A stretch of 64,000 nt of DNA from Fusicatenibacter saccharivorans (lineage in GTDB: Bacteria > Bacillota > Clostridia > Lachnospirales > Lachnospiraceae): NCBI RefSeq assembly GCF_015557635.1, contig NZ_JADNOP010000003.1, positions 62,001-126,000 of the forward strand, given 5' to 3'. The translations under genes and the position numbers were made by a program. The notes under the pieces are model-generated. The model saw nothing but the letters and a program-made list of their open reading frames with translations. It was not told the origin of the DNA and made no database searches. Positions within the stretch are counted from its first letter, which is position 1, and every line of letters starts with the position of its first letter. This document shows positions 1 to 64,000 of this stretch, in pieces.

Positions 1-69
1 TGCTCATTTATAGTATAAAAATAAAATGCGTAGTAAGAATTCAAATAAAAATAAAAGGAGGCTATAACA

Positions 70-669
70 ATGAGTAAAACAGAATGGACGAAAAAAATAA
101 TAATCATTGTGATTGGTTCGATCATAGCAGCATATGGCATTACCCTTGCATTGTATGCGGGATTTGGAGGGGCAACCCTTGCTGTTTTGTGGCAGGGGAT
201 TTCAAGGACATTTCATATAAGTATAGGCATGGCATCTCTGATTGTAGCCATAATTATGATTGTGTTCTCATTTTTCTATGACAGATCACAGATACATATT
301 GGTACGATTATTTATCAGCTTGTGTATAGCCTCTGTGTTGATTTGTTTGCAAATGCACATGTGTACAGTACGCATTTGTGGGTGAATGCACTGATTATGT
401 TGCTGGGAGTCATGCTTTTTGCAGTCGGAACAGGAGTTTATGCGGCAGCTTCACTGGGACGTGGTTCTTACGAGGCATTAACCTTTTCTCTTGCGGAAAA
501 GAACGGCTGGCAGGTAAAAACAGTGCGGATGATACTGGATATTGTTATGGTACTTACCGGAGTTTTGCTGGGGGGAAAGTTTGGCATATGTACAATCGTA
601 ACGATCATTATCTCAGGACCGGTTATTCAGTTTACAGCATCAAAAACTAAAAAGCTATTAAAAAAATAA
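70..669 (+). CDS. YczE/YitT-type integral membrane protein
   Basis: A 199-residue, strongly hydrophobic protein with about five membrane segments (roughly residues 9-30, 45-68, 75-93, 102-125 and 150-187) and a lysine-rich cytoplasmic end. The pattern of an N-terminal Gly-rich helix followed by 'GTGVYAAASLGRGSYEAL' resembles the YczE family (related to YitT/YyaS), whose transport role is not established. The ATG is preceded by AAGGAGG eight bases upstream, so the start is well supported. The gene stands alone: the left edge carries only AT-rich DNA, and the right side runs straight into insertion-sequence debris, so any original operon partner downstream may have been lost. The family call is from residue pattern only. 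Confidence 0.7.
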   Translation: MSKTEWTKKIIIIVIGSIIAAYGITLALYAGFGGATLAVLWQGISRTFHISIGMASLIVAIIMIVFSFFYDRSQIHIGTIIYQLVYSLCVDLFANAHVYSTHLWVNALIMLLGVMLFAVGTGVYAAASLGRGSYEALTFSLAEKNGWQVKTVRMILDIVMVLTGVLLGGKFGICTIVTIIISGPVIQFTASKTKKLLKK

Positions 670-698
670 AGATGTGGATTTGGTGAAAATCGTCACCG

Positions 699-833
699 GC
701 GGGAGTATCCAGAAGCAGTCCGACGCCTGATCTATACGACCAACACCATCGAAGGATTTAACCGCCAGCTCAGAAAAGTCACAAAATCAAAAACTGTATT
801 TCCATCGGATGACAGCCTGCTTGACATGCCTGG
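699..833 (+). mobile_element. Remnant of an IS256-family (mutator) transposase
   Basis: One frame across these bases reads EYPEAVRRLIYTTNTIEG followed by FNRQLRKVTKSKTVFPSDDSLL, the strongly conserved C-terminal block of IS256-type transposases. No start codon, upstream catalytic region or stop at the expected place is present, and no terminal inverted repeats were found. It is therefore a scrap of about 45 codons, not a working element. The roughly 180 bases after it, up to the rhuM remnant, hold no gene that I recognise. Confidence 0.8.
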
Positions 834-1014
834 AAATTGCATTATAATACAAACAAGGACAGAGTCCCCAAAACGGGCTCCGTCCTCGATAACTAATGAC
901 ATATCTTATATCAGTTTTTTCTGCTTACATAAAACTTGAAACCGTCTCAATTACCGCTCTGTAGATTACAGCACAATTAAAAACTTTGTTTTCAATGTTA
1001 CTAAGGATATCCGC

Positions 1015-1856
1015 ATGACAGACATACCTACATGGAAACAGAAATTAGAACAGCAGTATATCAATCTTGCATTTGACCCTGCTGTAGCATTGAGTGATTT
1101 ATCGAAGAAGGAGGCCTCCTATTTGAAAAAGAAAAAAGATGAAGTAACTATCCGTTCCAGTGCAGCAGAATACCTGACCTATGTTGCCTCTGTTGGTGGT
1201 CAGCAGGATAGTATTGAGATGCGCTATGAGGAGGAGAATATATGGCTGACACAGAGGATGATGAGCACATTGTATGACGTTGGTTTGCCAACGATAAATG
1301 AACATAGCAATATAATCTTCAAATGATTATTGCGGTTGGATTCAAGGTTAATAATGAGCGAGCAGTACAGTTTCGCAAGTGGGCCAATGGCATCGTAAAG
1401 GACTACGCCATCAAAGGTTGAGTCATGGATGATGAACGCCTGAAAAATGGTGGCTCTGTGCTCACAGTAGAATATTTCGACCATTTGCTTGAGCAGATTC
1501 GAGAAATCCGTCTCTCAGAGCGTAGATTTTATCAGAAGATAACAGATATCTATGCTACAGCTCTTGATTATGACCGAACAGCGAAAACAACAAAGCAATT
1601 TTTTGCAAAAGTGCAGAACAAGATGCACTATGCAGTTCACGGACATACAGCAGCGGAGTTGATTTACGAGCGAGCCGATGCAGATAAGCCACACATGGGA
1701 TTAACTACATGGGCTGCAGCTCCGGAGGGCAAGACTGTAAAAAGTGATGTCAGCATTGCGAAGAATTATCTAACAGATAAGGAAATGTGTTCATTGGAGC
1801 GTATTGTATCTGCTTATTTGGATTTGGCAATGGAACGCTGCAGACATCAACCCTGA
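1015..1856 (+). pseudogene. rhuM: Broken rhuM-family (virulence RhuM/Fic-like) gene
   Basis: Pieces of a RhuM-family protein lie in order in two frames. Positions 1015-1326 encode the N-terminal part (WLTQRMMSTLYDV, TINEH). A deletion/frameshift near 1322 then joins it to MIIAVGFKVNNERAVQFRKW. A TGA at 1419-1421 replaces the Trp of the family's KGWxMD motif. Positions 1425-1856 encode the C-terminal half (ERLKNGG, RRFYQKITDIYATALDYD, GHTAAELI, SIAKNYLT). The C-terminus is also cut, running into an unrelated nucleotidase fragment. RhuM proteins occur in restriction and pathogenicity islands and their biochemical role is unclear. With three lesions this is not functional. About 30 in-frame codons precede the ATG without a clear start, so the original 5' end may also be lost. 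Confidence 0.82.
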
Positions 1857-2140
1857 CGGGTGCAAAGATCAAAGAAATGGCAAAAGAAGGCTGTGATCTC
1901 AATGGAAACGGATATCCTTATCCATATGTGCTTCTGACCAAAGATGGAACCGATCTGGAGGACGAAAAAGAGTACACCGTTGTGATCTGTGGTTTCTTAA
2001 AAGGAATGGAAGACGAGCTGAATCAGCAGGATACCGGAATCGTCGGTCTTGATGCAGCAAAAGAATATCTGAAGAACGTAAAAGAAGTTTCATCCGGTAC
2101 GCCGGATGACAGTCTGGTCAAAGAACAGAAAAAAAGACCA
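1827..2140 (+). pseudogene. C-terminal fragment of a 5'-nucleotidase/cyclic phosphodiesterase-like protein
   Basis: About 100 codons in one frame (GTLQTSTLTGAKIKEMAKEG, then PYPYVLLTKDG and EYTVVICG) resemble the C-terminal domain of UshA-type secreted 5'-nucleotidases, which clean nucleotides outside the cell. There is no start codon of its own: the 5' side is joined to the rhuM remnant, and the 3' side shifts frame into a sensor-kinase scrap near 2135. The metallophosphatase domain that does the catalysis is absent. The assignment rests on motif resemblance, so the family is moderately sure and the broken state very sure. Confidence 0.5.
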
Positions 2141-2499
2141 TTATGTGTACGGATGTTGTGATCGAAGAAAATACGTATTACATGGTTTTAAAGAAGCTGG
2201 ACGGATACGACTGGTCGATGCTGATGCTGGTGCCGACATCGGATCATTATGCGCAGATGTGCCTGCGGGTAGCGGATAATGGAATCGGTATGAGCAAAGA
2301 ATTCCGGAACAGCAGCCACCCGCTGGCAAAGAAAATCCCGATTCTTGCGATGACAGCCAACGCATTTTCAGAAGATGTGCAGAATGCCTTCAATGCGTGC
2401 ATGAACGCACACATAGTAAAACCGGTGGATATGAAGGTACTGATAAAAACAGTGCGGAATCTTCAGACGGGCGCCGGAGCGGCAGGAACTTTAAATTGA
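2137..2499 (+). pseudogene. Collapsed hybrid sensor histidine kinase
   Basis: A 118-codon frame strings together three short pieces of a large hybrid kinase. The first resembles the end of an extracellular sensor (Cache-like) domain (residues 1-40, ending in LMLVPTSDHY). The second is an ATP-binding N-box scrap (VADNGIGMSKEF, residues 44-57). The third is the C-terminal half of a receiver domain (IPILAMTANAFSEDVQNAF...VKPVDMKVLIKTV). Between them the transmembrane segment, the HisKA histidine and most of the catalytic domain are missing, as is the receiver's phospho-Asp. The order matches a normal hybrid kinase, so this is one gene shortened by internal deletions rather than a random join. 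Confidence 0.75.
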
Positions 2500-2559
2500 A
2501 AAAATCCGGCAGAGTGTTTATAATGGATGGGAAAAACAAAACAGAAAGGCAATGCCGTT

Positions 2560-3372
2560 ATGCGTAAAATTACAGAATTAAAAGAAAAACAGGAGATTGC
2601 GCTTGGAATATTACTGTATCTGGATGAAGTCTGCCGGAAACATCACCTGATCTATTTTGCAGCAGATGGAACACTGCTCGGGCTGATCCGGCATCAGGGG
2701 TTCATTCCGTGGGATGATGATGTGGATGTCTGGATGCCGAGAGCGGATTATGAAAAACTGGAACAGATTGTAAACAGCGAAACGGATACACCGTACCGCG
2801 TCATGAATTTTCATAATACAAAGGGTTTCACACTGGCATACGGAAAGCTGGTACACACCGGAACGAGTCTTGTGGAGCACGTGGCAGGAGCTGTGGATAC
2901 CGGTCTTTTCGTCGACATTTTCCCGTTTGACGGACTGCCGGAAAAAGATACACCGGAGTACGACCGTCACTGGAAAAAGCTGCTGTTTCTGGAAAGCCAG
3001 CGGATGAATGCATTCCGCACCTACCGCCAGACCTTAAAAGGAAACAAAGGAAGCTTCGCAAAATGGTGCAAATGGGCGATCCGGAAATGCTATGGAAAAG
3101 AGCGGATTCTGCGCGAGATGGAAAAAGAGTGCAGAAAGTACCGCGCGGAGGACTCAAAGTGGGTGGCCTGCCAGTGCGGCGGTTACCGCAAGTCGGACGC
3201 GATTCCCAAAACAGCGATCGAAGAGATCGTGCGCCTTCCGTTTGAAGGCCATCTGATCAATGCCCCGGCGGGATACGAGACGTATCTTCACACCCTGTAC
3301 GGCGATTACCATCAGCTTCCGCCGGAGGATCAGCGTCATCCTGCGCATGTGGGAGATGCCTACTGGCGTTAG
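2560..3372 (+). CDS. LicD-family phosphotransferase
   Basis: A 270-residue protein of the LicD/fukutin nucleotidyltransferase fold. LicD proteins attach phosphocholine or related phospho-groups to cell-surface glycans or teichoic acids. The signature lies at residues 36-56: DGTLLGLIRHQGFIPWDDD followed by VD, with the metal-binding acidic cluster intact. I place the start at the ATG at 2560 because AGAAAGG sits ten bases upstream; an in-frame ATG at 2527 has no ribosome site. The next gene, a GT4 glycosyltransferase, begins 31 bases later on the same strand, so the two probably form a small operon that decorates a surface polymer. The transferred group cannot be told from sequence. Confidence 0.88.
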   Translation: MRKITELKEKQEIALGILLYLDEVCRKHHLIYFAADGTLLGLIRHQGFIPWDDDVDVWMPRADYEKLEQIVNSETDTPYRVMNFHNTKGFTLAYGKLVHTGTSLVEHVAGAVDTGLFVDIFPFDGLPEKDTPEYDRHWKKLLFLESQRMNAFRTYRQTLKGNKGSFAKWCKWAIRKCYGKERILREMEKECRKYRAEDSKWVACQCGGYRKSDAIPKTAIEEIVRLPFEGHLINAPAGYETYLHTLYGDYHQLPPEDQRHPAHVGDAYWR

Positions 3373-3403
3373 AACAGAGAAAAAAGCAGATGAGAGGTAA
3401 GCA

Positions 3404-4579
3404 ATGAGTAAAATACTGGTGCTGGGACGTACCATGGACATGGGCGGAACGGAAGTGGCCATGGCAGCGCTGCTGCAGAAACTGGTGGAGAAGAAAGAAG
3501 ATGTAACGCTTCTTCTGGTCGAAAAAAGAGGCGTTCTGCTGGAGCGGATTCCGAAGGAAGTGGAAGTGCGCCAGATGATCTGGGACAAAAAGCCGCATCC
3601 GGCTTTGGAACGGATTGTGGGAAAACGGGAGACACCGGCAGAACGGTCTTTCTATGCCAGAGGAATGGGCGTATTTCTGATGCGCGTCGTGTATGGAAAG
3701 AAACGGTATGGAAAACTGTATGAACGGATTCTGGAGTGTGTGGAGCCGGAAACAAAACAATACGATCTTGTTTTCGACTTTTTCGGATTCGGTGCGTTCA
3801 CAACCGCATTCGGAGCCAGAAAGACGAATGCGCGGAAAAAAGCGGTCTGGTTCCACGGAGAAAATCTCTGGTGGCTGTTCCGGACCAGGGACTTTATTCC
3901 GGAGTATGATAAAATTTACTGCGTTTCCGAGCCTGTCCGGAAACAGGTCATTGCCCGTTTTCCGGAACTCGCAGACCGGACAGAGGTTCTGCTGAATTTC
4001 ATTGACATCAAACAGGTGCAGAGACGGAGTGAGGAGCCGCTTAGCGATCCGCAGTACACAGGAGAGCTGAAATTTCTGACGGTGGGAAGAGCTTCGGAAG
4101 AAAAAGGATATGATATTGCGGTGCAGATCACGGCGGAGCTGAAAAAACGGGGACTTTGCTTCAAATGGTTCATCATCGGTGATGGAAGAGATCTGAACAA
4201 GCTGCGGACCATGGCAAAGGAATATCAGGTGGAGCAGGAAATTATTTTTCTCGGAATGCGCGAAAATCCTGCGCCGTACGTAAAATCCTGCGACCTGTAT
4301 CTCCAGCCGTCCCGTCACGAAGGCTATCCGATTACGATTGTAGAGGCGAGAAGCCTGCAGAAGGTCATCATCGCTTCCGATATTCCGTCCATGCGCGAGC
4401 AGATCCGTGATGGGGAAAACGGATATCTCTGTCCGCTGGATGTGATGCAGTTTGCCGATAAAATCCAGAAAGTGCTGGCAGATCAGGAAGGACGCGATGC
4501 GGTCAGAAAGAAGCTGCGGGAGGAACCCATTGATTTTTCAGCGGGATATGCGCAGATAGAAGCGTTTGCAAAAAAATAA
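3404..4579 (+). CDS. GT4-type glycosyltransferase
   Basis: A 391-residue GT-B fold enzyme, soluble or membrane-associated at the cytoplasmic face. The N-terminal Rossmann half opens with a glycine-rich MDMGGTEVAM motif that fits acceptor binding. The C-terminal half shows 'GRASEEKGYD' and the nucleotide-sugar EX7E motif at Glu306 and Glu314 (HEGYPITIVEA). Retaining GT4 enzymes move a sugar from a nucleotide donor onto a glycan or lipid. The gene follows the LicD gene closely and has GAGAGG upstream of its ATG. A strong hairpin ends the unit at 4598-4640. Acceptor and donor sugars are unknown; a teichoic-acid or capsule-like polymer is an inference from the LicD neighbour. Confidence 0.85.
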   Translation: MSKILVLGRTMDMGGTEVAMAALLQKLVEKKEDVTLLLVEKRGVLLERIPKEVEVRQMIWDKKPHPALERIVGKRETPAERSFYARGMGVFLMRVVYGKKRYGKLYERILECVEPETKQYDLVFDFFGFGAFTTAFGARKTNARKKAVWFHGENLWWLFRTRDFIPEYDKIYCVSEPVRKQVIARFPELADRTEVLLNFIDIKQVQRRSEEPLSDPQYTGELKFLTVGRASEEKGYDIAVQITAELKKRGLCFKWFIIGDGRDLNKLRTMAKEYQVEQEIIFLGMRENPAPYVKSCDLYLQPSRHEGYPITIVEARSLQKVIIASDIPSMREQIRDGENGYLCPLDVMQFADKIQKVLADQEGRDAVRKKLREEPIDFSAGYAQIEAFAKK

Positions 4580-4597
4580 AAGAGAAACAGCGAGAAA

Positions 4598-4640
4598 AAA
4601 CGCCAGAACCGGCGATAAGATATTTCCGGTTCCGGCGTTT
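4598..4640. terminator. Bidirectional terminator between the GT4 gene and the GGDEF remnant
   Basis: Arms AAACGCCAGAACCGG (4598-4612) and CCGGTTCCGGCGTTT (4626-4640) pair almost perfectly. A-tracts and T-tracts flank the stem, so it can stop both converging transcripts. Confidence 0.8.
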
Positions 4641-4642
4641 CT

Positions 4643-5383
4643 TTAGTCCTGGCGTCCCTGCTTGCTCTGCTGCTTGTTTTCATACATATATTTATCTGCT
4701 TTGTCAAACAGCGTGCGGAGCGTACATTCGTTGTAATCGGTGGAAAGTGCCAAGCGGTGGGAATAGCTGATGCGGAACTGGGTTCCGTAGCCGTTGAACT
4801 GTTCGACTTCGTTCTGAAGCTCTGTGAGGATTTCTGTGATGCTTTCGCGGGTTGCATCATAGATGACCGCCATAAATTCATCGCCGCCGTATCTTCCTAC
4901 GAAATGCTTCGCGGGAATCGAGTTTCGCAGCAGCCGGGCAAAGTTCAGAATCAGCTGGTCGCCGATGGAGTGGCCGAGGCTGTCGTTGACGCGTTTCAGG
5001 TTGTTCATGTCAAAGACGATACAGGCAGTAGGAGTTTTGATGAATTCCACATTGTGGAACAGCTCTTCGCACTTGCTCTTGTTCGGCAGTCCCGTGTGAA
5101 GGTCGATGTAGGCTTTCTGTTCCAGCTGGCGGTTGGCATTGGAAACTTTGACTGCGGCAACCGTTTCATCTGCCATCTGGAAATACGTCTCGCTCATGTC
5201 TACCAGATCCGCCGTTCCGTTTTCTCCGGATCTGACCTTCTGAATTTCATTTTTCAGTTTATCCCAGTAGGCAATCTGGACATCCAGTTTTTTCTGATAA
5301 TCTTTGTCGGAAAGAGTCACGAGATCGTAGTGGCCGTCCTCGTATTTCAGTCCGCTTAAGATATCGTCCAGGTAAGGTCTATC
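4643..5383 (-). pseudogene. 5'-truncated diguanylate cyclase (GGDEF)
   Basis: The C-terminal 240 or so codons of a diguanylate cyclase, an enzyme making c-di-GMP from GTP. Visible parts are a helical linker (IAYWDKLKNEIQKV) and a GGDEF domain with GLPNKSKCEEL, DMNNLKRVNDSLGH and the active-site loop GRYGGDEF, all intact. The reading frame continues upstream of the GTG at 5320 (DDILSGLKYEDGHYDL) to a stop at 5384-5386, where the truncated insertion sequence abuts. The sensor or membrane N-terminus is therefore lost. The GTG at 5320 has no good ribosome site. I infer a pseudogene cut by the insertion sequence; a residual cytoplasmic cyclase is possible but unlikely. Confidence 0.75.
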
Positions 5384-6262
5384 TCAAATCCGGAAAGATC
5401 CCAGACTTCAATACTCTTTTTTCCCTTCCTGAAGCTCCTTTTTCTCCCCTCGTTCCGCTGAAACATGCTTTCCGCATCCTGAAACAGAAGCCTTCTTTCA
5501 TCTTTCAGACGGATTACCGTTTCTAAACCGCATTCCTTCAAAGTATTGATAAACGGGGCATTCAGGTACAGTGCATCCGCCATAATCACATCTGCGAAAT
5601 GACCATGCCTTTTCTTTAAATGCCGGATGAGCCTTTTCGCTCCTGTCAGTTCCCCTTCATCTTTTTCTGAACCATCTCTGGGTTTCAGCATTTCCTGCCC
5701 AAAGATCACATGCGGCGATTTTCCTACCACACTTCGATGAAAGTATTCTGTCTTCCTCGTCCCGTTCTTCCGGCTCAGGCAGTCTGGACAGGACTTTTTT
5801 GTACTGCTGAATAATTCCACCCCATCAATACCTGCCGCAACATATCCGCCTATGGTTCCTTCCCGAAATACGCGGTTGCGTTTCAGAACATCAATCGTCT
5901 GCGCGTGAATTTCCTCGATTTCTTTTGGATCAATCCGGGAAAGAAGATCCCTGACTGCATCAACTTTTGGGATTTTTCCACGGATACAGTTTTTCGGTCG
6001 TTTCTCCATGCTTTCCGGCGCTGAAAAAATGGTGTGAAAACTTTCATACTGAAGCATCAGGAAAATCAGCACTGGCATAACGATATTAAACAACGGGATG
6101 GGTTTTCTTTTTCTTTCATCGGATAAACCCTTGATTTTTTGTGGAATTTTGTATACACTTTTCATATAAGTTAGCAGTTTCTTCAATGCTAATTTTTCAT
6201 TAAGGACACCTTCTTTCGTATGTTTGTGGGGTAACATAATTATACAATAAAAGGTGTCCTTT
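5356..6262 (-). mobile_element. Insertion sequence remnant with C-truncated DDE transposase
   Basis: A 293-codon frame (5356-6237, ATG at 6237) encodes an IS4-superfamily/ISNCY-like DDE transposase. The first two catalytic Asp residues fit AAGIDGVELF and MADALYLNAP. The C-terminal part with the catalytic Glu is missing: the last native residues appear to be 'WDLSGFEID', after which the frame runs a few codons into the GGDEF gene. One element end lies just upstream of the start, about 6240-6265, where it cuts into kdpD (a GGACACCTTTTATTG-like stretch). The opposite end is gone, so no target duplication can be seen. The copy is immobile. Confidence 0.75.
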
Positions 6263-6266
6263 TTGA

Positions 6267-7368
6267 TTGTTTATCCGGACTGCGGCACAGATGGCCCGGG
6301 CATTTGGTGATAATTTTACAGCACTGTATGTGCAGACCGCGGAACCGGCAGAGAAAACGCCGGAGGATCAGGCAAGGCTGCAGAAGCATATCCGCCTGGC
6401 AGAACAGAGCGGGGCGGAGATTGTAACGACGCACAGCGAGGACATTGCCCTGCAGATTGCAGAATATGCGAGAATTTCCGAAGTAACGCGGATTGTCATT
6501 GGAAAAAGCATGATGGATCAGGGATTTTTTCGAAAGAGAAGGGGATGGACCGAACGGCTGACCGATCTGGTGCCGGATTTGGAAATCCATATCATTCCGG
6601 ATTCCAATATCATTACCATATATCTGGTCGGCGTTATGATGACGTCCATTCTGACCAGCGGTTATACCTGCAGCGTAATCAGTTCTGTGATCAGTGTAGT
6701 GCTGTTTAACTACTTCCTGACAGAACCGCGTCTGACACTGTACGCGTACGGTTCCGGTTATCCGGTGACCTTTGCCATCATGCTGGGCATTTCCATTCTG
6801 ACAGGTACGCTTGCATCAAAATTAAAAGAGAATGCAAAGCTGTCTGCGCGGGATGCGTTCCGGACGAAAATTCTTTTCAATACCAGCCAGCTTCTGCAGA
6901 AGGCAGAGGATGCGTCGGAGATTTTTGATATTACAGCGACAAAGCTTGTAAAACTGCTGGGAAGGGATCTGACGGCCGCACCGGCAGGGGCACAGGAGAG
7001 CAGAATTGTCCGCGGAACACTTTACAGCGCGCAGACAGGAGGAAAGACGGAAAAAATCTTTGACCCAAGGGAACAGGAAATCATTCAGTGGGTTCTCGAC
7101 AGCCGGAAAAGAGGAGAAAAATGTCTGGATCGCGGTGGAGGACAACGGCCCCGGGATTCCAAAAGAGTCCAGAGAGCATGTGTTTGAGATGTTCTATTCC
7201 GGGAAAAATAAAGTAAGCGACAGCCGCAGAAGCCTTGGCCTTGGACTGGCACTCTGCCGTTCGATTGTAAATGCGCACGGCGGGGAGATAGCACTTTATG
7301 ACTGCGATCCACAGGGCTGCTGCTTTTGGTTTAACCTGCCGTTCAGTGAGGTGAATTTGAATGAATAA
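6267..7368 (+). pseudogene. kdpD: Multiply deleted osmosensitive K+ channel histidine kinase KdpD
   Basis: Fragments of KdpD in the right order. A universal-stress-like domain comes first (RTAAQMARAFGDNFTALYVQ...VTRIVIGKS). It is followed by part of the DUF4118 membrane region (NIITIYLVGVMMTSILTSG...GYPVTFAIML), a GAF stretch, and then, in another frame, the ATPase end (VWIAVEDNGPGIPKES, SLGLGLALCRSIVNAHGG). Three lesions are visible. The N-terminal KdpD domain is removed at the insertion sequence. About two membrane helices are missing at IIPDS/NIITIY near 6600. The GAF end, HisKA with the phospho-His and the first part of the ATPase domain are missing at about 7110, with a frame change. The intact kdpE overlaps its end. 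No kdpFABC pump genes are in the window. Confidence 0.88.
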
Positions 7369-8062
7369 GACATTAATTCTGGTTGTGGAAGATGATACGC
7401 CGGTTCACAACCTGATTACTACGACGTTAAAAACACACGATTATAAGTATATTTCTGCAAAGAACGGTGCGGGTGCCATTATGGAGGCCTCCACACATAA
7501 TCCCGACATTGTTCTGCTCGACCTTGGCCTGCCGGATATTGATGGCGTAGAGGTGATTGAAAAGATTCGAAGCTGGTCGAATATGCCGATTATCGTAATC
7601 AGTGCAAGAAGTGAGGACAGCGATAAAATCGAGGCATTGGACGCAGGAGCGGATGATTATCTGACGAAACCGTTTTCTGTGGAGGAACTGCTGGCCCGCC
7701 TTCGAGTCACACAGCGCCGTCTGTCCCAGATGCAGGCAGAAAATGGAGTCCAGTCGGCTGTCTTTGAAAACGGCGCACTGCGGATCGAGTACGCAGCGGG
7801 GTGCGCATATCTTGACGGAGAGGAACTTCATCTGACACCAATCGAATACAAGCTGCTCTGCCTGCTGTCGCAGAATGCAGGGAAGGTGCTGACGCATACG
7901 TTTATCACACAGAAAATCTGGGGAAGCAGCTGGGAGAACGATATCGCTTCCCTCCGTGTTTTCATGGCGACGCTTCGGAAAAAGCTGGAAAAGAACGGAG
8001 AGCAGACGCAGTATATCCAGACGCATATCGGGGTTGGCTACCGGATGCTGAAGGTAGAGTAA
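7361..8062 (+). CDS. kdpE: KdpE-type OmpR-family response regulator
   Basis: A 233-residue regulator with a receiver domain (acidic pair at Glu10-Asp11, phospho-Asp at Asp54 in LLDLGLPDIDG, Lys in DDYLTKPF) and a C-terminal winged helix (HLTPIEYKLLCLL...GVGYRML). KdpE activates the high-affinity K+ pump operon when phosphorylated by KdpD. It starts inside the last codons of the kdpD remnant (8-base overlap), the normal coupled arrangement. Because the kinase is destroyed and no kdpABC is nearby, this regulator is an orphan that may be drifting, be phosphorylated by another kinase, or act at a distant target. Confidence 0.88.
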   Translation: MNKTLILVVEDDTPVHNLITTTLKTHDYKYISAKNGAGAIMEASTHNPDIVLLDLGLPDIDGVEVIEKIRSWSNMPIIVISARSEDSDKIEALDAGADDYLTKPFSVEELLARLRVTQRRLSQMQAENGVQSAVFENGALRIEYAAGCAYLDGEELHLTPIEYKLLCLLSQNAGKVLTHTFITQKIWGSSWENDIASLRVFMATLRKKLEKNGEQTQYIQTHIGVGYRMLKVE

Positions 8063-8075
8063 AAGAAGAAAGAAT

Positions 8076-8104
8076 TTGACTTTACAGGCCTAAAATGATA
8101 GCAT
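8076..8104 (+). promoter_or_regulatory. Possible sigma-A promoter of the small alarmone synthetase gene
   Basis: TTGACT at 8076-8081 and TAGCAT at 8099-8104 are separated by 17 bases, ending 40 bases before the ATG at 8145. The -10 is imperfect, so support is modest. Confidence 0.42.
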
Positions 8105-8144
8105 AAAGGACAGAGAACGCAGTTTTGGGAGGACGAAAAAACGG

Positions 8145-8921
8145 ATGATGAAAAACCTCGAAGTACTGGAGGAAATTAGAAAACAGGGAAAAAATCTGAT
8201 CGAGACAAAACGGGATGAGTTTGTAAAGCAGAATCTTTTATCGGACGAGTTTATTCAGATGATGCAGAAGAACAAAAAGCCGTTCGAGCTTCTGATGTCG
8301 TATTATCAGTGCGCCATTATGGAAATCGAGACAAAGTTCCGGGTGCTGAATCAGGAATACTCGCTTTCCTATGACCAGAACCCGATCGAAGGAATCAAAA
8401 CAAGGGTCAAATCGTATGAGAGCATTATGCGGAAAATCCGCGTGAAAGACATCCCGGTCACACTGGAGTCTATCGAGGAAAATATCCGCGATATCGCCGG
8501 TGTGCGTGTGATCTGTTCTTTTCCAAGCGATATTTATAAGCTGGCAGACAGTTTTCTGAAACAGGATGACATTACGCTGATTGAGCGGAAGGACTATATT
8601 CAGCATCCGAAGGAGAGCGGCTACCGCAGTCTTCATCTGATCGTTCAGGTGCCGATCTTTTTACAGGATACAAAGAAACTGGTCTACGTGGAAGTACAGT
8701 TCCGTACGATCGCGATGGATTTCTGGGCGAGTCTGGAGCATAAGATGCGCTACAAGAAAAATATTCCCGAAAATCATGTCAAATATCTGCAGGATGAACT
8801 CTACGACTGCGCAAGACAGAGCGCGGAGCTGGACAACCGTATGCAGAATATCCGGAATCTGATTGCAGAGGAAGCAGAAGAGGAAGACCACTGCACCTTT
8901 GTAACGCTGCCGATGCGATGA
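8145..8921 (+). CDS. Small alarmone synthetase / GTP pyrophosphokinase family (RelQ/YjbM-like)
   Basis: A 258-residue single-domain RelA/SpoT synthetase that moves pyrophosphate from ATP to GTP or GDP to make (p)ppGpp. Visible motifs are RVKSYESIMRKIR (ATP side), IRDIAGVRVICSF with the metal-binding Asp, GYRSLHLIV, and EVQFRTIAMDFWASLEHKM with the conserved Glu. There is no HD hydrolase domain and no TGS/ACT regulatory tail, which fits the RelQ/RelP class rather than the long RelA at the right edge of the window. A GGGAGG site lies 12 bases before the ATG. It is monocistronic or loosely linked to the csoR remnant after it. Confidence 0.88.
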   Translation: MMKNLEVLEEIRKQGKNLIETKRDEFVKQNLLSDEFIQMMQKNKKPFELLMSYYQCAIMEIETKFRVLNQEYSLSYDQNPIEGIKTRVKSYESIMRKIRVKDIPVTLESIEENIRDIAGVRVICSFPSDIYKLADSFLKQDDITLIERKDYIQHPKESGYRSLHLIVQVPIFLQDTKKLVYVEVQFRTIAMDFWASLEHKMRYKKNIPENHVKYLQDELYDCARQSAELDNRMQNIRNLIAEEAEEEDHCTFVTLPMR

Positions 8922-8947
8922 CGGATTTGAAACAAGGAGGATGCAAA

Positions 8948-9223
8948 ATGAAACAGTGTATGGATGCAGATAATCTTCACCGTCACCTGAAAAAGATCAT
9001 CGGTTAGGTGCAGGCGATCGAACGTATGGTGGATGAGGACGTGCCGTGCGAGGATATACTGGCGCAGATCAATGCGGTAAAATCGGCACTTCATAAAGTA
9101 GGACAAGTTGTCCTCGAGGGCCATATCCAGCACTGCGTGCGCGACGGCATCGAGCACGGAGATGCGGATCAGACGATTGTACAGTTTACGAAGGCTGTGG
9201 AACGGTTTGCAAATATGAAATAA
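8948..9223 (+). pseudogene. csoR: CsoR-family metal-sensing repressor with an in-frame amber codon
   Basis: The frame from ATG 8948 (AAGGAGG upstream) reads a full CsoR/RcnR-type repressor of about 91 codons, except that the Gln of the conserved IIGQV motif is TAG at 9005-9007. A single C-to-T change explains it. After the stop the protein continues perfectly, including the Cys in VPCEDI, the His in EGHI and the Cys in QHCV that form the copper-type C-H-C site. CsoR proteins are all-helical tetramers that leave DNA when they bind Cu(I) or related ligands. A downstream restart (GTG at 9008) would lack helix 1. Readthrough or suppression is possible, but simple inactivation is likelier. A matching operator lies 110 bases downstream. 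Confidence 0.88.
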
Positions 9224-9322
9224 AAATAAGAAGATAAGATGAAAAGAGAACTTCCGGCAGGAGCAGAAAAAAGATGCTTCGTCAGAAGTTCTTTTTGTTT
9301 TTCTGATTTTGAAAAACTCCTC

Positions 9323-9351
9323 TTGACAACCAATACCCCTATAGGTATACA
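9323..9351 (+). promoter_or_regulatory. Promoter with a CsoR-like operator
   Basis: TTGACA (9323-9328) and TATACA (9346-9351) are spaced 17 bases apart. The spacer holds TACCCCTATAGGTA (9334-9347), a short dyad with the C-rich/G-rich halves typical of CsoR-type operators. A repressor here would block RNA polymerase directly. It drives the remnant frame that starts at 9365. Confidence 0.68.
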
Positions 9352-9364
9352 AGGAGGAAATAGT

Positions 9365-9481
9365 GTGAAAAAGTTAGAGGAGTTTCTCGAGTTGGGGAGG
9401 AACGAAGAAGGACATCACGCTGGCATGCGCCGACAAGAGCAAAAAGCTTTTCGTCTTCCTTGTGTAAATCGATTATGGTAA
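9365..9481 (+). pseudogene. Start of a CsoR-controlled gene, truncated
   Basis: Eight bases after AAGGAGG, a GTG begins VKKLEEFLELG and stops after 38 codons. The late residues look out of frame: shifted by one base the same DNA reads KKDITLACADKSKKLFVF and then stops. The opening resembles the leader of Firmicute P1B-type metal ATPases that CsoR often controls, but the match is short, so the original product is uncertain. About 110 bases up to 9600 hold nothing that I recognise. Confidence 0.4.
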
Positions 9482-9609
9482 AAATCCTCCCAAAAACAAA
9501 ATAGAAATAAGTCGTTGTATCCTGTTTCTATCGTACCGGATTTTGCAGAAAAGACAAGTGCGTACCTGAAAGTGACATGGTTTCCAAAAGATACTAATGG
9601 ACTTCGAAA

Positions 9610-10560
9610 TTAAAGAATCAGCTCCTGTTCCCGGAACAGTGCGTCGACCGCCTCTTCATACTCGGCAAGCCGGTTCGCCTTTTTGATCTTTTTCAGATAT
9701 TTCTGCGGATTGGTAAACGACATTCCAAGATAAATCCAAAGTGCTTTTAATTTGAACAGCACATTTTTATCCCCGGAAATCACACACGCATAACCGGCGC
9801 AGAGATCCTCACAGAACGCGTGCAGCAGCTCTTTATCGGGAGCAGAGGCTTCGCCGCCTGCCGGATCTGCACTGCGCAGCATCCCAATCAGCCACGGATT
9901 CTGCAGTACCCCGCGTCCGAGCATCACTTTCTCCGTGTCCGGAAACTCACGGCAGAGATTCTGAAAATCATCGGGTGAGAAAATGTCACCGTTGTAGCAG
10001 AGCGAGCAGCGGCTCGTCTCATACGCTGTCCGGTAGCACTCCATGCGCGGCGTAAATTTATAGAAATCTTTCTGAATCCGCGGATGAATGATCAGTTCCT
10101 CGAGCGGATATTTGTCGTAAACCGTAAGCAGATCCTCCCACTCGTCGGTATCCGTTGTGCCAAGCCGCGTTTTGATCGAGATGCGGCAGTCGCACGACGA
10201 AAAAATCTCATCGAGAAACGCGTCGAGCGTATTCGGCCACGCGAGCAGCCCGGAGCCGCGCCGCTTGGCGACAACCGTGCCGGACGGGCATCCGAGGTTC
10301 AGATTGACGGTATCGTAACCGTACTCCCTCAGTTCCTTTGTCAGGGACAGAAAATCCTCCGCCTGATTAGTGAGAATCTGCGGAATCACCGTCATTCCTT
10401 CGTTGTGCTCCGGGAGAATATCGTTCCGTTCGCGGGAACTCATTTTTTTATTTGTAATAAACGGCGTGAAATAACGGTCCGCCGCCGGAAAATATTTGTG
10501 GTAAGCATTCCGGTACACATACCCGGTCAGCCCTTCCATCGGGGCGAGATAAAACTGCAT
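9610..10560 (-). CDS. tRNA-dihydrouridine synthase (Dus family)
   Basis: A 316-residue FMN enzyme that reduces specific uridines of tRNA to dihydrouridine using NAD(P)H. The TIM barrel opens with MQFYLAPMEGLTGYVYRN. The catalytic cysteine is Cys91 in NLNLGCPSGTVVAKRRGSG. IKTRLG and the phosphate-binding end (YNGDIFS, VMLGRGVLQNPWL) are present. The start is placed at the ATG at 10560, six bases or so after GAAAGGA; longer in-frame extensions have no ribosome site. It has no operon partner: it converges with the csoR debris on one side and is divergent from the ECF remnant on the other. Which uridine position it modifies cannot be read from sequence. Confidence 0.92.
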   Translation of the reverse strand: MQFYLAPMEGLTGYVYRNAYHKYFPAADRYFTPFITNKKMSSRERNDILPEHNEGMTVIPQILTNQAEDFLSLTKELREYGYDTVNLNLGCPSGTVVAKRRGSGLLAWPNTLDAFLDEIFSSCDCRISIKTRLGTTDTDEWEDLLTVYDKYPLEELIIHPRIQKDFYKFTPRMECYRTAYETSRCSLCYNGDIFSPDDFQNLCREFPDTEKVMLGRGVLQNPWLIGMLRSADPAGGEASAPDKELLHAFCEDLCAGYACVISGDKNVLFKLKALWIYLGMSFTNPQKYLKKIKKANRLAEYEEAVDALFREQELIL

Positions 10561-10758
10561 GATGATAAAATCCTTTCGAAAAATAGTCAGGGAACTGCAG
10601 AAAATGACTGCATTTCCCAATATCCAAAAGTGTACCACAAAACCATGGAAAACGACAGAAAAAGTTCCTACAGAAAGTGCAGTCAGACACCGAGAAGCAC
10701 GGAAAATACAAAATATACTAAAATAGTGGGAAAAATAAAGAAAAATGCAGAAAAGGTC

Positions 10759-10787
10759 TTGACTTTAAAGTGTACTTGAATGATACA
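10759..10787 (+). promoter_or_regulatory. Possible promoter of the truncated ECF transporter gene
   Basis: TTGACT (10759-10764) and GATACA (10782-10787) with a 17-base spacer lie 38 bases before the ATG at 10825, which has GGGAGGA upstream. The signals look intact although the gene is broken. Confidence 0.42.
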
Positions 10788-10824
10788 CTGATTCCAGAAG
10801 GAAACATAAGGGAGGAATTTCAAG

Positions 10825-11137
10825 ATGGAAAAAGTAAAAAAAGTAACCCTTTCCGGCATGCTCTTTGCGATCGGCCTGATCCTGCCGTTCTTCATCGGCC
10901 AGATCCCGGCAGTTGGAAAAATGCTCCTGCCATGAACGGCTGGAAGCATACTACGATATGAAGGTCTTCCTCACGATCGATCCGATCGAGCAGATCCAGA
11001 GAATTGAAAAGCGGAACGGGAGTGAAAAGGCGGTGGAATTTCAGAAGAAATGGATTCCGCTCGAGGAGCTGTATTTTGAAAAATGCCGCACCAGAAGCCG
11101 GTGCGACGTCTGTTTTACAATGTGTGATGAGATGTAG
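10825..11137 (+). pseudogene. Deletion fusion: ECF transporter S-component start joined to a nucleoside kinase end
   Basis: From ATG 10825 the first 36 codons (KKVTLSGMLFAIGLILPF, then QIPAVGKMLLP) match the first helix of an ECF-type vitamin/nucleobase S-component, which should go on into more helices. A stop at 10933-10935 falls right after. In the other frame, starting about 10914, the DNA encodes the C-terminal 65 or so residues of a uridine-kinase-like P-loop enzyme (YYDMKVFLTIDPIEQIQRI, EFQKKWIPLEELYFE). The kinase's Walker motif is absent. The parsimonious reading is that two adjacent genes, transporter then kinase, were fused by one deletion with loss of frame. Confidence 0.68.
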
Positions 11138-11197
11138 AAAAAATCCGATACAGAATCTTTTTTGAGGGGTCCTCAAAGATTTCTGTACCGGATTTTT
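11138..11197. terminator. Long bidirectional terminator hairpin
   Basis: A near-perfect inverted repeat runs from AAAAAATCCGATACAGAATC to its partner ending in CTGTACCGGATTTTT, with a central TGAGGggtCCTCA. It separates the ECF/kinase remnant from the converging bile salt hydrolase gene and is flanked by A- and T-runs on both sides. Confidence 0.78.
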
Positions 11198-12172
11198 CTA
11201 ATTCTGCATATGAATCTGCTCGCCCGTCACCGGCGCAAAGCAGCGAAGCGTTTCGCCATCAAGATTCTCGCGGTGCATATCAACCGCAGAAATCTGATGA
11301 TTGTCATACGTCGTATAATAGTAAATTCCCTGCGTCGCATTGCAGCAGGAAGTATAGAGCGTGATCTCATACTTTCCGTCCGCCACCTCGCAGCATCCTC
11401 TCTGCTGGTCAACAGAATTTAAAATATGGAAAAACTGGCTGACACTCTCCGTTTCGCTGTTTCCCGAGATCGAGTTCTGCTTTACAAACGCCACGCGTGC
11501 AAAGCGGGAAGCAGACGAGAGGTCGCCCGGCAGTCCAAGACCGCCCATGCCACGGCTGTACGTAGAAAGATCGAGCTGGTTGGAAAACGTGTTGGCCGGC
11601 TGTTTCGGTGACAGATGCAGGTAATTGTTCAGTGAGAACATCTGCATTGGAAACGGCGGATTGTTTGTCAGAACGCCGACCGGATTGTCGTAGACATGCA
11701 GACCGTCCGCCGTGGATTCCACGGTGATGGCACCCGATGCATCTGCGATGATCCAGTGAAGCTGTGCGAGCGGAAGATTCTTTTTAAAAGGTGTGCTGAT
11801 GAGATTGATACGGGAGAGGGATTCTTTTGCTTCCGCAAGCGAAGCACATGTACCGAGAATCCACGGGATCAGCTCGAACTGCGCGATATTGTCTTTCTCC
11901 GGTTTCGGATCGAAATAAACGGCATTTCCTACAAAATTAAGGCCGGCGATACCAAGCCCCTTTTCATTGAACGCCTCATAATAGAGCGGGTAATCATCCA
12001 TCACACACGCCATGCCGATCATTGCATAGTGATGGGAAAGGGACGGCATATGAAGAAAGGAAAACGGATAATTGCGAGGTGTAACGGTGATCTGGTCGCC
12101 ATAGGAAAATTCATAATCGAGTGTGCGACCCATATAAAAGTCGCGTGTTTGATAGGTTGCTGCTGTACACAT
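11198..12172 (-). CDS. bsh: Choloylglycine hydrolase family enzyme, probable bile salt hydrolase
   Basis: A 324-residue Ntn-hydrolase that probably splits glycine or taurine from conjugated bile acids in the gut; penicillin V acylase is the alternative within the family. The ATG at 12172 follows AAAGGAG and places the nucleophile as Cys2 after Met removal. Other catalytic positions are present: Arg16 and Asp19 (GRTLDYE), Asn79 (GLNF), Asn171 (LTNNPPF) and Arg223 (SASRFARVAF). The loop YSRGMGGLG (205-213) lies where substrate preference is set in lactobacilli. No signal peptide is seen, so it is cytoplasmic. It is a single-gene unit with an extended -10 upstream and a shared terminator downstream. 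Confidence 0.88.
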   Translation of the reverse strand: MCTAATYQTRDFYMGRTLDYEFSYGDQITVTPRNYPFSFLHMPSLSHHYAMIGMACVMDDYPLYYEAFNEKGLGIAGLNFVGNAVYFDPKPEKDNIAQFELIPWILGTCASLAEAKESLSRINLISTPFKKNLPLAQLHWIIADASGAITVESTADGLHVYDNPVGVLTNNPPFPMQMFSLNNYLHLSPKQPANTFSNQLDLSTYSRGMGGLGLPGDLSSASRFARVAFVKQNSISGNSETESVSQFFHILNSVDQQRGCCEVADGKYEITLYTSCCNATQGIYYYTTYDNHQISAVDMHRENLDGETLRCFAPVTGEQIHMQN

Positions 12173-12215
12173 AGAAAAACTCCTTTCGATGGACGGGTTG
12201 TCATTGCTGTAAGGT

Positions 12216-12224
12216 ATCATAGCA
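12216..12224 (-). promoter_or_regulatory. Extended -10 promoter element of the bile salt hydrolase gene
   Basis: On the minus strand TGC-TATGAT occupies 12224-12216, 44 bases before the ATG. No good -35 is visible, which fits an extended -10 promoter. Confidence 0.4.
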
Positions 12225-12281
12225 CAGAAGCGGAGGAACGAACAGGAGAAAAATATGAAAAAAGTATAAAAAAGTATAAAA

Positions 12282-12341
12282 AAGGATCCTGTCAGGCAGG
12301 ATCCTTCAGAGTGGAGACAAAACCCTGCTTTTGCAGGGTTT
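12282..12341. terminator. Two adjacent hairpins downstream of the GGDEF-EAL gene
   Basis: AAGGATCCTG (12282-12291) pairs with CAGGATCCTT (12297-12306). AAACCCTGC (12320-12328) pairs with GCAGGGTTT (12333-12341) around a TTTT loop. Both are perfect and lie in the 295-base gap between bsh and the GGDEF-EAL gene, where they probably end the latter's transcript. Nothing else is recognised in this gap apart from the bsh promoter. Confidence 0.6.
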
Positions 12342-12467
12342 GCTATGGGTGTTTTTTGAGGGATGATTGCTCAGATACGCTCCGGGTCGCTGACCGGTAT
12401 CTGTTTCGAAGCAGCAGATCAGACATAGATGCTGTGATTTGAAAGGACGCTGCAGGAAGAGGTGGAA

Positions 12468-14596
12468 TTACGCAAGATGCTTCCGGAAGCGTTCTATGAC
12501 AGCAACGGATTCTGCACTGACAGGTTTCGGAACAGCGGACGGTTTTGCAAGAAAATAGCCCTGCAGGAGATCAACATCCAGTTCCAGTACCTTCAAAAGT
12601 TCAGCTGGAGTTTCCAGACCCTCGGCAATGATTTTCATGCCTCTTTGATGTGCATAGGAAACAATATTTTCTACGATCTGCTGCTTGTCCGGATCGGAGT
12701 CGATATCGCGGATGATGGAAAGATCTAGCTTGATATACGCCGGTGCAAGCTCCAGAAGCGTTTTTTCATTGCTGTAGCCGCTGCCGTAGTCATCCAGGGC
12801 AAATACACCGGAAAATCCCGGCATCTCACGTTTTTTCAGCAGAGCTGTAAGATCCGGTGAATCCTCCTCTGTGATCTCAATGACAATCCGATCCTGAAGA
12901 AAGCTGTATTGTTCGACGTAAGCCACTGCCTCGTCGTGATTCATGTATTGGCTTGCAATCGAATTGACAAAGAGAAGCTCATCACCGCGTATCTGATGGG
13001 TGGAGAGGAATGTGGCATAGGATTTTGCAGAGAGAAACATAGTCAGACGTTCTATTTCATGCAGGCACTCTTCCTCGTGAGCCAGCTGCAGGATCTGATC
13101 CGGACGAGTAAGTGCCGGGAGATTTCCGCGCATCAGCGCCTCGTAGGCGTAGATACTGCCGTCCGTGGCGGAAACAATTGGCTGGAAGTAATACGTAAAC
13201 AGCTCTTCATTCAACATTTTATGGAACAGGCGGCGCATCTCGGTTTCCTTTGCATTTTTTGTAAAAAGCTCCAGATCGAATTCGGTAATGTACCCTTTTT
13301 CTGCTTTCTTTACCTGGTACATTGCGAAATCCGCATATTTTTTCAGCGTAGACAGATCTGTACTGTTTTCCGGATACCAGGAAACTCCGCCGGAAAGGCG
13401 AAGGGGCAGTTTACGACCACTTGGCAGCTCCAGGGCTGTATTTGAAACCGCAAGGGAAAGATTCTGCAGAAGTGCTCGAATTTCTTCCTGCGATTGGTAG
13501 CCGTAGAACAGAAGATTAAATTCATCGCCGGAAATACGGGCACAGAGCGTTTTAGCCGGCACAGAGGAGATAAAACACTGTCCTGCCTGCCGGATATAGG
13601 CATCGCCCCAGTCGTGGCCGAAGGTGTCGTTGGTGCGTTTTAGATTGTCAAGGTCGATCATCAGAAGGGCAGCGTGACCGAGAACTTCCGAATGCTCAAA
13701 AAGAGCTTCACTTTCCCGCTGAAACGCGCGTCGATTGTAGAGACCGGTCAATGCATCGTAATCACGCTCGTGCTCCATGCGCTGCCGTTCCAGCATAACG
13801 GAGGTAAAATCTTCGACAAGTCCGATCTGCGCATAGCCCTCGCGGGAGGTCTCCATACGGATGTAGCGGATTGTTCCGTCAGAAAATGAAATTTCATACA
13901 CCTTAGAATGTCCGACCCATACGGTATGAGAATGTGTCTGGTCAAATTCACGCAGCATCTGCTGGAAATACCGGGTGGAAAGCCCGGAGACATCTTCAGA
14001 TGGAAGGTTGAGCATGGGAAAAAGTTCTTTGTGACATAGACCGTGTTGAGATCAAAACGCATCTCATAGCCACCCAGTTCAATACTTGCCATTTCCATGA
14101 TACGCAGGAATTTTGTGGAGGTTGTCAGAATAATATGGATACTGCCGTCATCGGAAAAGTCACCTTCTTCCAGGTAATTGGGAAGATAGGCAGCCTTTTC
14201 TTTCTCTGTAAGATAAGGGGAAAGATCAACGACCTGTCCCATCTGCTCAAGCGTATAGGCGGTATCGGCGTAGGCGGAAAAAATATTTGGCATGGCAAGG
14301 GCACCAACCCTTCCTTTGGCGGCATCGAGAACATTTTTTTCCAGGTCATTGATGCTGCCCTGACTGGAGGCTTCGACCGTAATATGCTCTTTTTTTCCGA
14401 TCGTTGTATTGAATTCCTCAACAAGACGTTCAAAGGAAGCTAACTGATCTCCGTTGTAATACGTCCATACGGTCAGCGTAACGGGTTTGTCGGAGGCGCG
14501 GCATCCGCCAAGAAGCGATACAGCGAGAACAGAACTCAAAAGAACGGTTGTGGCTTGATTTAAAAAAATTATAACATAAAGGAACAGGAGCCGCAA
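12468..14596 (-). pseudogene. Frameshifted solute-binding/PAS/GGDEF/EAL fusion protein
   Basis: The N-terminal part (from 14596) is a secreted or lipoprotein solute-binding module: hydrophobic leader, LLGGC lipobox, then VTLTVWTYYNGDQ typical of sugar-binding proteins. It runs only about 150 residues (a whole SBP needs 300 or more) before a PAS-like segment (LNTVYVTKNFFP), with no membrane helix visible at the join, so an internal deletion is likely. At about 14012 (TTTTTCCC) the frame shifts. The rest (12468-14015) encodes a PAS end, a GGDEF domain (SGDEF, with KRTNDTFGHDWGD) and a C-terminal EAL domain (YEALMRG, FALDDYGSG, KLDLSIIRDID). Whole relatives would link an extracellular ligand to c-di-GMP turnover. 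The cytoplasmic half could still be made from an internal start. Confidence 0.78.
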
Positions 14597-14625
14597 TCGA
14601 AATTAAGCCGTGGAACAGAAAAGTT

Positions 14626-14658
14626 GTTACAGTTCACTGGTTCCCAGCGAACTGTAAC
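14626..14658. repeat. 33-base palindrome related to the 58-bp dispersed repeat
   Basis: GTTACAGTTC and GAACTGTAAC form the ends of a near-perfect inverted repeat. The first 14 bases are the same as one end of the 58-bp element at 14712-14769. Between them, GCAGCCCTC (14663-14671) pairs with GAGGGCTGC (14696-14704). These repeats fill most of the 308-base gap between the two genes here. Confidence 0.7.
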
Positions 14659-14711
14659 ATTCGCAGCCCTCATTTAAAGTTTTGCTTCGCAAAAGGAGGG
14701 CTGCTCACGCC

Positions 14712-14769
14712 TGAATCACTTTCTTACGCAGCGAAACAGCAAGTGTTTCACTGCTGAGTGAACTGTAAC
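14712..14769 (-). repeat. 58-bp dispersed repeat, copy 1
   Basis: The reverse complement of these bases matches 54113-54170 at 55 of 58 positions. The core holds AGTGAAACACTTGCTGTTTC, a short imperfect hairpin. This copy lies behind the HTH-aminotransferase gene and reads in the same direction as its transcript, as copy 2 does behind ftsH. Confidence 0.88.
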
Positions 14770-14841
14770 GAAAAGTTACCTGTTGTTTGCCGGGTACCGG
14801 TAAAGTGTAATGCAGCAGGAAAGAATCCGGTAAAGGAAAAA

Positions 14842-14881
14842 AGCTCCGCCGGAAAAAAAAGGTGGTATTTCCGGTGGAGCT
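14842..14881 (-). terminator. Terminator of the HTH-aminotransferase gene
   Basis: On the minus strand AGCTCCaCCGGAAA pairs with TTTCCGGcGGAGCT and is followed by TTTTTCC, a typical intrinsic terminator 24 bases after the stop codon. Confidence 0.8.
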
Positions 14882-14904
14882 CTGTGAAAAAAGTGATCAG
14901 AATT

Positions 14905-16440
14905 TTACTGATGATAATAAGAGAGGAAGTCGGTGAGCTTTCCAACCGCATCCTTTAAAACTTCAATTCGCGGCAGGTAAACAACGCGGAAGTGATCCGG
15001 CTGTCCCCAGTTGAAGCCGCCGCCGTGGACGATCAGAAGTTTTTTGTCGCGCAGCAGATCGAGAGCAAATTTTTCGTCGTTTGTGATATTGAACTTTTTC
15101 GTGTCAATTTTCGGGAACATGTAGAACGCAGCTTTTGGTTTGACTGCGGTGATACCCGGAATATCGCAGAATGCCTTGTAAACGTATTCGCGCTGCTCGT
15201 AAATCCGTCCGCCCGGAACGATGTAGTCGTTGACGCTCTGGTGGCCGCCAAGAGCGGTCTGGACAACGGACTGGGCCGGAACATTAGAGCAGAGACGCAT
15301 GTTAGAAAGCATTTTGAGTCCTTCAATATAGTCCTTTGCGATAGCTTTATTTCCGCTTAAGATCATCCAGCCGATACGGAAGCCTGCGATCATGTGCGAT
15401 TTGGAAAGACCACTGAAGGTGACACAGAACAGATCCGGTGCGAGGGATGCAATGGAAACATGCTCAAGACCGTCCATGACGAGCCGGTCATAAATTTCAT
15501 CGGAAAAGATGATCAGCTGATGCTCTCTGGCGAGATCGACAATCTGCTGCAGTACCTCTTTCGGATAGAGTGCACCGGTCGGGTTATTCGGATTGATGAT
15601 AACGATCGCTTTTGTGCGGTCGGTGATTTTTTTTCGCATATCATCGATGTCCGGATACCATTCGGACTGTTCATCGCAGATGTAGTGGACGGCTTTTCCA
15701 CCGGCCAGCGTTGCGCAGGCGGTCCAGAGCGGGTAATCCGGGGATGGGATGAGGATTTCATCACCGTCATCCAGAAGAGCGGACATGCAGAGGTTGATCA
15801 GCTCACTGACGCCGTTTCCGGTGTAGATATCATCGATAGAAACATTTGGCAGTTTCTTTAACTGCGCATACTGCATGATCGCTTTTCGTGCAGAGAAGAG
15901 ACCCTGGGAAGGAGAGTAACCCTCGCAGTCGGTAAGCTGATGGCTCATGTCGTAGATGACCTCATCAGGAGTACGGAAGCCAAATGGAGCCGGATTTCCA
16001 ATGTTCAGTTTCAGAACCTGTGTGCCGCACGCTTCCATACGGTTTGCTTCTTCTACGACAGGTCCGCGGACATCATATAAGACATTGTCGAGTTTCGATG
16101 ATTTTTTAAATTCTCGCATAGGGGAACCTCCTGTTTTTGTCTGGGAAAGGGAAGCGGCAGATGGATCAGAAAAGGATTCTGCCGGATCGGAAACCGTATC
16201 TGCCGTATAGTTTACTGTGGAATCTTTTGCAAGCAGCCAGTCGGGATCGACCTGGAGCACATCGGCCAGAAAGTGAAGAATGTCGGAGCGCGGAACCGTT
16301 TTTCCGCTGACATACTGGCTGACATGGCTTTTTCCAAGCTTCACACCGCGCCGCTGGGCCGCTCGGATCAAATCGACCTGCTTGAACTGTTTCGCCTGCA
16401 TGGCCAGTTTCAGACGGTCGGAAAAGGTTTCATTTGTCAT
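14905..16440 (-). CDS. alaT: Xre-type HTH domain fused to an AlaT-like aminotransferase
   Basis: 511 residues from ATG 16440 (AAGGAG upstream). Residues 1-75 form a Cro/CI-type helix-turn-helix (FSDRLKLAMQ...GKSHVSQYVSGKTVP). A low-complexity Ser/Thr/Asp linker follows (80-107). Residues 108-511 are a complete fold-type I PLP aminotransferase of the alanine/aspartate class: NPNNPTG, SDEIYDRL, the Schiff-base lysine in SGLSKSH, and FRVVYLP for the carboxylate Arg. The enzyme should interconvert alanine and pyruvate with glutamate. The fusion is unlike MocR regulators, which use a GntR domain. A second perfect ribosome site (AGGAGG, seven-base gap) precedes the ATG at 16119, residue 108, so a stand-alone enzyme is probably also made. 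Confidence 0.88.
   Translation of the reverse strand: MTNETFSDRLKLAMQAKQFKQVDLIRAAQRRGVKLGKSHVSQYVSGKTVPRSDILHFLADVLQVDPDWLLAKDSTVNYTADTVSDPAESFSDPSAASLSQTKTGGSPMREFKKSSKLDNVLYDVRGPVVEEANRMEACGTQVLKLNIGNPAPFGFRTPDEVIYDMSHQLTDCEGYSPSQGLFSARKAIMQYAQLKKLPNVSIDDIYTGNGVSELINLCMSALLDDGDEILIPSPDYPLWTACATLAGGKAVHYICDEQSEWYPDIDDMRKKITDRTKAIVIINPNNPTGALYPKEVLQQIVDLAREHQLIIFSDEIYDRLVMDGLEHVSIASLAPDLFCVTFSGLSKSHMIAGFRIGWMILSGNKAIAKDYIEGLKMLSNMRLCSNVPAQSVVQTALGGHQSVNDYIVPGGRIYEQREYVYKAFCDIPGITAVKPKAAFYMFPKIDTKKFNITNDEKFALDLLRDKKLLIVHGGGFNWGQPDHFRVVYLPRIEVLKDAVGKLTDFLSYYHQ
16117..16132 (-). promoter_or_regulatory. Strong internal ribosome site and start inside the HTH-aminotransferase gene
   Basis: AGGAGG (minus strand, 16132-16127) stands seven bases before an in-frame ATG (16119-16117). 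The protein from there begins MREFKKSSKLDNV, exactly where ordinary AlaT enzymes start. This points to two products from one gene or to a recent fusion of two once-separate genes. Confidence 0.75.
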
Positions 16441-16476
16441 AGAAAATCTCCTTAAAATAGAATGCAAAATAAAGAA

Positions 16477-16584
16477 AGTTCAAAACTGTGCTTATTGTAG
16501 CATGAGTGGGAAGAGAGTTCAATAGAAAAGCTGAAATTTGTAAAAAATATTGAAAAGTTCAAAATAGAAGAAAAATAAGTTCAA
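16477..16584. promoter_or_regulatory. Four AGTTCAA direct repeats in the divergent control region
   Basis: AGTTCAA occurs at 16477, 16516, 16556 and 16578, all in one orientation, with steps of 39, 40 and 22 bases (near multiples of the helical repeat). The copy at 16516 provides the TTGAAC -35 box of the HTH-aminotransferase promoter. They may be operators for the HTH domain of that protein; this is inference. The remaining bases of the 311-base gap hold the two promoters. Confidence 0.45.
16494..16522 (-). promoter_or_regulatory. Promoter of the HTH-aminotransferase gene
   Basis: On the minus strand TTGAAC (16522-16517), a 17-base spacer and TACAAT (16499-16494), 53 bases before the ATG. 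Confidence 0.65.
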
Positions 16585-16641
16585 TTATAATATTTGTCTA
16601 TTCTGTACAGGTAAAGCGTTAAACCTTGCGCATTTTGCAAA

Positions 16642-16669
16642 TTGACAAACGATGAGATTTCGGTAGAAT
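16642..16669 (+). promoter_or_regulatory. Promoter of the APC permease gene
   Basis: TTGACA (16642-16647), a 16-base spacer and TAGAAT (16664-16669), 82 bases before the ATG at 16752. Confidence 0.62.
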
Positions 16670-16751
16670 AAAAAAATAGGATGTTATGCATTTCTGTTGG
16701 AATCCGCCAACAGAAACGAGAGTACATTGGGAGAAAAAGGGAGGAAAATGT

Positions 16752-18074
16752 ATGGGGGAAGGTCATAAAAAACTGAATTTTTCCGACTGTATGGGACTTG
16801 CGATCGGACAGATCATCGGTTCGGGCATCATGGTACTGACGGGAATCGTCATCGGTCTGACAGGACACGGCATTGCCGCAGCGTTTATTTTAGGCGCCGT
16901 GCTTGCCATTATCACCTGTGTACCGTTTATTATCCTGACGTCCGCAATCCCGTCATCAGGCGCCGGATTTACCTATATCCGACGTTTGCTGGGCGAAAAA
17001 GCCGGATTTATGTACATTGCGATGTTTGTCTTAAGCCAGGTTCTGATCGCAACGTACGCGAAAGGCTTTGCAAGCTATTTCTGCTCGATTTTTCCGCTGT
17101 TTGGCGAGTCGGCTGTCGCAATGGCAGCACTTGTTATCTGCACCGCCATCAATCTTGTCGGACTGAAATCGAGCGCACTGGTGCAAAAGGGCATGGTTGT
17201 GCTGCTGCTTTTGAGCCTGTTCTTATTTATTGTATTCGGTCTGCCCAAGGTGAGCTGGGATGCCCTGACACCGACGGTATCCAACCTGATGCCGAACGGT
17301 CCGAAGAACTTTTTCACAGGCGTAGCGCTTTTAAGCTTTGCGTGCGGAGGCGCAAAATTCGTTGCGGAGAACGGTGATGATATCGTGGAGCCGTCCCGCA
17401 CGATTCCAAAGGTTATCGTACTTTCCACGAGTATCGTTGCTGTATTCTACGTGCTGATCGGTATCGTGGCAGGCGGCGTGCTTCCGGTCGAAACGGTCGC
17501 ATTTCAGAACCTGACGCTTGTCGCGCAGGAGATTTTTCCAACCTGGCTGTACCTGTTCTTCGTGTTCGGCGGTGCCGTATTTGCACTGCTCACCACCCTG
17601 AATGGAACCTTGAGCTGGGTGACGCGAGGACTGCAGGCGGCCGCAAAACAGGGCTGGCTGCCGGAAAAAACTGCGGAGGAGAATAAAAATGGTGTTCCGG
17701 TGATCCTTCTGATGGTCTTTTTCCTGATGGGCGCTATTCCGATCCTTACGGGAATGGATCTGACATTGATTTCAAACATGGGTGTCGGAACCGATATGGT
17801 GACGGAGTTTATGGTACTCCTGGCCTGCTGGCGTCTGCCTGATATCTTCCCGGAAGAGTATCAGAAATCTGCGTTTTGTATGAAAAAGCGGACACTTCAC
17901 ATTCTGCTGTTTTTTATCGGCATTCTGATGATCGGAACCTCGTATGTCAATCTGTCGGATCTTACTGTTCCAGCGGCGATTGCATGCGGCATCTATATTC
18001 TGGTGATGTTTGTTTACACGCAGGTCCGATATCCGTATGTGAAGGCAAAACAGGAAAAGAAAGAAAACAAATAA
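16752..18074 (+). CDS. APC-superfamily amino acid permease
   Basis: A 440-residue inner-membrane transporter with about twelve helices and the APC hallmark in helix 1: LAIGQIIGSGIMVLTG, where the unwound GSG segment binds the substrate's amino and carboxyl groups. 'FACGGAKFVAENGDDI' matches the helix 6 gate of the family. The start at 16752 follows GGGAGG by seven bases; upstream in-frame ATGs lack a site. It is divergent from the HTH-aminotransferase gene and shares its control region, so a link to amino-acid (perhaps alanine) supply is suggested by context only. A MATE transporter follows 22 bases later on the same strand, possibly co-transcribed. Substrate unknown. Confidence 0.88.
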   Translation: MGEGHKKLNFSDCMGLAIGQIIGSGIMVLTGIVIGLTGHGIAAAFILGAVLAIITCVPFIILTSAIPSSGAGFTYIRRLLGEKAGFMYIAMFVLSQVLIATYAKGFASYFCSIFPLFGESAVAMAALVICTAINLVGLKSSALVQKGMVVLLLLSLFLFIVFGLPKVSWDALTPTVSNLMPNGPKNFFTGVALLSFACGGAKFVAENGDDIVEPSRTIPKVIVLSTSIVAVFYVLIGIVAGGVLPVETVAFQNLTLVAQEIFPTWLYLFFVFGGAVFALLTTLNGTLSWVTRGLQAAAKQGWLPEKTAEENKNGVPVILLMVFFLMGAIPILTGMDLTLISNMGVGTDMVTEFMVLLACWRLPDIFPEEYQKSAFCMKKRTLHILLFFIGILMIGTSYVNLSDLTVPAAIACGIYILVMFVYTQVRYPYVKAKQEKKENK

Positions 18075-18096
18075 AGAAGAGAAATGGAGAAGAAAC

Positions 18097-19476
18097 ATGA
18101 GGGCAACAACAAAAGAGCAGGGTTTTTACAGCCAGATTTTTAAGCTGGTTCTGCCGATTGTGATTCAGAATCTTTTAAGCGCGGCAGTCAACTCTGCCGA
18201 TGTCGTGATGCTGAACTACGTGGGACAGTCCGCTATTTCCGCGGTATCCCTGGCATCCAACTATGCAAATGTATTATTTATGGTTTATTACGGACTGGGA
18301 ACAGGAGCAACACTTCTGTGTGCCCAGTACTTTGGAAAGGGCAATATGCGCGCAATTCAGACTGTTGAGGGAATCGCACTTCGATTCTCCGTCATCATCT
18401 CCGTTGTTGTGGCAGGAATTGCTTTTACCATGCCACAGATGATGATGCGTCTGTTTACAGATAATGCGGAACTGATCCGGATCGGTGCTTCGTATCTGCG
18501 CGTCATGGGTGTGACCTACCTGTGTTGGGGCATCACGGAGATCTATCTTGCGGTACTTCGAAGCCTCGGCCGTGTGACGATCAGCATGGCGATGAATATG
18601 ATGGCATTCGCACTGAACGTATTTTTCAACGCATGCTTCATTTTTGGCCTCTTCGGATTTCCGAAGCTTGGAGCAACCGGTGTTGCAATCGCAACGGCGA
18701 TGTCGCGTGTCATTGAATTGATCGGCTGTGTGATTGTGTCGATCATGAGTAAGGATATTAAGCTCGATCTGCGGTACATGTTCATCCGCAACAAGCTGTT
18801 GTTTTCCGATTTTGTGAAGCTGTCACTTCCGGCGCTTGGAAATGATCTTTCCTGGGGCGTTGCATTTTCGATGTATTCTGTGATCCTGGGCCATCTGGGA
18901 AGCGATGCGGTAGCGGCAAACTCGCTCGTTGTCGTTGTAAGAAATATCGGAACTGTGCTGTGCTTTGGTGTGGCAAGTGCGGGCGGTATTCTGCTTGGAA
19001 ATGTTATGGGAGAAGGAAATCTGGGAAAGGCGAAGGAATATGCATCGAAACTGCTGAAGCTGACGGTTGTTACCGGAGCTGTGGGCGGACTGGTTGTACT
19101 GGGTATCACGCCGTTTGTACTGAAGTTTGCTTCTTTAAATGAGACCGCGATGCATTATCTGAAATATATGCTGCTGATTAACACCTATTATATTATGGGG
19201 ACTGCCGTCAATACAACGCTGATTGCCGGAGTATTCCGTGCCGGAGGTGACACAAAGTTCGGACTGGTCTGCGATACGATTGATATGTGGTGCTACGCGG
19301 TGCCGCTTGGATTTATTGCAGCGTTTGTCTTCAAGCTTCCTGTCCTTGTGGTTTATTTCCTGCTGTGTACAGATGAGTTTGTAAAATGGCCGTGGGTTCT
19401 GAAACGGTATAAGAGCGGACTGTGGGCAAAGAACATTACGCGGGATCATCTGTTTGAGGATGAAGAAAAAGAATAG
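18097..19476 (+). CDS. MATE-family multidrug/metabolite exporter
   Basis: 459 residues with twelve predicted membrane helices in two related six-helix halves. The first opens with FKLVLPIVIQNLLSAAVNSADVV and the second with DFVKLSLPALGNDLSWGV, the two-fold repeat of MATE transporters, which export cationic compounds by Na+ or H+ antiport. The spacing 'GLGTGATLLCAQYFGKGN' is typical. A weak GGAGAAG ribosome site precedes the ATG. It follows the APC permease by 22 bases and ends at a shared terminator with the ACT-domain gene. The charged C-terminal tail (HLFEDEEKE) is cytoplasmic. The natural substrate is not predictable. Confidence 0.9.
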   Translation: MRATTKEQGFYSQIFKLVLPIVIQNLLSAAVNSADVVMLNYVGQSAISAVSLASNYANVLFMVYYGLGTGATLLCAQYFGKGNMRAIQTVEGIALRFSVIISVVVAGIAFTMPQMMMRLFTDNAELIRIGASYLRVMGVTYLCWGITEIYLAVLRSLGRVTISMAMNMMAFALNVFFNACFIFGLFGFPKLGATGVAIATAMSRVIELIGCVIVSIMSKDIKLDLRYMFIRNKLLFSDFVKLSLPALGNDLSWGVAFSMYSVILGHLGSDAVAANSLVVVVRNIGTVLCFGVASAGGILLGNVMGEGNLGKAKEYASKLLKLTVVTGAVGGLVVLGITPFVLKFASLNETAMHYLKYMLLINTYYIMGTAVNTTLIAGVFRAGGDTKFGLVCDTIDMWCYAVPLGFIAAFVFKLPVLVVYFLLCTDEFVKWPWVLKRYKSGLWAKNITRDHLFEDEEKE

Positions 19477-19485
19477 ATGATATAG

Positions 19486-19534
19486 AAAAAGACATCTGCA
19501 GAGGTGAAAAATCACTTCGCCAGATGTCTTTTTT
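19486..19534. terminator. Bidirectional terminator between MATE and ACT genes
   Basis: AAAAAGACATCTG (19486-19498) pairs with CAGATGTCTTTTTT (19521-19534), serving the two converging genes. Confidence 0.85.
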
Positions 19535-19553
19535 CGTGTTTTTCAAACATGCT

Positions 19554-19958
19554 CTAGAGAACGGTATATCCCTTGCTCTTTAAGCTTGCTTCTGTCTCGT
19601 ATACATCCGGTACATGAAACACCATGATCGGGCAGCCGGACTCGCGGTTGAAAGAGAGATAGATATAGTCGATGTCGATATTTGTCTCAAGCAGTGTTTT
19701 CAGAAGGGAATTTAAGTTACCCGGCTGATCAACTACCTCGACACCGAGTACATCCGTCTGGCGTGTCATGTAACCGGCAGCCTGAAGCGCCTGCTCTGCT
19801 TTATCCGGATCGGAAACGACCATGCGGACAATGCCGTACTCTGCGCTGTCATTGTTGACGGAACCTAAAATGTTGACGTCATTTTCAAACAGAATCTGTG
19901 TGATCTGCTGCATCGTGCCTTTTTTATTTTCTGCGAAAATAGAAAGTTGTTTTAACAT
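19554..19958 (-). CDS. Tandem ACT-domain amino-acid-binding protein
   Basis: 134 residues forming two ACT domains. The first is residues 1-65 (QLSIFAENKKGTMQQITQIL, with the ligand-site Gly). The second is residues 70-134 (VLGVEVVDQPGNLNSLLKTLL). No catalytic domain is attached. Such stand-alone double-ACT proteins often lie beside phenylacetate-CoA ligases or amino-acid enzymes and are thought to bind small ligands as regulatory dimers. Here the gene is alone, converging on the MATE gene. The ATG follows AGGAGG, and a good promoter lies 34 bases upstream. The ligand is unknown. Confidence 0.85.
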   Translation of the reverse strand: MLKQLSIFAENKKGTMQQITQILFENDVNILGSVNNDSAEYGIVRMVVSDPDKAEQALQAAGYMTRQTDVLGVEVVDQPGNLNSLLKTLLETNIDIDYIYLSFNRESGCPIMVFHVPDVYETEASLKSKGYTVL

Positions 19959-19991
19959 AATTGGGGCCTCCTAAAATTGATCTCTGATTCC

Positions 19992-20019
19992 ATTATACTG
20001 CCAAAATCAAACGCGTCAA
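19992..20019 (-). promoter_or_regulatory. Promoter of the ACT-domain gene
   Basis: On the minus strand TTGACG (20019-20014), a 16-base spacer and TATAAT (19997-19992). Confidence 0.66.
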
Positions 20020-20208
20020 CGAATTTTGTGAAAGAAGACGAAAAAAGGTGGAAAAAGCGTATCGTTTACAGAAAAATCAATAGAATAAAAGCATCAATAT
20101 AAAAAATAAAAAAAGAAATCAATGAGCGAAAAAAAGACAGAAAAGTCGGATAATAAGAGAAAATGCACAAAATACAAATAAAATATGAGAAAACGGGTGA
20201 AAAAACTT

Positions 20209-20237
20209 TTGCATAATGACGAAAAATGCGTTACAAT
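20209..20237 (+). promoter_or_regulatory. Promoter of the GH3 gene
   Basis: TTGCAT (20209-20214), a 17-base spacer and TACAAT (20232-20237), 43 bases before the ATG at 20281. The rest of the 322-base gap from the ACT gene is A-rich and shows no gene or clear riboswitch. Confidence 0.55.
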
Positions 20238-20280
20238 AAAAGCGCTATATGTGAATTTATTATTGGGAGGTATTAGAATT

Positions 20281-22896
20281 ATGGCAACATTTTATGCATC
20301 AAAAACAGGAGAAGTATCTGCTAGAGAAAAAGAACATTCCGCGCTGGTACGTGAACTGGCCGGTGAGTGCATGACACTTCTTGAAAACGACGGAACCTTG
20401 CCGCTTGCCGGTGCAGGAAAAGTCGCAGTTTATGGTAACGGCGTCCGCCACACGGTAAAAGGGGGTACCGGTTCCGGAGACGTTAACACAAGAACGGTTG
20501 TTACGATTGAACAGGGCTTAAAAGAGGCCGGCTTTGAAATTCTGACCGGTAAATGGCTTGACGAATATGACAAAGTGCTTGCAGATGCGCAGGCTGCATA
20601 TCAGGCAGAGCTGGCAAAAAAAGCAGAGGAGCTTCACATTCCGATTTTTGCTGTCATGTTCTCGGAAGCATTTGTGCAGCCTGACGTACCTGCGATTACC
20701 GAAAAAGAGGACACCGATACCGCTATCTACGTTCTGTCAAGAAACTCCGGTGAAGGTGCAGACCGCTATAACAGAGCATGCGATTATCTGCTCGGCGAAA
20801 ACGAGCTCGCTGACATTGCCTATCTGGCAGAGCATTATGAGAAAACAGTTTTAATTTTGAATATTGCGAACCTTGTAGACACCACAGAGTTAAAGAAAAT
20901 CAAAGGACTGAATGCAATTCTTCTTGCAGGACAGGCCGGAAATGCAACCGGAAACATCGTTGCAGACGTTGTTCTCGGAAAGAGCATCCCATCAGGAAAG
21001 CTGACCGATACATGGGCTGCTTCCTATGAAGACTATCCGTCCTCAAAAAATTTCAGCCACAACAACGGTGACACCAACGATGAGTATTACAGCGACGGCA
21101 TTTATGTCGGCTACCGTTATTTTGATACCTTCAACGTAACCCCGAACTACTGCTTCGGCTATGGCAAAGGCTATACTGATTTTGAGACGGAAGTAAGGGA
21201 CGTGGAGGCAGATGATAAGAACGTTACCGTTACCGCATCCGTAAAGAATATTGGTGATACATTCGCCGGAAAAGAAGTCGTACAGGTTTACTATTCCGCA
21301 CCGGATGGAACGATTGAGAAACCGTATCAGGAGCTTGGCGGCTTCGGAAAATCCGATCTGCTCTCGCCGGGTGAGTCCCAGACGATTACCATTTCCTTCC
21401 CGACGAGATCTATGGCTTCCTACGATGAGAAAAAAGCAGCATGGGTACTCGAAGCAGGAACGTATTACATCCGTGTCGGTAACAGCTCCAGAACAACGAA
21501 AGTGGCAGCAGCCCTGAATCTCAAAGAGACCGTTGTTACGGTTCAGGGAAAGAATCTCTTCCCGGCAGATGACGCTCCGCAGGAACTCTCCAAAGCAGGC
21601 GTAACACCGTACAGCTATGAAGGTGAGGCAGAAGAAAAAGCAGCTGCAAAACAGATTGAGATTTGCAGTAAATGCATCAAGACAGAGACCGTTATCTACA
21701 GTGGAACACCGGAAGCATTCCCAGTTTATGAGGGAGAGAAGCTGACTGCGGCAGATGTAAAGAGCGGAAAAGCAACATTAAAAGATCTCGTATCGCAGCT
21801 GACCGTAGAGGAGATGGCTACCGTTTGCAATGGTACGGCAGACGGCCTCGGACAGGAAGGCTTTATCGGATCTTCTTCCGATATGGCGCCTGGAGCAGCG
21901 GGAGATACAACTTCCATTCTTCTTGCGGACAGAGGTATTTACAATACGATTCTTGCAGACGGTCCGGCCGGTCTTCGTCTGATTCCGCACTTTGTCGTTG
22001 ATGCAGACGGAAAGATGGTATCCTCCGGAAATCCTCTGGAAGATGCGTTTAACAAAAATGAAATCGAAGTTCCGGAAGGCGGCACGGAGTATTTCCAGTA
22101 CTGCACCGCAATCCCGGTAGCAGCACTCCTTGCACAATCGTGGAACATGGATCTGATCCAGAAATGCGGTGATATCGTCGGAAAAGAGATGGAAGAATTC
22201 CACATTTCCGTATGGCTGGCACCTGGCATGAACATTCACAGAAATCCGCTGTGCGGAAGAAACTTCGAGTACTATTCAGAGGATCCGCTTGTGGCAGGTC
22301 TGTGTGCAGCAGCCGATACCAGAGGAATCCAGTCCCATGCCGGAATCGGAACCAGTATCAAGCACTTTGCAGCCAACAACCAGGAAGACAACCGTATGTA
22401 CGTCAATGAGCATATCAGCGAGCGTGCAATGCGTGAAATCTATCTGAAGGGCTTTGAAATCGCAGTCAAGACAGCACAGCCGATGACAATCATGTCCTCG
22501 TATAACCTGGTAAACGGTGTACATACTGCCAACAGCCACGACCTTCTGACAGCAGCAGCAAGAGATGAGTGGGGCTTCGCAGGCTATGTCATGACCGACT
22601 GGGGAACCTCAGAGGACATGAGCGGATTGTTCGCTTACAAATATAACCTGAAATACGGACATTCCACTTCAAGAGAATGTGTTCTTGCAGGAAACGATCT
22701 GCAGATGCCTGGCCAGAAAGGAAACCGCCAGGAAATTGTAGCATCTGTCGCAGACGGAACCCTGCCGCTTGGACAGCTTCAGACCTGTGCGTACCGTATT
22801 CTGAATGTTGTTCTGCAGTCCCTCGCCTATGATGACTGTAAACCGTACGGTGACCAGTTCGATCTCGAAGAGGCAGTTACCGTTACAAAAGCATAA
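20281..22896 (+). CDS. Glycoside hydrolase family 3 enzyme with permuted domain order
   Basis: 871 residues, no signal peptide, so cytoplasmic. Most GH3 enzymes run TIM barrel, then alpha/beta sandwich, then FnIII. Here the sandwich comes first (residues 20-290, with the Glu-bearing SRNSGEGADR at 153-162). An FnIII-like domain follows (about 340-450), and the barrel is last (about 530-860), with KHFAANN and the nucleophile Asp773 in VMTDWG. This inverted order is known from some ruminal beta-glucosidases. Likely activity is beta-glucosidase or a related exo-glycosidase on imported oligosaccharides. The start is at ATG 20281 behind GGGAGG; the longer in-frame version from 20185 lacks a site. 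It is a single gene with its own promoter and terminator. Confidence 0.9.
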   Translation: MATFYASKTGEVSAREKEHSALVRELAGECMTLLENDGTLPLAGAGKVAVYGNGVRHTVKGGTGSGDVNTRTVVTIEQGLKEAGFEILTGKWLDEYDKVLADAQAAYQAELAKKAEELHIPIFAVMFSEAFVQPDVPAITEKEDTDTAIYVLSRNSGEGADRYNRACDYLLGENELADIAYLAEHYEKTVLILNIANLVDTTELKKIKGLNAILLAGQAGNATGNIVADVVLGKSIPSGKLTDTWAASYEDYPSSKNFSHNNGDTNDEYYSDGIYVGYRYFDTFNVTPNYCFGYGKGYTDFETEVRDVEADDKNVTVTASVKNIGDTFAGKEVVQVYYSAPDGTIEKPYQELGGFGKSDLLSPGESQTITISFPTRSMASYDEKKAAWVLEAGTYYIRVGNSSRTTKVAAALNLKETVVTVQGKNLFPADDAPQELSKAGVTPYSYEGEAEEKAAAKQIEICSKCIKTETVIYSGTPEAFPVYEGEKLTAADVKSGKATLKDLVSQLTVEEMATVCNGTADGLGQEGFIGSSSDMAPGAAGDTTSILLADRGIYNTILADGPAGLRLIPHFVVDADGKMVSSGNPLEDAFNKNEIEVPEGGTEYFQYCTAIPVAALLAQSWNMDLIQKCGDIVGKEMEEFHISVWLAPGMNIHRNPLCGRNFEYYSEDPLVAGLCAAADTRGIQSHAGIGTSIKHFAANNQEDNRMYVNEHISERAMREIYLKGFEIAVKTAQPMTIMSSYNLVNGVHTANSHDLLTAAARDEWGFAGYVMTDWGTSEDMSGLFAYKYNLKYGHSTSRECVLAGNDLQMPGQKGNRQEIVASVADGTLPLGQLQTCAYRILNVVLQSLAYDDCKPYGDQFDLEEAVTVTKA

Positions 22897-22914
22897 AAAA
22901 TCAAAAAAACATAG

Positions 22915-22963
22915 AAGCAGCCCCGCAGACCTTTACCATAAGGCTTTGCGGGGCTGCTTTTTG
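22915..22963 (+). terminator. Terminator of the GH3 gene
   Basis: AGCAGCCCCGCA pairs with TGCGGGGCTGCT (right arm ending near 22958) followed by TTTTTG. Confidence 0.88.
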
Positions 22964-23135
22964 TACGGTCAAAGGAGCAAGGCTGTGACTGCAAGAGATA
23001 AGCGATTTCCGCAATCTGCAAGCCCGGCTTGGTGGCACAAAATGTAAAAAGCTCACGAAAGAACTGTAAAACTGGAGAAAAATACAGAATAAAATCGGTA
23101 AAAAAATAAAAAATAGTGAAAAATGCACAAAAAGA

Positions 23136-23165
23136 TTGTCCATAGAGAAAATAGTGTGTTATAAT
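23136..23165 (+). promoter_or_regulatory. Promoter of glgCD
   Basis: TTGTCC (23136-23141), an 18-base spacer and TATAAT (23160-23165), 31 bases before the glgC ATG. Between this and the GH3 terminator I see no further gene. Confidence 0.55.
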
Positions 23166-23196
23166 GAATGCATCTATTAAAACAGGGGGATAGATT

Positions 23197-24405
23197 ATGG
23201 CAAAAGAAATGATAGCAATGCTTCTTGCCGGAGGTCAGGGATCTCGCCTTTATGCGCTGACCGAGAAGCTTGCAAAACCGGCAGTTCCATTTGGTGGAAA
23301 ATATAGAATCATCGATTTCCCACTTTCTAACTGCGTAAATTCCGGAATTGATACCGTAGGTATTCTGACACAGTATCAGCCAATGGTGTTAAATGAGTAC
23401 ATAGGAAACGGCCAGCCGTGGGATCTGGACCGCCTCCATGGAGGTGTTCACGTGCTGCCTCCTTATCAGAAAGCCTCAGGTTCTGACTGGTATAAAGGAA
23501 CTGCGAATGCCATCTACCAGAACATTCCATTCATCGAGAGCTACGATCCGGAGTACGTCATCATCCTTTCCGGAGACCAGATCTGCAAACAGGACTACAG
23601 TGATTTCCTACGCTTCCATAAGGAAAAGGGCGCAGAATTCAGCGTTGCGGTTATGGAAGTGTCATGGGAGGAGGCATCCCGTTTCGGACTTATGGTGGCA
23701 GATGAAAATGACAAAATCACCGAGTTCCAGGAAAAACCAAAACAGCCGAAATCCAATCTGGCATCCATGGGTATCTACATTTTCAACTGGGATATCCTGA
23801 AAAAATATCTGATTGAGGACGAGGCAGACCCGAATTCTTCGAACGATTTCGGAAACAACATCATCCCGAATCTTTTAAAAGACGGACGCAATATGTACGC
23901 TTATCACTTCAGCGGATACTGGAAAGATGTAGGAACCATCTCCTCCTTGTGGGAGGCAAATATGGAAATCCTCGATCCGGAACACAGCGGAATCAACCTG
24001 TTTGACAATGACTGGAAGATTTACAGCCGAAACAGCGGAAAAACAGGCCATAAGATCACCGAAACCGCTGTTGTGGAAAACTGTATGATCACCGATGGCT
24101 GCCGTATTGCAGGTCATGTCAAACGTTCGATTCTGTTCTCCGGTGTAAAGGTTGCAGAGGGCGCAGAAGTAGAAGATGCCGTTATCATGGGAGGAACCGT
24201 GATCGAATCCGGAGCAGTCGTGAAACACTGTATCGTTGCGGAAAACGTTGTGATTGGCCAGAATGCCGTGGTAGGAGAAATGCCGCATGACGGTGAAAAA
24301 GGTGTTGCCACCATCGGATCCGGAATCCATATCGGTGAGCGTGCCAAAGTAGGACCAAATGCAATGGTAAATGCAAATGTAAAGGATGGTGAAGAAGAAT
24401 GGTAA
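23197..24405 (+). CDS. glgC: Glucose-1-phosphate adenylyltransferase catalytic subunit
   Basis: 402 residues. GlgC makes ADP-glucose from ATP and glucose-1-phosphate, the committed step of glycogen synthesis. The N-terminal nucleotidyltransferase domain shows [20 protein letters not shown] (phosphate loop and regulatory region), then [13 protein letters not shown], and an Asp-containing GDQICKQDY. The C-terminal third is a left-handed beta-helix of hexapeptide repeats ([20 protein letters not shown]). An AGGGGGA site precedes the ATG. It overlaps glgD by seven bases, so the two subunits are translationally coupled. Firmicute GlgC usually works with GlgD as a heteromer. Confidence 0.95.
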
Positions 24406-25541
24406 ACGCAAATGCAGATGCACTGGGCATCATTTTCCCAAACAGCTATGATGATCAGGTACCGGATCTGGTAAACGAGCGTCTGATGGCCTCCATTCCT
24501 TTTGCCAGCCGTTACCGCATGGTGGACTTTATTTTATCCAGCATGGTAAACTGCGGAATCGGAAATGTATCCATTATCGTCCGCAAAAATTACCATTCGC
24601 TGATGGATCATCTCGGCTCCGGACGTGAGTGGGATCTTGCCAGAAAAAAAGGCGGCTTAAACATTGTTCCGCCTTATTCCGAGAAGAAAATTCAGGTGTA
24701 TTCCGGAAGAGTGGAAGCGCTGGCAAATGTTCTCGATTTTCTGAAATGGCAGAAAGAAAAATACGTTGTTATGGCGGACACCAACATTGCCTGCAATTTT
24801 GATTTCAAAGAGATGCTGAATCAGCATATCGAAAGCGGCGCAGATGTTACTGCTGCTTATACCAAACAGCCGATTCCGGAAGGCGTCAGAAGCTCTTACG
24901 AGAAAACCAATTATCTGCACTACACTTTCTCCATGGCAGGACAGAAGATCAGCAAGATCTTTGTAAACTCGGAGGAAAACGGAGTACAGAATGTATCGAT
25001 GAATATCTACGTGATGGAGCGTCAGCTTCTGATCGACGAAATCAAAAAAGGCTTTGTCCTTGGAAATAAATTCTTTGAGCGTGATGTCCTGGCACCCCAA
25101 ACTGAGAAGCTGAACATTCAGGGATATGAGTTTACCGGCTATCAGGCAAGAATTGATGATATGAAGAGCTATTTCGATGAGAACATGAAGCTTTTAAAAG
25201 ATGAAAATCTGGATAGCCTCTTCTTGGGAAACCCGATCTATACTAAAGTCCGCGATGACAATCCGACCCGTTATATCAACGGATCAAAAGCGAAAAACGT
25301 GATGGTAGCAGACGGCTGTGTGATCGAAGGCGAAATCGAAAACAGCATTTTGTTCCGTGGTGTCAAGGTAGCCAAGGGAGCAAAAGTAAAGAACTGCATC
25401 CTGATGCAGGATACCGTGATTGAAGCAGGCGCTGAGATTGAGTACGTTGTTTCTGATAAATACGTTACGGTATCTGAGGGAAAACAGCTCAAAGGAACCG
25501 ATTCCTTCCCGGTATTTATTGCGAAGGATCAGGTGGTATAA
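24399..25541 (+). CDS. glgD: GlgD-type ADP-glucose pyrophosphorylase subunit
   Basis: 380 residues, a GlgC paralogue. It keeps the overall fold ([21 protein letters not shown]-terminal hexapeptide repeats) but lacks the catalytic GGxGxR phosphate loop: the matching stretch is [14 protein letters not shown]. This fits a regulatory or modulating subunit that raises GlgC activity, as known for Bacillus-type GlgD. Its ATG lies within the last codons of glgC (ATGGTAA overlap), which fixes a 1:1 coupled unit. No other glycogen genes (glgA, glgB, glgP) are in the window. A strong terminator follows. Confidence 0.95.
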
Positions 25542-25563
25542 AGAAAAGAATAGAATGAAATAG

Positions 25564-25619
25564 AAATACCGACTGCCAATGTAGAATATATCAATATTGA
25601 TGGGCAGTCGGTATTTTTT
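25564..25619 (+). terminator. Terminator of glgCD
   Basis: AAATACCGACTGCC pairs with GGGCAGTCGGTATTT and is followed by a T-run. Confidence 0.88.
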
Positions 25620-25762
25620 GGAAAAATTCAGAGAAAAATAGTAGATTGAGTAATGCATCTGTGATATGGTAATAAAACAAAACAGTGACAGCCTAAGGAA
25701 GGGAAGATTCTTACCATAAAAATTCCCGGTTGTACAGCTTATGGTTACAGTACAGTCTGTTT

Positions 25763-27526
25763 TTAGGCTTTCAGCGTTGGCAGCTGATACTGTTTTTTAA
25801 GTTCTTTGTACTCTGACTCAAACTCTTCTTCTTTCTTCAGCGCATGCAGATATTCGTGTGTATCAAACGATCCGCTGTGGATCTGGCTGACGCAGACGGC
25901 AATGTTGGAGCAGTGGTCGGAAATCCGTTCGAAGTCGGTCATCACATCGGAAAGGATAAAACCAAGCTCGATCGTGCATTTTCCACTCTGGAGCCGTTCG
26001 ATGTGGTGATTCTTCAGTCTGGAATTCAGGCTGTCAATCACCTGCTCGAGCGGTTCCACTTCATTTGCTTTTTTCACATCTTCATTATTGAAAACGGAGA
26101 AGGTCAGGCTGATAATATCTTTGACTGCTTTTCCATAAACAGCAAGCTCTGCGGCTCCGTCAGCGGAGAACTGCAGGTTCTTGTCATGCATTTCTCTTGC
26201 AGCTTTCATGATGTTGACGGTGTGATCGGAAATTCGTTCGAAATCGCCGATGCAGTGCAGGATCATGGAAAGTGTCTGGCTGTCCTTCGGGGAAAGCTTT
26301 TCACTGGAAAGCTTCACCAGATATGTGCCGAGGGCATCTTCAAAATGATCCACCTTTTTCTCAAGAATATCTACATTTTCCGCATCCGCCTCGTTGTAGG
26401 AGGCCATCAGGTCAACAGAAGTAACAAGACCGGTTTCGGTCAGTTCTGCCATTTTTGCGGCTGCAACTTTACACTGCTGCAGAGCAAAAGCCGGGCTGTC
26501 GAGGAAACGGGTATCGAGCATCTGAACAGCTTCGTCTGCTTTTTCTTCCGGTCCGTCCGGAATGGTCAGTTTCGCAAGTTTGACCAGTCCGTCTGCAAAC
26601 GGGAACAGGATCAGTGTTGCGAAAATATTGAAGCCGGAGTGAACGATTGCGATGCCGGCTGCATTTGCCGAGGTTTCCAGGAATGGAAAATGTACAAAGG
26701 CATTGATTCCATAGAAGAGAACCAGGAAAAGAACAGTACCGATGATATTAAAATAAAGGTGAACCATTGCGGTACGGCGTGCATTGCGGCTTGTACCGAT
26801 GGAGGAGAGCAATGCGGTGATACATGTACCGATATTCTGTCCCATGATGATCGGGATCGCTACGGCGTAGCTGACGGAACCGGTTGCGCAGAGTGCCTGA
26901 AGAATACCGACAGAAGCAGAGGAACTCTGGATCACGGCGGTCAGAATGGTTCCGGCAAGAACACCGAGCACCGGAATTGAGAATTTTACGAGAAGTCCCG
27001 TGAATTCCGGTACATCTGCGAGCGGTGATACAGCGCTGCTCATGGTGTGCATACCAAACATCAGAATGGAAAAACCGGTTAACAGAGTACCGACATTTTT
27101 CTTTTTATCGCTCTTTGCCAGCATCAGCATAAAAACGCCGATGATTGCAAGAATGGGGGAAAAGGACGACGGGTTCAGCATTTTAATGAATACATTGTCG
27201 CCCTGAATGCCGGTAAGACTTAAGATCCAGGAAGTGATGGTGGTACCGATATTGGCACCCATAATGATGCCGACTGCCTGGTTCAGCTTCATGATGCCGG
27301 AGTTTACGAATCCGACAACCATAACAGTAGTTGCAGAAGAGGACTGGATAACTGCGGTAACACCGGCACCTAAAAGAACTGCCATAATCCGCTTTGAGGT
27401 CAGCTTTTCCAGCAGGTATTCCAGTTTACCGCCGGAAAGTTTGGTCAGGCCATCGCCCATGGCACTCATGCCGTATAAGAACATGGCAAGGCCACCGACA
27501 AAGGATAACACTCCAAAAATGTCCAT
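25763..27526 (-). CDS. Na+/phosphate cotransporter family protein with PhoU domain
   Basis: 587 residues. The membrane half (about 1-330) carries the two inverted repeats of the NptA/PhoS family, each with a QSSSATTVMVVG- or QSSSASVGILQAL-type loop that shapes the Na+ and phosphate sites. The cytoplasmic half (about 350-560) is a PhoU-like helical domain with two metal-binding repeats (FERISDHTVNI and FERISDHCSNI). The start at 27526 follows AAAGGGAG; an in-frame ATG at 27583 has none. These proteins move phosphate with sodium, and the PhoU part probably senses or limits uptake. It is monocistronic on the minus strand. Direction of transport under gut conditions is not certain. Confidence 0.92.
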   Translation of the reverse strand: MDIFGVLSFVGGLAMFLYGMSAMGDGLTKLSGGKLEYLLEKLTSKRIMAVLLGAGVTAVIQSSSATTVMVVGFVNSGIMKLNQAVGIIMGANIGTTITSWILSLTGIQGDNVFIKMLNPSSFSPILAIIGVFMLMLAKSDKKKNVGTLLTGFSILMFGMHTMSSAVSPLADVPEFTGLLVKFSIPVLGVLAGTILTAVIQSSSASVGILQALCATGSVSYAVAIPIIMGQNIGTCITALLSSIGTSRNARRTAMVHLYFNIIGTVLFLVLFYGINAFVHFPFLETSANAAGIAIVHSGFNIFATLILFPFADGLVKLAKLTIPDGPEEKADEAVQMLDTRFLDSPAFALQQCKVAAAKMAELTETGLVTSVDLMASYNEADAENVDILEKKVDHFEDALGTYLVKLSSEKLSPKDSQTLSMILHCIGDFERISDHTVNIMKAAREMHDKNLQFSADGAAELAVYGKAVKDIISLTFSVFNNEDVKKANEVEPLEQVIDSLNSRLKNHHIERLQSGKCTIELGFILSDVMTDFERISDHCSNIAVCVSQIHSGSFDTHEYLHALKKEEEFESEYKELKKQYQLPTLKA

Positions 27527-27809
27527 AATTTCTCCCTTTACGTAATTTTCTTTTTCTTTTCGTGGTTTTAACAATAGATACACGTTTTGCAGGTCTTACT
27601 CGAGAAAAAACCTACATTTAGAAGATAACACATCTAAAAACAGTTTTGTGTTAAATGTATGTAAAGTTTGTAAAACGGTCAAAACAACTCAAAATCCGGT
27701 GCGGCACTGTTTTGTGCCGGTACCGGATCGTTTCTCGATTCCTTTGCATCCGAAAGAAGCTGCCACTCGCAGGATCTGCAGATGCGGGTAGTTTGGCTGA
27801 ATATGATTT

Positions 27810-28238
27810 TCATAAGAAATCTTTTAATTTTTCCATGTTGTGTTCTTCAAATTTTCGCAGCTTATCCATCAGATCCCGGATTTTGGGATCCGCGTCCTCA
27901 TACTGGCGGTACTTCTGGATTGCCTCGACGATGCCCATGCTGCTTCCGGTAATCAGCATGCTGGCAATGTGTGAGGCGGACGGATCCGTCATAGTCTGCA
28001 GGTTTATCATAAAATACGTGCGTGCTTTTTCCACTATACCAAGGCCTTTTTCATCGTAGCCGTGCTCATTCAGCAGCTCCTTTGCCGCCTGATGAAATTC
28101 TTCATAGCCCTGAAACTGGGTTTTCAGATGTTCTTTTAAGTCTTTGTCCTCAACGACTCCAATGAGCTGCCGGATCGTGTCGACACCCATCTGGGAGTTC
28201 TGGTAAATAAAGTTTAAAAGCTCTGCATCTCCACTCAT
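27810..28238 (-). CDS. Ferritin-like four-helix protein of unknown function
   Basis: 142 residues, almost all helical, with heptad-like spacing that suggests a four-helix bundle (helices about 4-25, 30-58, 65-85 and 95-140). Charged residues suited to metal binding are scattered (YEEFHQAAKELL, HIASMLITGSSMGI), but no clear ExxH pair of true ferritins is visible, so I do not assign a metal role. Small proteins of this kind are common in Lachnospiraceae. The start at 28238 follows GAAAGGA; a longer form from 28304 has no ribosome site. It is divergent from the GH32-like operon. Confidence 0.65.
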   Translation of the reverse strand: MSGDAELLNFIYQNSQMGVDTIRQLIGVVEDKDLKEHLKTQFQGYEEFHQAAKELLNEHGYDEKGLGIVEKARTYFMINLQTMTDPSASHIASMLITGSSMGIVEAIQKYRQYEDADPKIRDLMDKLRKFEEHNMEKLKDFL

Positions 28239-28320
28239 CGTGCATCTTCCTTTCTTGCTTTCTTTGGTGGTTTCATGAAAAAGTATTGCCGGAAATCGGG
28301 GCAAATATACCTGATTTTAA

Positions 28321-28349
28321 TTGTAATTTTACAGGGAAAAAAGTATAAT
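28321..28349 (+). promoter_or_regulatory. Promoter of the GH32-like operon
   Basis: TTGTAA (28321-28326), a 17-base spacer and TATAAT (28344-28349), 70 bases before the first ATG. Confidence 0.66.
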
Positions 28350-28418
28350 AAAAGCATCGGAAAAAGAGTACGAAAAAGCGGGAAAAACCGCAGAAAAACA
28401 GAAAGGAGAAGAAAAAAT

Positions 28419-29852
28419 ATGCAGTTATTTTATACCCCGCAGCATGCTCGTGTCGGCGATGTGATTCCTTATTATGAAGATGGGAAATTCCACCTTTTTT
28501 ATCTGAAAAACTGGAATCCATATTTCGGCAGCGACAGGAAAGACGGCTGGCATCTGCTAAACACAAAAGATATGGTGCATTACGGGCCGGAGACGGCGAT
28601 TGGGATTCTGGGAGGAACGGGATCTGTCATCAAGGCAGATGGGATTTACCATTTATATTACTGCGTCTTTGAACAGAATCCGCAGCGGCAGTACGTCTGC
28701 CACGCGACGAGCCGTGATCTGGACAGTTGGACGAAACACGAAGAAGAAACATTCGGACCGGACGAAACGATCTATCTGCCGACCGACTGGCGCGATCCAT
28801 ACGTGTTCTGGAATGAGGAAGAAAACTGCTGGTGGATGCTGCTGTGCGCGCAGAGCCAGGGAAAAACAGGCCGCCGCGGCTGTGTAGGCTTATGTAAATC
28901 TGCCGATCTTCACCACTGGGAGTGCTGTGAGCCGCTGTATGCACCGCATGCGAGCATGGCTGCGTACGAGTGCCCGGACATGTTTTACGAAAACGGCTGG
29001 TGGTATCTGATCTTTTCACAGTTCACAGACCGTTTCCAGACCATTTACCGCATGAGCCGTTCCTGCCATGGACCGTGGAAACGCCCGAAAACAGATTCCT
29101 TTGACGGTCGTGCGTTCTACGCGGCAAAAAGCTGCGGGGATGGAAACCACCGGTATCTGTTCGGCTGGAATCCGACAAGGACACAGAATACCTGGAATTT
29201 CGACCCGGATCCGAACCACGAGGGATACGATTACAAAACATATGACTGGGGCGGTACGCTGATTCCGCATGAAATTTATGCACGGGAGGACGGCACACTG
29301 GCGGTAAGACCAAATCCGGCGCTGAAAGAGGTTCTGAGCATTCAAAATGACGTAAAGTGGGCACCGATGAACGGCGCGTGGGAGATTGGTGAAACATCTG
29401 CCGTTGTTGATACGCCGTATGCTTATGCGTCTGCACTCAGTGAAAACGACGTTCCGCATCAGGGCTGTCTGGCACTTGATTTCACGTTTTCTGAAGGAAC
29501 GGAGCGCTTTGCCGTGGCACTGCAGGTGGATGAGGAGTTTGCGAGAGGCTACTATTTCTACTTAGATCCGAAGCGGCAGCGTCTGGAGTACAAGAGCGCA
29601 ATCCGTATGCATGAGCAGGGCGGATGGACGTTCCAGTACGATGTCGAGCTGGAGCGGCCGCTGGAACTGATTCCGGGGAAAACGTATTCCATGGAAATTT
29701 ATATCGATGAGTCTGTGATGGAAGTCTATGTGGGCGGAACAACGGCTCTCAGTGTGCGCGCGTATGACTTGCACGACCGGAAGTTTGGTCTTGCTGTATC
29801 TGACGGAAAGGTGCGCTTTGAAAATATTCAATTGATAACGATGGGAGGGTGA
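28419..29852 (+). CDS. GH32-like beta-propeller glycosidase, first of a tandem pair
   Basis: 477 residues, no signal peptide. The first 300 form a five-bladed propeller of the GH32/GH43 clan. The canonical nucleophile block WMNDPNG is replaced by VGDVIPYY (Asp14), while the two other acidic motifs are intact: WRDPYVFW (Asp126) and the acid/base ECPDMF (Glu184). The C-terminal 160 residues are a beta-sandwich as in fructan hydrolases (LALDFTFSEGTERFAVALQV, then YIDESVMEVYV). The enzyme probably acts on short, imported fructose- or arabinose-like glycosides; the substrate is not known. AAAGGAG precedes the ATG at 28419. The stop codon is four bases from the next gene, so the two paralogues are co-translated. 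Confidence 0.82.
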   Translation: MQLFYTPQHARVGDVIPYYEDGKFHLFYLKNWNPYFGSDRKDGWHLLNTKDMVHYGPETAIGILGGTGSVIKADGIYHLYYCVFEQNPQRQYVCHATSRDLDSWTKHEEETFGPDETIYLPTDWRDPYVFWNEEENCWWMLLCAQSQGKTGRRGCVGLCKSADLHHWECCEPLYAPHASMAAYECPDMFYENGWWYLIFSQFTDRFQTIYRMSRSCHGPWKRPKTDSFDGRAFYAAKSCGDGNHRYLFGWNPTRTQNTWNFDPDPNHEGYDYKTYDWGGTLIPHEIYAREDGTLAVRPNPALKEVLSIQNDVKWAPMNGAWEIGETSAVVDTPYAYASALSENDVPHQGCLALDFTFSEGTERFAVALQVDEEFARGYYFYLDPKRQRLEYKSAIRMHEQGGWTFQYDVELERPLELIPGKTYSMEIYIDESVMEVYVGGTTALSVRAYDLHDRKFGLAVSDGKVRFENIQLITMGG

Positions 29853-29856
29853 GCGG

Positions 29857-31275
29857 ATGAGTCTTTATTTTCGACCGGAAAAGGCAGTGCTGGGTGATGT
29901 GATCCCCTATTACGACAATGGTGTTTTTAAACCGTTTTATCTTCGCAATTACCGTGCGAACCGGGATGAACAGCATCAGGACAGCTGGGTGATGCTGAGC
30001 ACAACGGATCATATTCATTATACGGAGCATGATACAAAAATTGTGGGCGGCACGGGTTCTGTGATCAAAGTGGATGGCCTGTATCACATGTTTTACTGTA
30101 CCTTTCAGAAGTTGCCAGAGAAGAACTACATGAATCACGCCGTCAGCACCGATCTGGATGTGTGGACGGAAATCCCGGAGGACCGCTTCGCATCGGATGA
30201 TGTGATCTATGAGCCGATCCACTGGAGGGATCCGTTTGTTTTCTGGAGTGAGGAGGAAAACTGCTGGTGGATGATTTTTGCGGCGCAGAAAAAAGGAAAA
30301 ACGACGAGGAGAGGCTGTGTGGGTCTGTGCAAATCGAAGGATCTGCATCACTGGGACTATTGCGAGCCGTTCTATGCTCCGATGAATGCACAGTGTGCGT
30401 TTGAGTGCCCTGACTTTTTCCGGATGGGAGACTGGTATTATCTCGTCTTTTCTTCGTATGCGGACCGCTATCAGACGATGTACCGGAAGAGCAGAAGTCC
30501 GTATGGACCGTGGCAGACGCCGGAAATTGATACGTTCGACACGCGTGCTTTTTATGCGGCAAAGACGGGAAGTGATGGCGTTCATCGATACGTTTACGGC
30601 TGGAATCCGACAAGAGAAGTCAACGAGCACAATTTTGATCCGCCGGGATATCCCGGAAAAGACTGCAATACATGGGACTGGGGCGGCAGTCTGGTGGTGC
30701 ATGAGCTGTGGCAGGATGAGAATGGCGACCTTTTTGTGAAGCCGATTCCGCAGGTGCTGGAAGCCGTGGGACGGGAAGAACCGCTTCAGATGCAGGCGCT
30801 GACAGGAGAGTGGAAGCTGGAAAAGGATCAGGCAAAGGTTGATACACCGTACGATTTTAGTGCGCTGCTGCTGAATCCGGTGGGTGAAACGAGCCGCCTT
30901 TCCTTTGACGTCGAGGTAGCCGGGGATAACCCGAGCATTGGAATTGCGGTACATGTCGGGGAAACATTTACAGTCGGTTATTATCTTCTGATTGATTTTG
31001 GACGCCGCCGGATCGAGTTTAAATCCGGAGTCCGCATGACAGAACGGGGCGGACAGATGTTCCCATATGAGGTGGAACTGGAACGGCCGCTGCCGATGTC
31101 GACAGGAAAAAGTTTTCATGTCGATGTGATTGCAGACGGTACGATTCTGGAAGCTTATGTGGATGGCAAAATTGCGCTTGGAACACGGATGTATGATCAG
31201 ACGGGCGGATGCTTCGGGCTGTATGCATCGGATGGGAAAGCGGTATTTCGGGATATAAAAGTTTTTCACGCATGA
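29857..31275 (+). CDS. GH32-like beta-propeller glycosidase, second of a tandem pair
   Basis: 472 residues, a clear paralogue of the gene before it, sharing LGDVIPYYDNG (Asp14), HWRDPFVFW and AFECPDFF. The wider blocks GGTGSVIK, RRGCVGLCKS and RAFYAAK are almost identical between the two, so the pair arose by duplication and then diverged, mainly in the C-terminal sandwich. The ribosome site (GGGAGG) lies in the last codons of the first gene. Having two close copies in one operon suggests either different linkage specificities or a heteromer; sequence alone cannot decide. No dedicated sugar transporter lies beside them, which is unusual for such an operon. Confidence 0.82.
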   Translation: MSLYFRPEKAVLGDVIPYYDNGVFKPFYLRNYRANRDEQHQDSWVMLSTTDHIHYTEHDTKIVGGTGSVIKVDGLYHMFYCTFQKLPEKNYMNHAVSTDLDVWTEIPEDRFASDDVIYEPIHWRDPFVFWSEEENCWWMIFAAQKKGKTTRRGCVGLCKSKDLHHWDYCEPFYAPMNAQCAFECPDFFRMGDWYYLVFSSYADRYQTMYRKSRSPYGPWQTPEIDTFDTRAFYAAKTGSDGVHRYVYGWNPTREVNEHNFDPPGYPGKDCNTWDWGGSLVVHELWQDENGDLFVKPIPQVLEAVGREEPLQMQALTGEWKLEKDQAKVDTPYDFSALLLNPVGETSRLSFDVEVAGDNPSIGIAVHVGETFTVGYYLLIDFGRRRIEFKSGVRMTERGGQMFPYEVELERPLPMSTGKSFHVDVIADGTILEAYVDGKIALGTRMYDQTGGCFGLYASDGKAVFRDIKVFHA

Positions 31276-31465
31276 TAACCTTACTGCACACGCCGTCCGC
31301 ATGCGGAATCCGGCGGAGGGTCTCTTTTGAGAGAGTTATTCATTTGGTAACTTTTGCTTGCAGTTTTGCCGGAGTGTGGTAAAGTAGTAGAGGAGTTATA
31401 TGAATTTCAGCGGGGGACAGAAAATCGGATCTGTCGTTCCGCGTTCAGAAAGAGGATAGAACATT

Positions 31466-32341
31466 ATGCTGAAAAAAATTGGAAGAAATGATCCCTGCTG
31501 GTGCGGCAGCGGGAAGAAGTACAAAGACTGCCATCTGGCGCTGGATGAGAAAATCAATTCTTATAAATTAAAGGGATGGAAAATTCCGCCGAAGAAAATT
31601 ATCAAAAGACCTGATCAGATCGATGGAATTCGTGAAAGCGGTCTTGTCAATATTGCAGTTCTGGATTATGTGGCCGAAAACATTCATGCAGGCATGAGTA
31701 CGGAAGACATCGACCGTCTGGTCGCAGAAAAGACAAAAGAACTCGGCGGAATTGCAGCACCGCTGAATTATGAAGGATTTCCGAAGAGCGTGTGTACCTC
31801 CATCAACGATGCGGTATGCCATGGAATTCCGAATGAGGAGGAAATTCTGCAGGACGGAGACATCATCAACGTCGATGTTTCTACTATTTATAAGGGATAT
31901 TTTTCCGACTCTTCCCGTATGTTCTGCATCGGTGAGGTAGACGATGTTTCAAAGAAGCTGGTGGAAGATACGTTAAAAGCCGTACAGCTTGGACTCTCAG
32001 AAGTACGTCCGTTTAACCGGCTTGGCAATGTCGGCGCGGTGATCAATGAATTTGCCCAGAGCCAGGGCTATAAAGTTGTCCGTGACATCGGCGGTCATGG
32101 CGTCGGTCTGGAGTTCCACGAGGATCCGTTCGTCAGCTATGTCACAAGACGAGATACCGGAATGCTGCTCGTACCGGGCATGGTATTCACCATTGAGCCT
32201 ATGATCAATCTCGGAACCGATGAAATCTTCATCGACTCCGACAACGACTGGACCGTCTACACCGAAGACGGCGCACCGTCAGCCCAGTGGGAGGTTACGG
32301 TTGCGGTAACAGAAGATGGATATGAAATTCTGGCATATTAA
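31466..32341 (+). CDS. map: Methionine aminopeptidase type I with N-terminal SEC-C zinc motif
   Basis: 291 residues. Residues 1-25 hold a SEC-C zinc motif (GRNDPCWCGSGKKYKDCH). The catalytic pita-bread domain then has the metal ligands in INVDVSTIYKGYFSDSSR (two Asp), GGHGVGLEFHEDP (His), IEPM (Glu) and QWEVTVAV (Glu). It removes the first Met from new proteins. The SEC-C form is the longer variant common in Clostridia and probably helps ribosome contact. It stands alone here, not in the ribosomal operon, so a second map may exist elsewhere. The start follows AAGAGGA, and a terminator lies just downstream. Confidence 0.93.
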   Translation: MLKKIGRNDPCWCGSGKKYKDCHLALDEKINSYKLKGWKIPPKKIIKRPDQIDGIRESGLVNIAVLDYVAENIHAGMSTEDIDRLVAEKTKELGGIAAPLNYEGFPKSVCTSINDAVCHGIPNEEEILQDGDIINVDVSTIYKGYFSDSSRMFCIGEVDDVSKKLVEDTLKAVQLGLSEVRPFNRLGNVGAVINEFAQSQGYKVVRDIGGHGVGLEFHEDPFVSYVTRRDTGMLLVPGMVFTIEPMINLGTDEIFIDSDNDWTVYTEDGAPSAQWEVTVAVTEDGYEILAY

Positions 32342-32359
32342 TTGACGCATAGAAATACG

Positions 32360-32405
32360 AAAGCTGTGTCTGTGGAAGAACTATTTTCCGGAGACACAGC
32401 TTTTT
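32360..32405 (+). terminator. Terminator of map
   Basis: AAAGCTGTGTC (32360-32370) pairs with GACACAGCTTT (from 32393), followed by T's. Confidence 0.82.
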
Positions 32406-32429
32406 CTAAAGAGAAAAGGGAGAAACACG

Positions 32430-33338
32430 ATGCTGGATTTGGAACAGGAGATGAGCCGGTGCCGGGTCTGTCCGCGGAAGTGCGGAGCGGACCGGGAGCA
32501 TGGAAAGACGGGATATTGTAAGGCACCCTCCGGGGTTACGGCGGCGCGGGCGGCGCTGCATTTCTGGGAAGAGCCGTGTATATCCGGGACGACGGGGTCA
32601 GGGACGGTTTTCTTTTCCGGGTGCAATCTGCGGTGTGTCTACTGTCAGAACCATCATATTGCGGAGATGGAGAGCGGAAAAGTGATTTCGATCGGGCAGC
32701 TTTCGGATATTTTTCTGGAGCTGCAGGCGCAGAATGCGAATAACATCAATCTCGTGACGCCGAGCCACTACGTGCTGCAGATCCGGGAAGCACTTCTTCT
32801 GGAGAAAGAGAAGGGACTTACCGTACCGATTGTCTATAACTGCGGTGGGTATGAGAGCGTGGAAGCCCTGCAGGCTCTGGATGGGCTGATCGATATTTAC
32901 CTGACGGATTTTAAATATATGGTTCCCTCTCTTGCAAAAGCGTACTCGCGGGCAGAAGATTACCCGGAAACAGCAAAACGGGCGCTGGCGGAAATGGTGC
33001 GTCAGACGGGCAGGGCTGTATTCGATGAGAATGGTCTGATGAAAAAAGGTGTGATTGTGCGCCATTTATTGCTGCCCGGTGCTGTAAAAAATGCAAAAGC
33101 TGTGGTAAAATACGTCTATGAGACGTACGGCGATACCGTCTGGCTGAGCCTCATGAGCCAGTACACGCCGCTTCCGCAGGTGGAAAACATAAGTCCGCTG
33201 AACCGGAAAACGACAAAGCGGGAGTATGAGCGTCTGCTGGACTATACGTTTTCCCTCGGCGTCACCAACGCCTTTTTACAGGAAGGTCCGGTGGCCGAGG
33301 AGAGCTTCATTCCGGAGTTTGACGGAAGAGGAATCTGA
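32430..33338 (+). CDS. PflA-like radical SAM protein
   Basis: 302 residues. The radical SAM cluster is C65-x3-C69-x2-C72 (CNLRCVYCQN), the motif that opens S-adenosylmethionine. An N-terminal cysteine set (Cys11, Cys14, Cys18, Cys30; CRVCPRKCGA...GYC) probably holds a second metal site, as in the YqeV-distant 'putative pyruvate formate-lyase activating enzyme' group. The substrate protein or molecule is not known; glycyl-radical enzyme activation is the classic role, but no such enzyme is adjacent. The ATG follows AAGGGAG. The gene is separated from map by a terminator and from the rRNA methylase by 136 bases. Confidence 0.85.
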   Translation: MLDLEQEMSRCRVCPRKCGADREHGKTGYCKAPSGVTAARAALHFWEEPCISGTTGSGTVFFSGCNLRCVYCQNHHIAEMESGKVISIGQLSDIFLELQAQNANNINLVTPSHYVLQIREALLLEKEKGLTVPIVYNCGGYESVEALQALDGLIDIYLTDFKYMVPSLAKAYSRAEDYPETAKRALAEMVRQTGRAVFDENGLMKKGVIVRHLLLPGAVKNAKAVVKYVYETYGDTVWLSLMSQYTPLPQVENISPLNRKTTKREYERLLDYTFSLGVTNAFLQEGPVAEESFIPEFDGRGI

Positions 33339-33474
33339 CGTTATAGTTCACTCGTGCAAAAAGGAGCTGCGCAGCAGCAAAAAGCGCTGGAAGCGCGGTT
33401 TTGAGAATGCAAGCAAAACACATTTGTCTATGATTAGATATGGCTAACTATATTGTTTTAAGGAGGAAAAACTT

Positions 33475-34677
33475 TTGAGTAACGCAGTTGTAACACTGAA
33501 AAAAGGAGAGGGCCGCGCCCTAAAGCAGGGCGGAGCCTGGATTTTTGATAATGAGATCGCTTCGATTTTAGGAGCATATGAAAACGGAGACATCGTGCTG
33601 GTGCGCGACTTCGACGGATACCCGATGGGACGAGGTTTCATCAACGAGCATTCCAAAATCCGCATCCGTATGATGACAAGAAATATCGACCAGGAAATCG
33701 ATGAAGCATTTTTGAGAAAAAGAGTGCAGGATGCCTGGGAATACCGCAAAAAAGTGACAGACACATCAAGCTGCCGCCTGATCTTTGGCGAGGCAGACTT
33801 CCTGCCGGGACTCGTAGTGGATAAATTCTCCGATGTGCTGGTCGTTCAGTCACTGGCACTCGGTATCGACAAAATGAAAATGACGATCATCCGCCTGTTG
33901 GAGGAGGTTCTGGCAGCTGACGGGGTTAAGATCCGCGGCGTGTTTGAGCGAAGTGATGCAAAAGTGCGTGAGCAGGAGGGCATGGAGCGTGTGAAAGGAT
34001 TTCTCTCCGAGCCGTTTGACACCAGCGTTGAAATTATCGAGAATGGTGTCCACTATCTCGTCGATGTCAAGGACGGCCAGAAAACAGGATTTTTCCTCGA
34101 CCAGAAGTACAACAGACTGGCTGTGCAGAAGCTCTGCAAAGACGCGAGAGTGCTCGACTGCTTTACCCATACCGGGTCGTTTGCACTGAATGCGGCATAT
34201 GCAGGAGCAAAGGAAGTTATCGGCGTTGATGCATCAGAGCTCGGCGTAGAGCAGGCACGGAAAAACGCATCCTTAAATGGTCTGGAAAACGTAGCATCTT
34301 TCGTGTGCGAGGATGTCTTTGAACTGTTGCCGCGTCTTGAAAAAGAGGGAGAAAAATTCGACGTCGTTATCCTTGACCCGCCGGCCTTCACAAAATCAAG
34401 AAACTCCATCAAAAACGCAATCAAGGGATATCGTGAAATCAATCTGCGCGGCATGAAACTGGTCAAAGACGGCGGCTATCTGTGCACCTGTTCGTGTTCC
34501 CACTTTATGGACTACGAACTCTTCACGAAAACCATCAACCAGGCGGCTCACAACGTCCACAAACGTCTCCGTCAGGTAGAATACCGCACCCAGGCTCCGG
34601 ATCACCCAATTCTGTGGGCGGCGGATGAGTCCTATTACCTGAAATTCTACATTTTCCAGGTTGTGGATGAAAAATAG
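33475..34677 (+). CDS. Class I SAM-dependent rRNA methyltransferase (RlmI-like)
   Basis: 400 residues: an N-terminal PUA RNA-binding domain (residues 1-75, LKKGEGRALKQGGAWIFDNE), a middle EEHEA-type domain, and a Rossmann methyltransferase (VLDCFTHTGSFALNAAYAGA for SAM, then VILDPPAFTKS and the catalytic-type CSCSHFM). This is the layout of RlmI, which makes 5-methylcytosine in 23S rRNA, but the target base in this organism is unproven. The start is a TTG at 33475: AGGAGG stands eight bases before it and no ATG lies nearby in frame. It probably shares a transcript with the small DUF6472-like gene that follows. Confidence 0.9.
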   Translation: MSNAVVTLKKGEGRALKQGGAWIFDNEIASILGAYENGDIVLVRDFDGYPMGRGFINEHSKIRIRMMTRNIDQEIDEAFLRKRVQDAWEYRKKVTDTSSCRLIFGEADFLPGLVVDKFSDVLVVQSLALGIDKMKMTIIRLLEEVLAADGVKIRGVFERSDAKVREQEGMERVKGFLSEPFDTSVEIIENGVHYLVDVKDGQKTGFFLDQKYNRLAVQKLCKDARVLDCFTHTGSFALNAAYAGAKEVIGVDASELGVEQARKNASLNGLENVASFVCEDVFELLPRLEKEGEKFDVVILDPPAFTKSRNSIKNAIKGYREINLRGMKLVKDGGYLCTCSCSHFMDYELFTKTINQAAHNVHKRLRQVEYRTQAPDHPILWAADESYYLKFYIFQVVDEK

Positions 34678-34744
34678 AAATTCTTCCTCTGCCGGAAGCG
34701 CCGAAACGGAAAAGCGAAGTGTAAGAAATGGGAGGAATTGCCAT

Positions 34745-34969
34745 ATGATAGAACCAACACCCCATGCACAAAAGAAAAAGCACTCCCGCCAGATGGCCAC
34801 AAGCTGTGAGTCGTGCGGCAATTTTGTGTATGATGAGGATTATGAGTGCTACACCTGCGAGGTGGATCTCGATGAGGATGAGATGGCACGTTTTCTGCAG
34901 GATAAATTTTACAACTGTCCGTACTACCAGCTCGGCGACGAGTATCGGATTGTGCGGAAACAGATGTAG
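34745..34969 (+). CDS. Small cysteine-rich protein (DUF6472-like)
   Basis: 74 residues. Five cysteines (CESCGNF, ECYTCEVD and NCPYY) and several acidic residues suggest a small zinc-bound fold; the CxxC pairs are spaced 14 residues apart. It resembles the short DUF6472 proteins of Clostridia, whose role is unknown. The ATG at 34745 follows GGGAGG, so expression is likely. It lies between the RlmI-like gene and a nitroreductase gene, with 74 bases to the latter. I would not assign a function. Confidence 0.75.
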   Translation: MIEPTPHAQKKKHSRQMATSCESCGNFVYDEDYECYTCEVDLDEDEMARFLQDKFYNCPYYQLGDEYRIVRKQM

Positions 34970-35043
34970 GCAGGCAATGCGTCCGGTATACAAAGCTGCG
35001 GCGTTTGCGATAAAAACAAAAAAAGAACAGGAGGATTTTTACC

Positions 35044-35565
35044 ATGAACAACGAAGTATTAAATGCAATCAAAACAAGAAGAAGCATCCGCAAATACAAA
35101 GCGGAGCAGATTACCGATGAGCAGCTCGATGCAATTCTGGAGGCCGGAACGTATGCGGCAACCGGCATGGGAAAACAGTCGCCGGTGATTGTTGTGGTAC
35201 AGAAACCGGAGCTGATTGCAAAACTTTCGAAAATGAATGCGGCTGTTATGGGTACAACATCCGATCCGTTCTACGGCGCTCCAACCGTTCTGATCGTGCT
35301 TGCTGACCCGGAGCGCGGAACTTATGTGGAGGACGGCTCTCTTGTCATGGGAAATCTGATGCTGGCAGCACATGCCGTTGGTGTGGATTCCTGCTGGATC
35401 CATCGTGCAAAAGAAGAGTTCGCGAGCCCGGAGGGAAAAGCCCTCTTAAAAGAGTGGGGACTTTCCGAAAATTATGTTGGCATCGGACACTGCATCCTCG
35501 GCTATCGCGACTGTGAGTACCCGGAGGCAAAAGAAAGAAAAGCAGATTATATTGTAAGAGTATAA
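35044..35565 (+). CDS. Nitroreductase-family FMN oxidoreductase
   Basis: 173 residues of the FMN-binding nitroreductase fold: AIKTRRSIRKYKAEQITDE (FMN phosphate-binding Arg residues) near the start, then GMGKQSPVIVVV, a substrate/flavin loop GAPTVLIVLAD, and GHCILGYRD near the end. Such enzymes reduce nitro compounds, quinones or flavins with NAD(P)H; the natural substrate is seldom known. ACAGGAGGATTTTTACC precedes the ATG, a strong ribosome site. It is short for the family but complete for the single-domain class. A hairpin at 35582-35620 follows. Confidence 0.9.
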   Translation: MNNEVLNAIKTRRSIRKYKAEQITDEQLDAILEAGTYAATGMGKQSPVIVVVQKPELIAKLSKMNAAVMGTTSDPFYGAPTVLIVLADPERGTYVEDGSLVMGNLMLAAHAVGVDSCWIHRAKEEFASPEGKALLKEWGLSENYVGIGHCILGYRDCEYPEAKERKADYIVRV

Positions 35566-35581
35566 TCATCTGCGAAAACGG

Positions 35582-35630
35582 CTCCGGGAGCGGCTGTGCG
35601 TTGAAAACACCCGCCCGGAGTCCATATTTT
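35582..35630 (+). terminator. Terminator-like hairpin after the nitroreductase gene
   Basis: CTCCGGG (35582-35588) pairs with CCCGGAG (35614-35620), followed closely by TATTTTT. Confidence 0.55.
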
Positions 35631-35700
35631 TAACCGAATCAAGCAAGTAGCGAAGCGGATTGCGAATATCCGCTTTGCTAGAGACAACAGAGGAACAGCC

Positions 35701-36372
35701 ATGTATCGAATTATGATTGTAGAAGATGATGAAGTCATCGCCCGCGCCGTGCAGCAGAGCCTGGTTTCCTGGGGCATGGATGCGTTCTGCGTACAGGATT
35801 TTTCCGGCGTTCTCGCCGAATTTGCCGTGAAAAATTCGCAATTAGTGCTGATGGACATCCATCTTCCCTTTTTTAACGGATTTCACTGGTGCCAGGAGAT
35901 TCGAAAAGTCTCTAAAGTGCCGGTAATTTTTCTTTCTTCTGCATCGGACAACATGAACATCATTATGGCCGTTAATATGGGCGGCGATGACTTTATCGCG
36001 AAGCCGTTTGATTTAAGTGTCCTGACCGCCAAAGTCCAGGCGATGCTCCGCCGCACCTACGAATTTGCCGGAGAAACGAATTTCCTCGAGCACCGCGGTG
36101 CCATGCTCGATACGGGAAGTGGTGTGCTGAATTACCGGGGAAAGCGGATTGAGCTGACAAAAAATGAGTGGCGCATTCTGCAGTCCCTTCTCGAAAATAA
36201 AGGAAAAGCCGTCAGCCGAGATATGCTGATGATGCATCTGTGGGAGTCGGACAGCTTTATAGATGACAACACGCTGACCGTCAACGTCACGCGCCTGCGG
36301 AAAAAACTGGAGGAGGCAGGACTTACAGACTTTATCCAGACGAAAAAGGGTGTCGGCTACCTGATCGCATGA
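35701..36372 (+). CDS. bceR: BceR-like OmpR-family response regulator
   Basis: 223 residues: a receiver domain (acidic pair at EDDE, phospho-Asp in LVLMDIHLPFFNG, Lys in FIAKPF) and a winged-helix DNA-binding domain (ELTKNEWRILQSLL...TKKGVGYLIA). It pairs with the kinase that follows after 24 bases and with an ABC transporter downstream, the layout of Bce-type peptide-antibiotic resistance modules (bacitracin, lantibiotics). Its expected target is upstream of the transporter, where a TTACA-N4-TGTAA box is found. AGAGGA precedes the ATG. Confidence 0.88.
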   Translation: MYRIMIVEDDEVIARAVQQSLVSWGMDAFCVQDFSGVLAEFAVKNSQLVLMDIHLPFFNGFHWCQEIRKVSKVPVIFLSSASDNMNIIMAVNMGGDDFIAKPFDLSVLTAKVQAMLRRTYEFAGETNFLEHRGAMLDTGSGVLNYRGKRIELTKNEWRILQSLLENKGKAVSRDMLMMHLWESDSFIDDNTLTVNVTRLRKKLEEAGLTDFIQTKKGVGYLIA

Positions 36373-36396
36373 CGGAAGCAGAACAGGAGAAAAAGG

Positions 36397-37416
36397 ATGG
36401 AACAACAGAAAGAGGGAATCCGGCAGGAGTTTATGCTTCTTAACTGGTATTTGAAAGAGCATCTTGCATCGGCCGTGCGGATTGCCGCTTTTATAGGAGT
36501 ATTTTCACTCCTCTGTTTTCTGCGCAATGTGCCGCAGGATGTCACCGTTTATATGATCGTGCTGATGGCTGCTGTCGGAGCCGCAGGTTTTTGCTTTCAT
36601 TATGGGAAGTACCGGAAACATCATCTGGTCTTAGCACTCCTTGCCGCCGAACCGCAGGGCAAAACAGAAGCGCTTCCGGAGGCGGACGGGCTTCTGGCGC
36701 GGGATTACCAGCAGATCATCGCATCCTACGAGCGGCAGTTTCAGGAAGAACAGATTAAGATGGAGCAGAAATACCGCGATATGATGGAGTATTACACGAT
36801 GTGGACCCATCAGATCAAAACGCCGATTGCGGCGATGCGGCTGCTTCTGCAGGAGGAGGATACGCCGCTTTCGCGTGAAATGCAGAGCGAACTTTTCCAG
36901 ACGGAGCAGTATGTGCAGATGGCGCTGCAGTACCTGCGCATGGAAAAAATGACATCGGATCTTGTCTTTGCAAGGTACGATTTGGATGCGTTGATCCGCC
37001 AGGCTGTGCGGAAATATGCCCCGCTTTTTATCCGCCGGAAGATTATCCTTTCCTACGAGCCGGTGCACTGCGAGGTGCTGACGGATGAAAAATGGCTCGT
37101 CTTTGTGCTGGAGCAGATTCTGTCAAATGCGCTGAAATACACGAAAAGTGGCAGCATTCACATCTATCTGTCACCGGATGCACCAAAAACGCTGGTGATT
37201 GAGGACACCGGCATCGGCATTGCGCCGGAGGATCTGCCGCGGATTTTCGAAAAAGGCTACACGGGCTGCAACGGCCGCGCAGACAAGCGGTCAACGGGCA
37301 TCGGACTGTATCTGTGCCGCCAGATCATGGAGAAACTTTCGCATACCATCCGCATCGAGTCGGAGATGGGAGTGGGAACGAAGGTGTATCTTGGGCTGGA
37401 TACCGTATCCCTGTAG
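36397..37416 (+). CDS. bceS: BceS-like intramembrane-sensing histidine kinase
   Basis: 339 residues. Two membrane helices lie near the N-terminus (about 25-45 and 47-67) with almost no extracellular loop, the hallmark of intramembrane-sensing kinases that read flux through the partner transporter rather than the drug itself. The phospho-His is in TMWTHQIKTPIAAMRLLL. ATP-binding motifs are ILSNALKYT (N box), IEDTGIGIAPED (G1), GYTG and STGIGLYLCR (G2). The PXXP-like break after His is usual for this class. The gene sits between the regulator and the transporter genes. Confidence 0.9.
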   Translation: MEQQKEGIRQEFMLLNWYLKEHLASAVRIAAFIGVFSLLCFLRNVPQDVTVYMIVLMAAVGAAGFCFHYGKYRKHHLVLALLAAEPQGKTEALPEADGLLARDYQQIIASYERQFQEEQIKMEQKYRDMMEYYTMWTHQIKTPIAAMRLLLQEEDTPLSREMQSELFQTEQYVQMALQYLRMEKMTSDLVFARYDLDALIRQAVRKYAPLFIRRKIILSYEPVHCEVLTDEKWLVFVLEQILSNALKYTKSGSIHIYLSPDAPKTLVIEDTGIGIAPEDLPRIFEKGYTGCNGRADKRSTGIGLYLCRQIMEKLSHTIRIESEMGVGTKVYLGLDTVSL

Positions 37417-37441
37417 TACATAGAGAGCTTCGCCGGGAATC

Positions 37442-37455
37442 TTACAGAAATGTAA
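37442..37455 (+). promoter_or_regulatory. BceR-type binding site upstream of the transporter
   Basis: TTACA-GAAA-TGTAA matches exactly the TnACA-N4-TGTAA pattern bound by BceR-family regulators. A further TGTAA half-site lies 20 bases on (37471). A TATAAT -10 box follows at 37509-37514 without a good -35, as expected for an activator-dependent promoter. Confidence 0.72.
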
Positions 37456-37562
37456 GGTTGCCGGTCTTTTTGTAAGATGATCCTAAGGCAGAAGAGGGCG
37501 CGGACGGGTATAATAAGCCTTGTCAATTAAGAAAACAGTTCAGACAGAAAGGAAAATGTGAC

Positions 37563-38329
37563 ATGGCAATTCTGGAAGTAGAACATCTGAAAAAAACATA
37601 TACCACGCGCCTTGGCAGCAACCGGGTGGAAGCGTTGAAAGACGTTAATTTTACAGTGGAACGGGGCGAATTTGTTGCAATCATGGGCGAATCGGGAAGC
37701 GGAAAAACGACGCTTCTGAACCTGCTCGCGGCACTCGACAAGCCAACCGGCGGACAGGTGCGGTTAAATGGAAAAATCTCGGCGAATTAAAAGAGAAGGA
37801 GATTGCCGGATTCCGCCGCGAAAACTTAGGTTTCGTGTTCCAGGACTTCAACCTGCTCGATACCTTTTCCCTGCGTGACAATATTTATCTGCCGCTCGTG
37901 CTGGAAGGAAAAAAATACGAGGAGATGAGTCTTCGGGCAGAGCCGATTGCGAAAAAACTCGGCATCACCCAGATCCTCAATAAATACCCATATGAGGTGT
38001 CCGGCGGACAGAAGCAGCGTGCAGCCGTTGCGCGTGCGCTGATTACCAATCCAGAGCTGGTTCTTGCGGATGAGCCTTCCGGCGCGCTCGATTCCCATGC
38101 AGCGGATGGCCTCATGAAACTGTTCGGGGAGATCAACGAGGAGGGCCAGACGATTGTTATGGTAACGCACAGTGTGAAGGCGGCCTGCTCGGCGAAGCGT
38201 GTGCTGTTCATCAAGGACGGCGAGGTCTTCCACCAGCTGTATCGCGGTTCTTTAGGGCGCGATGAGATGTATCAGAAGATCTCCGATACGCTGACAATTC
38301 TTGCGACGGGTGGTGAACGGGATGAATAA
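37563..38329 (+). pseudogene. bceA: Frameshifted BceA-type ABC transporter ATPase
   Basis: Two frames together give a full ABC ATPase of about 255 codons. The first (37563-37790) holds Walker A (GESGSGKTT). The second, in the next frame, holds the Q loop (VFQDFNLLDTF), signature (VSGGQKQRAAVA), Walker B (LVLADEPSGALD) and switch His (VTHS). The shift is at an A5 run (37772-37776): one more A would restore NGKNLGELKEKE. Everything else is in good condition, including the 8-base overlap with the permease gene. This may be a recent mutation, a phase-variable tract, or a sequencing/assembly error; I cannot tell which. If real, the transporter lacks its motor and the sensing module should be blind. 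Confidence 0.85.
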
Positions 38330-40322
38330 TCTGCTGTATGCCAGACTGGCAAAAACAAATTTGAGCAAAAACCGTCAGAATATTCTTCCGTATCTGCTGT
38401 CATGCATCGGCACGGTGGTGATGTTTTTTATCATGGATACACTGGCGCAGGGAAGTGGCTTTGATTCCATGATCGGAAAAGATACGATCCTGACAGTGAT
38501 GGGGATGGGAACCTATATCATTGGCCTGTTCGCGGTGATTTTTCTGATCTACAGCAACAGTTTTCTGGCAAAAAGAAGAAAAAAAGAGTTCGGTCTGTTC
38601 CAGATTCTCGGCATGGAGAAAAAGCATCTGGCGAAGATCCTCTTTTTTGAGAGTCTGTATCTGTGGGCGGCATCGCTTGGAATCGGTATTCTGCTCGGTG
38701 TGTTGCTGTACCGCCTGCTGTTTCTGGTGCTGATGAAGCTGACCGGACTGAACGGAACAATTGGTTTTGCGTTCAGTGCAAAAGCCGTGGGAAGTACGAT
38801 GCTGCTGTTCGGCCTGACTTTTGTGATCAATTTTCTCTTAAGCCTTCGCCAGATCCACGTCTCACAGCCGGTCGAACTGCTGCACGGCGGCGCGCAGGGT
38901 GAGCGGGAACCGAAAACGAAGCTTTTGACGGCGGTTCTTGGATTCATGCTTCTTGGTGTTGGCTATTATCTGGCTCTGACCAGCCAATCCTCGATGGACG
39001 CACTTGATAAGTTTTTTAATGCAATCGCCTTGGTTATGGTGGGAACGTACTGCCTGTTTTCTGCTGGAAGTATTGCATTTTTGAAAATTCTGAAGAAAAA
39101 CAAGAATTACTATTACCAGACACGCCATTTTACAAGCATTTCGGGCATGCTGTACCGCATGAAGCAAAATGCGGTCGGTCTTGCGAATATCTGTATTCTG
39201 TCAACGGGTGTGCTTCTGGTTATCTCCATCAGCACATGTTTGTGGACGGGGATTGAGGAGGTTACCTATACGCGGTTTCCACATCAGATTTCGATCGAAG
39301 CAAATACTGGCGTGAGCGGCATTATGAAGACGGTGGAGCCGGTCAGTCAGAAGATGATAGAGGAAGTGAAAACTGGGATTGATCAGCATCTGGAAGAAAA
39401 GCAGCTCAGAAAAAAGTATGAAAGTGATCAGAGATACTATGTGATGCTTGCTGATGTAGATAGAAACAAAGTAGAAAAAACACAGTCAGATGATGCTGCG
39501 GCGAGTACACTGATAAAGATTATGGAAGAGTCGGAGTACAATCAGGTAACCGGCGAACAGGTAGAGCTGGAACCAGGGCAGGCTCTGGTTTTTCAGGCAA
39601 AACAGAAAAATTATGGATATGACACGATTGAACTGGGAAATCAGACGTATGAAGTAAAAAAATGGAATACCGATAAGAAATCGTACATTCTGGATGAGAA
39701 GACGCAAGTGTATGAGACAATGACGGTGGTGACGCGGAACCATGAAGCAAAGGAAGCGTATGCAGCTGTGCAGGGAAAGGAGCCAGAAGGATACAGTTGG
39801 GAATATGCTCTGGATCTTATCGGGGATGCCGGCGAACAGATCACAGTTGGAGATGAGATTGAGACGATACTGACGGAGTCATCTTTTAACGGATGGGTGG
39901 AAGTGCGCGAAAAAGAGCGCAATACGGTTTACAGTCTGTATGGTTCACTTCTGTTTTTAGGTGTTTTCGTCGGTACGCTGTTTTTGATGGGTGCCGTTAT
40001 GATTATCTATTACAAGCAGGTTTCAGAAGGCTTCGATGACCGAAAACGATTCCAGATTATGCAGAAGGTCGGCATGAGCCGCAAAGAAATCCGTCAGACG
40101 ATTCAGTCACAGGTGGTAACGGTCTTTTTCCTGCCGCTCGCGGTGGCAGTGGTGCATACAATGGTAGCGTTTCCATTGACCAGGCGTATCATGGCAATGC
40201 TGAATTTCCCGGACAGCAATCTGTTCCTGGCTGCAACAGCGATTACGATTGCGGCGTTTGCCGTGGTTTACCTGATTGTCTATGTGCTGACGGCGCGGGC
40301 GTATTACAAAATTGTGGAATAA
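38322..40322 (+). CDS. bceB: BceB-type ABC transporter permease
   Basis: 667 residues with ten predicted membrane helices and a large extracellular domain (about residues 315-545) between helices 7 and 8, the typical BceB topology for peptide-antibiotic sensing and removal. FtsX-like blocks frame it (FLAKRRKKEFGLFQILGMEKK near the start and DDRKRFQIMQKVGMSRKEI near the end). The start ATG at 38322 overlaps the ATPase gene, so translation is coupled. The external domain (GIEEVTYTRFPHQISIEANT onward) is the part that varies with drug specificity. A terminator follows. Confidence 0.9.
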   Translation: MNNLLYARLAKTNLSKNRQNILPYLLSCIGTVVMFFIMDTLAQGSGFDSMIGKDTILTVMGMGTYIIGLFAVIFLIYSNSFLAKRRKKEFGLFQILGMEKKHLAKILFFESLYLWAASLGIGILLGVLLYRLLFLVLMKLTGLNGTIGFAFSAKAVGSTMLLFGLTFVINFLLSLRQIHVSQPVELLHGGAQGEREPKTKLLTAVLGFMLLGVGYYLALTSQSSMDALDKFFNAIALVMVGTYCLFSAGSIAFLKILKKNKNYYYQTRHFTSISGMLYRMKQNAVGLANICILSTGVLLVISISTCLWTGIEEVTYTRFPHQISIEANTGVSGIMKTVEPVSQKMIEEVKTGIDQHLEEKQLRKKYESDQRYYVMLADVDRNKVEKTQSDDAAASTLIKIMEESEYNQVTGEQVELEPGQALVFQAKQKNYGYDTIELGNQTYEVKKWNTDKKSYILDEKTQVYETMTVVTRNHEAKEAYAAVQGKEPEGYSWEYALDLIGDAGEQITVGDEIETILTESSFNGWVEVREKERNTVYSLYGSLLFLGVFVGTLFLMGAVMIIYYKQVSEGFDDRKRFQIMQKVGMSRKEIRQTIQSQVVTVFFLPLAVAVVHTMVAFPLTRRIMAMLNFPDSNLFLAATAITIAAFAVVYLIVYVLTARAYYKIVE

Positions 40323-40386
40323 GAAGATGTACTTTTTTTAATACATCGAAGCGTCTTTGAAAAAAACTTAACAAAAAAATAATAAG

Positions 40387-40434
40387 AAAAAGACATCCGG
40401 CGCAGACGGAAAATCTGTGGAGGATGTCTTTTTT
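40387..40434. terminator. Bidirectional terminator between bceB and the FKBP gene
   Basis: AAAAAGACATCC (40387-40398) pairs with GGATGTCTTTTTT (40422-40434). Confidence 0.85.
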
Positions 40435-40440
40435 GTTGTT

Positions 40441-40980
40441 CTATTTATAAATGCCGTTGACGGTAACTTTGAAAAGAGCTTCCTTTCCGTTGAGTTCGTC
40501 TTTTCCATAGTCTTCCGGGAAAGTGACGGTTACATCTACGCTGTCGCCCGGGTGATGGCCGATGAGCTGTTCTTCAAAGTCATCGATGTAAGTGTGGGAG
40601 CCGATCACAAGATCAGCGCCGTTTCCTTTTGTGTTTCCACCTTCAAATTCCACGCCGTCAATGGAGCCGACATAGTCGATATTGACGGTATCACCGTCCT
40701 CAATGGTGAGGGAAGTGTCGGTCTGCAAAGAGGCAGAAGCCGAAGTGGAGGCTGATGAGGCGGATGCGGCCGATGAGGCTGTGGAGGTATCCTCCGAGGC
40801 ACTTTTGACAGAGAGTCGTTTGGAATCGAGTACGCTGGCAATAATAAGGCCGACGATCACAACGATAATCAGAGCCGGTCCGGCCCAGCTCCAGATCTTT
40901 TTGTAATGCGCTACTTTCGCTTCGTGCTCCCGCTCTTTGGCACGCCGTTCCTTGGCAGCTTTTCTGTTTTCTTTGTTCAT
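40441..40980 (-). CDS. Membrane-anchored FKBP-type peptidyl-prolyl isomerase
   Basis: 179 residues. A highly charged cytoplasmic start (KENRKAAKERRAKEREHEA) is followed by one membrane helix (about 32-50), a Ser/Ala-rich spacer (60-82) and a compact FKBP domain outside the cell (VNIDYVGSIDGVEFEGG, then DDFEEQLIGHHPGDSVDVTV and FPEDYGKDELNGKEALFKV). It should help extracytoplasmic proteins fold. The domain is short, so some active-site aromatics may be missing; activity is not certain. The ATG at 40980 follows AAAGGAGAT. It is divergent from the repeat array and the VWA gene. Confidence 0.85.
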   Translation of the reverse strand: MNKENRKAAKERRAKEREHEAKVAHYKKIWSWAGPALIIVVIVGLIIASVLDSKRLSVKSASEDTSTASSAASASSASTSASASLQTDTSLTIEDGDTVNIDYVGSIDGVEFEGGNTKGNGADLVIGSHTYIDDFEEQLIGHHPGDSVDVTVTFPEDYGKDELNGKEALFKVTVNGIYK

Positions 40981-41113
40981 AAAAAGGATCTCCTTTGCAC
41001 TTTTACGACTGCAATCGTATTTTATAATATCAAGTATATCATAAAAATATGGTAAAAGTGTGAAAAAAATAACACGATCCAACATTGTCAATGCTCAAAA
41101 ATGACGATATAAT

Positions 41114-41354
41114 GAGTGCAAGTGAGCCAACTGAAAATTTATTTTCAGTTGGCGAACGACGAATGTCGCTTACGCGATAGCGTAAGATTGAGTGCAAGTG
41201 AGTCAAACGAAAATTTATTTTCAGTTGGCGAACGACGAATGTCGCTTACGCGATAGCGTAAGATTGAGTGCAAGTGAGTCAAACGAAAATTTATTTTCAG
41301 TTGGCGAACGACGAATGTCGCTTACGCGGCAGCGTAAGATTGAGTGCAAGTGAG
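41114..41354. repeat. 76-bp tandem repeats (three full units and a 13-base tail)
   Basis: Units start at 41114, 41190 and 41266, with a partial fourth (GAGTGCAAGTGAG) at 41342. Each holds two hairpins: one around TGAAAATTTATTTTCA, perfect in unit 1 (CCAACTGAAAA/TTTTCAGTTGG) and weakened in units 2 and 3, and one with CTTACGC/GCGTAAG arms. In unit 3 the loop of the second hairpin changes while the stem stays. The array fills the gap between the divergent FKBP and VWA genes and ends 29 bases before the VWA start. Confidence 0.92.
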
Positions 41355-41383
41355 AAAACGCGGCGAGTAAGGGAGTGAATAAA

Positions 41384-42856
41384 ATGGATGACTGGAGTAG
41401 TTTCAGAACGACGACATCCGAACAGCAGCGCCTCCGGGCTGCACTTTCCGGCTTTTGTGAATCGCAGGATCTTCCGGAAGAACAGCGAGCCGCATATACC
41501 GCATACCTGCGGAAACGCATCCGTTCCGCTGTCGAAATGCTGATTCGTGAGGATGATTTTTCAAAGCTGGAAAATATTCTGCAGACCGGATGGCTGTCCG
41601 ATGCAGACCGAAAACGTTTTCTCAGCCTTGCCGCCGACCAGCAGAAATGGCAGGCCTTCCGCATTCTCCTGAACCGGAGCTCACAGGATCCGATGCAGGA
41701 GAATACGGAAAGCAGAAAAACAGAAGCTGCGTTTCAAAAAGAAAAGCCCACAAAAGAAAAAGAAGCGCTGGCGCTCCGGCTTTTCGAAGAAGCCCGCAAA
41801 AACCTCTGCTGGCTGTACCCGGAACTTGGTGAAGCGATTCTTTTCTTTCAGCATCAGCCATCCGGCAGGACAAAAGCCATCACATCCGACGGTCATACGA
41901 TATATTTTAACTCCGATTTTGTACTCCGCATGTGTGCCGAAAATTCATCGTTCCTCAAGGAAGGCTATCAGCACCTGCTGCTGGAATGCATCCGCCGGTT
42001 TGGAAAAGAAACACCGGAGCCGGAAAAAGAAGAACAGTCCCCGGTTTCATGGCTGATGCCGGAAAAAGAAAAACAGTCTCCGGTTTCATGGCTGGTGCCG
42101 GGAAAAGGGACGGAACTTATCGAGTCTTTTCAACCAGTCTGGAAACGTGCTGCCCGCAAGTTGGCGGAAAACTACGGCACCGGCGGCCTGCGGCGAGGCC
42201 AGAACCGTGGTGGAAAAAAAGAAACCCTGTCCGAGATCGAAAAAAGAGCGTACAATTACCGCAGCTTTTTAAAACAATTCACCGTCACCCGTGAGGAGAT
42301 GGAACTGGACCTCGACAGTTTTGACCCAGTCGCCTACCATTACGGCCTGGAGCACTACGGCAGTCTCCCTTTCATCGAGCCGCCGGAGACGCGAGAGGGA
42401 AACCGTCTCGAAGAGCTGGTTATCGCGATCGACACATCCGGTTCGTGCAAAAAAGAAATCGTAGCAAAATTTCTCGGTGAGACGCGCAGCATTCTTGAAG
42501 AAAAAGAAAACTTCTTTTCCCGATGGAACGTCTGCCTGATCCAGTGCGACAGCTTCGTACAGGATGTCACGATGATCCATTCACCGAAAGAATGGGAAGC
42601 TTACCGTGAAACAATTACCATCAAGGGCCGGGGCGGAACCGATTTCCGTCCTGTCTTTCAGAAAGTGGAAGAGTTGCGGAAACAGCATGTATTCCGAAAC
42701 TTAAAAGCGTTGATCTATTTTACCGACGGAGACGGAATTTATCCCGAACAAAAGCCAGATTACGAGACGGCATTTGTCTTTGTCAGACAGACCGAAAAAA
42801 TGAATCTTGTCCCAAAATGGGCAAAAAAACTGCTGACAGAAGAATGTACTCTTTGA
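41384..42856 (+). CDS. VWA-like domain protein with degenerate DUF2201 metallopeptidase domain
   Basis: 490 residues. An N-terminal helical part (1-130) is followed by a DUF2201-like region (about 135-300) in which the family's HExxH-type zinc site is replaced: ITSDGHTIYFNSDF then LKEGYQHLLLECIRRF. The C-terminal VWA domain (345-490) keeps a complete MIDAS: Asp350, Ser352 and Ser354 (DTSGS), Thr419 (GGTDF) and Asp448 (TDGDG). A 33-base tandem duplication gives QSPVSWLMP and QSPVSWLVP at 218-239. VWA proteins of this class pair with MoxR-like ATPases, and one follows 87 bases later. The joint role is unknown, perhaps metal insertion or complex assembly. The ATG at 41384 follows AAGGGAG. Confidence 0.82.
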   Translation: MDDWSSFRTTTSEQQRLRAALSGFCESQDLPEEQRAAYTAYLRKRIRSAVEMLIREDDFSKLENILQTGWLSDADRKRFLSLAADQQKWQAFRILLNRSSQDPMQENTESRKTEAAFQKEKPTKEKEALALRLFEEARKNLCWLYPELGEAILFFQHQPSGRTKAITSDGHTIYFNSDFVLRMCAENSSFLKEGYQHLLLECIRRFGKETPEPEKEEQSPVSWLMPEKEKQSPVSWLVPGKGTELIESFQPVWKRAARKLAENYGTGGLRRGQNRGGKKETLSEIEKRAYNYRSFLKQFTVTREEMELDLDSFDPVAYHYGLEHYGSLPFIEPPETREGNRLEELVIAIDTSGSCKKEIVAKFLGETRSILEEKENFFSRWNVCLIQCDSFVQDVTMIHSPKEWEAYRETITIKGRGGTDFRPVFQKVEELRKQHVFRNLKALIYFTDGDGIYPEQKPDYETAFVFVRQTEKMNLVPKWAKKLLTEECTL

Positions 42857-42943
42857 ACACAACTGACAAAAAAGCATCTCGCAAAATCAAACACAGAAAG
42901 ATTTCGAGAGTACATAAAGAGTGCACAAGATAAGAGAGAACAT

Positions 42944-44383
42944 ATGAATATACAAGAAGCAAAAGAGACAATTGAAAAAGCCCTGCGCGCATACTTTGCA
43001 AGAGATGAAATTGGTTTTCCACTGGTTCCCCTCCGGCAGCAGCGTCCCATTCTCCTGATCGGCCCGCCGGGCATCGGAAAAACGGCAATTATGGAGCAGA
43101 TCGCAGAAGAGTGCGGTGTGGGGCTTGTCGCCTACACGATGACACACCATACGCGTCAGAGTGCCATGGGCCTTCCGGAGATCTGCACACGTGGAATCGA
43201 AGGGAAAATGGTACATACAACGGAATACACGATGAGCGAGATCATCGCCTCGATCTATGACTGCATGGAGCAGACCGGAAAGAAGCGGGGTATCCTCTTT
43301 CTCGATGAAATTAACTGCGTCTCCGAGACCCTCGCTCCGGTAATGCTGCAGCTTTTGCAGGACAAAAAATTCGGCAATCAGCACATCCCGGATGACTGGC
43401 TGATCGTGGCCGCCGGAAATCCGCCGGAATATAATAAATCTGTGCGGGAATTTGATGTGGCAACGCTTGACCGTGTGCGGAAGATCGAGGTGCTTCCCGA
43501 GCTTTCCGTCTGGCTCTCCTACGCAGAGAAAAATCAGATCCACAGCGCCGTGACAACGTACCTTATGGCACACAGTGACCATTTTTATTCTGTTTCGCAG
43601 GAAGCGGATGAGAAGCGTTTTGTAACGGCACGCGGCTGGGAGGATTTGTCGGCCGTGCTGAAAAGTTATGAAATCCTGCATTTTCCGGTCGACGAAGCAC
43701 TGATCGGACAATATTTGCAGGAAGAAAAGACGGCGGAGGAATTCAGCTCGTACTACAGGATTTACGAAAAATATGGACAGGATTACGGCGTGGAGGAGAT
43801 TCTGGCCGGTGCACTTTCCGGAAAAATCATGGCAGAAAAACAGAAGATGGCGGCAAATGGTTCCGCAGAAGAGCGATCTGTACTGCTGTCTCTGTTTCAT
43901 GCGGCACTTCAGAAAGAGGCATCCGGCTGCCAGAAGCAGGAACACACGGCAAAGGAGCTCTCCGAGTGCTTTCGCCAGTTTACCGGGCTTTGCAGGCAGA
44001 AAAAAGATGAGACATACGCATCCTGGCTACAACAGAAAGAGCAGGGATTTGCAGTGTGCAAAAAGCAGGGACTGCTGAAAAAGGACGAGGAAGAAACGAA
44101 TGCGCGGGTCTTGAAAAAGTTAAAAAAACTCGAGGAGACCGCTAAAAAATGTCGCAAAAACGATCCGGATCAGATGAAAGAGCTTTTTGAAACGGTATGT
44201 GAACTGGAACAGGAAAAAGCGGAGAAGAAAGTAAAAGATGTGAAGCTGCAGATCCGCCGTGCCGCTGAATTTTTACAGAACAGCTTTCCGGGCGGAGCAG
44301 AAGTGGTACTGTTTGAAGCAAATCTGGCACGAAGTCCTGCGCTGCGGGCTTTTTTGATTGAGAAAAGCATGGATGCCGAATGA
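42944..44383 (+). CDS. MoxR-like AAA+ ATPase paired with the VWA protein
   Basis: 479 residues. The AAA+ core is at 1-270: Walker A in LLIGPPGIGKTA, a substrate-loop Met-rich TMTHHTRQSAMGLP, Walker B in GILFLDEINCVSE, sensor 1 in LIVAAGNPPEYN, and the arginine-finger region TLDRVRKIEV. The last 200 residues are helical and coiled-coil rich (KKLKKLEETAKKCRKNDPDQ), not a known domain to me. MoxR ATPases remodel partner proteins through VWA adaptors. Here the order is VWA then ATPase, reversed from the common one. The gene runs into truA with a 30-base gap. Ribosome site AAGAGAGA is weak. Confidence 0.82.
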   Translation: MNIQEAKETIEKALRAYFARDEIGFPLVPLRQQRPILLIGPPGIGKTAIMEQIAEECGVGLVAYTMTHHTRQSAMGLPEICTRGIEGKMVHTTEYTMSEIIASIYDCMEQTGKKRGILFLDEINCVSETLAPVMLQLLQDKKFGNQHIPDDWLIVAAGNPPEYNKSVREFDVATLDRVRKIEVLPELSVWLSYAEKNQIHSAVTTYLMAHSDHFYSVSQEADEKRFVTARGWEDLSAVLKSYEILHFPVDEALIGQYLQEEKTAEEFSSYYRIYEKYGQDYGVEEILAGALSGKIMAEKQKMAANGSAEERSVLLSLFHAALQKEASGCQKQEHTAKELSECFRQFTGLCRQKKDETYASWLQQKEQGFAVCKKQGLLKKDEEETNARVLKKLKKLEETAKKCRKNDPDQMKELFETVCELEQEKAEKKVKDVKLQIRRAAEFLQNSFPGGAEVVLFEANLARSPALRAFLIEKSMDAE

Positions 44384-44412
44384 TAAGCGGCCACTTTGGA
44401 AAGGAGAAAAAG

Positions 44413-45150
44413 ATGAATTATAAAATGATCCTGCAGTACGACGGCACGCGCTATAACGGCTGGCAGAAGCAGGGAAATACGGACAACACGATTCAGGGCA
44501 AGCTCGAAACGCTGTTGTCCAGGATCGCAGGAGAGCCGGTGGAGATTCACGGCGCGGGCAGAACCGATGCCGGCGTCCATGCGGCGGGACAGGTTGCAAA
44601 TGCAAAGTTCCATACCGATCTATCCGATGAAGAACTTCTGCAGACAATCAATCATTATCTGCCGGAAGACATCGAAGTCACCAGCCTCGCGCGGATGCCG
44701 GAGCGCTTCCACAGCCGTCTGAATGCGGTGGACAAAACATACGAATACCGTATCGTGATCGATGGCAGAAAGCATGTTTTCGAGCGGAAATACGTGTATT
44801 TTCCGGAAGCACCGCTCGATGTGGAAAAAATGAAAGAAGCATCGAAAGCGTTTATCGGAACGTATGATTTCAGGAGCTTCTGTGCCAACAAACGTATGAA
44901 AAAATCGACGGTACGGACGATTACCGGAATTGATTTCTGCGAGAAAGACGGGATTCTTACCATTTCCTATACCGGAACCGGTTTTCTGTACCACATGGTG
45001 CGGATCCTGACCGGAACGCTTGTGGAGGCCGGGATGGGAAAACGGGATATCGTATCAATGACGGAGCTTCTCAAAGCAAAAAATCGCGAAAGTGCGGGTT
45101 TTCTTGCACCGGCATGCGGACTCCTGTTAAAAGAAGTCCGATATGAATAA
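44413..45150 (+). CDS. truA: tRNA pseudouridine synthase A
   Basis: 245 residues. TruA converts uridines 38-40 in the tRNA anticodon arm to pseudouridine. The catalytic Asp52 is in GAGRTDAGVHA. Other family blocks are YDGTRYNGWQKQ, RFHSRLNAVDKTYEYRI, FRSFCANKRMKKSTVRTI and GTGFLYHMVRILTGTLVE. The ATG at 44413 follows AAGGAG; an in-frame ATG at 44380 overlaps the preceding gene and has no site. It may be co-transcribed with the VWA/MoxR pair, which is not a usual neighbour. An imperfect hairpin (45174-45207) separates it from rnfC. Confidence 0.95.
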   Translation: MNYKMILQYDGTRYNGWQKQGNTDNTIQGKLETLLSRIAGEPVEIHGAGRTDAGVHAAGQVANAKFHTDLSDEELLQTINHYLPEDIEVTSLARMPERFHSRLNAVDKTYEYRIVIDGRKHVFERKYVYFPEAPLDVEKMKEASKAFIGTYDFRSFCANKRMKKSTVRTITGIDFCEKDGILTISYTGTGFLYHMVRILTGTLVEAGMGKRDIVSMTELLKAKNRESAGFLAPACGLLLKEVRYE

Positions 45151-45255
45151 CCGAAATAATCAGGGCAATGCACCAGCCTTTTTGGTATAAAAACCGAAAA
45201 AAGGCTGTGAATTGATAAATGCAGCATAGAAAAGAGAAAGGATGAGGTGAAAAGC

Positions 45256-46584
45256 ATGTTTCAGAAGAAAAGAAATACTTTTCATGGCGGCGTTCACCCG
45301 TACGAGGGAAAAGAGCTCTCCAAGGACAAACCGATTGTCAAAGCGCAGCCGGGCAACTTATTGTATTACGCAGTGTCGCAGCATATCGGAGCGCCTGCTG
45401 TGCCGATCGTACAAAAAGGCGACCATGTAAAAGCGGGACAGAAAATCGCAGAAGCGGGAGGATTTGTTTCGGCTCCTGTTTACGCATCGGTTTCCGGCAC
45501 GGTAAAAGGAATTGAGAAAAAAGTTTCCGCAGCCGGTTCCCCGGTAGACTGTATCGTTGTGGAGAACGACGGGCTGTATGAAAAAGAAACATTTGAGGAG
45601 TGCCCGCACTGGGAAAAACTCGACGCAGATACGATCCGGAACAAGATCAAAGAGGCCGGAATCGTGGGAATGGGAGGTGCAGGCTTCCCGACACACGTCA
45701 AAGTATCCCCGAAAGATCCGTCAGCGATTGACTACATTCTCGTCAATGGAGCAGAGTGTGAGCCGTATCTGACAAGCGACTACCGCAGAATGCTCGAAGA
45801 TCCGGAAAAGGTGATCGGAGGCTTAAAAATCATGCTGCATATGTTCCCGAAAGCAAAGGGAATCATCTGCATTGAGGACAACAAACCGGACTGTATCGCG
45901 AAATTTTGCGAGCTGGTGCTTCCGGGGGACAATATTGAGGTTCTGGAACTTAAAACGAAATACCCGCAGGGTGCCGAGCGTATGCTGATCTATGCAGCAA
46001 CGGGGCGAAAGGTAAATTCTTCCATGCTGCCGGCGGACGCGGGCTGTATCGTGGATAACATTGATACCGTGACCGCTATTTACCAGGCAGTCCGCTTCGG
46101 CGAACCGCTGATGAGCCGTATCGTTACCGTGACGGGAGATGCCGTACAGAATCCATGCAACTTTGAAGTGCCGGTCGGCATGCTCTTGTCCGAACTTTTA
46201 GAGCAGGCAGGTGGTCTGAAAAACGAGGCATCCAAGATCATCTGCGGCGGTCCGATGATGGGAAAAGCCCTGTTTACAATGGAGGTTCCTGTTACCAAGA
46301 CAACATCTGCACTGACCTGCCTTACGGAGGATGAAGTATCTGCGCTGGCACCATCTGCCTGCATCAACTGCGGACGCTGCGTTTCCGTCTGTCCGGGTCA
46401 GATTCTTCCGGCCCGCCTTTCCGTTTTTGCGGAGCACGGAGAGGAAGAGAAGTTCCTGAAATACGGCGGAATGGAGTGCTGTGAATGTGGCTGTTGTTCC
46501 TTTATCTGCCCGGCAAGACGTCCGCTGACGCAGGAAATCAGCTCGATGCGTAAAGTGCTTCTGGCAAAGAGAAAGAAGAAATAG
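45256..46584 (+). CDS. rnfC: Rnf complex subunit C (NADH-binding)
   Basis: 442 residues. RnfC is the peripheral subunit that binds NADH and FMN in the ferredoxin:NAD+ oxidoreductase. The N-terminal barrel-sandwich has THFHGGVHPYEGK-like start HGGVHPYEGKEL. The flavin/NAD region carries GMGGAGFPTHVK. Two [4Fe-4S] motifs lie at the C-terminus (CINCGRCVSVCP and CCECGCCSFICP). First gene of rnfCDGEAB. The start could be GTG 45247 or ATG 45256; I prefer the ATG because GAGGTG lies six bases before it. Confidence 0.95.
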   Translation: MFQKKRNTFHGGVHPYEGKELSKDKPIVKAQPGNLLYYAVSQHIGAPAVPIVQKGDHVKAGQKIAEAGGFVSAPVYASVSGTVKGIEKKVSAAGSPVDCIVVENDGLYEKETFEECPHWEKLDADTIRNKIKEAGIVGMGGAGFPTHVKVSPKDPSAIDYILVNGAECEPYLTSDYRRMLEDPEKVIGGLKIMLHMFPKAKGIICIEDNKPDCIAKFCELVLPGDNIEVLELKTKYPQGAERMLIYAATGRKVNSSMLPADAGCIVDNIDTVTAIYQAVRFGEPLMSRIVTVTGDAVQNPCNFEVPVGMLLSELLEQAGGLKNEASKIICGGPMMGKALFTMEVPVTKTTSALTCLTEDEVSALAPSACINCGRCVSVCPGQILPARLSVFAEHGEEEKFLKYGGMECCECGCCSFICPARRPLTQEISSMRKVLLAKRKKK

Positions 46585-46597
46585 GGGGATCTTACAT

Positions 46598-47554
46598 ATG
46601 AATGGATTATTACACGTATCATCTTCCCCACACGCGCGGTCCAAGGTGACGACAGACAAAATCATGTTTGCCGTCCTGCTTGCCCTTGCCCCGGCAGCCT
46701 GCGTGGGAGTCTGGAATTTCGGCCTTCGGGCACTGCTTTTGATTGCGATTTCGATGGCAGTCTGTCCCCTGACGGAATATCTGTATGAAAAAGGAATGAA
46801 GAAACCGGTGACGATTGCCGACGGCAGTGCACTGGTAACCGGCCTTCTGCTGGCCATGAACATGCCGGTGCAGGCGCCTCTTTGGATGCCGGTGATCGGC
46901 GGTGTGTTTGCAATTCTCGTCGTAAAACAGCTTTTCGGCGGTCTTGGCCAGAACATTATGAACCCGGCGCTTGCAGGAAGATGCTTCCTTTTGATTTCCT
47001 TCCCGGGTCATATGACCAACTTCGCTGCCCCGGCAGCCGCACACCTCGTGGATACCGTATCAGGTGCGACACCGCTCGCCGCAGCAAAAGCAGGAGAGCA
47101 GGTGAATCTGCTGTCCATGTTCCTTGGAAATACGGCCGGAACGATCGGTGAGACTTCCGCACTGGCCCTTCTGATTGGCGGCATTTTCCTTGTCTGCATT
47201 CATGTGATTGACCTCAATATTCCGCTCATCTACATCGGAACAGAGCTTTTGTTCGCCTTGCTTTTCGGCGGCCACGGTTTTGATATCAACTTCCTTGGCG
47301 CGCATCTTTTGGGCGGCGGTCTGATGCTCGGCGCATGGTTCATGGCAACCGATTACGTTACCCGCCCGATCACAAAGAAGGGACAGTATATCTATGCGGT
47401 CATTTTAGGTCTTCTGACCGGCGTATTCCGTATCTTTGGAAATTCGGCAGAGGGCGTTTCCTATGCCATCATCTTTACCAACCTTCTGGTTCCGCTCATT
47501 GAGCGTGTGACCGTGCCGGTTGGATTCGGAAGAGGAGGCAAGAAAAAAGCATGA
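46598..47554 (+). CDS. rnfD: Rnf complex subunit D (membrane, covalent FMN)
   Basis: 318 residues with about nine membrane helices. The covalent flavin site is the Thr of SGATPLAAAK. RnfD forms part of the ion path across the membrane (Na+ or H+, not decidable here). The start at 46598 lies 13 bases after rnfC, and the last four bases overlap rnfG (ATGA), showing tight coupling. The length and the GGLGQNIMNPALAGRCFLL motif are normal for the family. Confidence 0.95.
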   Translation: MNGLLHVSSSPHARSKVTTDKIMFAVLLALAPAACVGVWNFGLRALLLIAISMAVCPLTEYLYEKGMKKPVTIADGSALVTGLLLAMNMPVQAPLWMPVIGGVFAILVVKQLFGGLGQNIMNPALAGRCFLLISFPGHMTNFAAPAAAHLVDTVSGATPLAAAKAGEQVNLLSMFLGNTAGTIGETSALALLIGGIFLVCIHVIDLNIPLIYIGTELLFALLFGGHGFDINFLGAHLLGGGLMLGAWFMATDYVTRPITKKGQYIYAVILGLLTGVFRIFGNSAEGVSYAIIFTNLLVPLIERVTVPVGFGRGGKKKA

Positions 47555-48189
47555 ACAAAATTATAAAAAACGCACTGATTCTTGCGGCGATCACGCTGAT
47601 TGCCGGACTGCTTCTCGGGGCGGCACATCAGGTAACCTTAGAGCCGATCCAGAAACAGCAGGAAAAAGAAAAACAGGAATCCTGCCAGAACGTATTCCCT
47701 GAGGCAGCTTCCTTTGAAGAAGTAACGATGAGCGATGCAGAACAGGCAGAGCTTACGGCAGCACTGATCGGCCACGGTTTTGAAGCACAGACGATTGACG
47801 AACTGCTGCTTGCAAAAGACGCATCCGGCGCAACGATCGGCCTGGTTGAGATCATCTCCACAACCGAAGGCTATGGCGGCGGCATGCAGTTCTCGATGGG
47901 AATTGCATCGGACGGAACGACAAAAGGAATCTCTTTCCTGTCACTTTCCGAGACGGCCGGCCTTGGTATGCGTGCCGACACAGACGATTTCAAGAATCAG
48001 TTCAAGGATAAAAACGTAGAAGCATTCTCCTACACAAAATCCGGCGCATCCGCGGATGATGAAATCGATGCGCTGAGCGGAGCAACTCTGACAACGAACG
48101 CTGTAACAAACGGTGTCAATGCAGGAATCTGCTGTTTTAACTACTGCAACGAATCCGGTCTGCTTTCCGGAGAGGGAGGGAACTCATGA
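47551..48189 (+). CDS. rnfG: Rnf complex subunit G (extracytoplasmic, covalent FMN)
   Basis: 212 residues: one N-terminal membrane helix (about 8-28) and a soluble domain outside the membrane. The covalent FMN site is the Thr of LSGATLTTNAV near residue 170. ISTTEGYGGGMQFSMGI and SETAGLGMRAD are typical NqrC/RnfG blocks. It overlaps rnfD by four bases at its start and rnfE by four at its end. Confidence 0.95.
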   Translation: MNKIIKNALILAAITLIAGLLLGAAHQVTLEPIQKQQEKEKQESCQNVFPEAASFEEVTMSDAEQAELTAALIGHGFEAQTIDELLLAKDASGATIGLVEIISTTEGYGGGMQFSMGIASDGTTKGISFLSLSETAGLGMRADTDDFKNQFKDKNVEAFSYTKSGASADDEIDALSGATLTTNAVTNGVNAGICCFNYCNESGLLSGEGGNS

Positions 48190-48890
48190 GAAAAGATACG
48201 CCGCTGGAACGGCTTTATAATGGTATCATAAAAGAAAACCCGACCTTCGTCATGATGCTGGGTATGTGTCCGACGCTTGCGGTTACCACTTCTGCAAAGA
48301 ACGGTATCGGCATGGGCCTTGCGACGATGGTTATCCTGACCGCCTCCAACCTGATGATTTCCCTGCTTCGGAAAATCATCCCGGACGGCGTGCGTATGCC
48401 AGCATACATCGTTGTTGTGGCATCGTTTGTAACCATCGTGGAATTTTTGATGGAAGGTTTTATTCCGGCACTCTATTCCGCCCTTGGCATCTACATCCCG
48501 CTGATCGTTGTAAACTGTATCATCCTGGGACGCGCCGAGGCATATGCTGGAAAACATGGTCCGATCCCGTCTTTATTTGATGGTATCGGCATGGGCCTTG
48601 GATTTACCGTCGGCCTGACCCTGATCGGTATGTTCCGTGAGCTGATCGGAGCCGGAACCCTGTTCGGTATCCAGGTAATGCCGAGTGCTTACGAGCCGGT
48701 CAACATCTTCATCATGGCGCCGGGTGCATTCCTTGTGCTGGCAATGCTCGTTGCGGTGCAGAACCGCATCAAACGCCAGAAGTCAGAGAAAACCGGAAAA
48801 CCGGCAGTCCCGGCAGAAGAGACCGGCTGTATGGCGTGCGCCAATAAGGCATACTGCCAGGCTGTGAAAGGAAAGGAGGAAGCGAAATGA
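48186..48890 (+). CDS. rnfE: Rnf complex subunit E (membrane)
   Basis: 234 residues, six membrane helices (NPTFVMMLGMCPTLAVTTSA, then NCIILGRAEAYA). RnfE and RnfA together hold a [2Fe-2S] cluster in the middle of the membrane that passes electrons across. After the last helix there is a 40-residue tail ending with GCMACANKAYCQAVKGKEE, three cysteines in CxxCx5C spacing that the membrane core does not need. It overlaps its neighbours by four bases on both sides. Confidence 0.94.
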   Translation: MRKDTPLERLYNGIIKENPTFVMMLGMCPTLAVTTSAKNGIGMGLATMVILTASNLMISLLRKIIPDGVRMPAYIVVVASFVTIVEFLMEGFIPALYSALGIYIPLIVVNCIILGRAEAYAGKHGPIPSLFDGIGMGLGFTVGLTLIGMFRELIGAGTLFGIQVMPSAYEPVNIFIMAPGAFLVLAMLVAVQNRIKRQKSEKTGKPAVPAEETGCMACANKAYCQAVKGKEEAK

Positions 48891-49462
48891 AAGAACTGAT
48901 TTTAATTGCGATCGGTGCGGCGCTGGTGAACAACGTTGTCTTAAGCCAGTTCCTCGGCATCTGTGCTTTCCTCGGTGTTTCCAAAAAGATGGATACGGCG
49001 GCCGGCATGGGCGGAGCGGTTATTTTTGTCCTCACGATTTCTTCATTTGTGACAAGTCTGATTTACAAATTTATCCTAGCACCGGCAGAACTTGATTATC
49101 TGAAAACGATCGTTTTTATTCTTGTCATCGCGGCGCTGGTACAGCTCGTTGAGATGTTCCTGAAAAAGACGATTCCATCTCTGTACCGAGCGCTCGGCGT
49201 TTACCTTCCGCTGATTACAACAAACTGCGCGGTACTCGGTGTGGCACTCATCAACGTACAGAAGGATTACACGATTCTGCAGGGTACGGTTTACGGTCTG
49301 GCAACCGCAATTGGCTTTACGATTGCCATGGTGCTGATGGCTGGCCTGCGGGAAAAGATGGAGTACAACGATATCCCGGAGTCATTCAAAGGAATGCCGA
49401 TCGTTCTTCTTACGGCTATGCTGATGTCAATGGCATTTATGGGATTTTCCGGAATGATCTAG
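48887..49462 (+). CDS. rnfA: Rnf complex subunit A (membrane)
   Basis: 191 residues with six membrane helices, mirror-related to RnfE. Cluster-ligand cysteines fit QFLGICAFLGVSKK and TTNCAVLGVAL. It works with RnfE in transmembrane electron transfer. The ATG overlaps the stop of rnfE, and rnfB follows after 13 bases behind an AGGAGGGATGA site. Normal length. Confidence 0.95.
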   Translation: MKELILIAIGAALVNNVVLSQFLGICAFLGVSKKMDTAAGMGGAVIFVLTISSFVTSLIYKFILAPAELDYLKTIVFILVIAALVQLVEMFLKKTIPSLYRALGVYLPLITTNCAVLGVALINVQKDYTILQGTVYGLATAIGFTIAMVLMAGLREKMEYNDIPESFKGMPIVLLTAMLMSMAFMGFSGMI

Positions 49463-49475
49463 GAGGGATGAAGAG

Positions 49476-50270
49476 ATGAATGGTATTTTAGCAGCCACCC
49501 TGATGGTGGGTGGAACCGGCCTTTTGATTGGTATTCTCCTTGGAATTGCCGGAAAGAAGTTTTATGTGGAAGTGGACGAGCGCGAGACGAAGGTCCGTGA
49601 AGCGCTGCCGGGCAACAACTGCGGCGGCTGCGGTTACCCGGGCTGTGACGGAGCGGCGGCTGCAGTGGTAAAGGGTGAAGCCCCGGTTTCTGTCTGTCCG
49701 GTCGGCGGAGCGCCGGTTGCAGCGGCCGTCGGAGCTATCATGGGACAAAAAGCCGATGTACAGGAGCGCAAAAAAGCAGTGGTACGGTGCGCCGGTACGT
49801 GTGACGTGGCAAAGAACAAGTATGAATACACGGGTGCAAGGGACTGCTCCTACGCCGGTTTTGTACCGGGCGGCGGTCCGAAGAGCTGCGGAAACGGATG
49901 TCTTGGTTTTGGAAACTGCGTGAAGGCATGTAAGTTTGATGCGATCCATATTGAAAACGGCATTGCCGTTGTGGACGGCGAAGCGTGCAAGGCATGCGGT
50001 GCCTGCGTGAAGGCCTGTCCGAGAAATCTGATCGACCTGATTCCGTATGAGCAGAAGATCACGGTGAAATGCCGCTCAACCGAGAAGGGCAAGGCGGTGA
50101 TGGCAGCGTGTGAGATCGGCTGTATCGGATGTAAGAAGTGCGAGAAGAACTGCCCGTCGGATGCAATTCACGTTGTGGACCAGCGCGCGGAGATCGACCC
50201 GGCAAAATGTACAGGCTGCGGCCTCTGCGCGGAGAACTGCCCGCGGAAGTGTATTATGGTAGAAAAATAA
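49476..50270 (+). CDS. rnfB: Rnf complex subunit B (ferredoxin-accepting iron-sulfur protein)
   Basis: 264 residues. A short N-terminal membrane anchor (4-25) is followed by a cysteine-rich domain with NCGGCGYPGCDGAAAAVV. Further [4Fe-4S] motifs follow: CLGFGNCVKAC, CKACGACVKACP, CIGCKKCEKNCP and CTGCGLCAENCP. RnfB receives electrons from reduced ferredoxin, which pass on to NAD+ through the complex while an ion is exported. It is the last gene of the operon. A weak hairpin (about 50276-50322) follows. Confidence 0.95.
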   Translation: MNGILAATLMVGGTGLLIGILLGIAGKKFYVEVDERETKVREALPGNNCGGCGYPGCDGAAAAVVKGEAPVSVCPVGGAPVAAAVGAIMGQKADVQERKKAVVRCAGTCDVAKNKYEYTGARDCSYAGFVPGGGPKSCGNGCLGFGNCVKACKFDAIHIENGIAVVDGEACKACGACVKACPRNLIDLIPYEQKITVKCRSTEKGKAVMAACEIGCIGCKKCEKNCPSDAIHVVDQRAEIDPAKCTGCGLCAENCPRKCIMVEK

Positions 50271-50275
50271 AAATG

Positions 50276-50322
50276 AGAAATTCCATGCTGTGGGAGGGAA
50301 CTTCTGCGGCGTGGAATTTTTG
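50276..50322 (+). terminator. Probable terminator of the rnf operon
   Basis: AAATTCCA and TGGAATTT pair across a GC-rich centre and are followed by TTGCTTTT. The stem is imperfect. Confidence 0.5.
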
Positions 50323-50461
50323 CTTTTCGGTGATATCGTGTTAGCCAATGCCGGGGGTGGCTGGCTTGACTTGAATTTGGGAAAATGATAAACTGAAAGT
50401 CAGAAAATGAGGGGCGAAAAGCTAAAAAAATATAAAATGGCAGAAAGGACGGGGCAAAAGT

Positions 50462-50962
50462 ATGACAATGACAATGGATGAACTGATGAAAGTGCTCGAT
50501 ATGCAGGAGGATATTCTGCAGTTTACGCATTTTACAAATGCAGACGCATGGGAACTGGGAACGATGATCCTGATGGAGGCAAGACGGCGCGGAGCACAGG
50601 TTGGCATCATGATCCGCAGAAGCAACGGGGAAGTTGTATTCCAGTATTGCGATAACGGCATTACGCCGCACAATGTGGAGCTGATGAGACGGAAGAGCAA
50701 TTCGGTGCTTCTGACGGAGCGGAGTTCGCTGCAGCTTTACATGGCAGCGACGAATGCGCCGGAGAGCGTAAAACAGATGGTACTGGACCCGAAGGAATAC
50801 GCAATGCTGGGCGGAGGTTTTCCGATCTGCGTGGAAGAAGTCGGCGTTGTGGCAACCGTAGCAGTGTCCGGCATGGGACAGGTTTCGGATCATGATGTGA
50901 TTGTGAAATGCATCAGCAAATATTTGCATATCGATGAAGTACCAAGAATCAGAACTGTATGA
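50462..50962 (+). CDS. HbpS/GlcG-like heme-degrading domain protein (UPF0303-like)
   Basis: 166 residues of the small alpha/beta HbpS-GlcG fold. Visible blocks are FTNADAWELGTMILMEARRRG (first helix), VGIMIRRSNGEVVFQY, and GGGFPICVEEVGVVATVAVSG near the end, matching the family's glycine-rich strand. Members have been linked to heme binding or assembly roles, but most are untested. The His, Asp and Met residues in VSDHDVIVKCI could bind a ligand. GGGGC-type ribosome site is weak. It is a single gene with TTGACT upstream at 50366. Confidence 0.75.
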   Translation: MTMTMDELMKVLDMQEDILQFTHFTNADAWELGTMILMEARRRGAQVGIMIRRSNGEVVFQYCDNGITPHNVELMRRKSNSVLLTERSSLQLYMAATNAPESVKQMVLDPKEYAMLGGGFPICVEEVGVVATVAVSGMGQVSDHDVIVKCISKYLHIDEVPRIRTV

Positions 50963-51042
50963 AAATGATGATTGAAACTAAATTTTGTGTATGATATAAT
51001 GTCACCGGCAAAAAGACATGACAGTTCCATCAGGGACAACAA

Positions 51043-51072
51043 AACCCCCGTGAGCGGCAACTCACGGGGGTT
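51043..51072. terminator. Terminator of the RluA-type gene
   Basis: AACCCCCGTGAG (51043-51054) and CTCACGGGGGTT (51061-51072) form a perfect 12-bp stem with a six-base loop; usable in both directions. Confidence 0.85.
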
Positions 51073-51075
51073 GGT

Positions 51076-51966
51076 TTATGTCAGCAGGTTTTGCATATCT
51101 TCCGGCAGTGGTGCGTGGAAGTTTAAGGGTTCTCCGGTGATCGGATGGACGAAGGAGAGCGATGCAGAGTGAAGTGCCTGGCGGGGGAAAGTGCCGGGAG
51201 TTTTGTTATAGAGGGTATCGCCGAGCAGCGGATGGCCGATGTAAGCCATGTGGACGCGGATCTGGTGGGTGCGGCCGGTTTCGAGGTTGAGTTCGAGGTG
51301 GGAGAAAACGGAGCAGTGCGCGAGGGTGCGGTAATGGGTTACGGAGCGCTCGCCGGAGGCAAAGTCGACGGTGCGCTGGATGAGGGAGCCGTTGAGGCGG
51401 GCGATCGGGGCGTCGATGGTGCCGGATGCAGCGGTTTCGCCGAGGGCGAAGGCCTGATACGTGCGGTGGATTTCGCGGGAGCGCATGGCCTGGGAGAGAA
51501 CGGCGGCGCTTAAGGCGTGCTTGGCGAGCACGATAAGGCCGGTGGTGTCGCGGTCGAGGCGGTTGATACAGCGGTAGACGAAGGGTTCACCTTTCTGTTC
51601 AAAATACCATGCAATGCCGTTTGCCAGCGTATTTTCATAATTTCCAATCGACGGATGAATCGGAGTATCAGCGGGTTTATCCACAACGAGGATGTCGTCA
51701 TCCTCATACACAACCGAAAACGGAACCGGCCGCGGCAGAATTCCGTCGGAGGGTTCTGTTTCGACAAGGTGCGTTTCGATCACATCCCCGGCGTGCACGG
51801 CCTGGCTCGTCCAGGCGCGGACGCCGTTTCGGAAAATGCCGTCCTCTGTGCGTTTTAAGCCCGTAATAATATGGCGCGAATATCCATGCCGGCGGAGAAA
51901 CCATTCCACAGTCAGATTTTCCCGTTCCTCCTCCGGCGAAACCACATATGTAAACCTGTGTCCCAT
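51076..51966 (-). CDS. RluA-family pseudouridine synthase
   Basis: 296 residues: an S4-like N-terminal RNA-binding region (VEWFLRRHGYSRHIITGLK) and the RluA catalytic domain with VYRCINRLDRDTTGLIVLAK (catalytic Asp138), RTYQAFALGE, and ETGRTHQIRVHMAYIGHPLLGD. It modifies uridines in 23S rRNA or tRNA; the RluC/RluD subgroup is likely but the site is not clear. The ATG at 51966 follows GGAGG by eight bases. It is divergent from ftsH. Confidence 0.92.
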   Translation of the reverse strand: MGHRFTYVVSPEEERENLTVEWFLRRHGYSRHIITGLKRTEDGIFRNGVRAWTSQAVHAGDVIETHLVETEPSDGILPRPVPFSVVYEDDDILVVDKPADTPIHPSIGNYENTLANGIAWYFEQKGEPFVYRCINRLDRDTTGLIVLAKHALSAAVLSQAMRSREIHRTYQAFALGETAASGTIDAPIARLNGSLIQRTVDFASGERSVTHYRTLAHCSVFSHLELNLETGRTHQIRVHMAYIGHPLLGDTLYNKTPGTFPRQALHSASLSFVHPITGEPLNFHAPLPEDMQNLLT

Positions 51967-52153
51967 ACACAAAACCTCCGTTTCTATAGCTTTTTTATCG
52001 AATGAACCCCGTCATTTCGGGGCAAAATTTCAAAAAGAGACTTTCCCAGTCTTTCGCAAGTATAGCCGAAAACAGATGGAAAAGCAAGAAACTTACCTTT
52101 TTATAGCGAAAATATAAAAAAGTATAAAAGTTTCATGAAATGTCAGAATTTGA

Positions 52154-52182
52154 TTGATTTTAGCGAAAGAAAAGTTTATGCT
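52154..52182 (+). promoter_or_regulatory. Possible promoter of ftsH
   Basis: TTGATT (52154-52159), a 17-base spacer and TATGCT (52177-52182), 41 bases before the ATG. Confidence 0.5.
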
Positions 52183-52223
52183 ACTAAAAAAGAAAGAAAA
52201 TCAAGAAACAGGAGGGGATACAG

Positions 52224-54083
52224 ATGAAGCAGGTGCAGAAACCGAAAAAACCCATAATTTTTTATTATGTGGTTGCGCTGATCGTCATTCTGCTGTTAAA
52301 TCTTCTGCTTTTCCCGAGACTTCTCGAGCCAAAGGTAACAGAAGTTGATTACGGAAAATTTTTGCAGATGGTAGATAACAACGAAATCAGCGAAGTCCAG
52401 ATCCAGTCAAATGAGATTATTTTCAGCGACAAATCAAGCCCGGCGAATTATTATAAGACGGGTGTGATGAATGATTACAAGCTGGTAGACCGTTTATATG
52501 AGGCAGGTATTACCGAATTTGGAACGCCGATCATAGAGCAGATGTCGCCGCTCATGGAATTTCTTTTAACATGGGTAATACCGATCGTTGTGATGGTTGC
52601 GCTCGGACAGTGGCTGATGAAACGCATGACGAGTAAGATGATGGGCGGCATGGGAAATGCGATGAGCTTTGGAAAGAGCAACGCCAAGGTTTATGTACAG
52701 TCCGAAACCGGCATTAAATTTGCAGATGTTGCCGGAGAGGATGAGGCAAAAGAAATTTTACAGGAGATTGTTGATTTCCTGCATAATCCAAAAAAATATG
52801 AAGAAATTGGTGCAAAAATGCCGAAAGGAGCACTGCTTGTCGGCCCTCCAGGAACCGGTAAAACGCTGCTTGCAAAGGCAGTAGCCGGAGAGGCAAATGT
52901 TCCGTTCTTCTCCATTTCCGGCTCCGAGTTCGTCGAGATGTTCGTCGGCATGGGAGCTGCAAAGGTGCGTGACCTGTTCCAGCAGGCAAACGAGAAAGCA
53001 CCGTGTATCGTCTTTATCGATGAGATCGATACCGTCGGCAAAAAACGTGACGGCGGCGGATTCTCCGGAAACGACGAGCGTGAGCAGACCCTGAACCAGC
53101 TGCTTGCCGAGATGGATGGATTCGATGGAAAGAAAGGCGTTGTCATTCTGGCAGCGACGAACCGTCCGGATTCCCTGGACCCGGCACTTCTTCGTCCGGG
53201 CCGTTTCGACCGCCGTGTGCCGGTTGAACTGCCTGACTTAAAAGGCCGTGAGGAAATCCTGAAAGTCCATGCGAAAAACATCCGCGTGGGCGACAATGTC
53301 GATTACAATGCGATCGCACGTATGGCATCCGGTGCTTCTGGTGCAGAACTTGCCAATATGATTAACGAGGCAGCACTCCGTGCCGTCCGTGATGGAAGAA
53401 AATTTGTCACCCAGGCGGATCTGGAGGAGAGCGTTGAGGTTGTCATCGCCGGATACCAGAAGAAGAATAAGATCATGACCGACAAAGAGAAACTGATCGT
53501 TTCCTACCACGAGGTCGGCCATGCACTCGTCGCAGCACTGCAGAGCCATTCCGCTCCGGTTACGAAGATCACCATTATCCCGCGTACGTCCGGCGCCCTC
53601 GGCTATACGATGCAGGTGGATGAAGATGAGCACAACCTGATGAGCCGCGAAGAGCTGGAAAACAAGATTGCAACGCTGACCGGCGGCCGTGTGGCAGAGG
53701 ATCTGGTGTTCCATTCCATCACGACAGGTGCTTCGAACGATATCGAGCAGGCAACGAAGGTGGCAAGATCCATGATCACCCGCTTCGGTATGAACGAGGA
53801 ATTTGGTATGGTTGCATTTGAGACGGTAACGAACCAGTACCTCGGCGGTGACACTTCCCTGGCATGCTCCGAATCGACAGCAGCACAGATTGATGAGAAG
53901 GTTGTTGCAGCAGTCAGAAAACAGTACGACAAAGCAGAGCAGCTCTTAAAAGATAACATGCCGAAACTCCACGAGCTGGCAAAATATCTGTATGAGAAAG
54001 AGACGATCACAGGTGATGAGTTTATGGAAATCCTGAATTTATCCCCGGATCAGCTTACGACAACGAGAATGGAAACAAACTAA
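52224..54083 (+). CDS. ftsH: ATP-dependent zinc metalloprotease FtsH
   Basis: 619 residues. Two membrane helices (12-30 and 113-130) enclose a small extracytoplasmic domain. The AAA+ module has Walker A GPPGTGKT (207-214), the substrate pore FVEMFVG, Walker B IVFIDEID, and the second region of homology with [12 protein letters not shown]. The protease module has the zinc site HEVGH (429-433). FtsH is a hexamer that pulls membrane and short-lived proteins into its chamber. The ATG follows AGGAGGGG. A tRNA-lysidine synthase or hpt gene, common neighbours in other Firmicutes, is not present. The 58-bp repeat and a terminator follow. Confidence 0.96.
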
Positions 54084-54112
54084 AAAGCGATAAAAGCAGA
54101 TGAGAATCCCGC

Positions 54113-54170
54113 GTTACTGTTCACCCAGCAGTGAAACACTTGCTGTTTCACTGCGTAAGAAAGTGATTCA
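54113..54170 (+). repeat. 58-bp dispersed repeat, copy 2
   Basis: Matches the reverse complement of 14712-14769 at 55 of 58 bases. It is flanked by direct copies of GAATCCCGCG (54104-54113 and 54172-54181), the second of which is the left arm of the ftsH terminator. The flanks look like a 10-bp target duplication, or like a duplicated terminator arm. Confidence 0.88.
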
Positions 54171-54171
54171 C

Positions 54172-54219
54172 GAATCCCGCGTTTCAAGGCGACTTCAGCC
54201 TTGCGCGGGATTCTTTCTT
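54172..54219 (+). terminator. Terminator of ftsH
   Basis: GAATCCCGCG (54172-54181) pairs with CGCGGGATTC (54204-54213), with an inner AAGGC/GCCTT pair and TTTCTT after it. Confidence 0.85.
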
Positions 54220-54229
54220 GTGCTATAAT
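54201..54229 (+). promoter_or_regulatory. Promoter of the proline-rich protein gene, nested in the ftsH terminator
   Basis: TTGCGC (54201-54206), a 17-base spacer and TATAAT (54224-54229) with an extended TGC. The -35 lies in the right arm of the terminator hairpin. Confidence 0.66.
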
Positions 54230-54302
54230 GCTGTAATGCGAAATTATGACACAAAAAGACAGATTTTTTAGGATAGATCAAGAGAACATAAGGAGAAACG
54301 CA

Positions 54303-56018
54303 ATGAAGAAAAAACAGGCATGGAAAGTGATGGGTGCTGTCCTTGCGGGCACACTGGTATTTTCCGATGCAGTTCCGCTCCGTGCCAGCGCATCGGCAGG
54401 AACGGAAAAAAGCGCAGTACAGAACGAAACTGTCTCCGGAACGGAGAACGGTACAGAGACAAAGACAAAACGGGCAGCCGTTTATGTGAATCTGAAAACC
54501 GGCGATGATACGGCAGACGGTACAACGGCAGAGACAGCAGTAAAAACCGTGGAAAAAGCACAGGAGCTTCTTGCAGCTGCAGCGGCAGAACTGCAGGCGG
54601 ACGGGAAAACAACCGAAAAAAACACTGCTGCAGATACCAGCAAAACGGCAGCGGAGGAAGCAGCAGAAAAATATCTGGTATTCGTCGGCATGGATGAAAA
54701 AGAGCTGGAAACGTATCGAAAGAAACAGCAGAAAACAGACTTCTGGGGAAGAGTAACAGATACCGTTTTTGCGGCAGATGAAATCGTGGTGACAGAAGCC
54801 GGATATGAGGCTGTTCTGGCAGCAGAAAAAGCAAAAGAAACGGTTTCGGAAACACCAACGCTTGCGCCGGGCGAGTCTCCGGCACCGGATGCGGCAGAAG
54901 ATACCGTAACACCGACTCCGGGTCCGACGGAAACGCCGGATGCAGAGCCGACCGCAGAACCAACGGTGACCCCGGACGCAGAGCCAACGGTAGAACCGAC
55001 GGAAACGCCGGACGCAGAGCCGACCGTAACGCCGGCGGAGGAACCAACGGCAACACCGACACCGGATGCGGACAACGGAGAAAATACAGAGGATACACCA
55101 ACGGCAGCGCCGACACCGGATGCGGAACCGACCGTAACGCCGGAAGTAACTCCGACGACAGCACCGGGCGAGAATACCGATGACAGTGAAAATCCGGAGA
55201 ATCCGGAAACTCCGGCAGAAGATCCAACCGTGACACCTGCCCCGGATGATACAGCAAAAGACGATCCTGCAGCAGATGATACAAACCAGGACGATACAAA
55301 CCAGGATAACCAGAACGGAACGGGAAATGATGCATCATCGGACCAGTGGAAACAGGATGAAAATCTGGATGACCTTGTAAAAGATGAAATTCAGAAAGAA
55401 AACGAAACCGTAAAAAATTTCGATGAAATTTCCAATCCATCCGGTACGGACAGCACAGAAGACGGCTATCTGATCTCCGATGTCTCTCTTTTGATCCATC
55501 CGATGGCAGTAAGTCTGTCCGGAAGCGTTGTATCAGAGGAGCAGACGGAAACAGCAGAAGCTGAGACGGCGGACGAAGGCGAGCATGAACTGCTTGCAGC
55601 TGCAGAGCAGAAATCCAACCTGAGTGCCGGTGAAATGACAGCAAGTGCAGCCGATGACGTAAGTACGCTGCGTGCCGCAGGAACGATCCTTGTAGGACCG
55701 GACAACTACGGAACGAATAAGACATCCACTCCGACTCCGACAGCCACACCGTCGAAGAGCAGCAGTAACAACAGCTCTTCCAATTCCAATACCGGAAGCA
55801 CAAAGATTCCGCAGAAGAAGACACAGACCACTGCAAGCATCCGCAGCATCCCGGTCAACACCGGCGATGAGACGATGGTGCTTCCGCTGGCGATCAGCTC
55901 CGCACTTTCTGCAGCCGTTATGTTCTGCATGGCATTCCTTCAGATGCAGGCGAAACGCGCAAAGAGCATGGCCGCATGGCTGGAATTCAAAAAGAATCAT
56001 CCGTTTGACGAAAAATAA
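54303..56018 (+). CDS. Secreted, proline/threonine-rich envelope protein with C-terminal anchor
   Basis: 571 residues. A signal peptide (KKKQAWKVMGAVLAGTLVF, cut near ASA about 30-33) is followed by an Ala/Glu-rich helical region (75-130). A long unstructured stretch (about 180-345) is built from imperfect TPDAEPTVTP and TPDAEPTVEPTE repeats, then a Ser/Asn-rich linker. Near the end SIPVNTGDE (515-523) is followed by one membrane helix (526-549) and a basic tail. NTGD plus helix plus positive tail looks like a sortase signal, but PVNTG does not fit LPxTG, so a plain membrane anchor is equally possible. Acidic and repeat-rich, it resembles wall-spanning stalks. The ATG follows AAGGAG. No known family. 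Confidence 0.7.
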   Translation: MKKKQAWKVMGAVLAGTLVFSDAVPLRASASAGTEKSAVQNETVSGTENGTETKTKRAAVYVNLKTGDDTADGTTAETAVKTVEKAQELLAAAAAELQADGKTTEKNTAADTSKTAAEEAAEKYLVFVGMDEKELETYRKKQQKTDFWGRVTDTVFAADEIVVTEAGYEAVLAAEKAKETVSETPTLAPGESPAPDAAEDTVTPTPGPTETPDAEPTAEPTVTPDAEPTVEPTETPDAEPTVTPAEEPTATPTPDADNGENTEDTPTAAPTPDAEPTVTPEVTPTTAPGENTDDSENPENPETPAEDPTVTPAPDDTAKDDPAADDTNQDDTNQDNQNGTGNDASSDQWKQDENLDDLVKDEIQKENETVKNFDEISNPSGTDSTEDGYLISDVSLLIHPMAVSLSGSVVSEEQTETAEAETADEGEHELLAAAEQKSNLSAGEMTASAADDVSTLRAAGTILVGPDNYGTNKTSTPTPTATPSKSSSNNSSSNSNTGSTKIPQKKTQTTASIRSIPVNTGDETMVLPLAISSALSAAVMFCMAFLQMQAKRAKSMAAWLEFKKNHPFDEK

Positions 56019-56079
56019 AGAAACAGGCATATCCGAAAAAGCCATTCCATACATTTACAGTATGGGAGGGCTTTTTCTT

Positions 56080-56472
56080 ATGGAAGAAAAGAAAACATGG
56101 GAGGTGGGTGCGGGCAGCGGGATCGGCTGGCTGAAGGCGCTTCTCGTTTCCTATCTGATCTCGGTGCTTCTTCTTTTGCTGCTGTCTTTCCTGCTCTGGA
56201 AATTTTCCTGGAAGGAAAGCTGGGTGCAGGCGGGCATTGTGGTGATCTATCTGGCATCAAGCTTTTCCGGCGGAAGAATGGCAGGAAACATGGCGGGAAA
56301 ACGGCGGTTTCTCTGGGGCATCTGCTTTGGAATCGTGTATTTTGCCATTCTGATCATCGTCTCCGCAGTCTTCCTGCCGGGCGGATTTGCCGGAGCCGGA
56401 AGACTTCTGTGGGCGGCAGCAGTCTGTGCCGTCGGCGGAATGGCAGGCGGAATGACGGCACACGGCAGATAA
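56080..56472 (+). CDS. TIGR04086-like small membrane protein
   Basis: 130 residues with four membrane helices (about 19-43, 48-64, 80-100 and 106-124) and Gly/Ala-rich turns (SSFSGGRMAGNMAGKRR, then GGMAGGMTA). It resembles the TIGR04086 family, which is regularly found next to the SCIFF peptide genes in Clostridia, as here. A role in peptide export or envelope work is therefore suggested by context but not shown. The ATG at 56080 follows GGGAGGG by nine bases. Confidence 0.78.
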   Translation: MEEKKTWEVGAGSGIGWLKALLVSYLISVLLLLLLSFLLWKFSWKESWVQAGIVVIYLASSFSGGRMAGNMAGKRRFLWGICFGIVYFAILIIVSAVFLPGGFAGAGRLLWAAAVCAVGGMAGGMTAHGR

Positions 56473-56529
56473 AAGCGGACAAAACAGAATATTTTTTCAA
56501 AAAACAGACTTTTAAATTTGAAAAACCTA

Positions 56530-56538
56530 TGCTATAAT
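56530..56538 (+). promoter_or_regulatory. Extended -10 promoter of the SCIFF gene
   Basis: TG-C-TATAAT lies 68 bases before the scfA start. No clear -35 is seen, which fits an extended -10 promoter. Confidence 0.55.
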
Positions 56539-56605
56539 GGGAAGAGCTAATGGCCGAAGACTATAAAAAAGTCGCGCGTCAACTACAATGAAGGAGGAAT
56601 GTGCC

Positions 56606-56746
56606 ATGAAACACATCAAAACTTTAAATACAAAAAGCTTACAGAACACTGTAAAAAAAGGTGGATGCGGTGAGTGCCAGACATCCTGCCAGTCCGCATG
56701 TAAGACTTCTTGCACCGTAGGCAACCAGAGCTGCGAGCATAAGTAA
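56606..56746 (+). CDS. scfA: SCIFF ranthipeptide precursor (six cysteines in forty-five residues)
   Basis: 46 residues. The leader MKHIKTLNTKSLQNTVKKGG is followed by a core with six cysteines (Cys21, 24, 28, 32, 36 and 43), the defining SCIFF pattern. Its maturase joins Cys side chains to other residues by thioether bonds. SCIFF is almost universal in Clostridia, but its biological role is unknown. A strong AAGGAGG lies eight bases before the ATG. The gene is too short for many gene callers. A terminator-like hairpin follows before the maturase gene. Confidence 0.95.
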   Translation: MKHIKTLNTKSLQNTVKKGGCGECQTSCQSACKTSCTVGNQSCEHK

Positions 56747-56773
56747 AAGTAATCCATAAGGACGAGTAAAAGG

Positions 56774-56816
56774 TGTTCCCAGAACCGGTTTCGCCGGATT
56801 TGGGAACATTCTTTTT
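56774..56816 (+). terminator. Attenuating terminator between scfA and scfB
   Basis: TGTTCCCA (56774-56781) pairs with TGGGAACA (56801-56808) over an inner AACCGG/CCGG-type stem, followed by TTCTTTTT. It should stop most transcripts after the precursor and let some reach the maturase. Confidence 0.78.
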
Positions 56817-56862
56817 GCCAGGCACATCAAAAAAAGAGAGAGTTATAGAAAGGAATACCACA

Positions 56863-58221
56863 GTGATACATTTATATAAAAGCAATGGCTTCAACATGGT
56901 GCTGGACGTCAACAGCGGTTCCGTCCATGTTGTGGATGACTGCGTATACGATGTCCTTTCCTGCATGAACGAAGGAAAAAATGCAGAAGAGACAGCAGAG
57001 GCGCTTAGCAGTAAATACGCCGAGCAGGACATCACCGAAGCCAGAGAAGAAATTCAGGAACTTGCAGACAACGGCATGCTCTTTACCAAAGATATCTACG
57101 AAAACGCAATCGATCAGTTTTCCAACCGTCCGACCGTCGTAAAAGCACTCTGCCTCCATATCGCACACGACTGCAATCTTGCCTGTCGTTACTGCTTCGC
57201 AGAAGAGGGCGAGTACCACGGAAGACGTGCGCTGATGTCCCTGGAAGTCGGCAAAAAAGCGCTTGATTTCCTGATCGCAAACTCCGGCAGCAGAAGAAAC
57301 CTCGAGGTAGATTTCTTCGGCGGTGAACCGCTGATGAACTGGGATGTTGTAAAACAGCTCGTAGCCTACGGAAGAGAGCAGGAGAAGTTACATAATAAGA
57401 ACTTCCGTTTCACCCTGACCACCAACGGTGTTCTCTTAAACGACGAGGTCATGGAGTTCTGCAATAAGGAGATGGGCAACGTCGTATTAAGTATCGACGG
57501 AAGAAAAGAAGTTCACGATCACATGCGTCCGTTCCGCAAAGGTGCCGGAAGCTACGATCTGATCGTGCCGAAATTCCAGAAATTCGCTGAACTCCGTCAT
57601 CAGGACAAATACTATGTGCGCGGAACCTTCACGCATTACAACACAGACTTTGCTGCCGACGTCCTCCATCTGGCAGACCTCGGCTTCAAACAGATCTCGG
57701 TGGAGCCTGTTGTAGCACCTCCGACCGAGGATTACGCGATCCGCGAGGAAGACCTTCCGGTGATTTTCGAACAGTACGACATTCTGGCAAGAGAGATGAT
57801 CAAGAGAGAAAAAGAAGGAAGAGGCTTCAATTTCTTCCATTTCATGATCGATCTGACCGGCGGACCATGTGTTTATAAACGTCTTTCCGGCTGCGGTTCC
57901 GGAACCGAGTACCTTGCGGTAACACCGTGGGGCGATTTCTATCCGTGCCACCAGTTCGTAGGACAGGAAGATTTCTGCCTCGGAAATGTTTACGAAGGCG
58001 TGAAAAAGACAGAAACTGTCAACGAATTCAAAAAATGCAACGTTTATTCCAAGAAGGAGTGCAGCCAGTGCTTTGCACGGTTCTACTGCAGCGGCGGATG
58101 CGCGGCAAACTCCTACAATTTCACAGGTAAGATCAACGATGTTTACGAGATCGGATGCAAGATGCAGCAGAAACGGATCGAGTGTGCATTGATGATAAAG
58201 GCAGCTCTGGCCGAAGATTAA
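56863..58221 (+). CDS. scfB: SCIFF radical SAM maturase (SPASM type)
   Basis: 452 residues. It holds an N-terminal leader-recognition region (about 1-80, RRE-like: NGFNMVLDVNSGSVHVVDD), a radical SAM barrel with C104-x3-C108-x2-C111 (CNLACRYCF), and a SPASM domain with auxiliary clusters (CGSGTEYLAVTPWGDFYPCH, then CSQCFARFYCSGGC). It makes thioether cross-links in ScfA. The start is a GTG at 56863 with AGAAAGGA eight bases upstream; an earlier in-frame ATG at 56773 lies inside the hairpin and is unlikely. secDF follows after 21 bases. Confidence 0.94.
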   Translation: MIHLYKSNGFNMVLDVNSGSVHVVDDCVYDVLSCMNEGKNAEETAEALSSKYAEQDITEAREEIQELADNGMLFTKDIYENAIDQFSNRPTVVKALCLHIAHDCNLACRYCFAEEGEYHGRRALMSLEVGKKALDFLIANSGSRRNLEVDFFGGEPLMNWDVVKQLVAYGREQEKLHNKNFRFTLTTNGVLLNDEVMEFCNKEMGNVVLSIDGRKEVHDHMRPFRKGAGSYDLIVPKFQKFAELRHQDKYYVRGTFTHYNTDFAADVLHLADLGFKQISVEPVVAPPTEDYAIREEDLPVIFEQYDILAREMIKREKEGRGFNFFHFMIDLTGGPCVYKRLSGCGSGTEYLAVTPWGDFYPCHQFVGQEDFCLGNVYEGVKKTETVNEFKKCNVYSKKECSQCFARFYCSGGCAANSYNFTGKINDVYEIGCKMQQKRIECALMIKAALAED

Positions 58222-58242
58222 AGAAAAGAGGAAAATCGCGAC

Positions 58243-60525
58243 ATGATGAAGAAGAAACAGAGTATCATCGCACTCGTCCTGGCAGCCATTGTAACAGTGC
58301 TTCTTGGATGGACGATGATCAAAGGATGGGGTCCTACCGGAACCGGTTCGATGAAGAACATCAACCTGGGTCTGGATCTGTCCGGCGGTGTCAGCATTAC
58401 CTATCAGGCCGTAAAGGACAACCCGACAGACGAAGAAATGTCAGATACCCGCTACAAGCTGGAACAGCGTGCGCAGCAGTACAGCGAAGAGGCACAGGTG
58501 TATCTGCAGGGCGACAACCGTATTACCATTGAAATCCCGGGTGCAACCGATGCAACCACCATTCTGGAAGAGATGGGTAAACCGGGAAGCCTGTATTTCA
58601 TCAAACAGACCAACGATGACGGAACAGAAAACTACACCTACGACAGCTCGACCGGCGAGTACGTTCTGAACGGAAAAACTATCGAAGAGCTCGAGGAGGA
58701 CGGCTCCGTCGTTCTGACCGGTAAAGATGTGGAGAGCGCAGAAGCTATGCATCAGCAGAACTCCACCACAAAAGCAACCGAGAGCGTCGTTCAGCTGAAA
58801 ATGACCGACGAAGGAAAACAGAAATTTGCAGACGCAACCCAGGAAGCCTACAGCGCAGGAAAGAGCATCGGTATCTACTATGATGAGAAATTCGTCAGTG
58901 TACCGAGTGTAAACGCTGTGATTTCCGATGGTACTGCAGTCATCTCCGGCGGAAACATGGACTGGGATGAAGCAACCAGCCTGGCATCCACCCTCCGTAT
59001 CGGTTCCCTTTCCCTGAAACTTGAGGAGATCAACTCCAGCGTCGTTGGAGCACAGCTTGGATCTGCAGCTGTTTCCACCAGCGTGAAAGCAGGAGCGATC
59101 GGCATTATCCTGATCATCATCTTCCTTGCAGTTGTATACCGCCTGCCTGGTATTGCAGCCGGATGGGCACTGCTCATTTACGTTGAGCTGAACCTGATTT
59201 CTTTAAATGCATTTGACCTGACCCTGACTCTGCCTGGTATCGCCGGTGTTATCCTGTCGATCGGTATGGCAGTCGATGCGAACGTTATCATCTACGCCCG
59301 TATCGAGGAGGAGATCGGTGCCGGAAAGACGGTTCATGCAGCAATCCGCGACGGATTCAAGAAGGCAGCTTCCGCCATCCTGGACGGAAACGTAACGACT
59401 CTGATTGCAGCAGCCGTTCTGTATGCACTCGCAAGCGGAAGTGTCCGCGGATTCGCCATGACACTTGCTCTTGGTATTGTTCTTTCCATGTTCAGCGCCA
59501 TGGTTGTTTCCAGACTGCTGGTCAACAGCCTGTACGGTATGGGACTGAAGGATGCGAAATACTACGGAACCAAGAAAGAGCGCAAGGGATTTCCATTTGT
59601 GGAAAAGAGAAAGATTTTCTTCACGATCTCCTGCATTCTGCTGCTTGCCGTTCCGGCCAGCATGATTTTCATGCATCAGACAAAGGGAAGCGCACTGAAC
59701 TTCAGCCTTGACTTCAAGGGCGGTACTTCCATCAACGTTCCGTTCAACGAGGATTACTCCATCGAAGAGCTGGACAAAGAGGTAGAGCCGGTTGTGGAAG
59801 GCGTGACAAAAGATTCCAATATTCAGATGACAAAGGTTGTCGGAGGCAACAATGTCATCATCAAAACACGTTCTCTGACTCTGGAAGAGCGTGAGCAGGT
59901 TTACCAGGCAATGGCAGACAATTTCGGTGTCGATACTTCTGAAATCACTTTCGACAACATTTCTTCTACTGTAAGTAAAGAGATGAGCCAGAATGCGATG
60001 AAAGCAGTTATCATCGCTGTAGTCTGCATGCTGCTGTACATCTGGATCCGTTTCCGCGACATCCGTTTTGCATCGAGTGCCATCCTTGCACTGATGCACG
60101 ATATCGCCATTGTATTCGGATTCTATGTGGTATCCCGTATTTCGGTCGGCAGCACCTTTATCGCGTGTATGCTGACGATCCTCGGCTATTCCATCAACAG
60201 TACGATCGTCATCTTCGACCGTATCCGTGAGAATCTGCCGGAGTTAAAGAGAGAGCCGATCGAGTCTCTGGTTGACCGCTGCATCACGGACACCCTGACC
60301 CGAAGCATTTACAGTTCCCTCACCACCTTTATCACCATCTTTGTTCTGTTCGTGATGGGAGTTTCTTCCATCCGCGACTTTGCAGCACCTCTGATGGTTG
60401 GTATCGTATGCGGAGCTTACACTTCTGTCTGCATCACAGGTGCCCTGTGGTATGTGATGAAGCACGTTGGAAAAAACAAATATGTGCCGTCCAAAGCAGT
60501 ACAGAATAAGACAAAAAATAAATAA
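58243..60525 (+). CDS. secDF: SecDF protein translocase accessory subunit (fused)
   Basis: 760 residues with twelve membrane helices: SecD first (residues 1-440, LGLDLSGGVSITYQ and the periplasmic P1 domain), then SecF (about 450-760, LNFSLDFKGGTSINV). The proton-path motifs are in GIAGVILSIGMAVDANVIIYARI and ILGYSINSTIVIFDRIREN. SecDF uses the ion gradient to pull proteins out after SecA. Fusion in one chain is found in Bacillus and some Clostridia, whereas many others have two genes. It follows scfB by 21 bases; the usual neighbour yajC is not seen here. Confidence 0.95.
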   Translation: MMKKKQSIIALVLAAIVTVLLGWTMIKGWGPTGTGSMKNINLGLDLSGGVSITYQAVKDNPTDEEMSDTRYKLEQRAQQYSEEAQVYLQGDNRITIEIPGATDATTILEEMGKPGSLYFIKQTNDDGTENYTYDSSTGEYVLNGKTIEELEEDGSVVLTGKDVESAEAMHQQNSTTKATESVVQLKMTDEGKQKFADATQEAYSAGKSIGIYYDEKFVSVPSVNAVISDGTAVISGGNMDWDEATSLASTLRIGSLSLKLEEINSSVVGAQLGSAAVSTSVKAGAIGIILIIIFLAVVYRLPGIAAGWALLIYVELNLISLNAFDLTLTLPGIAGVILSIGMAVDANVIIYARIEEEIGAGKTVHAAIRDGFKKAASAILDGNVTTLIAAAVLYALASGSVRGFAMTLALGIVLSMFSAMVVSRLLVNSLYGMGLKDAKYYGTKKERKGFPFVEKRKIFFTISCILLLAVPASMIFMHQTKGSALNFSLDFKGGTSINVPFNEDYSIEELDKEVEPVVEGVTKDSNIQMTKVVGGNNVIIKTRSLTLEEREQVYQAMADNFGVDTSEITFDNISSTVSKEMSQNAMKAVIIAVVCMLLYIWIRFRDIRFASSAILALMHDIAIVFGFYVVSRISVGSTFIACMLTILGYSINSTIVIFDRIRENLPELKREPIESLVDRCITDTLTRSIYSSLTTFITIFVLFVMGVSSIRDFAAPLMVGIVCGAYTSVCITGALWYVMKHVGKNKYVPSKAVQNKTKNK

Positions 60526-60548
60526 AAGCAGCAAAAACCATAAAAAGA

Positions 60549-60579
60549 GAAACGCCGGACCGGAAAAGTCCGGCGTTTC
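60549..60579 (+). terminator. Hairpin between secDF and recJ
   Basis: GAAACGCCGGAC (60549-60560) pairs perfectly with GTCCGGCGTTTC (60568-60579). No T-run follows. A second stem (TTTCCTG 60576-60582 with CAGGAAA 60587-60593) overlaps its right arm, so the two cannot form together. Confidence 0.65.
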
Positions 60580-60604
60580 CTGCTAACAGGAAAGAGGAGA
60601 ACAT

Positions 60605-62329
60605 ATGAAGAAAGAACGCTGGGTAGTTTCGGCAAAACGCGCCGATTTCCAGGCAATTGCGGACCGGTTCGGCATCGATCCCGTCATTGCCCGCCTGATC
60701 CGGAACCGGGATGTGACCGGGGAGAAAGAGATCGAAGAGTATCTCTTCGGTGATCTGGAGCAGCTCCACGATCCGCTGCTGATGAAGGATATGGAGCGCG
60801 CGGCAGATCTGATCGCAGAAAAAATCCGGGAGAAAAAGCCGATCCGCATCATCGGGGACTACGACATCGACGGTGTTACGGCAACGTATATTCTGCTGAC
60901 CGGCTTAAAAGATCTCGGTGCCGATGCGGATGTGCGTATCCCGGACCGGATTGCAGACGGATACGGCTTAAATGAGCATCTTGTGCAGTTTGCCGCGGAT
61001 GAGGGGCGGGACACGATCGTCACCTGTGACAACGGCATCGCGGCGGGCAGTCAGATCCGTCTGGCAAAAGAGCTTGGCATGACGGTTGTTGTGACGGACC
61101 ACCACGAGGTTCCGTTTGAGGAGGATGAAAACGGAGAACGCCGCTACATCCTGCCGCCGGCGGACGCGGTTGTCAATCCGAAACAGAAAGACTGTTCCTA
61201 TCCGTTTCCGGGCCTCTGCGGTGCGGCCGTCGCATGGAAACTGATCCAGACGATGGAGGCAAAAGCAGGTATTCCAAAGGAGCACAGCTTCCGCTTTCTG
61301 GAATTTGTCGCCATTGCGACGATCGGTGATGTGATGGATCTGCAGGGAGAAAACCGGATTTTTGTAAAAGCCGGCCTTCGGGCGCTCCATAAAACGCAGA
61401 ACCTCGGCCTGCAGGAGCTGATCCGTGTGCAGGGCATCGAGGCGGAAAACGTGACACCGTATCACATCGGCTTCGTTCTCGGCCCGTGCATCAACGCATC
61501 GGGACGGCTTGACACGGCGGAGCATTCGTTAAAACTGCTCTGCGCAAAGACACGTGAGGAGGCTGCAAAGCTTGCTGGGGACTTGAAAGACCTGAATGAA
61601 AGCCGCAAAGAGCTGACGCGCCAGGGTGAGGCGAAAGCAATCGAGCTCGTGGAAACCTCCCCGCTGCAGAACGACAAAGTCCTCGTCGTCTATCTGCCGG
61701 ACTGCCACGAGAGCCTTGCCGGAATCATCGCAGGTCGCCTGCGGGAGCACTTCCACAAACCATCCTTCGTACTCACCAGAAGTGAGGAGGGCGTCAAGGG
61801 CTCCGGCCGCTCGATCGAAGCGTATTCGATGTATGAGGAGCTCTGCAAATGCAAAGAACTGATGACGAAATTCGGCGGCCACCCGATGGCTGCGGGCCTT
61901 TCCCTCGCAGGAGAGGAGATGATCGAACCGTTCCGCCGGGCACTGAACGATAAGTCCACGCTGACGGAAGAGGATTTCGTCGAAAAAGTCGTGATCGATG
62001 TGCCGATGCCGATCACCTACATCACCAAAAATCTGATCCGCCAGTTAAGCCTCTTGGAGCCGTTTGGAAAAGGCAACACGAAACCGCTGTTCGCACAGAA
62101 AGGACTGACTGTATTAAATTACCGCATTTTTGGAAAGAATAGAAACGTGGTGAAAGTACAGCTTGCCGATGCGGGCGGATACCAGATGGATGGTGTCTAT
62201 TTCGGCGAGGGAGAAGCGTTCGCCGCATACGTGGATGCACATCCAACCCTCTCGGTAGCGTACTATCCGTCGATCGATACGTGGAACGGACGCGACAAAT
62301 TACAGATCAATATCCAGAGTTATTTTTAA
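60605..62329 (+). CDS. recJ: Single-strand-DNA-specific exonuclease RecJ
   Basis: 574 residues. DHH phosphoesterase motifs are RIIGDYDIDGVTATYILL, TCDNGIAAG, VVTDHHEVPFE and ATIGDVMDL. The DHHA1 domain follows (KGSGRSIEAYSMYEELCKC, then FGGHPMAAGLSL) with an OB-fold-like end (LEPFGKGNTKPLF). RecJ degrades single-stranded DNA from the 5' end in repair and recombination. The ATG at 60605 follows AGAGGAG. The C-terminal part is normal length for Clostridia. Confidence 0.94.
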   Translation: MKKERWVVSAKRADFQAIADRFGIDPVIARLIRNRDVTGEKEIEEYLFGDLEQLHDPLLMKDMERAADLIAEKIREKKPIRIIGDYDIDGVTATYILLTGLKDLGADADVRIPDRIADGYGLNEHLVQFAADEGRDTIVTCDNGIAAGSQIRLAKELGMTVVVTDHHEVPFEEDENGERRYILPPADAVVNPKQKDCSYPFPGLCGAAVAWKLIQTMEAKAGIPKEHSFRFLEFVAIATIGDVMDLQGENRIFVKAGLRALHKTQNLGLQELIRVQGIEAENVTPYHIGFVLGPCINASGRLDTAEHSLKLLCAKTREEAAKLAGDLKDLNESRKELTRQGEAKAIELVETSPLQNDKVLVVYLPDCHESLAGIIAGRLREHFHKPSFVLTRSEEGVKGSGRSIEAYSMYEELCKCKELMTKFGGHPMAAGLSLAGEEMIEPFRRALNDKSTLTEEDFVEKVVIDVPMPITYITKNLIRQLSLLEPFGKGNTKPLFAQKGLTVLNYRIFGKNRNVVKVQLADAGGYQMDGVYFGEGEAFAAYVDAHPTLSVAYYPSIDTWNGRDKLQINIQSYF

Positions 62330-62388
62330 AGATGCAGAAAAGCCGCAAATACCTGATTTTTCTGCCCTGTTTTCTATCGGAAACAAAA

Positions 62389-62417
62389 TTGACGCAGAAG
62401 AATATTGATGCTATACT
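62389..62417 (+). promoter_or_regulatory. Promoter of apt-relA
   Basis: TTGACG (62389-62394), a 17-base spacer and TATACT (62412-62417) with an extended TGC, 44 bases before the apt ATG. Confidence 0.7.
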
Positions 62418-62460
62418 GTAAGGTGAATTGTCAAACCTTGACGAAACGGAGGAATATTTT

Positions 62461-62985
62461 ATGAAAAAAGTAGAGGATTACGTAAGAAGTATTCCGGATT
62501 TCCCGGAACCGGGTATTATTTTCAGAGATGTAACGAGTATCCTGCAGGACGCAGACGGACTGCAGCTTGCCATAGATGAGATGCAGCATTTTGTAGAAGA
62601 AGTAGACTGTGACGTAATCTGCGGAACCGAGTCCCGCGGCTTCATTTTCGGTATGCCGATTGCTTACAATCTGCACAAACCGTTCGTGCCGATCCGTAAA
62701 AAAGGAAAACTTCCTCTGGAGACCGTCGAGGAGAGCTATGACCTAGAGTACGGCAGCGCAACGATCGAGATGCACAAAGACTCCATCAAACCGGGCCAGA
62801 AGGTAGTCATCATCGACGACCTGATTGCAACCGGCGGTACCGTGGAGGCTTGTGCAAAAATGATCGAGCGCCTCGGCGGCGAAGTAACCAGAATCGTGTT
62901 CCTGATGGAGCTTGCCGGCTTAAAAGGACGCGAAAAACTGGCAAAATATGATGTAAAATCTGTCATCCGTTACGATGGCAAATAA
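62461..62985 (+). CDS. apt: Adenine phosphoribosyltransferase
   Basis: 174 residues. Apt makes AMP from adenine and PRPP. Visible are PDFPEPGIIFRDVTSIL (start block), GTESRGFIFGMPIAYNL, the flexible loop RKKGKLPLETV, and the PRPP loop VVIIDDLIATGGTVEA. The start is ATG 62461 behind GGAGG; an in-frame ATG at 62428 lies inside the likely 5' leader. It precedes relA by 47 bases, a conserved pairing in Firmicutes. Confidence 0.96.
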   Translation: MKKVEDYVRSIPDFPEPGIIFRDVTSILQDADGLQLAIDEMQHFVEEVDCDVICGTESRGFIFGMPIAYNLHKPFVPIRKKGKLPLETVEESYDLEYGSATIEMHKDSIKPGQKVVIIDDLIATGGTVEACAKMIERLGGEVTRIVFLMELAGLKGREKLAKYDVKSVIRYDGK

Positions 62986-63032
62986 CGTATCCAACGAAAC
63001 GCAGGGGTTAATCATGAGAGCGGAGGATACAT

Positions 63033-64000
63033 ATGGAAGAAGAGAAAAGAATCAGTGAAGAAGAATTAAAGAAGGATGTGGCGGCGGCAGAAGCCAGAAT
63101 CCGCAAGACGGACGATTTTACAAGTCCGGAGGAATTATACGGGGAATTGATCGCTTCTGTGAAAAAATATCATCCATCGGACGATATTTCCCTGATCGAA
63201 AAAGCATACCGCGTGGCAGCGGATGCACATAAGGACCAGAAAAGAAAGAGCGGGGAACCGTACATCATCCATCCGCTCTGTGTGGCAATTATCCTGGCAG
63301 ATCTGGAGCTCGACAAGGAGTCGATCGCGGCAGGCCTTCTGCACGACGTTGTCGAAGATACCGTCATGACCGAAGAGGAGCTGACCGAGGAGTTCGGCCC
63401 GGAGGTGTCCCTGATTGTAAGCGGTGTCACGAAGCTGGCACAGCTGAAATATTCTGCGGATAAGGTCGAGGAGCAGGCAGAAAACCTGAGAAAGATGTTC
63501 CTTGCGATGGCAAAGGATATCCGTGTTATTCTGGTAAAACTGGCGGACCGTCTGCACAACATGCGGACTGCACAGTACTGGTCGCCGGAGACGCAGAAGA
63601 AAAAAGCGCGTGAGACGATGGATATTTATGCCCCGATCGCACAGCGCCTCGGTATTTCCAAGATCAAGGTCGAACTCGATGACCTTTCTCTGAAATATCT
63701 GGAGCCGGATGCGTACTATGAACTGGTGCAGAAGGTCAGCATGAAGCGGGAGCAGCGGCAGGAGTTTGTCGATGCGATCGTAAAAGAGGTGACCCGTCAT
63801 ATCCACCAGGCCGGCATTGAGGCAGATGTCAACGGACGAATCAAGCACTTTTTCAGCATCTACAAAAAGATGGTCAACCAGCATAAGACGCTGGATCAGA
63901 TCTATGACCTCTTTGCGGTCCGCATCATCGTGGAATCCGTCAAAGACTGCTATGCAGCGCTCGGTGTCATCCATGAAATGTACACGCCGATCCCGGGCCG
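63033..64000 (+). CDS. relA: Bifunctional (p)ppGpp synthetase/hydrolase, partial
   Basis: The first 322 codons; the gene runs off the right edge. The HD hydrolase domain is visible (residues 45-200: HPLCVAIILADLEL, LLHDVVEDT with the metal-binding His-Asp, and VKLADRLHNMRTAQYW), then the start of the synthetase (GRIKHFFSIYKKMVNQ, YDLFAVRIIVES). It makes and breaks (p)ppGpp in the stringent response. The TGS/ACT regulatory end is outside the window. The start at 63033 follows CGGAGG by six bases. Its small relative at 8145 has only the synthetase. Confidence 0.95.
   Translation, partial: MEEEKRISEEELKKDVAAAEARIRKTDDFTSPEELYGELIASVKKYHPSDDISLIEKAYRVAADAHKDQKRKSGEPYIIHPLCVAIILADLELDKESIAAGLLHDVVEDTVMTEEELTEEFGPEVSLIVSGVTKLAQLKYSADKVEEQAENLRKMFLAMAKDIRVILVKLADRLHNMRTAQYWSPETQKKKARETMDIYAPIAQRLGISKIKVELDDLSLKYLEPDAYYELVQKVSMKREQRQEFVDAIVKEVTRHIHQAGIEADVNGRIKHFFSIYKKMVNQHKTLDQIYDLFAVRIIVESVKDCYAALGVIHEMYTPIPG

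Follow-up and report, generated by a model that had tools for sequence, protein, structure and literature searches.

A phage CI-type DNA-binding domain joined to the aminotransferase AlaA: a predicted self-repressing gene with a conserved second start

Could one bacterial gene supply both a DNA-binding enzyme and the same enzyme free of its DNA-binding part, and what would the DNA-binding form then act upon? The question is raised by a locus in a 64,000-nt stretch of the Fusicatenibacter saccharivorans genome (contig NZ_JADNOP010000003.1, positions 62,001 to 126,000; herein the window). A preliminary description had proposed that a phage-type helix-turn-helix (HTH) domain is fused there to a full AlaT-like enzyme, that an internal start may release the enzyme, and that the arrangement is a MocR-like idea built from different parts. 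From comparisons across relatives we consider it probable that the gene is autorepressed and yields two products, a judgment that covers both properties together. The fusion gene lies on the minus strand, which the preliminary description did not specify, with its ATG at 16438-16440 and the end of its stop codon at 14905. Its parts, in window coordinates, are as follows.

14905..16440, minus strand: HTH-AlaA fusion gene, long product of 511 aa (open reading frame, Pfam and sequence search)
16222..16440, minus strand: Cro/C1 (phage CI-type) HTH domain, residues 1-73 (Pfam, PHROGs, AlphaFold, Foldseek)
16120..16221, minus strand: linker, residues 74-107
16127..16132, minus strand: internal Shine-Dalgarno sequence AGGAGG, 7 nt before the internal ATG (sequence; conserved)
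16117..16119, minus strand: internal start codon ATG, Met108, equivalent to Met1 of E. coli AlaA (alignment)
14905..16119, minus strand: AlaA aminotransferase, 404 aa, PLP lysine K347; the predicted short product is this C-terminal part of the long one
16448..16453, minus strand: Shine-Dalgarno sequence AAGGAG of the long product
16478..16483, minus strand: candidate operator box TTGAAC(TT), between the -10 hexamer and the ribosome site
16494..16499, minus strand: -10 hexamer TACAAT, preceded by TG
16517..16522, minus strand: candidate operator box TTGAAC, doubling as the -35 hexamer (17-nt spacer)
16557..16562, minus strand: candidate operator box TTGAAC(TT)
16579..16584, minus strand: candidate operator box TTGAAC(TT), 22 bp from the box at 16557..16562

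The N-terminal domain (residues 1-73) scores 22.4 bits against Pfam HTH_3 within the whole protein, just below the cut-off of 23, and 27.0 bits on its own. Its AlphaFold model is compact (mean pLDDT 93.7), 12 columns are invariant among 40 sequences, and helix 37-45 is the presumed recognition helix. A profile of the domain run against PDB sequences (E ≤ 0.001) gave only four distinct matches, all named CI (E 1e-18 to 2e-17); TP901-1 CI is the closest solved HTH by sequence (hmmsearch, E 1e-18) and takes ranks 1-4 by fold (Foldseek), including a complex with an operator half-site. Phage repressors are also matched in PHROGs. Membership of the GntR/MocR family was rejected, as Pfam gives HTH_3 and HTH_31 with no GntR, and the closest structures are phage CI. 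Like the fusion, the TP901-1 CI N-terminal domain (PDB 3zhm, 5a7l) has a homologous HTH, a flexible linker to a dimerizing part and, in an excerpt of the published account, a TGAACT half-site (PMC4941734); TP901-1 CI, however, carries a C-terminal oligomerization domain where the fusion has AlaA.

Pfam Aminotran_1_2 marks the C-terminal half as a fold-type I aminotransferase domain, and the closest solved match of residues 108-511 is E. coli AlaA (4cvq; 57% identity, phmmer E 1.6e-172). An in-frame union of a phage-type HTH with a full aminotransferase is thus borne out, as are the predicted sizes of 511 and 404 residues, which follow from the reading frame; the enzyme is a full relative as first described, but “AlaA-like” suits it better than “AlaT-like”. 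The AGGAGG noted before the normal enzyme start is indeed well spaced. In E. coli AlaA the active-site plug contains Y15 and R18, and R378 is the substrate arginine, as given in an excerpt of the structural study (PMC4094517). Of 17 positions in the active site and plug, 16 do not vary among 108 fusions and the remaining one is conserved in 107; K347, Y122 and R125 (plug), and R485 (substrate arginine) are present in 108/108, and the plug position Ile17 of E. coli AlaA is Val in the fusions. Because the catalytic residues are conserved, the enzyme half should be catalytically working, and a degenerate sensor domain is disfavored. The full-length AlphaFold model renders the enzyme half poorly (mean pLDDT 55). 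E. coli AlaA and the free AlaA of Lachnospiraceae share with the fusion the enzyme family, the start place and the active-site residues; unlike it, they have no HTH.

The preliminary description had suggested a survey of relatives, and this gave 110 distinct fusions, mostly from Lachnospiraceae and eight of them from Bifidobacterium. An AlaA orthologue is found in 107 of 397 genomes of the family (E ≤ 1e-100), and 40 of these 107 carry the phage CI-type HTH fusion; the DNA was inspected for 97 of 109 matches, the remaining twelve being judged by open-frame length only. In a sample of the class, 37 of 391 genomes match at E ≤ 1e-130, and four of these, in other families (G507, G620, G722, G642), hold likely fusions, assigned by match range or open-frame length alone. 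A scan of genome contigs with the HTH profile contributed the best 80 of 387 loci, of which 78 are in-frame fusions; these best 80 include Blautia, Mediterraneibacter, Coprococcus comes, Eisenbergiella and Anaerostipes, together with eight Bifidobacterium species. The 42 loci from the genome search and these 80 make 122, from which L120 (HTH and enzyme out of frame) and L169 (contig ends) were dropped and ten copies with identical first 150 nt merged, leaving 110 (42 + 68). The L120 draft (Ruminococcus faecis JCM 15917) may reflect a disrupted gene or an error in sequencing. Also outside the 110 are a fusion cut by a contig end and containing a stop codon (G005) and an independent fusion (L105). 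Upstream counts use 108 fusions (L166 and L171 have too little upstream sequence), and the tree uses 108 (the enzyme is cut by a contig end in L127 and L159). The 62 listed genes without the phage CI-type HTH are 60 true free genes together with L010 and L105. Since no upstream sequence is available for L010 and L078, the upstream control has 60 members, 59 free genes plus L105; the start-site control of 58 consists of free alaA genes with ATG. Counts of related sequences overstate independence, and many of the genomes are metagenome assemblies.

A FastTree phylogeny of the enzyme part (168 rows) places all 108 fusions on one branch with just four free genes (support 97, starred), nested among free alaA genes. 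The best tree has five changes of state, at least three of them forced by starred branches; they are most simply explained by a single fusion and four subsequent losses of the HTH (L008, L009, L068 and L070). The Bifidobacterium fusions (L156, L170, L174, L184, L185, L188, L193 and L195) form a group within the Lachnospiraceae clade and have both the boxes and the internal start; the fusion has likely moved between phyla, since these genes are nested in that clade. L105 (G276:C6) carries a different Cro/C1-type HTH on AlaA, with an in-frame TTG and an upstream AAGGA at the AlaA start; the HTH-AlaA fusion thus seems to have arisen twice. Two Eisenbergiella genomes, G465 (loci L178/L189) and G469 (L191), each hold two fusion-length AlaA copies.

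The promoters of the fusions share a hexamer, TTGAAC/GTTCAA, with 406 copies within 200 nt upstream in 104 of 108 fusions; shuffled upstreams average 13 copies and never exceed 21, and the 60 upstreams of alaA genes without the phage CI-type HTH contain 3. Four or five boxes are present in 82 of the 110 promoters. They are mostly in the sense orientation (364, against 45 antisense, in 110 promoters): 252 of 303 neighboring pairs are sense direct repeats and 11 pairs in the 110 promoters are inverted. TT is favored after the box and A/T before it; T follows TTGAAC in 358 of 408 boxes, giving TGAACT. In 90 of 110 promoters a box can serve as a -35 hexamer with a -10-like hexamer 16-18 nt away (75 at 17), compared with a mean of 35.6 and a maximum of 49 for boxes at random positions. 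Spacings between direct boxes peak near 11, 20, 30-31 and 41-43 bp, with a period of 10.5-10.75 bp (R 0.47 vs 0.10 when jittered; 214 spacings from 97 nonredundant promoters). Since this phasing is close to 10.5 bp, the boxes tend toward one face of the DNA.

This layout bears on the MocR-like idea, in which substrate or PLP at the AlaA active site would alter DNA binding, so that the protein would sense alanine or pyruvate and not the amount of enzyme. MocR, GabR and PdxR (GntR subfamily) resemble the fusion in having an N-terminal DNA-binding domain, a linker and a fold-type I aminotransferase-type domain. Many MocR operators, in the portion of the review available (PMC5320631), consist of direct repeats facing the same side of the DNA, like the fusion boxes, a likeness that is not proof of membership. 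The point of attachment is also suggestive: excerpts of the E. coli AlaA study (PMC4094517) place the first ten residues in the dimer interface and describe an arm, up to Pro20, that is ordered with a substrate mimic bound, and the HTH is joined directly before this arm. Against such sensing, the linker, counted from a conserved WL to the place of the internal Met, varies from 11 to 85 residues among the 110 fusions, and rigid coupling of HTH and enzyme is therefore disfavored; with the active-site residues conserved, ligands would moreover be turned over. MocR regulators also have a GntR-type winged HTH, in contrast to the Cro/C1, phage CI type of the fusion, and the fusion differs from them in two further ways: its enzyme half stands close to AlaA and keeps the active-site residues, and its internal start should release the enzyme. 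The MocR comparison of the preliminary description accordingly holds for anatomy and operator layout and fails for the enzyme half. We regard ligand sensing of this kind as rather unlikely; it can coexist with autorepression and two products, and both could hold.

Evidence for two products comes from the second start. An in-frame ATG with a Shine-Dalgarno sequence is present in 106 of 110 fusions, at the place of AlaA Met1 in 101 and three codons upstream in 5. Its mean duplex energy (-9.3 kcal/mol; 106 fusions) compares with -8.9 kcal/mol at the first start of the fusions (n = 110), -8.5 kcal/mol at the ATG starts of free alaA genes (n = 58) and -2.45 kcal/mol at other in-frame ATGs of the same genes (n = 1283). 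At least five of the six AGGAGG positions are matched at 81% of the 106 internal starts, vs 12% of 1281 other in-frame ATGs and 9% of 2447 linker pseudo-starts; a chance origin was rejected, the Shine-Dalgarno sequence being far above both backgrounds. A preference for glycine residues in the linker could in principle create such a sequence, but synonymous recoding weakens the mean energy to -7.1 kcal/mol, and the native sequence is stronger than the mean of its recodings in 97 of 106 (Wilcoxon 3e-15, with rows that are not independent); taken singly, the genes give only a weak result, 14 of 106 reaching p ≤ 0.05. A candidate hairpin spanning the internal Shine-Dalgarno sequence, found on the other strand, was set aside, as the bases after this sequence vary among fusions.

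These data can be set against an account with one main product, in which the fusion is an autorepressor and the internal start a little-used leftover of the ancestral free alaA. Free homologues do start at the same place with a similar Shine-Dalgarno sequence, and the internal start has been lost at least twice with the fusion kept. Yet the Shine-Dalgarno sequence and ATG have been retained in 106/110 while the seven residues before the Met have diversified into 89 different heptapeptides among the 106, and the site is as strong as real start sites. The five fusions with the pair three codons upstream argue in the same direction; four of them, all Eisenbergiella (L159, L176, L178 and L191), have it intact at about -10.2 kcal/mol, and the fifth (L056) reaches only -5.6. 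The eight Bifidobacterium fusions likewise retain the internal start. We judge the one-product account improbable, and the two products first proposed are, at the level of sequence conservation, strongly supported.

Some exceptions count against the two-product reading. The internal ATG is lost in 4 of 110 fusions, three of one clade in the genus of the window (L003, L004 and L006) and L198 (Blautia sp. MSJ-9), and the tree requires two losses. As L198 has no internal ATG and a single, distant box, the second product is not indispensable. Searches for second copies, one of them covering 50 of 70 loci, found a separate free alaA in two genomes with start loss (G002 and G003) and in G005, whose fusion is broken, and none in G001 (only 75% complete) or in the L198 genome (G426). 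Genomes with the start kept also have a separate copy in four cases (G034, G450, G461 and G472) and a partial one in G455, and a tie between loss of the start and a free copy is only suggestive.

Which protein would read the boxes? Residues and sites vary together to some extent. Sites of the form ATGAACTT/ATAAACTT number 22 in 18 genes of the GKSQ type, in which glutamine takes the place of the histidine of the GKSH motif, vs 4 in 92 genes of the GKSH type. Four promoters, all of the GKSQ type (L040, L043, L053 and L054), are without a TTGAAC box, and two of them (L053 and L054) have ATAAACTT in its place. The start of the box co-varies with residue 39 of the recognition helix, with 3-5 independent pairs only and without significance. 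No TTGAAC box lies within 200 nt of any of the four genes that have lost the HTH (L008 has a single variant box, ATAAACTT), and the Bifidobacterium fusions carry boxes upstream. The published TP901-1 OL oligonucleotide, as given in an excerpt (PMC4941734), is AGTTCATGAAACGTGAACT, with AGTTCA/TGAACT half-sites. The box was defined independently of the TP901-1 operator, and TGAACT forms its core; the CI sites are inverted pairs, whereas the fusion boxes are mostly direct repeats. The phage CI-type HTH is the likely reader of the boxes, because genes that have lost it are without TTGAAC boxes, the Bifidobacterium fusions have them and the half-site of TP901-1 is shared, and also because the GKSQ variants show the variant boxes, albeit through few independent events. 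The DNA binding predicted in the preliminary description thereby gains strong support at the level of sequence.

That the boxes belong to another regulator, with the HTH a bystander, is very improbable. Boxes do persist, fewer or inverted, in three relatives without the internal start, but the near absence of boxes from alaA genes without the HTH (3 in 60), their absence within 200 nt in the four HTH-loss genes, their presence in Bifidobacterium and the half-site of the closest solved HTH within the box all count against a third party. Still less credible is an untranslated HTH frame with the gene beginning at the internal ATG, for which the good internal start is the one point in favor, against 110 distinct genes with an open linker of variable length, a strong Shine-Dalgarno sequence at the first start and a conserved HTH with its invariant columns.

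If the HTH of the fusion reads the boxes, its targets appear to be few. A three-box match (strict pattern) lies at the fusion promoter in 28 of 40 genomes; in these 40 genomes, 44 of 51 three-box matches are just upstream of the fusion gene and 7 elsewhere, against 10 control matches. Box pairs outside the alaA promoter number 3 of 34 in 29 genomes, with 3 control matches, and the genome of the window has 1 box pair in all. A wider regulon of box clusters was rejected, as pairs and triples beyond the alaA promoter are few and at control level; the search covered pairs and triples in 29 and 40 chosen fusion-bearing genomes. Box clusters are thus largely confined to the alaA promoter, which gives the protein the look of a dedicated autoregulator, clusters and not single boxes having been searched.

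We propose that a TP901-1 CI-like DNA-binding domain has been joined by a flexible linker to the AlaA homodimer, which would replace the oligomerization part of CI. The AlaA dimer would bring two CI-type headpieces together, and flexible tethers (11-85 residues) would allow them to hold a pair of direct boxes on the same side of the DNA. Judged from its footprint in the promoters, the long product would bind direct TTGAACTT boxes upstream of its own gene, cover the -35 box and repress transcription; since one box is the -35 hexamer, binding should block RNA polymerase. The internal ATG on the same mRNA, given its conservation, would also initiate and produce ordinary AlaA, and this HTH-free AlaA would supply enzyme. 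AlaA being dimeric, mixing of long and short chains is expected, so that only part of the enzyme pool would carry two HTHs; mixed dimers should soften repression. That the ratio of long to short chains sets the strength of feedback through mixed dimers, while enzyme supply is kept, seems to us an evenly balanced proposition. Since the HTH hangs on an arm ordered by substrate, substrate could modulate DNA binding; such tuning by substrate or PLP through the N-terminal arm is speculative, and we hold it possible rather than probable. Similarly tentative is a convergent counterpart of MocR, in which the substrate state of an active AlaA positions two tethered CI headpieces and HTH-free subunits weaken repression, so that one gene would be sensor, enzyme, repressor and dominant-negative.

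Internal in-frame starts that remove an N-terminal part are known from Tn5 transposase and its inhibitor and from the long and short forms of CheA and ClpB, with the shorter Tn5 protein weakening the longer. These proteins are unrelated to the fusion, and none is an autorepressed metabolic enzyme. PutA, group II BirA and NadR are trigger enzymes that repress transcription, each a metabolic enzyme with its own DNA-binding domain, and none of them is known to have an enzyme-releasing second start. Although it would work much as a MocR regulator does, the fusion is not one, and is better placed among the trigger enzymes, alongside PutA and group II BirA. Groups I and II of BirA are distinguished in an excerpt of PMC4016012. 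We found no account of the HTH-AlaA fusion or its second start in the open-licence literature.

If true, the fusion offers a testable case of a metabolic enzyme turning into its own repressor: a phage-type headpiece has been added to an unchanged enzyme, with the old start retained so that free enzyme is still possible. Among relatives, both the HTH and the internal start have been lost naturally in some genes, and a predicted phased operator is at hand; the roles of the two products should therefore be separable. The arrangement is common in gut Lachnospiraceae, to judge from the 40 of 107 AlaA-bearing genomes, and extends to Bifidobacterium; annotation with one protein per gene would overlook the second product.

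Some features of the surrounding DNA are worth recording. No Rfam RNA element reaches the gathering score in the window. An amino-acid-permease-like gene, recognized by eye, runs divergently at 16686-18074 (plus strand), and the intergenic region that holds the boxes is common to both genes. A tblastn search (1e-8) of the flanking sequence, up to 3 kb, at 80 other HTH loci did not find it, and the permease was rejected as a conserved partner. On the 3′ side of the fusion gene a 16-pair hairpin followed by a T-rich run (14625-14659, minus strand) is a candidate terminator. Beyond it, at 12468-14596 on the minus strand, an open reading frame with the look of an extracellular solute-binding domain (13748-14596) overlaps a GGDEF-EAL-like one (12468-14015) in a different frame, the domains being assigned by eye; they may be one frameshift-broken sensor gene or two genes.
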